A DNA stretch of 23,212 nucleotides from a virus. The translations under genes were made by a program, and so were the position numbers. The notes below the pieces were generated by a model. It searched no databases. It was not told where the DNA came from and worked only from the letters and a program-made list of their open reading frames with translations. Location: positions 1-23,212 of the IMG/VR virus record IMGVR_UViG_3300008107_000912; one strand, written 5' to 3'. Each line of letters opens with the position of its first letter. Within the stretch, counting starts at the first letter, position 1. Shown piece by piece: positions 1-23,212 of this stretch.

Positions 1-486
1 CTAGAGCAATACGCGGCAAGAATTCCATTCGCAGAACAACTCATAAAAATTGAAGAGTATTATCTTAGGTTTAAGCCAGAGATTATTGGTATTGAGTCTA
101 ATGCTTATCAGGCTGCGCTTGTGCAGCAGACTGAGCGTCTTACTAGTATGCCTCCTGTTGTGCCTATGTTTGCTAAGGGTAAGAAGTGGGAGCGTATTCT
201 TGCTATGAGTCCTTTGTTTAGGATTGGTAAGGTTAAGGTTAAGAAGGATCATGCTGATTTTATTCAGGAGTGGGTTGATTATGATTCTGCTACTCAGAAG
301 CCTAAGGATGACTGTTTGGATAGTATGGAGATTGCGTTGCGTACGGCGGGTGCTTTGTTGGATGGGTTTGTTGATCCTCTTCCGACGGATAATCCGGGTG
401 GGTTGCCTGATTGGGTGATTAATGATCGTCCTAGTGGTAATAAAGAGGATCGTTTTGTTGATGATATGATGGGGAGTATGTGGTAA
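1..486 (+). CDS. Terminase large subunit, C-terminal part (5' end outside window)
   Basis: Reading frame 1 is open from the first base to the TAA at 484-486, so the gene starts upstream. The visible 161 residues fit the end of a phage large terminase, the motor that cuts concatemeric DNA and pumps it into the procapsid. What remains is the C-terminal RNase H-fold nuclease half. An acidic strand, IGIESNAYQAAL, is followed by a basic stretch with KVKKDH, then DDCLDSMEIALRTAG, where the aspartates near residues 103-107 of the visible part would help bind metal. The ATPase domain (Walker A/B) is not in the window. The tail is Pro/Gly-rich and ends at VDDMMGSMW. The position directly upstream of the portal gene is typical. 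The first roughly 60 bases use more A- and C-ending codons than the rest. The assignment rests on motif pattern and gene order. Confidence 0.85.
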   Translation, partial: LEQYAARIPFAEQLIKIEEYYLRFKPEIIGIESNAYQAALVQQTERLTSMPPVVPMFAKGKKWERILAMSPLFRIGKVKVKKDHADFIQEWVDYDSATQKPKDDCLDSMEIALRTAGALLDGFVDPLPTDNPGGLPDWVINDRPSGNKEDRFVDDMMGSMW

Positions 487-487
487 T

Positions 488-814
488 ATGATTATTCATA
501 GTAATATGGCTGATGCTTTGACTGGGGAGCGTATTTTTCCGGGCGAGGAGGCTGTTGATACTGGGTTTGCTAATAAGGGTTTCCCTTATCAGTCTAATGG
601 TAAGACAAAAGTGGTTAAGGAGGATACCATTGTTCGGTTGGCGGAAGCAGCAGGATATGTTGTTACTAAGCGTGATGGAGTCGTTGTTGGAGACTCAGAA
701 AACGTGGACGGATCGGATGTTGGCGTTGGAGGAGGAGAAGGTTCGGTTGGAGCGGTTGCGGTTAGAGGGAAGTCAGCCTCTAAGCGAAGTTCCAATGGGA
801 CAGTTAAGGGTTAG
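488..814 (+). CDS. Small conserved-looking phage protein; its 3' part is probably read in another frame
   Basis: The ATG at 488 follows the terminase stop by one base. The first 62 or so codons (MIIHSNMADALTGERIFPGE through YVVTKRD) use the phage's normal T/G-ending codons and read like a real protein. From about 676 to the stop at 812-814 the frame becomes Gly/Val/Ser-rich, with atypical codons such as gga, gac, tca and aac. The +1 frame over the same bases instead encodes a charged, coiled-coil-like stretch with native codon use. The true product may therefore be a fusion of this N-terminus with the 675-929 frame, through programmed frameshifting or a missing or extra base in the sequence. 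No function is recognised. A small linker between terminase and portal is common in such phages. Confidence 0.5.
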   Translation: MIIHSNMADALTGERIFPGEEAVDTGFANKGFPYQSNGKTKVVKEDTIVRLAEAAGYVVTKRDGVVVGDSENVDGSDVGVGGGEGSVGAVAVRGKSASKRSSNGTVKG

Positions 815-929
815 TGAGGATGAGCAGGATGCGGATTGGGCGTTGAATACGGGCATTATTACTCCTCAGGAGTATAATGATTTGTTGTCTAAGGCGGGTC
901 TTGCGGCTAGTGATTTAGAGTTTGTTTAA
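675..929 (+). CDS. Coiled-coil-like ORF overlapping the previous gene in the +1 frame
   Basis: This frame encodes an 84-residue product: a charged helical segment (METQKTW-like start, then LALEEEKVRLERLRLEG) followed by SEDEQDADWALNTGIITPQE and YNDLLSKAGL to the TAA at 927-929. The frame is open back to 522. The ATG at 675 has no convincing Shine-Dalgarno upstream. An alternative ATG at 657 has AGGA only two or three bases before it. Codon use is native in this frame from about 676 onward. With no ribosome site and a roughly 140-base overlap, I favour it being the C-terminal half of the 488 gene product reached by a +1 shift or split by a sequence error. Independent initiation is the alternative. 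No function is recognised. Confidence 0.5.
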   Translation: MESLLETQKTWTDRMLALEEEKVRLERLRLEGSQPLSEVPMGQLRVSEDEQDADWALNTGIITPQEYNDLLSKAGLAASDLEFV

Positions 930-934
930 TATTT

Positions 935-941
935 AAGGAGG
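935..941 (+). promoter_or_regulatory. Shine-Dalgarno site that selects a TTG start for the portal gene
   Basis: AAGGAGG at 935-941 abuts the GTG at 942, which is too close for initiation there. It lies six bases before the TTG at 948, a standard spacing. The TTG is therefore the better start, giving a portal of 767 residues beginning (M)EESNNNVEVP. Confidence 0.7.
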
Positions 942-947
942 GTGGTA

Positions 948-3251
948 TTGGAGGAGTCGAATAACAATGTAGAGGTTCCTGCTGGTTTTGCTCCTGCTAC
1001 CAGTCTCGTTAAGCGTGTTGACGAGTTGCAGCGTCAGAGGAATTTGTTGGAGCGTCAGTGGAAGATTAATTTGGCGTTTTATAAGGGTAAGCAGTATGTG
1101 TTTTATAATCGTAAGTCGCGGCGTATTGAGTCGTTGCCTACGGATGAGGGTGATAAGCCTCGTTATCGTGTGCGGTTGGTTAGTAATCAGATTGCTCCTA
1201 ATTCTCAGTCGTTGCTTAGTCGTCTTGTTAAGTCTAAGCCACAGTTTTTTGCTGCGCCGGGTCAGGCTTCGTATGAGGCTCAGAAGGCTGCGCAGGTTGC
1301 TGAGAATCTTCTTGAGTATTGGTGGGATGCGTTTCATTTGACGGAGAAGCGTGAAGAGGCCATGATGTGGAGTATTATTTGTGGTAATGGTTTTTGGAAG
1401 ATTACGTGGGATGATAAGGCTGGGCCGGGGATGAAGGTTATGATGAGTCCTGATGGTCAGCCTATTGTTGATCCGATGGTTAAGCATTTCTTTGAGAAGA
1501 ATCTTGAGGAGATGGGTGTTGATTCGGATATGTTTGAGCAGCGTATTTATCAGGGTGATATTAAGGTTGATGTGTTGTCTCCGTTTGATGTTTTGTTGGA
1601 TGATTCGGCTCAGGTGTTTGAGGATTGTAAGTATGCGTTTTGTGTGCATCCTATGAGTCCTGATGAGATTCAGGAGCGTTATGGGGTTAAGTTGCCTGCT
1701 AATGCGATTAATCGTTATCCTGATGAGCAGTTGCCGGGTTCGTTTGGTAATATGGAGTCTAAGACGACTGAGAATGTTCGTGTTGTGTATTATGGGTATT
1801 TTTTGCCGGGTCCTAAGTATCCGGATGGTCGTTTTGTTGTGTTTACGAAGAATCCTAGTATTGTGTTGTATGAGGCTCCGTGGCCTTATCCGTTTGAGAA
1901 GTTGCCGTTGGTGAAGTTTCCGGGTATTCGTGTGCCGGGACAGTTGTGGGATGGTAGTGTTGTTGAGAATGCTATTCCGTTGCAGAAGGAACTTAATCGT
2001 TCGTTGTCGCAGATTATTGAGTATAAGAATTTGACGTTGAAGCCGCAGATGTTGGCTCCGGTTGGTTCTTTGCGTCAGCGTATTACTGATGAGCCGGGTG
2101 CTATTTTTGAGTATAATCCGGTGGCTGGTAAGGTTCCTGAGGCTATTCCTGTGCCTAGTATGCCTTCGTATGTGTTTGAGCATTTGCAGGATCTTGGTGC
2201 TCGTTTGAAGGATACGTTTGGTTTGAATGAGATTATGGAGGGTAGTGTTCCTCCTAATGTTGAGGCTGGTGTGGCTATTGATCTTCTTCAGGAGGCTGCT
2301 ACGGATCGTTTGGCTCCGCAGATTATGCTTATGGAGAAGTCGTTGGAGCGTGCTGGTAATATGATGCTTGAGTTGGCTCAACAGTATTATCAGGAGCCGC
2401 GTACGATGATTATTACGGGTTCTGGTTCTAAGCCTAAAGTTGAGCGTTTTGATGATGCTGATCTTATTCAGGGTGTGACGGTTAAGGTTGAGGCTGGTTC
2501 TGGTTTGCCGCGCACTCGTGCTGGTCGTCAGGCTCGTGTTATGCAAATGCTTCAGATGGGGATTTTGTCTCCGACTAAGGCGTATAAGTATCTTGATATG
2601 GCTGATTTTAAGGGTGTTCAGATGCAGTTTGAGGCTGATGAGGAGCAGGCTATGCGTGAGCATGATAGGCTTCTTGATGGTGAGACTATTAATGAGCAGG
2701 CTGCTAAGCAGGCTCAGGATGCGCTTATGATGCAGATGCTTCAGGATCCTCAGGCTCCTATTGATCCGCAGATGCTTCAGCAGAGTGTTGAGGCTGGTTT
2801 GTCGCCATTGCCGTTTGAGAATAAGGCTGTGCATTTGGAGACTCATGGTTCGTATATGAAGAGTGCAGAGTTTGAGTCTTTGCCGTTTGAGGTGAAGGAA
2901 CAGTTTTATAAGCATTATGAGTTGACGCAGCAGGCTGTTCAGGCTGAGAGTGCGCCGCAGGGTGATGCTCCGAAGGTTAGTCTTCAGTTGCGTGGTGCTG
3001 TTGGTCCGACGGTTGGGTCTAAGATGCTTAATCAGTCGGGTGTTAAGGATGTTACTCCGCAAGAGTTGTTGGAGCCGCCGCTTGATACGGTGGTTATTGA
3101 TAATAAGGATAAGCCTAATGCTGAGGGTGGTACTGGTGGTCAGATGGATCAGTATCAGATGGAGTTGTTGCAGAAGTTGCAGGGTAATCAGGCGCTTGCG
3201 GATCAGAAGATTGCTAATAAAATGGCTGAGCAGGCGGTGAGTAATGGCTAA
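948..3251 (+). CDS. Portal protein, P22-like family
   Basis: The 767-residue protein forms the dodecameric ring at the capsid vertex through which DNA enters and leaves, and it docks the terminase and tail adaptor. The N-terminal segment LERQWKINLAFYKGKQYVFY, the following RVRLVSNQIAPNSQSL, and the central FGLNEIMEGSVPPNVEAGVA with LLQEAATDRLAPQIMLMEK are patterns I know from P22-type podovirus portals. Its length is near the roughly 725 residues of P22 portal and longer than T7-type portals. The C-terminal third is rich in Gln and Met (QAAKQAQDALMMQMLQDPQA, DPQMLQQS), as expected for the helical barrel and crown regions. It is preceded by a strong ribosome site and overlaps the next gene by eight bases. 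A full-length open frame also exists on the antisense strand, which I attribute to codon bias. Confidence 0.88.
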   Translation: MEESNNNVEVPAGFAPATSLVKRVDELQRQRNLLERQWKINLAFYKGKQYVFYNRKSRRIESLPTDEGDKPRYRVRLVSNQIAPNSQSLLSRLVKSKPQFFAAPGQASYEAQKAAQVAENLLEYWWDAFHLTEKREEAMMWSIICGNGFWKITWDDKAGPGMKVMMSPDGQPIVDPMVKHFFEKNLEEMGVDSDMFEQRIYQGDIKVDVLSPFDVLLDDSAQVFEDCKYAFCVHPMSPDEIQERYGVKLPANAINRYPDEQLPGSFGNMESKTTENVRVVYYGYFLPGPKYPDGRFVVFTKNPSIVLYEAPWPYPFEKLPLVKFPGIRVPGQLWDGSVVENAIPLQKELNRSLSQIIEYKNLTLKPQMLAPVGSLRQRITDEPGAIFEYNPVAGKVPEAIPVPSMPSYVFEHLQDLGARLKDTFGLNEIMEGSVPPNVEAGVAIDLLQEAATDRLAPQIMLMEKSLERAGNMMLELAQQYYQEPRTMIITGSGSKPKVERFDDADLIQGVTVKVEAGSGLPRTRAGRQARVMQMLQMGILSPTKAYKYLDMADFKGVQMQFEADEEQAMREHDRLLDGETINEQAAKQAQDALMMQMLQDPQAPIDPQMLQQSVEAGLSPLPFENKAVHLETHGSYMKSAEFESLPFEVKEQFYKHYELTQQAVQAESAPQGDAPKVSLQLRGAVGPTVGSKMLNQSGVKDVTPQELLEPPLDTVVIDNKDKPNAEGGTGGQMDQYQMELLQKLQGNQALADQKIANKMAEQAVSNG

Positions 3252-3744
3252 TAATCGCACAGAGTGGTCTGATGAGGATCGCGCTGCGGTTTATGTGGCT
3301 TGGATTAGTAATGATAAGAATATTCGTGCTACTGCTCGTCAGTGTGGTATGAATCATACTACTGTTGCTTATTGGGCTAAGAAGTGGGAGAAGGATGGTC
3401 CTCCAGACCATTTGGATGATCATATTCGTGCTAATGCGTACGAGTTTGTTCATCATGCGTCTAGTGTTCGTGAGAAGGCTATGCGTAAGTTGGAGGAGTT
3501 GATTCCTGAGGCTGAGGTGAAGCAGTTGTCTGCTATTGCTACGGTTGTGGGTATTATGGATGATAAGATTAGGCTTGCTCAGGGTCTTGCTACTAAGCGG
3601 ACTGAGACTGTGCATACTCTTCCTACTAGGGAGGATATGAAAGAGTTGATGAGTGGGTTTAGTGAGGGACTTGTGGCTGCTGCTGAGGATCGTGCGTCTG
3701 AAGTGGTGGTTATTGAGCCTATTAAGGTTGAGATTAATAATTAG
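3244..3744 (+). CDS. Helix-turn-helix protein, possibly a small terminase subunit or packaging factor
   Basis: A 166-residue protein starts at an ATG inside the last codons of the portal gene, suggesting translational coupling. Residues about 12-50 (AAVYVAWISNDKNIRATARQ then CGMNHTTVAYWAKKWEKDG) form a homeodomain-like helix-turn-helix as found in transposases, regulators and small terminases. A helical charged middle follows (REKAMRKLEELIPEAEVKQL, with IATVVGIMDDKIRLAQG), of the sort that can oligomerise. The C-terminus is acidic and then Val/Ile-rich. Small terminases bind the packaging site as rings and usually lie upstream of the large subunit, so a location between portal and scaffold is unusual. 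A regulator of late genes is an alternative. The HTH is clear; the role is inferred. Confidence 0.6.
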   Translation: MANNRTEWSDEDRAAVYVAWISNDKNIRATARQCGMNHTTVAYWAKKWEKDGPPDHLDDHIRANAYEFVHHASSVREKAMRKLEELIPEAEVKQLSAIATVVGIMDDKIRLAQGLATKRTETVHTLPTREDMKELMSGFSEGLVAAAEDRASEVVVIEPIKVEINN

Positions 3745-3755
3745 CGACCAACCAG

Positions 3756-3776
3756 AATAAACTGGAGTCGTTTATT
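3756..3776. promoter_or_regulatory. Seven-base inverted repeat before the scaffold gene
   Basis: AATAAAC and GTTTATT flank a seven-base spacer (TGGAGTC), a perfect inverted repeat within the 45-base gap between the HTH gene and the scaffold gene. The scaffold Shine-Dalgarno AAGGAG follows at 3779-3784. As RNA it makes a weak AU-rich hairpin; as DNA it could be a dimeric operator. The gap is one of the few real intergenic spaces in the window. Function is unproven and chance is possible. Confidence 0.3.
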
Positions 3777-3789
3777 GTAAGGAGTCACG

Positions 3790-4593
3790 ATGAGTGATAT
3801 TGATATTTCTGGCGCTCTTGAAGCGTTAGAGGCGGAACTTCCTGATGAGGGATTTGACGCTGTTGAGGCGGTTGAAGCGCCTGTTGAGGACAATCCTAAT
3901 GTGGAATCCTTTACTGGTTTTGATCCGTCTACCCTTCCTGAGGATATGCAGCAGGTGTATCGGTCTATGCAGGCTGATTATACTCGCAAGACTCAGGAAA
4001 TTGCGGAAACACGTAAGCAGTATGAAGCGTTTTCCGAAAACGGAGTTGATCCGAACGAGGCGTTAGAGGCCGTTAGTCTCTTGCAGAGGATGAATACTGA
4101 TCCTGAGTTTGCTATGGGCATTAGTCAGGAAATTCAGAGTCGCTTAGAGGAACTTGGTTATGCTAATGAGCCTGTTGTTGCGGATGCTCCGGTTAATAAT
4201 GGTTACGAAGGGCTTCCGCCTGAGGTTGCTAAGGAGTTGCAGGAGATGCGTCAGTTCCGTGAGGAGATGGTGCAGCAACAGGAGCAACAGCAGGTACTTA
4301 TGGAAATTGAGGCTGCTGAACAGACTATTCGGACGACTAATCCGAATTATACTGATTCTGATATGGATGCTATTTATTCGTTGGCGTATTCTACGCAGGG
4401 CGATTTAATGGCTGCTCAGGAGATGTATCATCAGATTCAGCAGAATCTTCTTGGCTCGTATTTGCAGGCTAAAACGGTACCGCATGGTGCTACGCCTGCT
4501 CCGGGTGGTCCGTCTAGTGTTCCTCCGAAGGAGTTTGGTTCTTTGGATGATGCGCATAAGGCGGCGATGGAGGCTGTTCGTAACATTTCCTAA
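3790..4593 (+). CDS. Scaffolding protein (head assembly)
   Basis: This 267-residue protein sits immediately before the major capsid gene, the standard scaffold position. It is strongly acidic at the N-terminus (ALEALEAELPDEGFDAVEAV, continuing EAPVEDNPN) and helical. It contains LPEDMQQVYRSMQADYTRKT, a pattern often seen in phage scaffolds. A Gln/Glu-rich coiled-coil segment spans about residues 140-185 (KELQEMRQFREEMVQQQEQQ). The C-terminus has a Pro/Gly-rich linker (TPAPGGPSSVPP) and ends in a short helix (DDAHKAAMEAVRNIS), consistent with the helix-loop-helix coat-binding end of scaffolds. It should assemble inside the procapsid with the 4619 coat protein and then leave or be degraded. No protease motif was seen. 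The ATG at 3790 follows AAGGAG with suitable spacing. Confidence 0.8.
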   Translation: MSDIDISGALEALEAELPDEGFDAVEAVEAPVEDNPNVESFTGFDPSTLPEDMQQVYRSMQADYTRKTQEIAETRKQYEAFSENGVDPNEALEAVSLLQRMNTDPEFAMGISQEIQSRLEELGYANEPVVADAPVNNGYEGLPPEVAKELQEMRQFREEMVQQQEQQQVLMEIEAAEQTIRTTNPNYTDSDMDAIYSLAYSTQGDLMAAQEMYHQIQQNLLGSYLQAKTVPHGATPAPGGPSSVPPKEFGSLDDAHKAAMEAVRNIS

Positions 4594-4618
4594 AAAATTA
4601 ATTTGGAGGTGTTAAGAT

Positions 4619-5866
4619 ATGGCTGGTGCTAATCTTGGTACGCTCAGCACGATTCTCAAGGAGTATTACCTTGGGCCGGTTGCTGAGCAGTTGAATAATG
4701 AGGTCCTTCTTCTGTCTCGTCTTGAGTCGAAGAGTGAGGATTTGGTTGGTAAGCGCGCTTATGTGCCGCTTCATTGGGGTCGTTCGGCTGGTATTGGTGC
4801 TCGTGCAGAGTCGGCTCTGTTGCCGTCCGCTGGCAAGCAGCAGTACGAGAAGGCTGTATATGATCTGAAGTACCTGTATGGTCGCGTTGAGGTGACTGGT
4901 CCTTCGATGGCTAAGACGAAGAATGAGGCTGGCGCTTTCCTTCAGGCTCTTAAGTCTGAGTTGGATGGTGTTCGTAATGACCTTAAGAAGGATCTTGCGC
5001 GTCAGGTTTATGGTAATGGTTCGGGTTCTATTGCTGTTGGTTCGGCTGGTTCTACGACGACGTTGACTGTGCCGATTGAGCCGATCCGTAAGGGCCAGAT
5101 TTATCCGGGTATGCTTGTGGATATTTTTGATGTGTCGGCTTCAACTTCGGCGGCTACGTATACGGGTATTGAGGTTGCTTCGGCTAATCTTTCTACTGGT
5201 GTTGTGACGTTTACAACGACGCTGGCTGCGGCGCTTGCTTCGGGCGATTATATCGTTCGTGCTGGTGTCACGGTGCAGACGGCGGCTGAAGGCAATACGT
5301 ACTCGTTGTCGGATGAGGTTGATGGTCTTCAGCGCATTGTTGCTGATTCGGCTACTGCTCTTGGTGGTATTACGCCGACTGGTACGGCTACGTGGTGGGA
5401 TAATCAGCGCATTGCTGTGTCTGGTGCTATTTCGCTTGAGTCTATTCAGAAGGGTCTGAATCTTGCTCGTATCGCTGGTGGAATGCCGACTTCGGTCGTC
5501 ACTTCGCTGGGTGTTCAGCGCGAGTTCTATGGCTTGCTGAGTCAGGATGTTCGGTACGTTGAGCCGGATAGTCTGTCGTACTCTTCGGGCTTCAAGGCTC
5601 TGTCGTATAACGGCATGCCGATTATTGCGGATATTGATGCTCCGTATGGTAAGATGTACATTCTTGACGAGGCCACGATGAAGGTGTTCTCGGATCAGGA
5701 CTGGCATTTCCTTGATGCTGATGGTATGACGCTTCGTCAGGTCACTGGCTACGACAAGTTTGAGGCGGTCATGGCGCGTTACATGAACCTCGGCGCTAAT
5801 CGTCGTAACAATCAGGTTGTTCTTACGGGTATCACCGTGGACGGCTCGGCTGACGCTGGTTTCTAA
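4619..5866 (+). CDS. Major capsid protein
   Basis: The 415-residue shell protein follows the scaffold gene with a strong ribosome site (GGAGG before the ATG). The N-terminal TLSTILKEYYLGPVAEQLNN and then LLSRLESKSEDLVGKRAYVP, GIGARAESALLPSAGKQQYE, LYGRVEVTGPSM and LKKDLARQVYGNGSG match a pattern common to many phage coat proteins of HK97 fold. A Thr/Ser/Gly-rich section (about 140-225) looks like an inserted beta domain. The C-terminal half (SLGVQREFYGLLSQDVRYVE; EAVMARYMNLGANRRNNQVV) fits the axial domain. Codon use is shifted toward C-ending codons (ggc, gac, ttc, atc) compared with neighbouring genes, especially near the 3' end, consistent with selection for high expression. A strong terminator follows directly. 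Confidence 0.87.
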   Translation: MAGANLGTLSTILKEYYLGPVAEQLNNEVLLLSRLESKSEDLVGKRAYVPLHWGRSAGIGARAESALLPSAGKQQYEKAVYDLKYLYGRVEVTGPSMAKTKNEAGAFLQALKSELDGVRNDLKKDLARQVYGNGSGSIAVGSAGSTTTLTVPIEPIRKGQIYPGMLVDIFDVSASTSAATYTGIEVASANLSTGVVTFTTTLAAALASGDYIVRAGVTVQTAAEGNTYSLSDEVDGLQRIVADSATALGGITPTGTATWWDNQRIAVSGAISLESIQKGLNLARIAGGMPTSVVTSLGVQREFYGLLSQDVRYVEPDSLSYSSGFKALSYNGMPIIADIDAPYGKMYILDEATMKVFSDQDWHFLDADGMTLRQVTGYDKFEAVMARYMNLGANRRNNQVVLTGITVDGSADAGF

Positions 5867-5875
5867 TAATGATTT

Positions 5876-5901
5876 GGGTGGGGGGCTTCGGCTCTCCACC
5901 C
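5876..5901 (+). terminator. Rho-independent-type terminator with C(UUCG)G loop
   Basis: The sequence folds into an 11-bp stem (GGGTGGGGGGC with GCTCTCCACCC, including two G-U pairs) closed by a UUCG tetraloop, followed by ATTCTTTTA. It begins nine bases after the capsid stop codon. The stem is much more GC-rich than the surroundings. It would end or reduce transcription after the most abundant structural gene, and may protect the mRNA 3' end. The next gene starts only 21 bases beyond it and has its own Shine-Dalgarno. Confidence 0.85.
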
Positions 5902-5922
5902 ATTCTTTTACAAGGAGGCGTT

Positions 5923-6042
5923 ATGCCTAAGAAGGTTGAAGAGATTGTTAGTGCGTTAGAGCGTGATCATCCGGGCTGGTCTAAGTCTAAGGTGTATGCT
6001 ATTGCTAATGCTGCTTATAATAAGATGAAGAAGCGAGGTTAG
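5923..6042 (+). CDS. Small basic phage protein, 39 aa, unknown function
   Basis: The ATG at 5923 is preceded by AAGGAGG with good spacing, and the frame ends at TAG 6040-6042. The product starts MPKKVEEIVSALERDHPGWS and continues SKVYAIANAAYNKMKKRG. The pattern of a short helix, a P(G/D)WSKSKAYAIA-like segment and a basic end resembles small proteins I have seen near structural genes in other phages. I cannot assign a function. Codon use is native and the gene is tightly spaced to the next one (three bases). Confidence 0.65.
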   Translation: MPKKVEEIVSALERDHPGWSKSKVYAIANAAYNKMKKRG

Positions 6043-6045
6043 GTT

Positions 6046-6312
6046 ATGACTGAGGCGTGGACTCGTAAAGAGGGTAAGAATCCTGAGGGTGGTTTGAATG
6101 CTAAGGGTCGCGCTTCGTATAATCGGGCGCATGGCGCTAATTTAAAACCGCCTGTGAGCGCAAAAGAGGCTGCTAGTTCGCCTAAGAGTGCTGCTCGGCG
6201 TAAGAGTTTTTGTGCGCGTATGATGGGTATGAAGCGGCGTAATACGTCGGCTAAGACGGCTAATGATCCTAATAGTCGTATTAATAAGAGTTTGCGAAAG
6301 TGGGATTGTTGA
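6046..6312 (+). CDS. Conserved basic phage protein (WTRKEGKNPEGGLNAKGR family)
   Basis: The 88-residue product begins MTEAWTRKEGKNPEGGLNAK and continues GRASYNRAHG, then RRKSFCARMMGMKRR, ending SLRKWDC. This combination (WTRKEGKNP-GGLNAKGR, RRKSFCARM, RKW-C) is a recurring signature of small, very basic proteins beside phage structural genes; I recall it as DUF6321, but the name should be confirmed. Two conserved cysteines sit in the SFCAR motif and at the C-terminus. The high Lys/Arg content suggests binding to nucleic acid or an acidic partner. The stop codon overlaps the next ATG (TGATG at 6310-6314), implying coupled translation. The biochemical role is unknown. Confidence 0.8.
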   Translation: MTEAWTRKEGKNPEGGLNAKGRASYNRAHGANLKPPVSAKEAASSPKSAARRKSFCARMMGMKRRNTSAKTANDPNSRINKSLRKWDC

Positions 6313-6731
6313 TGAGTAGTTTGTTTATTCCGGGTCGTGGTAGTATGGATATTCGTGCTTTGAAGGTTGACAATGCTGTTAGGGATTATGATGAGCGTTT
6401 GATGTTCGCTAAGAATGAGGAGACTGGGGATTGGTGTGTGTTTATTCGTATGCCGCGTCCTGCTGAGCCTTATCCTGTGTGCGGATTTGGGCGCGAGATT
6501 CCTGATGTTGATGATGTTATGATTCGTATTCGTCGTGCGGATACTATGCGTAATGGTAATACTATTTATCGTGATGTTGTTAAGTCTCAGGAGCAGTATC
6601 GTGCAAACCTTAAGTATAAGGGTGATCAGGCTACTGATGAGAGTGTTGAGGTTGTGGAGCATTTTATGCGTAAGCATGGTAAGTCTCCTATTATTAAGAG
6701 TTTGCCTAAGGGGGTGAGTAATGACGCTTGA
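6312..6731 (+). CDS. Hypothetical phage protein, 139 aa, in the connector region
   Basis: The chosen start is the ATG at 6312, which overlaps the previous stop as TGATG. The frame is open a little further upstream, but without an initiation signal. The product begins MSSLFIPGRGSMDIRALKVD, has a mixed alpha/beta N-terminal half (FAKNEETGDWCVFIRMPRP, YPVCGFGREIPDVDD) and a helical, basic C-terminal half (ESVEVVEHFMRKHGKSPIIK). No known domain is recognised. Its last four codons overlap the start of the adaptor gene, so the two are probably translated together. The position between capsid and adaptor suggests a minor head or assembly role, which is inference from context only. Confidence 0.7.
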   Translation: MSSLFIPGRGSMDIRALKVDNAVRDYDERLMFAKNEETGDWCVFIRMPRPAEPYPVCGFGREIPDVDDVMIRIRRADTMRNGNTIYRDVVKSQEQYRANLKYKGDQATDESVEVVEHFMRKHGKSPIIKSLPKGVSNDA

Positions 6732-7389
6732 TGAGATGTATGATGAGATGAGTTTGTATGGTTTTGATGATTTTGAGGATTCGCAGAAGTTGTTGCTTCT
6801 TAATGAGGCGTATTTGGATATTGTTACTCGTGAGCCTTGGCCTTTTATGGAGGGTGTGGTAGAGTTTGTTGTGCCTGCGGGTACTACTAAGATTACGAAT
6901 AATGCTGTGCTTACTATTAATAATGCTGCTAGTCAGAGTATTGTTGATTTGAATAGTGTACTATCTTTTACGGATACTACGCATGATGTTATTATGATTC
7001 CTGAGCGTGGCGATGTGGTTGAGAAGAATTATAAGATTAATAATCTTAATGTGTATCCTGAGCGTTATTATTTTGTTGGTGAAGATTTGTATTTGTATCC
7101 TGCGCCTACGAGTAATACGACGTATCGGTTGTATTATATTAAGACTCCGAGTACGGCTAATGATACTACGGGTTCTAGTGCGTTTCTTATTCCTACTAGG
7201 CATCATAGTATTATTGTGTATGGTGCGCTTGTTAAGGCGTTTCTTGTTAATGATGATCCGCAGGCTGCGGCTTTTCAAAATATGTTTGAGCAGCGTTATC
7301 AGCAAATGCGTAATGATGCTTGGATGCAGCAGTATGATCGCACTGATCGTATTCATGTTTTGACGGATTCTTACGATTGGAATTACTAA
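6721..7389 (+). CDS. Head-tail adaptor / connector protein (gp4- or gp11-like)
   Basis: The 222-residue protein starts MTLDEMYDEMSLYGFDDFED followed by QKLLLLNEAYLDIVTREPWP and F. The 'LNEAY.DI..REPWPF' pattern after a short first helix is typical of the adaptor rings that sit below the portal in podoviruses (P22 gp4, T7 gp11 types). The middle is beta-rich (GVVEFVVPAGTTKITNNAVL) with RYYFVGEDLYLYPAPTSNTT YRLYY-type strands. The C-terminal part has helices (FQNMFEQRYQQMRNDAWMQQ) that should pack on the portal. The ATG at 6721 lies within the 3' end of the preceding gene, with GGGGGTGAG just upstream. It precedes the presumed nozzle gene, as expected. Confidence 0.75.
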   Translation: MTLDEMYDEMSLYGFDDFEDSQKLLLLNEAYLDIVTREPWPFMEGVVEFVVPAGTTKITNNAVLTINNAASQSIVDLNSVLSFTDTTHDVIMIPERGDVVEKNYKINNLNVYPERYYFVGEDLYLYPAPTSNTTYRLYYIKTPSTANDTTGSSAFLIPTRHHSIIVYGALVKAFLVNDDPQAAAFQNMFEQRYQQMRNDAWMQQYDRTDRIHVLTDSYDWNY

Positions 7390-7406
7390 ATTAAGGGGGT
7401 GATCCG

Positions 7407-10400
7407 GTGGCGGGTTTGACTTTTGTTAATCAGGTTGGTGCTGTTGAGGGTATGAATCAGGCTGCTCCGGGTACGCTTATTCCGGATACGTTTGTACGTT
7501 GGTCGCAGGATGTGTTGTTTGATCGTGCTGGACTTATTCGTCGTCGTGGTCCGTTTACTAAGTTTGATTTGTATAAGACGGATGCGGCTACTAGTCTTCC
7601 TGTTGTGACGGAGTTTACGGCGGCTGATTCGACTAGTGAAGTTATTCTTGGTGTTCTTTCCACGTATGATCCTATTGGTAATGAGCGTATTGGTATGCTT
7701 ATTCGTAAGACTGCTGGATCTACTTTTTCTAATATTCTTCGTGTTTTTGATAAGAATTTTACGTTTCTTGGGGAACAATTATTGCCTTTTACGGCTGATT
7801 CGCTAACTATTCTTACTGCTAAGCCTGCTCTTGGTGGTGGTTTGTGGGTTAGTTTGTCGTCAGATCCTTCTGATTCTGAGTCTCAGTACCAGTTTTTTTG
7901 GCGTGGTGGTTATAATAATGGTAATAATCTTATTACTAGGGCTTCGTGTGTTTTTGAGGTTGATGCTTCTGGTGTTACTGGGTTTGATCCTGAGCATAGT
8001 TCTTATACTACTAGTGTTACGGTTCCTAGTGGTTCTGGTGGTACTACTGGTCTTAGTGTTGGTCAGTTTGTTTTTGCTAGTGTAGTTGTTGGTGGTGTTA
8101 CAAAGTATAGATATATTGGTGTGGTTTCTAATATTCCTGATGCTACGCATATTACTCTTGAGAAGAGGCCGTATATGTGGAGTGATGTTATTGATAATAA
8201 TCATAGTGTTACTTATAATATTGTTTCGTCTGCTGGTACTGGTAGTAGTCCTAATTATGTTACCTTTAGAATTGATGGGCCGAATAAAGTTCTTTTTACT
8301 ACTGGAGATTTTATTACGGTTGCGAGTCATAGTGTTTCTGCGTATAATACGGATCATGAAATTACTAGTGTTGTAGAAACTTTAAGTGGTGCTACAATTA
8401 ATTATACTACTATTACTACTAAAACTATTCGTGTTAGTGATGGTAGTGGTGGTACTATGCGTATGAAGAATGATATTCAAAGTACTAGTCTTACTCAGAA
8501 TCTTGTCTTTACTAGTGTGCGTCCGCATATTCATATTCATGGTCGTGGTTTGTTAAATACGACTACAGATAGTGTTGCGTTGACTAGTGGTACTGCGGGT
8601 ACTAGTGGTGAGGGGCATTGGAAGTCGGCTGCTGTTACTAATTGGAATGTTTATCGTGCTAGTGATAATGCGTATTATGGTAAAGTAAAAGAAATTACTA
8701 ATAATACTACTGGTAATTTTTGGGCTGATCCGGGTATTAATACTACTGGTGACGAGTATATTATGAAGCCTATTACTGATATTAAGTTGACTGATGCTAT
8801 TACTAATGATTATATGGTTAATAATCGTACGTCTGATACTTTTGCTGGTTTGTATACGGCTGTATATGCGGGCTATCAATGGTATGGTAATTTTTCTAAG
8901 GATGATCAGAATACTAATCGTGTGGTGTTTAGTGCCGCTCATGATCGTGAAGCAGTAGATTTGTCGCGTGATGCTGCTGACTCTATTGTTTTTCCGGGTA
9001 AGAGTCAGTTTCGTGGGCTTGGCTCGTCGTCGGCTGGTTTGCTAGTATTTCTAGAAGATCGTACTTATATTCTTCGTGGTAATGATCGTACTAATTTTAG
9101 TGTGGAACAACTTGTTCCAGAAGGTTGTTTGTGTCCTTCTAGTATTGTTGAGTATGGTGGTGGTGTGTTCTGGGCTGGTAAGAGTGGCATTATGTATTTT
9201 GATGGTGCTAGTGTTCGTAATCTTACTAAAGATAATCTTGGTTTGTATTATACTGATAGTCTTGATGTTTTTAATCCTATTCAGGATCGTGTGATTGGAT
9301 TTATTCATAAGAATAATCTTATTATGCATTATACTGCGTGGAAGTCTCCTTTTGATCCTATTAGGTATGAGCCTATTTATGTGTCGGATTGGGAGTCTAA
9401 TCCTGCTTATGTTGGTCGTAGTTTTAATGAGTTGGATCCGGCGTTTACGTCTGATGATCTTAATTCTGAGGCTAATGTGCCTATTTATTGGGATCAGAAG
9501 AAGTTAAATAATCCTGAGGAGTCGGCTAGTATTGGTACTACGATTACTTGGGGTGCTGATGGGGCTGCTACTGCTAAGTGGGGTGATGTGTCGTCTATTA
9601 ATAAGTATGGGCCTCTCCGTAAGAATACGAGTATGACGTTTGCTATTTATTTGCCTACTAATGCTTTGACTACAATTTCTAATATGGATCCTCGTGGTGT
9701 TGCTAGTACTGAGACTCTGTATGGTATTAAGACTATTGTTGGTGTTAATAGTGTTGAAGATCATATTACGTTTAAGGTTACTAATAAGGCGCTTACTAGT
9801 AATACGGCTACGCTTACGCTTAGTGGTGGTAATACGTTTAGTATTGGTAAGAGTATTGTTGTTGATATTGGTGATCCTATTTTTGATGGTACGTTTACTG
9901 TTACTGGTGTTACAAGTACTACGGTTTCTTATGCTAAGACGCATGCTAATGTTACATCTACTAGTGTGACTAGTGGCACTGCTACTGAGGTTTTTAATGA
10001 TAATCTTAGGGCTAGGTTTATTGATATTCATCCTGTGTTTGATACTTCTACTAATGGACCGGATGATCTTCTTGTAGAAAAACTTAATATTCCATATTCT
10101 GATCTTGTACTTGGTCCTGATTTTTATATTCAGACTAAGCATTTTACTGTTGGTGATCCTATTCTTCGTAAATGGTTCCAGCGTGTTATGATTAGTATGC
10201 TTTTGTATGATGGGGCTATGCGTATGGATCTTGTGGATGATGATGATAATGATTCGGTAGATATTTCTAAGAAGAAGCATCAGTATTGGGAATTGTTTAC
10301 TGAAACTGGTTATAATTGGGATTATCTTGGTAGGGGTGATGTGCCAGAGGATAATCCTTCTGGTCAGGTACAGTTTGGTGTTGTGTTTCCTAAACTTACT

Positions 10401-10643
10401 TCTCCTGCTAAGTCTACTTGGAATAATGTTCAGGCTACTCAAACATTTTGGGACGAGTTGTTTACGTCTGATTTTAATCGTTATGCTAAGCGATTTAGTT
10501 GGCGTTATCCTAGTGTTGGTTTTAGATTGTATCAGGTTAATAATTATAAGAAGCCTTTTAATGGTGTGGTTACTACGCCTACTCGTGTTGAGGTTCAGGG
10601 CTTTAGTATTGGGTTTAAGGCTCTTCGTCAAGGGAGGGTTTAA
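7407..10643 (+). CDS. Very large tail protein, probable nozzle/hub of the short tail
   Basis: A GTG start after AAGGGGGTGAT gives 1078 residues beginning MAGLTFVNQVGAVEGMNQAA. The segment SQDVLFDRAGLIRRRGPFTK resembles openings of tail-hub or nozzle proteins. Around residues 560-620 the strand pattern VPEGCLCPSSIVEYGGGVFW, AGKSGIMYFDGASVRNLT and FIHKNNLIMHYTAW is beta-propeller-like, as in podovirus nozzles. Two small beta modules of the same type occur near residues 285-345 (VTFRIDG...GDFITVASHSVSAYN) and 785-866 (ITFKVTN...GKSIVVDIGDPIFDGTFTV), followed by SYAKTHANVTS. I recognise this module as a frequent insertion in actinophage tail proteins. It follows the adaptor and precedes the fibres. 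ACT/AGT codons are very frequent. Fold and role are inferred; a tail-tube or minor tail role is the alternative. Confidence 0.65.
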   Translation: MAGLTFVNQVGAVEGMNQAAPGTLIPDTFVRWSQDVLFDRAGLIRRRGPFTKFDLYKTDAATSLPVVTEFTAADSTSEVILGVLSTYDPIGNERIGMLIRKTAGSTFSNILRVFDKNFTFLGEQLLPFTADSLTILTAKPALGGGLWVSLSSDPSDSESQYQFFWRGGYNNGNNLITRASCVFEVDASGVTGFDPEHSSYTTSVTVPSGSGGTTGLSVGQFVFASVVVGGVTKYRYIGVVSNIPDATHITLEKRPYMWSDVIDNNHSVTYNIVSSAGTGSSPNYVTFRIDGPNKVLFTTGDFITVASHSVSAYNTDHEITSVVETLSGATINYTTITTKTIRVSDGSGGTMRMKNDIQSTSLTQNLVFTSVRPHIHIHGRGLLNTTTDSVALTSGTAGTSGEGHWKSAAVTNWNVYRASDNAYYGKVKEITNNTTGNFWADPGINTTGDEYIMKPITDIKLTDAITNDYMVNNRTSDTFAGLYTAVYAGYQWYGNFSKDDQNTNRVVFSAAHDREAVDLSRDAADSIVFPGKSQFRGLGSSSAGLLVFLEDRTYILRGNDRTNFSVEQLVPEGCLCPSSIVEYGGGVFWAGKSGIMYFDGASVRNLTKDNLGLYYTDSLDVFNPIQDRVIGFIHKNNLIMHYTAWKSPFDPIRYEPIYVSDWESNPAYVGRSFNELDPAFTSDDLNSEANVPIYWDQKKLNNPEESASIGTTITWGADGAATAKWGDVSSINKYGPLRKNTSMTFAIYLPTNALTTISNMDPRGVASTETLYGIKTIVGVNSVEDHITFKVTNKALTSNTATLTLSGGNTFSIGKSIVVDIGDPIFDGTFTVTGVTSTTVSYAKTHANVTSTSVTSGTATEVFNDNLRARFIDIHPVFDTSTNGPDDLLVEKLNIPYSDLVLGPDFYIQTKHFTVGDPILRKWFQRVMISMLLYDGAMRMDLVDDDDNDSVDISKKKHQYWELFTETGYNWDYLGRGDVPEDNPSGQVQFGVVFPKLTSPAKSTWNNVQATQTFWDELFTSDFNRYAKRFSWRYPSVGFRLYQVNNYKKPFNGVVTTPTRVEVQGFSIGFKALRQGRV

Positions 10644-10813
10644 TGGAACAGATGCCTGATTTTGATTTGAATACGCCTCAGGGTAAGCAGGCTTTTCAAT
10701 CTTGGGTTACTAATATTATTCGTAAGGAAGTTAATTCGTATGTTCGTCAAGTGATTGGTTTGGCGAATACGGGTGAGACTACGGCGGGTGGTAGAATTAT
10801 TGTTAAAGAATAA
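10643..10813 (+). CDS. Small protein, 56 aa, upstream of fibre genes
   Basis: The ATG at 10643 overlaps the stop of the preceding gene (TAATG), and GGGAGGG lies just upstream. The product starts MEQMPDFDLNTPQGKQAFQS, continues WVTNIIRKEVNSYVRQVIGL and ends GGRIIVKE. It looks like a short amphipathic helix followed by a Gly-rich tail and has no membrane segment. No family is recognised. The coupling to the nozzle gene and the position before the fibre genes suggest a small tail or fibre-assembly component. Confidence 0.6.
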   Translation: MEQMPDFDLNTPQGKQAFQSWVTNIIRKEVNSYVRQVIGLANTGETTAGGRIIVKE

Positions 10814-10828
10814 AGAAGGAGGATGCGT

Positions 10829-12898
10829 ATGTCTGATTTAAAGGGGTATACCCCGATTTATAGTTTTCCGTATCCTCTTTCTGGGGATAGTGTTGCTAAT
10901 ACTTATTTGCGTATTCAGGAGTTGGCTGAGCGTATTGAGTCTACTTATACGATTCTTGATATTAATCTTAGTGGTGCTACTAAGTTGATGCAGCAGGGTG
11001 ATGCGGCTGGTGGGGATCTTTCTGGGACGTATCCTAGTCCTAGTATTGCTAGTGGCGCGGTTAATAATGCTAAGATTGCTGCTGATGCTGCTATTGCGTA
11101 TTCTAAACTTAATCTTGCTAATAGTATTGTTAGTAGTGATATTGTTGATGGGACTATTACTGGTTCTGATATTGTGAGTAGTGTGAGTCTTGGTGGTAAT
11201 CCTACTACGACTACGCAGAGTGTGGTTGATAATTCTTCTCGTATTGCTACGACGGAGTTTGTTCAGGATTTGTTTGCTGAGTCGCAGGGTACTGCGTTTG
11301 ATACTCATGTGCAGAATGTTACTAATGCTCATGATATTGATATTCCTAGTATTGTGTATACGACGGATACGGGTACTGTTACTAGTACTATGATTGCTAA
11401 TAATACTATTGTTAATGCGGATGTTAATACGGCTGCTGCGATTAGTTATTCTAAGTTGGCGCTTAATAATAGTATTTTGGAGTCTGATTTGGCGTTTAGT
11501 ATTGCTACTCAGGCAGAGTTGGATGCTCATACTGGTGCTTCTACGAGTGTGCATGGTATTACGAATACGGCTAATCTTGTGTATACAAGTGATTCTCGTC
11601 TTACTGATGCTCGTACTCCTACTGGTGGTGCTGGCGGAGTGTTGTCGGGTACGTATCCTAATCCGGGTTTTGCTGTGGATATGGCTACTCAGTCTGAACT
11701 TGATACTCACGCCTCGGATACTACTAGTGTTCATGGTATTGCTGACACTAGTGTCTTAGCGACCGCTACGGATGTCTCTACGGCCGTTTCTACGCACTCT
11801 AGCGATACGACTAGCGTTCACGGCATTGCTGATACGAGCGCCTTAGCGACGGCTACAGATGTGTCTACGGCGGTGTCTACTCACTCGTCTGATACTACTA
11901 GTGTGCATGGTATTAGTAATACTGCTGATCTGGTTCTTACTGGTGATGCTCGGTTGAGTGATGCGCGTACTCCTACGAGTCATGCTGGTACGCATGTTCC
12001 GGGCGGATCTGATGTTCTTGATTATACTAAGATTATTGGTTATGGAACATCATTGCCTACTTGGAATGCTACTACTCATCCTGCCGGTGTGTTGTGGGTT
12101 GTTAATACTGTTGGCGAGCCTTACTCGTTGTATCGTAGTGATGGTACGAGTGCTTGGAAGCAGGTTGGTGGTGGCGGTGCTAGTGTTACTGCTAGTGATA
12201 CGGCTCCTTCTAGTCCGACTAGTGGCGCTTTGTGGTTTGATTCTACTACGGGTAAGACTTTTATTTGGTATGTGGATGGGTCTTCTAATCAGTGGGTTGA
12301 GGTTGGTGAGGCTAGTCAGTTAGCAATTCCTTCGCATGGTTCGTCGCATGTGCGTGGTGGTAGTGATATTATCGACGGTGATCGTGTTCAAGTTGATTAT
12401 GTTCCTACTAATTATACTCGTAATGCTGCGGCTAGTGGTGCTGGTGATGTTACTGATTTGACGGCTAATCTTAGTGGTATTGATAATAAATTTAACGCTT
12501 TACCACGCGGAGTAATGGCATATGTAACTAGTACCGCAACAACAGCGGTAACAACTACAAATACTGTTTATTTAACTTCACCGGCATTTACAGCAGTTGC
12601 GGGACGACTTTACAAAATTTCGTACTATGAAGGTGGAATTGGGCCAGCCGGGGCAACGGGAGCCGTTCTTATTACGCTCAGAATTAACCTTACTAACACG
12701 GCTGGAACTCAATATGGGTATGGCAACTTTCCAAGTGCTGGCGGAGGTAATAACACTTCTTGTTTTACTAGCATTATTACAACGCTTGCTGCTGGTAGTA
12801 CAGTAATTGTTGGAGCGGCAGCAATTTCTACGGGTAGTGCTAACCGAGGTGGCGGAATTACCTCGTGGCTTGCAGTTGAAGATATTGGCCCAGCATAA
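10829..12898 (+). CDS. Tail fibre 1 with tandem SVHG repeats and jelly-roll-like receptor-binding tip
   Basis: The ATG at 10829 has GGAGG six bases upstream; the ATG at 10823 abuts that site and is rejected. The 689 residues begin MSDLKGYTPIYSFPYPLSGD, probably the virion-attachment part. A long shaft follows with GDLSGTYPSPSIA, KIAADAAIAYSKL and three HxxDTTSVHGI repeats (residues about 294-362). Then come a PGGSDVLDYTKI segment and IPSHGSSHVRGGSDIIDGDR. The C-terminal 135 residues (from about 554) look like a C1q/TNF-type jelly roll: AVAGRLYKISYYEGGIGPAG, LRINLTNTAGTQYGYG, ending WLAVEDIGPA. This ending is common in actinophage fibres. The tip is encoded with A/C-ending codons (gca, aca, gta, tta) unlike the shaft, which suggests acquisition. 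It should recognise the host surface. Confidence 0.8.
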   Translation: MSDLKGYTPIYSFPYPLSGDSVANTYLRIQELAERIESTYTILDINLSGATKLMQQGDAAGGDLSGTYPSPSIASGAVNNAKIAADAAIAYSKLNLANSIVSSDIVDGTITGSDIVSSVSLGGNPTTTTQSVVDNSSRIATTEFVQDLFAESQGTAFDTHVQNVTNAHDIDIPSIVYTTDTGTVTSTMIANNTIVNADVNTAAAISYSKLALNNSILESDLAFSIATQAELDAHTGASTSVHGITNTANLVYTSDSRLTDARTPTGGAGGVLSGTYPNPGFAVDMATQSELDTHASDTTSVHGIADTSVLATATDVSTAVSTHSSDTTSVHGIADTSALATATDVSTAVSTHSSDTTSVHGISNTADLVLTGDARLSDARTPTSHAGTHVPGGSDVLDYTKIIGYGTSLPTWNATTHPAGVLWVVNTVGEPYSLYRSDGTSAWKQVGGGGASVTASDTAPSSPTSGALWFDSTTGKTFIWYVDGSSNQWVEVGEASQLAIPSHGSSHVRGGSDIIDGDRVQVDYVPTNYTRNAAASGAGDVTDLTANLSGIDNKFNALPRGVMAYVTSTATTAVTTTNTVYLTSPAFTAVAGRLYKISYYEGGIGPAGATGAVLITLRINLTNTAGTQYGYGNFPSAGGGNNTSCFTSIITTLAAGSTVIVGAAAISTGSANRGGGITSWLAVEDIGPA
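11708..11914 (+). repeat. Tandem 87-bp coding repeats (29 aa) in fibre 1
   Basis: Two full units start at 11708 and 11795 and a partial third (33 bases) starts at 11882. The encoded units (HASDTTSVHGIADTSVLATA TDVSTAVST and HSSDTTSVHGIADTSALATA TDVSTAVST) match at 27 of 29 residues. The DNA differs at about 19 of 87 positions, most of them synonymous. A related unit (HTGASTSVHGITNTANLV) lies earlier near 11526. Confidence 0.85.
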
Positions 12899-12924
12899 TG
12901 ATTATTTTTAGAAAGGAGCACTAA

Positions 12925-14346
12925 TTGGCTATCAATTTCCCAGACAGTCCCACCACGGGACAAATCTTCACAAGCGGTTCTACCTCTTGGATCTATGATG
13001 GAGTCAAATGGGGACTCAATACTAACATTGCAGTCTCTAATGATAGTATGCCCGTAGGGGCTATCCTTTGGTATGCTAATACTAGTACTGCTCCTCCGGG
13101 TTGGATTGCTGCTGATGGTAGTGCTGTGTCTCGTACGACGTATGCTACTCTTTTTACGGTGATTGGTACTACTTATGGTAGTGGTGATGGTAGCACGACG
13201 TTTAACGTGCCTAGCGTGGCTGCTACGACGGGTAAGTATTATATTCGATATACTACTAGTCTTGGTACGGTGACGACTACGAGTCTTTCTACGAGTCCTG
13301 TGGGGACTATGCTTGATTGGCCTACTACGTCTAGTTATCCTACGGGATACTTACGCGCTGATGGTAGTGCCGTGTCGCGTACTAGTTATGCTGATTTGTT
13401 TGCGCTTATTGGTACTACGTATGGTACTGGTGATGGTTCTACTACGTTTAATCTTCCTAATCTTGTGGCTGCTGGTAGTGGTAGTCCTGTGAAGATTATT
13501 AAGGCTAGTCTTGGTGGTATTGTTGAGCCTAGTACTGTTGCTCACGCTGTTAGTCATACTCAAGGCGGATCAGATGTTATTACTGTTACTGGTAATCAAA
13601 TTGATAATTATCAGACGTATCGTAATGCTATTATTAATGGCAACATGAACGTGTGGCAACGAAGCACTAGTAGCACTACACTTGGTTATACTACTGCTGA
13701 TCGCTGGTGGATTAATAATGGTGGTGGAACAACTACAATTGCACGAGAGGCTACAATTGTTCCAGCAAGGTTTCAGTATGCTATGAAATGGACGCAGGCT
13801 ACTACGGCTAATGTTGTAGGTATTCAATCAATTGAGTCTATTAATTGTACTCATTTAGCAGGACAGACGGTTACTGTTTCCGGGTATTTTGCTGCTTCTG
13901 CGTCTACTAGTTTTACTATTGACTTATTATCTTCTACTTCTGTTGATATTCAGTTAGAAGTGGGTAGTACGGCTACTCCTTATGAATTCGAGCCTTTTGA
14001 GACTACTTTGAGGAAATGCCAACGGTATTATTTTAGAATTGCTGGAGGACATATTTACACGCGCCTTGGTATTGGTCATGCGTTTTCGACCACTAACGCA
14101 GTACCAATGATACTGCATCCTGTGCCTATGCGTTCGGCTCCAACCGTTTGCGAATCAGCAAATTTAGGACTGTACGCAGGCGGCGGCGTTATTGCGGCTA
14201 CACAAGCGGCTTCGCCGTTTGATTCAGCAAATCCAAACAGTAGTACAATTACAATGGTTGCTACCGGATTAACAATCGGAACAGTATATGCCTTGTTGTT
14301 TAATGCCAACATCAACGGCTATCTTGGTTTAGGTGCAGAACTTTAA
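12925..14346 (+). CDS. Tail fibre 2 with two tail-collar domains and QLEVG hinge
   Basis: A TTG start at 12925 follows GAAAGGAG with good spacing and gives 473 residues beginning (M)AINFPDSPTTGQIFTSGST. Two phage tail-collar domains lie in tandem at about 42-109 (MPVGAILWYANTSTAPPGWI...GDGSTTFNVP) and 124-190 (SPVGTMLDWPTTSSYPTGYL...GDGSTTFNLP). A domain starting NAIINGNMNVWQRS at about 234 follows. It reaches the hinge IQLEVGSTATPYEFEPFETT LRKCQRYY at 342-369. This middle domain is about 110 residues shorter than its counterpart in the next gene and is probably internally deleted. The 104-residue tip (370-473) ends GLGAEL. Codons switch from native to A/C-ending at the first 35 residues, in part of the middle domain, and exactly after the hinge. 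Confidence 0.8.
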   Translation: MAINFPDSPTTGQIFTSGSTSWIYDGVKWGLNTNIAVSNDSMPVGAILWYANTSTAPPGWIAADGSAVSRTTYATLFTVIGTTYGSGDGSTTFNVPSVAATTGKYYIRYTTSLGTVTTTSLSTSPVGTMLDWPTTSSYPTGYLRADGSAVSRTSYADLFALIGTTYGTGDGSTTFNLPNLVAAGSGSPVKIIKASLGGIVEPSTVAHAVSHTQGGSDVITVTGNQIDNYQTYRNAIINGNMNVWQRSTSSTTLGYTTADRWWINNGGGTTTIAREATIVPARFQYAMKWTQATTANVVGIQSIESINCTHLAGQTVTVSGYFAASASTSFTIDLLSSTSVDIQLEVGSTATPYEFEPFETTLRKCQRYYFRIAGGHIYTRLGIGHAFSTTNAVPMILHPVPMRSAPTVCESANLGLYAGGGVIAATQAASPFDSANPNSSTITMVATGLTIGTVYALLFNANINGYLGLGAEL

Positions 14347-14353
14347 GGAGGTG
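14333..14353 (+). repeat. 21-bp direct repeat, copy 1 (end of fibre 2)
   Basis: This segment holds the last codons (AEL), the stop codon and the following AAGGAGGTG ribosome site, and is identical to 15464-15484 at the end of fibre 3. The identity crosses the stop codon into the untranslated spacer, so protein conservation alone does not explain it. It is a possible recombination site for exchanging or deleting a whole fibre gene (1131 bp between copies). Confidence 0.8.
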
Positions 14354-14355
14354 TT

Positions 14356-15477
14356 ATGACTGTTATCGGTCATGGGTATGATGATAATGTAGGCGCTCCT
14401 GCATTTCGTAATAGAATTACAAATGGTAATATGCGCGTAAGCCAACGAGGAACAAGTTTTTCTTTTCCTGCTGGTGGAGGTACTAACTATTACCCAGTAG
14501 ATAGATTTCATATTAAAGACTATACTTGGTCTTCTGGCAGTAATATTACTGTTAGCAATGATACAACTGTATATCCTAGCAGTTTTACTAATAGTCTTAA
14601 AGTAGCCACAGGCGCAACTGGACTTACGTTTGCTTCTGGTGGTTGGCTTGGAATTACACAAAAAATTGAAGGCTATAATATTTCTGATCTTTACAACAAA
14701 AGTATTACGCTTTCTTTTTGGGTTCGTTCAAGTGTAACAGGTACTTACAGTGTTTCTTTTACTAATACTGATGTTGGCGTTGTCACTCCAGATCGAGCAT
14801 ACGTAGCAGCATATACAATTAATGCGGCTAATACGTGGGAATTTAAAACTATTACAACTAGTCTGGCTACTGCAACTGCATCTGGTACTTGGAATACTAC
14901 TACGGGTATTGGTTTGCACGTTGAGTGGGGATTAGGTTCTAATGCAAATAGGCGTACTGATACTTACAATAGTGATTGGACTAATTGGTCTTCTATTGGA
15001 TGGCAACGTACTACTCAAACGCAATGGGCTAGTACGGCTAATGCTACTTTTTATATTACTGGTGTTCAGTTAGAGGCTGGTCCGGTTGCTACTCCTTTCG
15101 AGTTTGAGCCTTTTGAGACTACGTTGAGAAAATGTCAACGATACTTTGAAAAAACATATGATTTAGGAACTGCTATTGGAGCGGCTACAGCAAATGGGTC
15201 TTTAGGTAATGACTTTATGGTTGGAGCAGATCATAATGGTTATATTGCTCAACGAATACCGTTTTTTATTACAAAAAGAATTACAAATGGAACTTTAACT
15301 GTATATGATAATGCTGGTAATGCTGGAAAAGTTACTAAGTATACGGCTAGTGGGGCTGGTATAAATAATATTACTCCTACTATTTCAGATATTTCAGAAC
15401 GTGCTTTTCGTATTTATATTGTATCACAGACTTGTGTAGGTTTTACAACACATTATACAATTAGTGCAGAACTTTAA
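14356..15477 (+). CDS. Tail fibre 3 / receptor-binding protein with intact INGNM domain and QLEAG hinge
   Basis: The ATG at 14356 follows AAGGAGGTGTT. The 373 residues begin MTVIGHGYDDNVGAPAFRNR and enter almost at once the 'RITNGNMRVSQRGTSF...YYPVDRFHI' domain. This is a carbohydrate-binding-module-like fibre domain known from many phages; it runs with strands KSITLSFWVRSSVTGTYSVS and FKTITTSLATATASGTWN to FYITGVQLEAGPVATPFEFE. The hinge EPFETTLRKCQRYF ends at 264. The tip (265-373) holds IPFFITKRITNGTLTVYDNA and ends HYTISAEL. It lacks collar domains and an obvious shaft, so it probably joins other fibre proteins or acts as a short spike. Much of it uses A-ending codons (gca, aca, gga, caa) unlike structural neighbours, suggesting transfer. 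Receptor binding is inferred. Confidence 0.75.
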   Translation: MTVIGHGYDDNVGAPAFRNRITNGNMRVSQRGTSFSFPAGGGTNYYPVDRFHIKDYTWSSGSNITVSNDTTVYPSSFTNSLKVATGATGLTFASGGWLGITQKIEGYNISDLYNKSITLSFWVRSSVTGTYSVSFTNTDVGVVTPDRAYVAAYTINAANTWEFKTITTSLATATASGTWNTTTGIGLHVEWGLGSNANRRTDTYNSDWTNWSSIGWQRTTQTQWASTANATFYITGVQLEAGPVATPFEFEPFETTLRKCQRYFEKTYDLGTAIGAATANGSLGNDFMVGADHNGYIAQRIPFFITKRITNGTLTVYDNAGNAGKVTKYTASGAGINNITPTISDISERAFRIYIVSQTCVGFTTHYTISAEL

Positions 15478-15484
15478 GGAGGTG
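15464..15484 (+). repeat. 21-bp direct repeat, copy 2 (end of fibre 3)
   Basis: Identical to 14333-14353. It carries the same AEL-stop-Shine-Dalgarno arrangement, here in front of the 82-aa gene. Confidence 0.8.
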
Positions 15485-15488
15485 ACAA

Positions 15489-15737
15489 ATGGCAGACGCA
15501 ACAGGAAACCCCACTACAAACTACCAGTTTAAAACAATCTCTGGTAATGACGTAGCAGGGTACACAAGTATCAACAGTGTAATCACAAGCATTGATACAC
15601 AATTAGATGATCATTTTAATTATATGATTGTTGTTTATCCGGGAACTTCGGCTCCGACTGGTTGGCAGATTTATACTCCGCCGACTGGTAGTATGCCTTC
15701 ACTTCCTACTAATCATATTTGGATTCAAAAGACTTAA
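15489..15737 (+). CDS. Small protein, 82 aa, with mosaic codon use, in the fibre cluster
   Basis: The ATG at 15489 follows AAGGAGGTGACAA. The product begins MADATGNPTTNYQFKTISGN, continues DVAGYTSINSVITSIDTQLD and ends in PTGWQIYTPPTGSMPS with NHIWIQKT. The N-terminal 40 residues are encoded with A/C-ending codons and the rest with native T/G-ending codons, so the gene is itself a patchwork. The short 'SINSVITSIDTQLDDH' helix and the 'PGTSAPTGWQ' element recall linker pieces of fibre proteins. It may be a remnant of a fibre N-terminus or a small adaptor for fibre 3. No catalytic domain is seen. Confidence 0.65.
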   Translation: MADATGNPTTNYQFKTISGNDVAGYTSINSVITSIDTQLDDHFNYMIVVYPGTSAPTGWQIYTPPTGSMPSLPTNHIWIQKT

Positions 15738-15748
15738 GGGGGTGAAAC

Positions 15749-16435
15749 TTGGCTGGTGAAAACTTGTTAACTTATACTGGGCAGGCATCTATTGCTTATC
15801 AGGATGCGCTTAATCAGGCGCGTAATGCTCAGAATGCGTTGCTTCGTCAGTATGGGTTTGTTGCTCCTACTGGTGGTGGTGCGTATGGTGTGGAGGGCGC
15901 TCAAGGAGCGTTTGATCCTAATACGTTGTTTGATAAGGCTACTGGTGGTGTTGATCAGGCCAAGTTGAGTCAGGCTATGCAGGGTATTACTGTTGGTGGT
16001 ACTGGTTTGTTGTCTGATATTAGTCGTTCTGGTGCTAGTAGTGAGGCTGATGTTATGGCTGAGTCTCGTAGTCGTGGTTTTGGTGGTGATATTGGTGGTG
16101 GCCTTACGAGTCAGCGTAGACAGTTGGCTGAGGCTGCTACTACTGGTCAGTTGGGTAAGGCTAAGACTGATTTTATTAGTGGTCTTGCTAGTGGTCTTGC
16201 TCCTATTGGTTCTGCTTGGCAAGATTTGCAGACTGCTCAGGCTCAGGATACTGCTGCTCGTTTGGAGGCTGAGGCTGCTAAGGCTAGTATTGTGAATGCT
16301 AATGCTCCTACAATGGATGCTAGTGTTCCTGCTGCTTCTAAACCTCCGGCTAATGCTAAGAATTATCAGCGTTGGACTAATCCGGTTAATGGTCAGAAGA
16401 TGCAGTTTGTTAATGGTAAGTGGCGAAAGGCTTAG
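15749..16435 (+). CDS. Ala/Gly-rich putative virion protein, 228 aa
   Basis: A TTG start at 15749 follows AAGGGGGTGAAAC with good spacing. The product begins (M)AGENLLTYTGQASIAYQDAL and continues NQARNAQNALLRQYGFVAPT. It is Ala, Gly and Gln-rich and mostly helical, with a flexible Gly-rich centre (SRGFGGDIGGGLTSQRRQLA) and the helical segment DLQTAQAQDTAARLEAEAAK. The Pro/Ala linker near the end leads to a small NYQRWTNPVNGQKMQFVNGK module that looks like a short beta hairpin. No family is recognised with confidence. Its position after the fibres and before the giant protein matches small internal virion (ejection) proteins of podoviruses, which are also Ala-rich and helical. That role is inferred from context. 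Confidence 0.6.
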   Translation: MAGENLLTYTGQASIAYQDALNQARNAQNALLRQYGFVAPTGGGAYGVEGAQGAFDPNTLFDKATGGVDQAKLSQAMQGITVGGTGLLSDISRSGASSEADVMAESRSRGFGGDIGGGLTSQRRQLAEAATTGQLGKAKTDFISGLASGLAPIGSAWQDLQTAQAQDTAARLEAEAAKASIVNANAPTMDASVPAASKPPANAKNYQRWTNPVNGQKMQFVNGKWRKA

Positions 16436-16443
16436 GAGGCAGT

Positions 16444-17298
16444 ATGGCTAAGGACAAGAATGCTTGGATGGGTCGTTATACGAATCCTTCTAAGAAAGAT
16501 TTTATGAAGTGGATGACTAGTCAGAGGGGTCAGTTTAATCCTATGATTGGTACGCTTACTAATCAGATGGCTTTGTTGAAGCCTGAGAATAGTGAGACTG
16601 TTAAGCAGTATCAGCAGATTCTGGGTCGTATTCCGGGTGCTGAGCAGGTTACTGCTGCGTATAAGGGTAAGGGTACGGAGTTTGTTAATGCTCTTAGTGG
16701 GATGGATTTTGCTAAGGCTGGTGCTGGTGTGTCTGATATTGTTAAGGGTGCGGCTGGTGCTATTGGTGCTGATGTTGGTACTGCTGCGGATGTGGCTTTG
16801 GCTGCTGGTACTGTTAGTGGTATGGGTGGTCAGGGTGGTGATGTGTATTCTAAGGCGCTTGCTGGTGGTGGTTTGGCTCGTATGGCTGGTTTGGAGGCTG
16901 ATACTCTTAAGGCTAATGAGGCTAGTCGTCAGGCTATGATGCTTGGTATTGGTGAGGCTACTGATGCTGCGCGTATGAAGCGTATGGAGTTGGGTCAGAT
17001 GCTTGCTGAGACTAAGGGTAAGAGGATTGGGTTTAATCAGAATCCGTTTGATGTTGCTAGTATGATTATGCAGTATCAGGCTGCTCAAAAGTCGCTTAAG
17101 GGTAGTGGTGGTAAGGGTAATGATTCTACTACTACGCCTACTACTACTCCGACTAGTGGTGGTAATTCGTGGTTTAATCGGGTGCTTGGTAGTGTTGGTA
17201 GTGATTTGTCTGCTAAGGAAGCAGAAAAGTTGTATAAGACTGGTGCTTATCAAAGTACGATGGGTCTTCAGGGCCTTATTGGTGGTAAAAAGAAGTAA
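16444..17298 (+). CDS. Putative internal virion protein, 284 aa
   Basis: The ATG at 16444 has AGGAGG at 16434-16439; the frame extends upstream but without a signal. The product begins MAKDKNAWMGRYTNPSKKDF and is basic and helical at first. From about residue 90 it carries a long Ala/Gly/Val-rich stretch (KGAAGAIGADVGTAADVALA, AAGTVSGMGGQGGDV) with possible membrane-active character. A charged helix (ARMKRMELGQMLAETKGKRI) and a Thr/Pro linker follow, and the C-terminus ends GLIGGKKK. No enzyme motif is seen. It lies between the 228-aa protein and the 1820-aa protein; together the three resemble the cluster of ejected internal proteins in podoviruses. This is inference from order and composition. 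Confidence 0.6.
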   Translation: MAKDKNAWMGRYTNPSKKDFMKWMTSQRGQFNPMIGTLTNQMALLKPENSETVKQYQQILGRIPGAEQVTAAYKGKGTEFVNALSGMDFAKAGAGVSDIVKGAAGAIGADVGTAADVALAAGTVSGMGGQGGDVYSKALAGGGLARMAGLEADTLKANEASRQAMMLGIGEATDAARMKRMELGQMLAETKGKRIGFNQNPFDVASMIMQYQAAQKSLKGSGGKGNDSTTTPTTTPTSGGNSWFNRVLGSVGSDLSAKEAEKLYKTGAYQSTMGLQGLIGGKKK

Positions 17299-17305
17299 TT
17301 ATTAA

Positions 17306-17335
17306 TTGTGTGGAGGCTGCAAAGTTTTTTGTAAT
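17306..17335 (+). promoter_or_regulatory. Possible sigma70-type promoter before the giant protein gene
   Basis: In the 63-base gap after 17298, TTGTGT (17306-17311) and TGTAAT (17330-17335) are 18 bases apart and resemble -35 and -10 boxes, each with mismatches to consensus. The gap is one of only three longer intergenic spaces in the window, and the giant gene has its own GGAGGG at 17348-17353. Chance match is quite possible. Confidence 0.25.
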
Positions 17336-17361
17336 GTTCCAAGACACGGAGGGATTATTGT

Positions 17362-20300
17362 ATGGCTAGTTTACTTGAACAAGCAACGGGACAAACACCA
17401 GTTGCTAATAAACCTTATAAGTATAAGCCTTTTAGTTTATCTAAGACGCTTGCTAAGGCTCAGGCTGCTTCTGCGCCTATTATGTCTAATTATTCGCGTC
17501 GTATTGCTGATCGTAATCAGTTCTACTCGTCGTATAATCCGCAGACTAGTGAGCCTAAGTATAATTTTACTGAGGCTATGCGTTTGTCTAATTATGGCTA
17601 TACTGGTGTGTATGGTCGTTCTGATGCTAAGAAGACTCTTGGTTTGTATGGTGAGGAGTGGCAGCAGGCTTATGCGCTTGATCGTCTTCGTAAGAATAAG
17701 GAGATGCTTGCGTTTAGTGTGATGGCTAATACTGATCCGGGTACGCTTAAGGATCTTGCTGCGGCTACTCCGCTTGTTCCGGGTAAGGCTAGGTATAATA
17801 GTCTGCTTGATTTGTCTTCTACTTTTACAGATAAGTATGGCGCGGAGGGCGAGAAGTATAAGGCTCGTTGGGGTACACCTAAGGTTGGCTCTAAGTATGG
17901 TATTCTTTTTAATACTAATAATCAGAAGATTCGTCGTGATGATGTTAATGTGACGTATCAGAATGATCTTGTTCGTCAGGCTGTTAGTGTGGCTAAGGAT
18001 CTTAATAAGATTGGTTCTGATGTTGGTAGTGATGTTCTTAAGGCGCAGGCTATTGAGTATGCTGGACTTAAGGATTATCGTGTGGAGTCTACTCGTGCTA
18101 AGTATAGTCCGGAGAAAACTAAGGAGTTGGAGCAGAAGTTATCTCAGGTTCCTAGTATTATTGATGCTGTTGCTAGGTCGCTTGGTGGTGAAGAGCAGTC
18201 CGCGTATTCTCGTGTTGCTACTGGTACTATTGGTGGTATGATTGCTGGTTTGGCGCTTGGTCCTACTGCTGGTATGCTTGGTAGTGTTATTGGCGCTGAT
18301 GCTGAAGGTTCTAAGAAGGTTGCTAAGACGCTTGATTATATGAATGGTCTTGCTGATGATGACCTTCTTAAGGCTCGTAAAACGTATTGGACTGGTAAGG
18401 AGAATGTTCCTTGGAGTCAGTATGGTCTGGTTGGTCTTACTGGTAATGCTCTTCGTGGTGTTGGTCGTATGGGTCTTGGTTTGCCTACTGGTCTTACGCT
18501 TGTTAGTGATGAGGCTTATCTTGCTGGTAAGGAGACTGTTAATTGGGCTAAGTCTGGTGGCGAGTATGATTGGGGTAACGCTATTGATTTTAAGTTAGGC
18601 GATGCTATTTGGTCTGATTATGCTAATCGTTATTATGATCCTTTTGCTAAGAATGCTAAGGGTGAGGATCAGTCGTGGTGGCAGGGGCTTGATGATTCGG
18701 CTAATTGGGATGCTATGGGTGAGAAGATTAATAGTGATCCTGCTTCTTATGTGTTGGATGTCCTTGATGTGGCTCCTATTGTTGGTTGGGGTGCTAAGGC
18801 TGGCGCTGTGGCTAGTGTTGCTGGGCGTACTGGGCGCGTGTTTGGTAAGGTTGGATTGACTGCGGCTGATGATGCTGCTCTTCGTCTTGCTAAGACTCGT
18901 GCTCGTGGTGGCGTGTATTCTGAGTATGATGCGCCAGAGTATGTTAAGGCTGCTCCGGGGTGGATGGATTTTGCTGCTCTTAAGAATATGGAGGATCTTG
19001 CTACGCTTGAGACTAAGATTAGTCAGGCTCCTAGTGCTCGTACGTTTAGGCGTACTATGCGTAATGCTATTAATGGTGATGCGCTTAGTCAGGCAGAGTT
19101 GAATCGTTGGCAGGCTATGGGCTACGAGTTTAATGGTGCTGATAAGAGTTTTAGTATTCGTGCTAGTGCTTTGTTTGAGCCGCGTACTAAGGTTCTTGCT
19201 AAGCCTGAGAGTGTTCTTGAGGCTAGTGATAAGGCTATTATTCGTCTTCCTGCTTCGCCTATTATGCGTGGTATGAAGGAAGCGTTTTTTTGGGTTGGTC
19301 GTGGTGTTGATAAAGCGGCTATTGGTACTTCTGAGAAGCCGGGTATTACTGGTAAGATTGGTGCTAAGTTTCTTGATATGCCTTTGTTTTCGTATCGTTA
19401 TAATTATACTAAGGCTGTTAAGAATGAGGCTGTGTATGAGTGGGGTGATGTTGCTACGGAGTTGAGTCGTGCTAAAACTCTTATTGAGATTGATAATGAG
19501 TCTAATCTTACGCCTAGTATGAGTCGTGCTGTTGAGGCCCAACTTGTTGGTGGTGAGGGAGAGATTCCTCTTAATTTTCCGGCTATTCAGCGTCAGCAGT
19601 TGCAAGATAAGATTAATGCTTTGCCTCGTGATGCTAATACTGGTGAGGTTGTTCCTCAAGCGCGTAAGGATCTTGCTAATTATGAGTTAGAGTTAACTAA
19701 GTTACTTGATGATCAGATTGAAGATATGCAGAAGGCTGCTACGTCTTTTGATGAAATGTTTAATACTGATCTTACTGATTTGCGTCAGCGTTTGTCTGAT
19801 GCTACGTATAATGCTGATGATCCTAATCTTGATAAGGCTGAGGCTTTGTATCGTCGTTTGGATCGTCAGGATCAGGCTGTGCGTTCGCGTATTGTTCATG
19901 AGGATACGACCCCTACTAGTCTTGCTCATTTGAAGTTATTGTATCGTGAGGCTATGGATGGCTTGCGTTTGAGCGCTACGCACTTGTTTGGTCCAGATGG
20001 TAATGCTGGTCGTGTTGGTAGGTTTACTTCTAAGGTTCTGCGTGTTAATACTAATTTGTTATTGACGGGTATGGCTAAGAAGGGTGATCGTCAAGCATTG
20101 ATTAATCTTGCTCAGAAGGCTGAGGAGGATGGTACTGTGTTTGATACTATTACTGATCCTGCTCTTCGTAAGCAGCGTGAGGATGAGATGGTTGCGGCTG
20201 TTGAGGCTCTTGATCGTGCTGGTATGTTTGTGGATGGTTTGGGTTCGTTTGGTACGCCGGGTCGTCCTGTGCTGGTTAGGGCTACTGAGAATGTTGGTAA

Positions 20301-22824
20301 TGATTTTGTTGCTTTTCATATTCCCACTCTTCGTCATGAGATGTATAATGGTAGGGTTAAGAATGGTCGTATTATTGATACGAATGAGACTTTTGTTCTC
20401 CCTAAGGTATTCTTTTCTGCTAGGAATAAGGGCGCTGGTGCTCCTATTACAGAGTCGGCTCAGGTGGGTAAGGAGTTGTTGTATCAGGGTGCTTTGAATG
20501 CTATGAGTAATGTGTATCCTAAGGCTCGTTTTTATTCTGAGAAGATTAATGATACGGGCCAGCGTGGTGTCCATATGAATGAGCAGATGATTGCTAATGA
20601 GGGTAAGGTTGCTGAGTCTGGTATGCGTCAGCATGCTTTGTCTCGTCTTATTCAGTCTCAGGTGCATTATATGAAGAATCGTATTGAGCGTGATCTCCGT
20701 AGTCTTGCAGAGTCTCAGGCTGTGCTTGTGCCTGCTAATCTGGTTAATGGTAAGACTCCTAAGGAGTCGGGTTATCATGTGCTTCATAATGTGCGTCCGT
20801 TTGATAGTGCTGCGGAGGCGTTGGAGTTTGCTCGTTTGCGTGGTGTGAGTAGTGATGCTGAGAAGGCTCTTATGGCGTATGCTGATGGTACGCTTACTCC
20901 GATGCAGACTACGATGGATCTTACTGATGGTCTTGGTGTTATTATTAAGGAGAATGGTGAGCCACAGTTTATTGTGCGTGGTGGTACGCATGATTGGGTT
21001 AGTGAGGCTAATCAGGAGAGTTTGGCGCAGCATTCGACTACGAAGGCTTGGATTGCGCGAGAGTTTAGTGATCCTAGTGAGATTCCTGATAATGGTTTTG
21101 TTCTTGCTTTGCCTGATCAGGCGTTTAAGGATCTGGCTCAGATGACGATTGAGTCTGATAATCTTAGTCAGCGTCTTCTTAATTCGACTGGTGTTAAGGG
21201 TTGGGGTAACTTGTTTAAGTTCTTTGTCCTTAATGCTAATCCGGCGTTTATTGCTAATAATGTTATTGGTGGTTTGGCAATGATGATGATGTATAATCCT
21301 CATGTTGCTCCGCGTATTATGAGTACTGCTATTCAGAAGATTGCTCGTGAGAGTATTCGTAGGCGTATTAATAATGATGCGTTTACGCTTCAACTTACTC
21401 ATTTTAAGAATGATAGTGAGGCTGTTGCTCGTAGTATTGCTTATGAGAATGAGCATAATATTTATAAGCAGGATGCTGGTCTTGTTGGTGCTACTAAGCC
21501 AGAGCCGTTCTTTAAAAAGTATGTGTGGCATGGCGGGTATACGGTTGTGTCTACTTGGGAAGAAATGATGCGTCGTAATGTTGCAATTGAGTTTCTGCGT
21601 AATGATGCTGGTTTCCAATCGTTTATGCGTGGTCCTGAGGTTAAGGCGTATATTGAGCGTGGTGAGGATTGGCATGGTAATATCCGTACGGGTGATGAAG
21701 CGATTACTCCGTTTGAGGCTGCTACTGACCTATTGTTGGATCGTGGTTCTCCGTATTTTAATGCTAATCTTAAGCATCGTATGCGTTATACGACTAATAC
21801 TATTAGTGGTAATTATCATAATTTTAATGCTACTGAGCAGTTGATGCGTAATGTTGTTATGCCATTCTATGCTTGGCAGCGTCATTCGGCTACGTTCTCG
21901 TATCGTATGCTTGTTGATAAGCCTATTACGACGAATGTGTTGTATAATCTTGGTCAGCAAGGGTATTTGCAGAATGCTGAGCAAGGTGTTCCGGATTGGA
22001 TGATGGGTAGTATTCCTCCTCCTCAGATCATTAAAGATATGTTTGGTATTGAGGATACGGATTTTCGTATTGATGGTAATGCGCTTACTCCGTTTGGTAC
22101 TACTGGTGAAATGGGTATGGCTGCTTTTAGTCTGCTTACTGGTGCCGAATCTAATAGTAGTGTTTGGGATTTTACTAATCCGTATCTTAATCAAATGATT
22201 AAGGACACTCTTCATGTTAATCCTCAGACTGGTGCTATTGATTGGAAGGCTCTTCAAGAGTCTTCTACTAGTACTAGTGGTGTTATTGATATGGGTAAGA
22301 ATATGTTTAGTAATATTTTTAAGGCTACTTATCCTTATAAGTTGGGTGAGTTGGCTAAGTATCAAGAGTATGAGCAGGATTCTCTTAGGAATAAGTATGC
22401 TGAGGTTGATAATGCTCCTGAGATTATGAAGAATTATGATCCTATGGATCCTGATGCTACTTGGCGGCTTAGTATTCCTAATATGCGTACTACTCAGGCG
22501 CAAGATCCTACTCAGCGTTTGTTGAGTGCGTTGGGTGTTAGGTCGTATAGGCTTAATCCTTCTACGCTTCCTATGAGTTCTCGTCAGGATGCTGTGGGTG
22601 CTATGGTACTTCAGGTTCTTAATGAGGATGGTAAGAAGAGTAAGGCTGAGAAGGCTGTTAGTGCGGCTACTGAGTGGCAGCGTCGTTATGATTATGTTAT
22701 GCAGGTTTGGTTGCCTGCTGCTGAGGCTCAGGGTATGGATCCTAATCAGATTCAGATGGTTATTGCTAAGATTCGTGATGAGCGTCCTAAGACGGGCATT
22801 GCTAAACAACTAATTGGAGGTTAG
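17362..22824 (+). CDS. Giant virion protein, 1820 aa, presumed DNA-ejection / internal protein
   Basis: The ATG at 17362 follows GGAGGG with eight bases between. The product begins MASLLEQATGQTPVANKPYK. Size and position suggest a T7 gp16-like internal protein that helps form the channel for DNA ejection. Residues 286-312 form a glycine zipper (G288, G292, G296, G300, G304) of membrane-inserting type. Further hydrophobic/Gly-rich parts occur near 350-390 and 465-500. A charged coiled-coil region spans about 743-850 (ELELTKLLDDQIEDMQKA; LSDATYNADDPNLDKAEALY). Residues 1288-1312 (FFVLNANPAFIANNVIGGLA, then MMMM) and 1500-1508 (MPFYAWQRH) resemble a C-terminal region I associate with very large phage polyvalent or ejection proteins. 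No lysozyme, transglycosylase or protease motif was recognised. Function is inferred. Confidence 0.65.
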   Translation: MASLLEQATGQTPVANKPYKYKPFSLSKTLAKAQAASAPIMSNYSRRIADRNQFYSSYNPQTSEPKYNFTEAMRLSNYGYTGVYGRSDAKKTLGLYGEEWQQAYALDRLRKNKEMLAFSVMANTDPGTLKDLAAATPLVPGKARYNSLLDLSSTFTDKYGAEGEKYKARWGTPKVGSKYGILFNTNNQKIRRDDVNVTYQNDLVRQAVSVAKDLNKIGSDVGSDVLKAQAIEYAGLKDYRVESTRAKYSPEKTKELEQKLSQVPSIIDAVARSLGGEEQSAYSRVATGTIGGMIAGLALGPTAGMLGSVIGADAEGSKKVAKTLDYMNGLADDDLLKARKTYWTGKENVPWSQYGLVGLTGNALRGVGRMGLGLPTGLTLVSDEAYLAGKETVNWAKSGGEYDWGNAIDFKLGDAIWSDYANRYYDPFAKNAKGEDQSWWQGLDDSANWDAMGEKINSDPASYVLDVLDVAPIVGWGAKAGAVASVAGRTGRVFGKVGLTAADDAALRLAKTRARGGVYSEYDAPEYVKAAPGWMDFAALKNMEDLATLETKISQAPSARTFRRTMRNAINGDALSQAELNRWQAMGYEFNGADKSFSIRASALFEPRTKVLAKPESVLEASDKAIIRLPASPIMRGMKEAFFWVGRGVDKAAIGTSEKPGITGKIGAKFLDMPLFSYRYNYTKAVKNEAVYEWGDVATELSRAKTLIEIDNESNLTPSMSRAVEAQLVGGEGEIPLNFPAIQRQQLQDKINALPRDANTGEVVPQARKDLANYELELTKLLDDQIEDMQKAATSFDEMFNTDLTDLRQRLSDATYNADDPNLDKAEALYRRLDRQDQAVRSRIVHEDTTPTSLAHLKLLYREAMDGLRLSATHLFGPDGNAGRVGRFTSKVLRVNTNLLLTGMAKKGDRQALINLAQKAEEDGTVFDTITDPALRKQREDEMVAAVEALDRAGMFVDGLGSFGTPGRPVLVRATENVGNDFVAFHIPTLRHEMYNGRVKNGRIIDTNETFVLPKVFFSARNKGAGAPITESAQVGKELLYQGALNAMSNVYPKARFYSEKINDTGQRGVHMNEQMIANEGKVAESGMRQHALSRLIQSQVHYMKNRIERDLRSLAESQAVLVPANLVNGKTPKESGYHVLHNVRPFDSAAEALEFARLRGVSSDAEKALMAYADGTLTPMQTTMDLTDGLGVIIKENGEPQFIVRGGTHDWVSEANQESLAQHSTTKAWIAREFSDPSEIPDNGFVLALPDQAFKDLAQMTIESDNLSQRLLNSTGVKGWGNLFKFFVLNANPAFIANNVIGGLAMMMMYNPHVAPRIMSTAIQKIARESIRRRINNDAFTLQLTHFKNDSEAVARSIAYENEHNIYKQDAGLVGATKPEPFFKKYVWHGGYTVVSTWEEMMRRNVAIEFLRNDAGFQSFMRGPEVKAYIERGEDWHGNIRTGDEAITPFEAATDLLLDRGSPYFNANLKHRMRYTTNTISGNYHNFNATEQLMRNVVMPFYAWQRHSATFSYRMLVDKPITTNVLYNLGQQGYLQNAEQGVPDWMMGSIPPPQIIKDMFGIEDTDFRIDGNALTPFGTTGEMGMAAFSLLTGAESNSSVWDFTNPYLNQMIKDTLHVNPQTGAIDWKALQESSTSTSGVIDMGKNMFSNIFKATYPYKLGELAKYQEYEQDSLRNKYAEVDNAPEIMKNYDPMDPDATWRLSIPNMRTTQAQDPTQRLLSALGVRSYRLNPSTLPMSSRQDAVGAMVLQVLNEDGKKSKAEKAVSAATEWQRRYDYVMQVWLPAAEAQGMDPNQIQMVIAKIRDERPKTGIAKQLIGG

Positions 22825-22833
22825 CATGTAATG
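22816..22833 (+). promoter_or_regulatory. Shine-Dalgarno with overlapping start-stop (ATGTAATG)
   Basis: GGAGG at 22816-22820 lies five bases before an ATG at 22826 that is followed at once by TAA (22829-22831). The last A of this stop is the first base of the ATG at 22831 that opens the holin-like frame. The first ATG has the better ribosome spacing but encodes only Met. Such start-stops can hold ribosomes and tune the downstream start; whether it acts here is inference. Confidence 0.5.
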
Positions 22834-23067
22834 AGTGAGGAAAGTACTGATGTTATTTTGATTCGACTCCAACATATGGAGGATCTTCTTACTCAGATTC
22901 ATGCTGAGGTTAAGAGGACTAATGGTAGGGTTACTGCTTTGGAGATTGAGAATGCTAAGTATGATGGGGTTGCAGAGGGTAAGCGTATGCAGACTATGAT
23001 TGCTACGAGTGTGCTTAGTGGTGGTATTCTTGCTGGTGTTGTTTGGTTTGTTACTCAGGCTATTTAA
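22831..23067 (+). CDS. Holin-like small membrane protein, 78 aa
   Basis: The product begins MSEESTDVILIRLQHMEDLL. Residues about 7-42 form a heptad-type helix (ILIRLQHMEDLLTQIHAEVK, GRVTALEIENAK), followed by a single predicted membrane segment at about 56-76 (MIATSVLSGGILAGVVWFVT). This topology (N-terminal coiled coil, one C-terminal transmembrane helix) is that of XhlA-type haemolysin/holin accessory proteins and several actinophage holins. It would sit in the cytoplasmic membrane and help release or trigger the endolysin. No endolysin is visible in the window; it may lie downstream. The gene follows the giant protein by six bases and has a start-stop element in front. A membrane-anchored virion protein is the alternative. 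Confidence 0.55.
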   Translation: MSEESTDVILIRLQHMEDLLTQIHAEVKRTNGRVTALEIENAKYDGVAEGKRMQTMIATSVLSGGILAGVVWFVTQAI

Positions 23068-23078
23068 AGGAGATTATT

Positions 23079-23212
23079 ATGAAAGATAAGAATATGGATA
23101 AGAAGAAGAATTTGGCTAAGTATATGGCTAAGAATAAGATGGCTAAGCCTATTGGTTCTGTTGTTTTGAGTCCTGATCAGCAGGAGAAGACGATGACGAT
23201 GGGTAAGCAGCC
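23079..23212 (+). CDS. N-terminal part of a Lys/Met-rich small protein (cut by window end)
   Basis: The ATG at 23079 is preceded by AAAGGAG with good spacing, and the frame stays open to the window end. The visible 44 residues are very basic: MKDKNMDKKKNLAKYMAKNK, continuing MAKPIGSVVLSPDQQEKTMT and MGKQ. There is no membrane segment in this part. No family is recognised. The native codon use and ribosome site support it being a real gene. Confidence 0.6.
   Translation, partial: MKDKNMDKKKNLAKYMAKNKMAKPIGSVVLSPDQQEKTMTMGKQ

Follow-up and report, generated by a model that had tools for sequence, protein, structure and literature searches.

Recombination between conserved motifs in the distal tail fibre adhesins of the T-even phages is said, following Tetart et al. 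in 1998, to swap segments that determine host specificity. The aquatic phage fibre genes considered here resemble those adhesins in that fibre segments appear to be exchanged by recombination at a conserved motif, with host specificity a probable property of the exchanged tips; they differ in that the T-even motifs are glycine-rich repeats within gp38, whereas a single 28-residue hinge here precedes one block of ~105 residues that ends in (A/S)EL. In the tailspikes of kutterviruses, the short motif GTTAVSL has been proposed as the site at which paralogous spikes exchange receptor-binding modules (PMC8432352). The likeness lies in a short conserved motif as the place of module exchange between paralogs; that system concerns one genus and beta-helix tailspikes, whereas the hinge occurs in many phage groups, between a body predicted to resemble carbohydrate-binding modules and a small beta tip. 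In coliphages, conserved DNA motifs flank exchangeable receptor-binding domains, and motif presence is uncorrelated with the number of exchanges (PMC10408124); conserved sequence likewise lies on both sides of the exchangeable domain here, but the joins coincide with the end of the hinge in about eight families.

Two further lines of work bear on the same genes. The accessible text of a study of marine phage metaviromic islands describes tail fibre and carbohydrate-binding-domain genes as the most variable parts of aquatic phages that otherwise resemble one another, with variation sometimes confined to barely one domain (PMC3909814). Genes of this kind are also those that vary here; the islands, in that text, are gaps in read recruitment, whereas the junction sequence and the block structure are given below. 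In the accessible text of a work on domain shuffling in receptor-binding proteins, near-identical phages share an N-terminal part and carry unrelated C-terminal domains (PMC10684548); it is a general survey, and that text does not name this hinge and tip family. A search of the open-licence literature with the letters of the hinge motif returned nothing relevant, and no paper naming this hinge. Exchange of recognition modules at conserved motifs is already known; the present case is an unusually widespread one with clear joins.

The window, that is, the whole stretch of DNA that was analysed, is the 23,212-base IMG/VR virus record IMGVR_UViG_3300008107_000912. Among its genes are those for a P22-like portal and a major capsid protein and a series for tail fibres; two of the latter, fibres 2 and 3, are the subject of Table 1. 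These two are, in our judgement, very probably modular adhesins whose tips, and separately whose bodies, are exchanged as blocks joined at the end of the hinge. The order of parts in such an adhesin would be arm, carbohydrate-binding-module-like body, 28-residue hinge and ~105-residue tip, with a hinge conserved across aquatic phages; phages would swap the tip, and separately the body, in its entirety. Of the two joins, one would fall where the hinge ends on its 3' side, and the second at the conserved (A/S)EL terminus and the beginning of the following gene, or past them.

Table 1. Parts of the fibre 2 and fibre 3 genes and their exact repeats, in window coordinates
Feature	Position	Strand	Match or structure
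Fibre 2 gene, 473 aa: arm with two phage tail collar domains, short body, hinge, tip	12925..14346	+	PF07484 twice, E=2e-35
Fibre 2 body module, 109 aa	13621..13947	+	
Fibre 2 hinge, IQLEVGSTATPYEFEPFETTLRKCQRYY, residues 342-369	13948..14031	+	
Exact 17-bp repeat GAGCCTTTTGAGACTAC, first copy	13990..14006	+	
Fibre 2 tip, 104 aa	14032..14343	+	
Exact 21-bp repeat, first copy: end of tip 2 (AEL, stop) and Shine-Dalgarno of fibre 3	14333..14353	+	
Fibre 3 gene, 373 aa: 17-aa arm, jelly-roll body, hinge, tip	14356..15477	+	phrog_4492 tail fiber, E=2e-49
Fibre 3 body, predicted carbohydrate-binding-module-like jelly roll	14407..15063	+	CBM4, CBM11, CBM16, CBM22 structures
Fibre 3 hinge, VQLEAGPVATPFEFEPFETTLRKCQRYF, residues 237-264	15064..15147	+	last jelly-roll strand, linker, short helix
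Exact 17-bp repeat, second copy	15106..15122	+	
Fibre 3 tip, 109 aa, all-beta	15148..15474	+	
Exact 21-bp repeat, second copy: end of tip 3 and Shine-Dalgarno of the next gene	15464..15484	+	

The original prediction held that the two fibres share a hinge containing an identical 17-bp stretch, that the tips beyond it are similar in length and unlike in sequence, and that the hinge is a site for exchanging them. Its description of the locus is accurate: the hinge was recovered at the same residues of both proteins, the 17-bp copies are exact and 1116 bp apart, they are in frame with one another because both sit in the same codon phase of genes that are read in the same frame, and the tips are ~19% identical. 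The hinges are 77% identical over 84 nt; between fibres 2 and 3, the hinges are 79% and the bodies 33% identical. The 17-bp identity is, by itself, weak evidence of recent recombination, because the same six residues combined with a strong habit of T- or G-ending codons would often produce it. Fibres 2 and 3 use the same codon at 14 of 21 matched hinge residues, against an expectation of 0.46 from the usage of the two genes (p=0.046); codon sharing in their bodies and tips equals expectation. The longest exact repeat of the whole window is another one, 21 bp long, placed at the far end of both tips and overlooked in the original prediction. With the hinge before each tip and this repeat after it, both tips are blocks with homology on both sides. 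An invertible tail-fibre segment of the Mu G-segment type was also considered and rejected on its repeats: inverted matches between 11500 and 17500 are weak and no longer than 22 nt, unlike the long inverted repeats that flank such a segment.

Contigs fetched from IMG/VR supplied the relatives, in which a profile recognised at least 231 non-redundant hinge domains, a conserved motif shared by otherwise different fibre genes. In this set the hinge lies nearly always ~105 residues before the end of the protein (the median tip is 103 residues), and among the matches listed EL closes 203 of the 219 complete tips, preceded by A in 163. Tip identity and body identity are correlated with r=0.11 over 20,470 between-contig pairs among the matches listed; the median tip identity of these pairs stays at 27-28% in every band of body identity from 20% to 80%, and is 23% in the band from 80-90%, which holds three pairs only. 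The course of divergence along the gene is seen in 395 pairs with 60-70% identical bodies, for which identity is 0.58-0.70 in the body, 0.75 and 0.67 in the two halves of the hinge, and 0.21-0.32 in the tip. The loss is a single step: the second hinge half is still at 0.67, and tip residues one to ten are at 0.21, which is also the background obtained from reversed tips. The smooth divergence on both sides of the hinge that the original prediction named as its refutation is contradicted by these relatives. At the DNA level, 27 pairs with near-identical bodies have tips that are either essentially conserved or wholly unalignable. All tips belong to one domain family nonetheless (a profile made from half of them finds 75 of the 76 others and no reversed control), so that the exchanged parts are deeply diverged alleles of one domain, not unrelated domains. 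The proposal that the hinge is the place of tip exchange is strongly supported by these relatives; that the tip binds the receptor is probable from its position and variability.

The joins themselves were located by pooling the ends of DNA homology around hinges, with no selection on body or tip. Among the matches listed, 29 of 69 internal 3' homology ends lie at +45 to +105 from the start of the hinge, where ~2 would be expected of a uniform distribution, and the 29 stem from about eight unrelated contig families (grouped by eye). For the clearest pairs, maximum likelihood puts the join mostly between +61 and +96, on a scale on which the hinge extends from 0 to 84. Other ends cluster near the body start and beyond the gene; almost none, in isolated cases among the matches listed, fall inside body or tip. 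A second junction lies at the start of the body, which carries the motif RNxIINGNM..QR; the body, too, moves as a unit. Homology between relatives stops or starts at the hinge motif in contigs and isolates, and many families, independently of one another, as well as cultured phages have exchanged blocks that are joined where the hinge ends. In the relatives, tips have come in from other phages. As to recombination between the two 17-bp copies within this genome, which the original prediction proposed, neither a deletion product nor a form of the phage with swapped tips was seen, and the evidence for exchange between paralogous hinges is indirect.

Most of the examples of exchange are metagenome contigs; isolate genomes matter because such contigs can be chimeric. 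The Synechococcus phages MC09 (L318), S-N03 (L320) and S-H34 (L321), all complete genomes and all on host strain MW02, each carry an array of six hinge-bearing fibre genes in the regions read. In one gene, MC09 and S-H34 have 98% identical bodies and 99% identical downstream DNA on either side of tips that are 17% identical; in one gene of MC09 and S-N03, an 89% identical body is likewise followed by a tip of 17% identity. Conversely, a tip that is 100% identical between MC09 and S-N03 is attached to bodies that are 57% identical, and one that is 95% identical between MC09 and S-H34 is attached to bodies that are 26% identical. The same body with a new tip and the same tip on another body are both present, and therefore both halves of the exchange are seen in cultured phages. 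Menderaviruses of Stenotrophomonas present tips that are 71% identical on bodies that are 37% identical; such alignable tips on less similar bodies indicate that bodies can change under a conserved tip, and that not all of the variation is replacement of tips. The arrays of the three Synechococcus phages contain two hinge types, QLEPGPVATPFEHRPIGTELALCQRYY and QLTATDTPIAFQHEDYATTLRKCQRYF.

A structural model of fibre 3 (pLDDT 83, pTM 0.85) places the hinge at the seam of two domains: it begins with the strand that completes the body, continues through a linker into a short helix, and is followed by an all-beta tip. Foldseek matches the body to 4bj0 (E=8e-6, target TM 0.66) and 1k42 (E=1.3e-4, target TM 0.68) at ~10% sequence identity; as modelled, the fold is a beta jelly roll like that of carbohydrate-binding modules of families 4, 11, 16 and 22, and sugar binding is putative. 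A comparison of viral folds finds the layout of body, hinge and tip to be common to tail fibres of Synechococcus, Prochlorococcus, Acidovorax, Ralstonia, Burkholderia and Xanthomonas phages. The model of the body, hinge and tip of fibre 2 is poor (pLDDT 67.5, pTM 0.47), and its fold matches were left out.

The closest contigs display the same modularity. One (L003) matches the window over 12,932 bases at 99.98% identity; it is the only near-identical relative, and stops at window position 12932, so that an alternative tip for the window phage was not found. IMG/VR searches also returned no close relative for the window tips or for the segment from body to tip of fibre 2: the best relative of the fibre 2 tip is 49% identical and sits on an unrelated body (in L026), and for the fibre 3 tip no close one was found. 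A second contig (L004) is ~89% identical to the window over its first 7.9 kb of alignment; relative to fibre 3, the first 90 bases of its gene are 81% and its hinge 92% identical as DNA, while body and tip are unalignable as DNA. A third (L056) combines the body type of fibre 3 (75%) with the arm type of fibre 2 (78%) and another tip, and L026 combines the fibre 3 arm, the L004 body (94%) and the aforementioned relative of the fibre 2 tip. Arm, body and tip are thus combined differently around a hinge that is kept at 70-96% identity.

What other processes might generate this pattern? Tips that are homologous and highly diverged could have diverged in place, without exchange, through very fast mutation, positive selection or a diversity-generating retroelement; that near-identical bodies bear a tip either 92-100% identical or unalignable, with no intermediates in the DNA pairs examined, and that isolates carry the same tip on unlike bodies make this scarcely credible. 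(A retroelement target was also rejected as a candidate in its own right: localised substitutions are absent, and where the genes are near-identical their tips either match almost completely or cannot be aligned, with no sign of point mutation.) The notion that apparent swaps are assembly chimeras created at a conserved hinge draws on the capacity of short-read assemblers to fuse different genomes at repeats, and on one contig (L102) that starts within a body and whose hinge is identical over 96 bp to both of its putative parents; the triple that it forms with L090 and L093 resembles a perfect single crossover and was set aside as a possible chimera. For the isolates the notion is contradicted by joins of the same kind in complete genomes of cultured phages; in L116, L117 and L118, which come from different samples, 97-99% identity resumes beyond the tip, and the hinges of most swapped pairs are 88-95% identical rather than identical, which leaves it very improbable in general. 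Recent import of tips from a donor with different codon usage should leave a composition break at each hinge, and a switch from T- or G-ending to other codons at both hinges had indeed been claimed. The fibre 2 tip does differ from its own body in T/G-ending codons (0.74 in the body, 0.51 in the tip; p=0.0015), but fibre 3 has no such break (0.68 and 0.67; p=0.80), and the best segmentation of the fibre region, with breaks at 12488, 13066, 13543, 15466 and 15606, chooses neither hinge, keeping whole one atypical stretch, 13543-15465, that runs from near the fibre 2 body module, not from the hinge, and takes in fibre 3 up to where the gene after it begins. The claimed break is weak in fibre 2 and absent in fibre 3; neither third codon positions nor segmentation sustains a link between hinge and composition switch, the composition argument therefore cannot carry the interpretation of exchange, and foreign-composition tips are improbable.

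There are two readings of how the joins arise. Joining would occur mostly by homologous recombination inside hinge DNA, also between paralogous hinges of one genome, and the tip would bind the host receptor, so that its exchange would alter host recognition. A rival account is that recombination is mostly illegitimate and takes place anywhere, only joins that leave domains intact surviving, with the hinge conserved for folding or coupling and not as a recombination handle. Clustering of joins at a domain boundary is expected under it too; the hinge, a last jelly-roll strand and a helix, is a natural structural seam; the divergence within hinges of swapped pairs follows no consistent pattern; and homology ends form a second cluster at the body start, so that seams in general, not the hinge motif alone, mark joins. 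What protein-level selection does not predict is the excess of synonymous codon identity in paralogous hinges within, and not between, genomes. Within 23 genomes among the matches listed, synonymous codons are shared more often than expected, the excess being 0.16 for hinges, 0.08 for bodies and 0.04 for tips (hinge over body, p=0.012; hinge over tip, p=0.0015); between genomes with unlike bodies, the excess is the same in hinges (0.019) and bodies (0.017), so that no general DNA constraint acts on the hinge. In some paralogs, moreover, hinge DNA is almost the same while the sequences on both sides of it are unrelated (L198), which also counts against selection at domain boundaries as the entire explanation; we consider that account possible, though rather unlikely. 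The within-genome excess suggests DNA exchange between the hinges of one genome and is not proof of it. For the protein sequences, the rise in hinge identity within genomes falls short of significance (p=0.11; hinge domains among the matches listed), with suggestive homogenisation in three (L157, L198 and L276). Homogenisation of hinges within genomes is possibly a new feature. Only tentatively would we go on to propose that the hinge serves specifically as a recombination handle present in several copies, with its DNA kept alike among the two to six hinge-bearing fibre genes of one phage. Tips would then be traded within a phage and, by way of a single shared adapter, with co-infecting phages of different families, all drawing from a common pool of tip alleles that spans the environment.

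The bacteria that a phage can enter are set by its tail fibres, and most of the genes for these in aquatic phages bear no annotation beyond hypothetical or tail fibre. A junction as widespread as the end of the hinge allows the tip of any such gene to be delimited from sequence alone; tip alleles can then be counted in metagenomes, shared tips linked to shared hosts, and the speed at which recognition modules move between phage groups measured. Exchange at this junction also accounts for part of the long-noticed variability of the host-recognition islands of aquatic phages.

Some observations on the window stand apart from these considerations. The end of L003 coincides with the start of fibre 2 (12932), as expected if the population varies from there. 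The fibre 2 body, at 109 residues, compares with 200-215 in relatives; about half of the jelly roll is absent and the reading frame is open (13621-13947). Just upstream, at 13543-13620, lies a junction past which the collar arms of fibre 2 orthologs (84-85% identical, in L004 and L005) run beyond SH..GSD into different C-termini without a hinge. Between 942 and 22824 the structural genes strongly favour codons ending in T or G, to the extreme of a fraction of 0.92 to 1.0 in several of them. Over the C-terminal part of fibre 1, which begins near ALPRGVMAY, together with the first part of fibre 2 (12488-13065), the fraction of such codons drops from 0.92 to 0.51; this change at 12488, in the fibre 1 tip, is the sharpest drop of any tip and stronger than that at either hinge.
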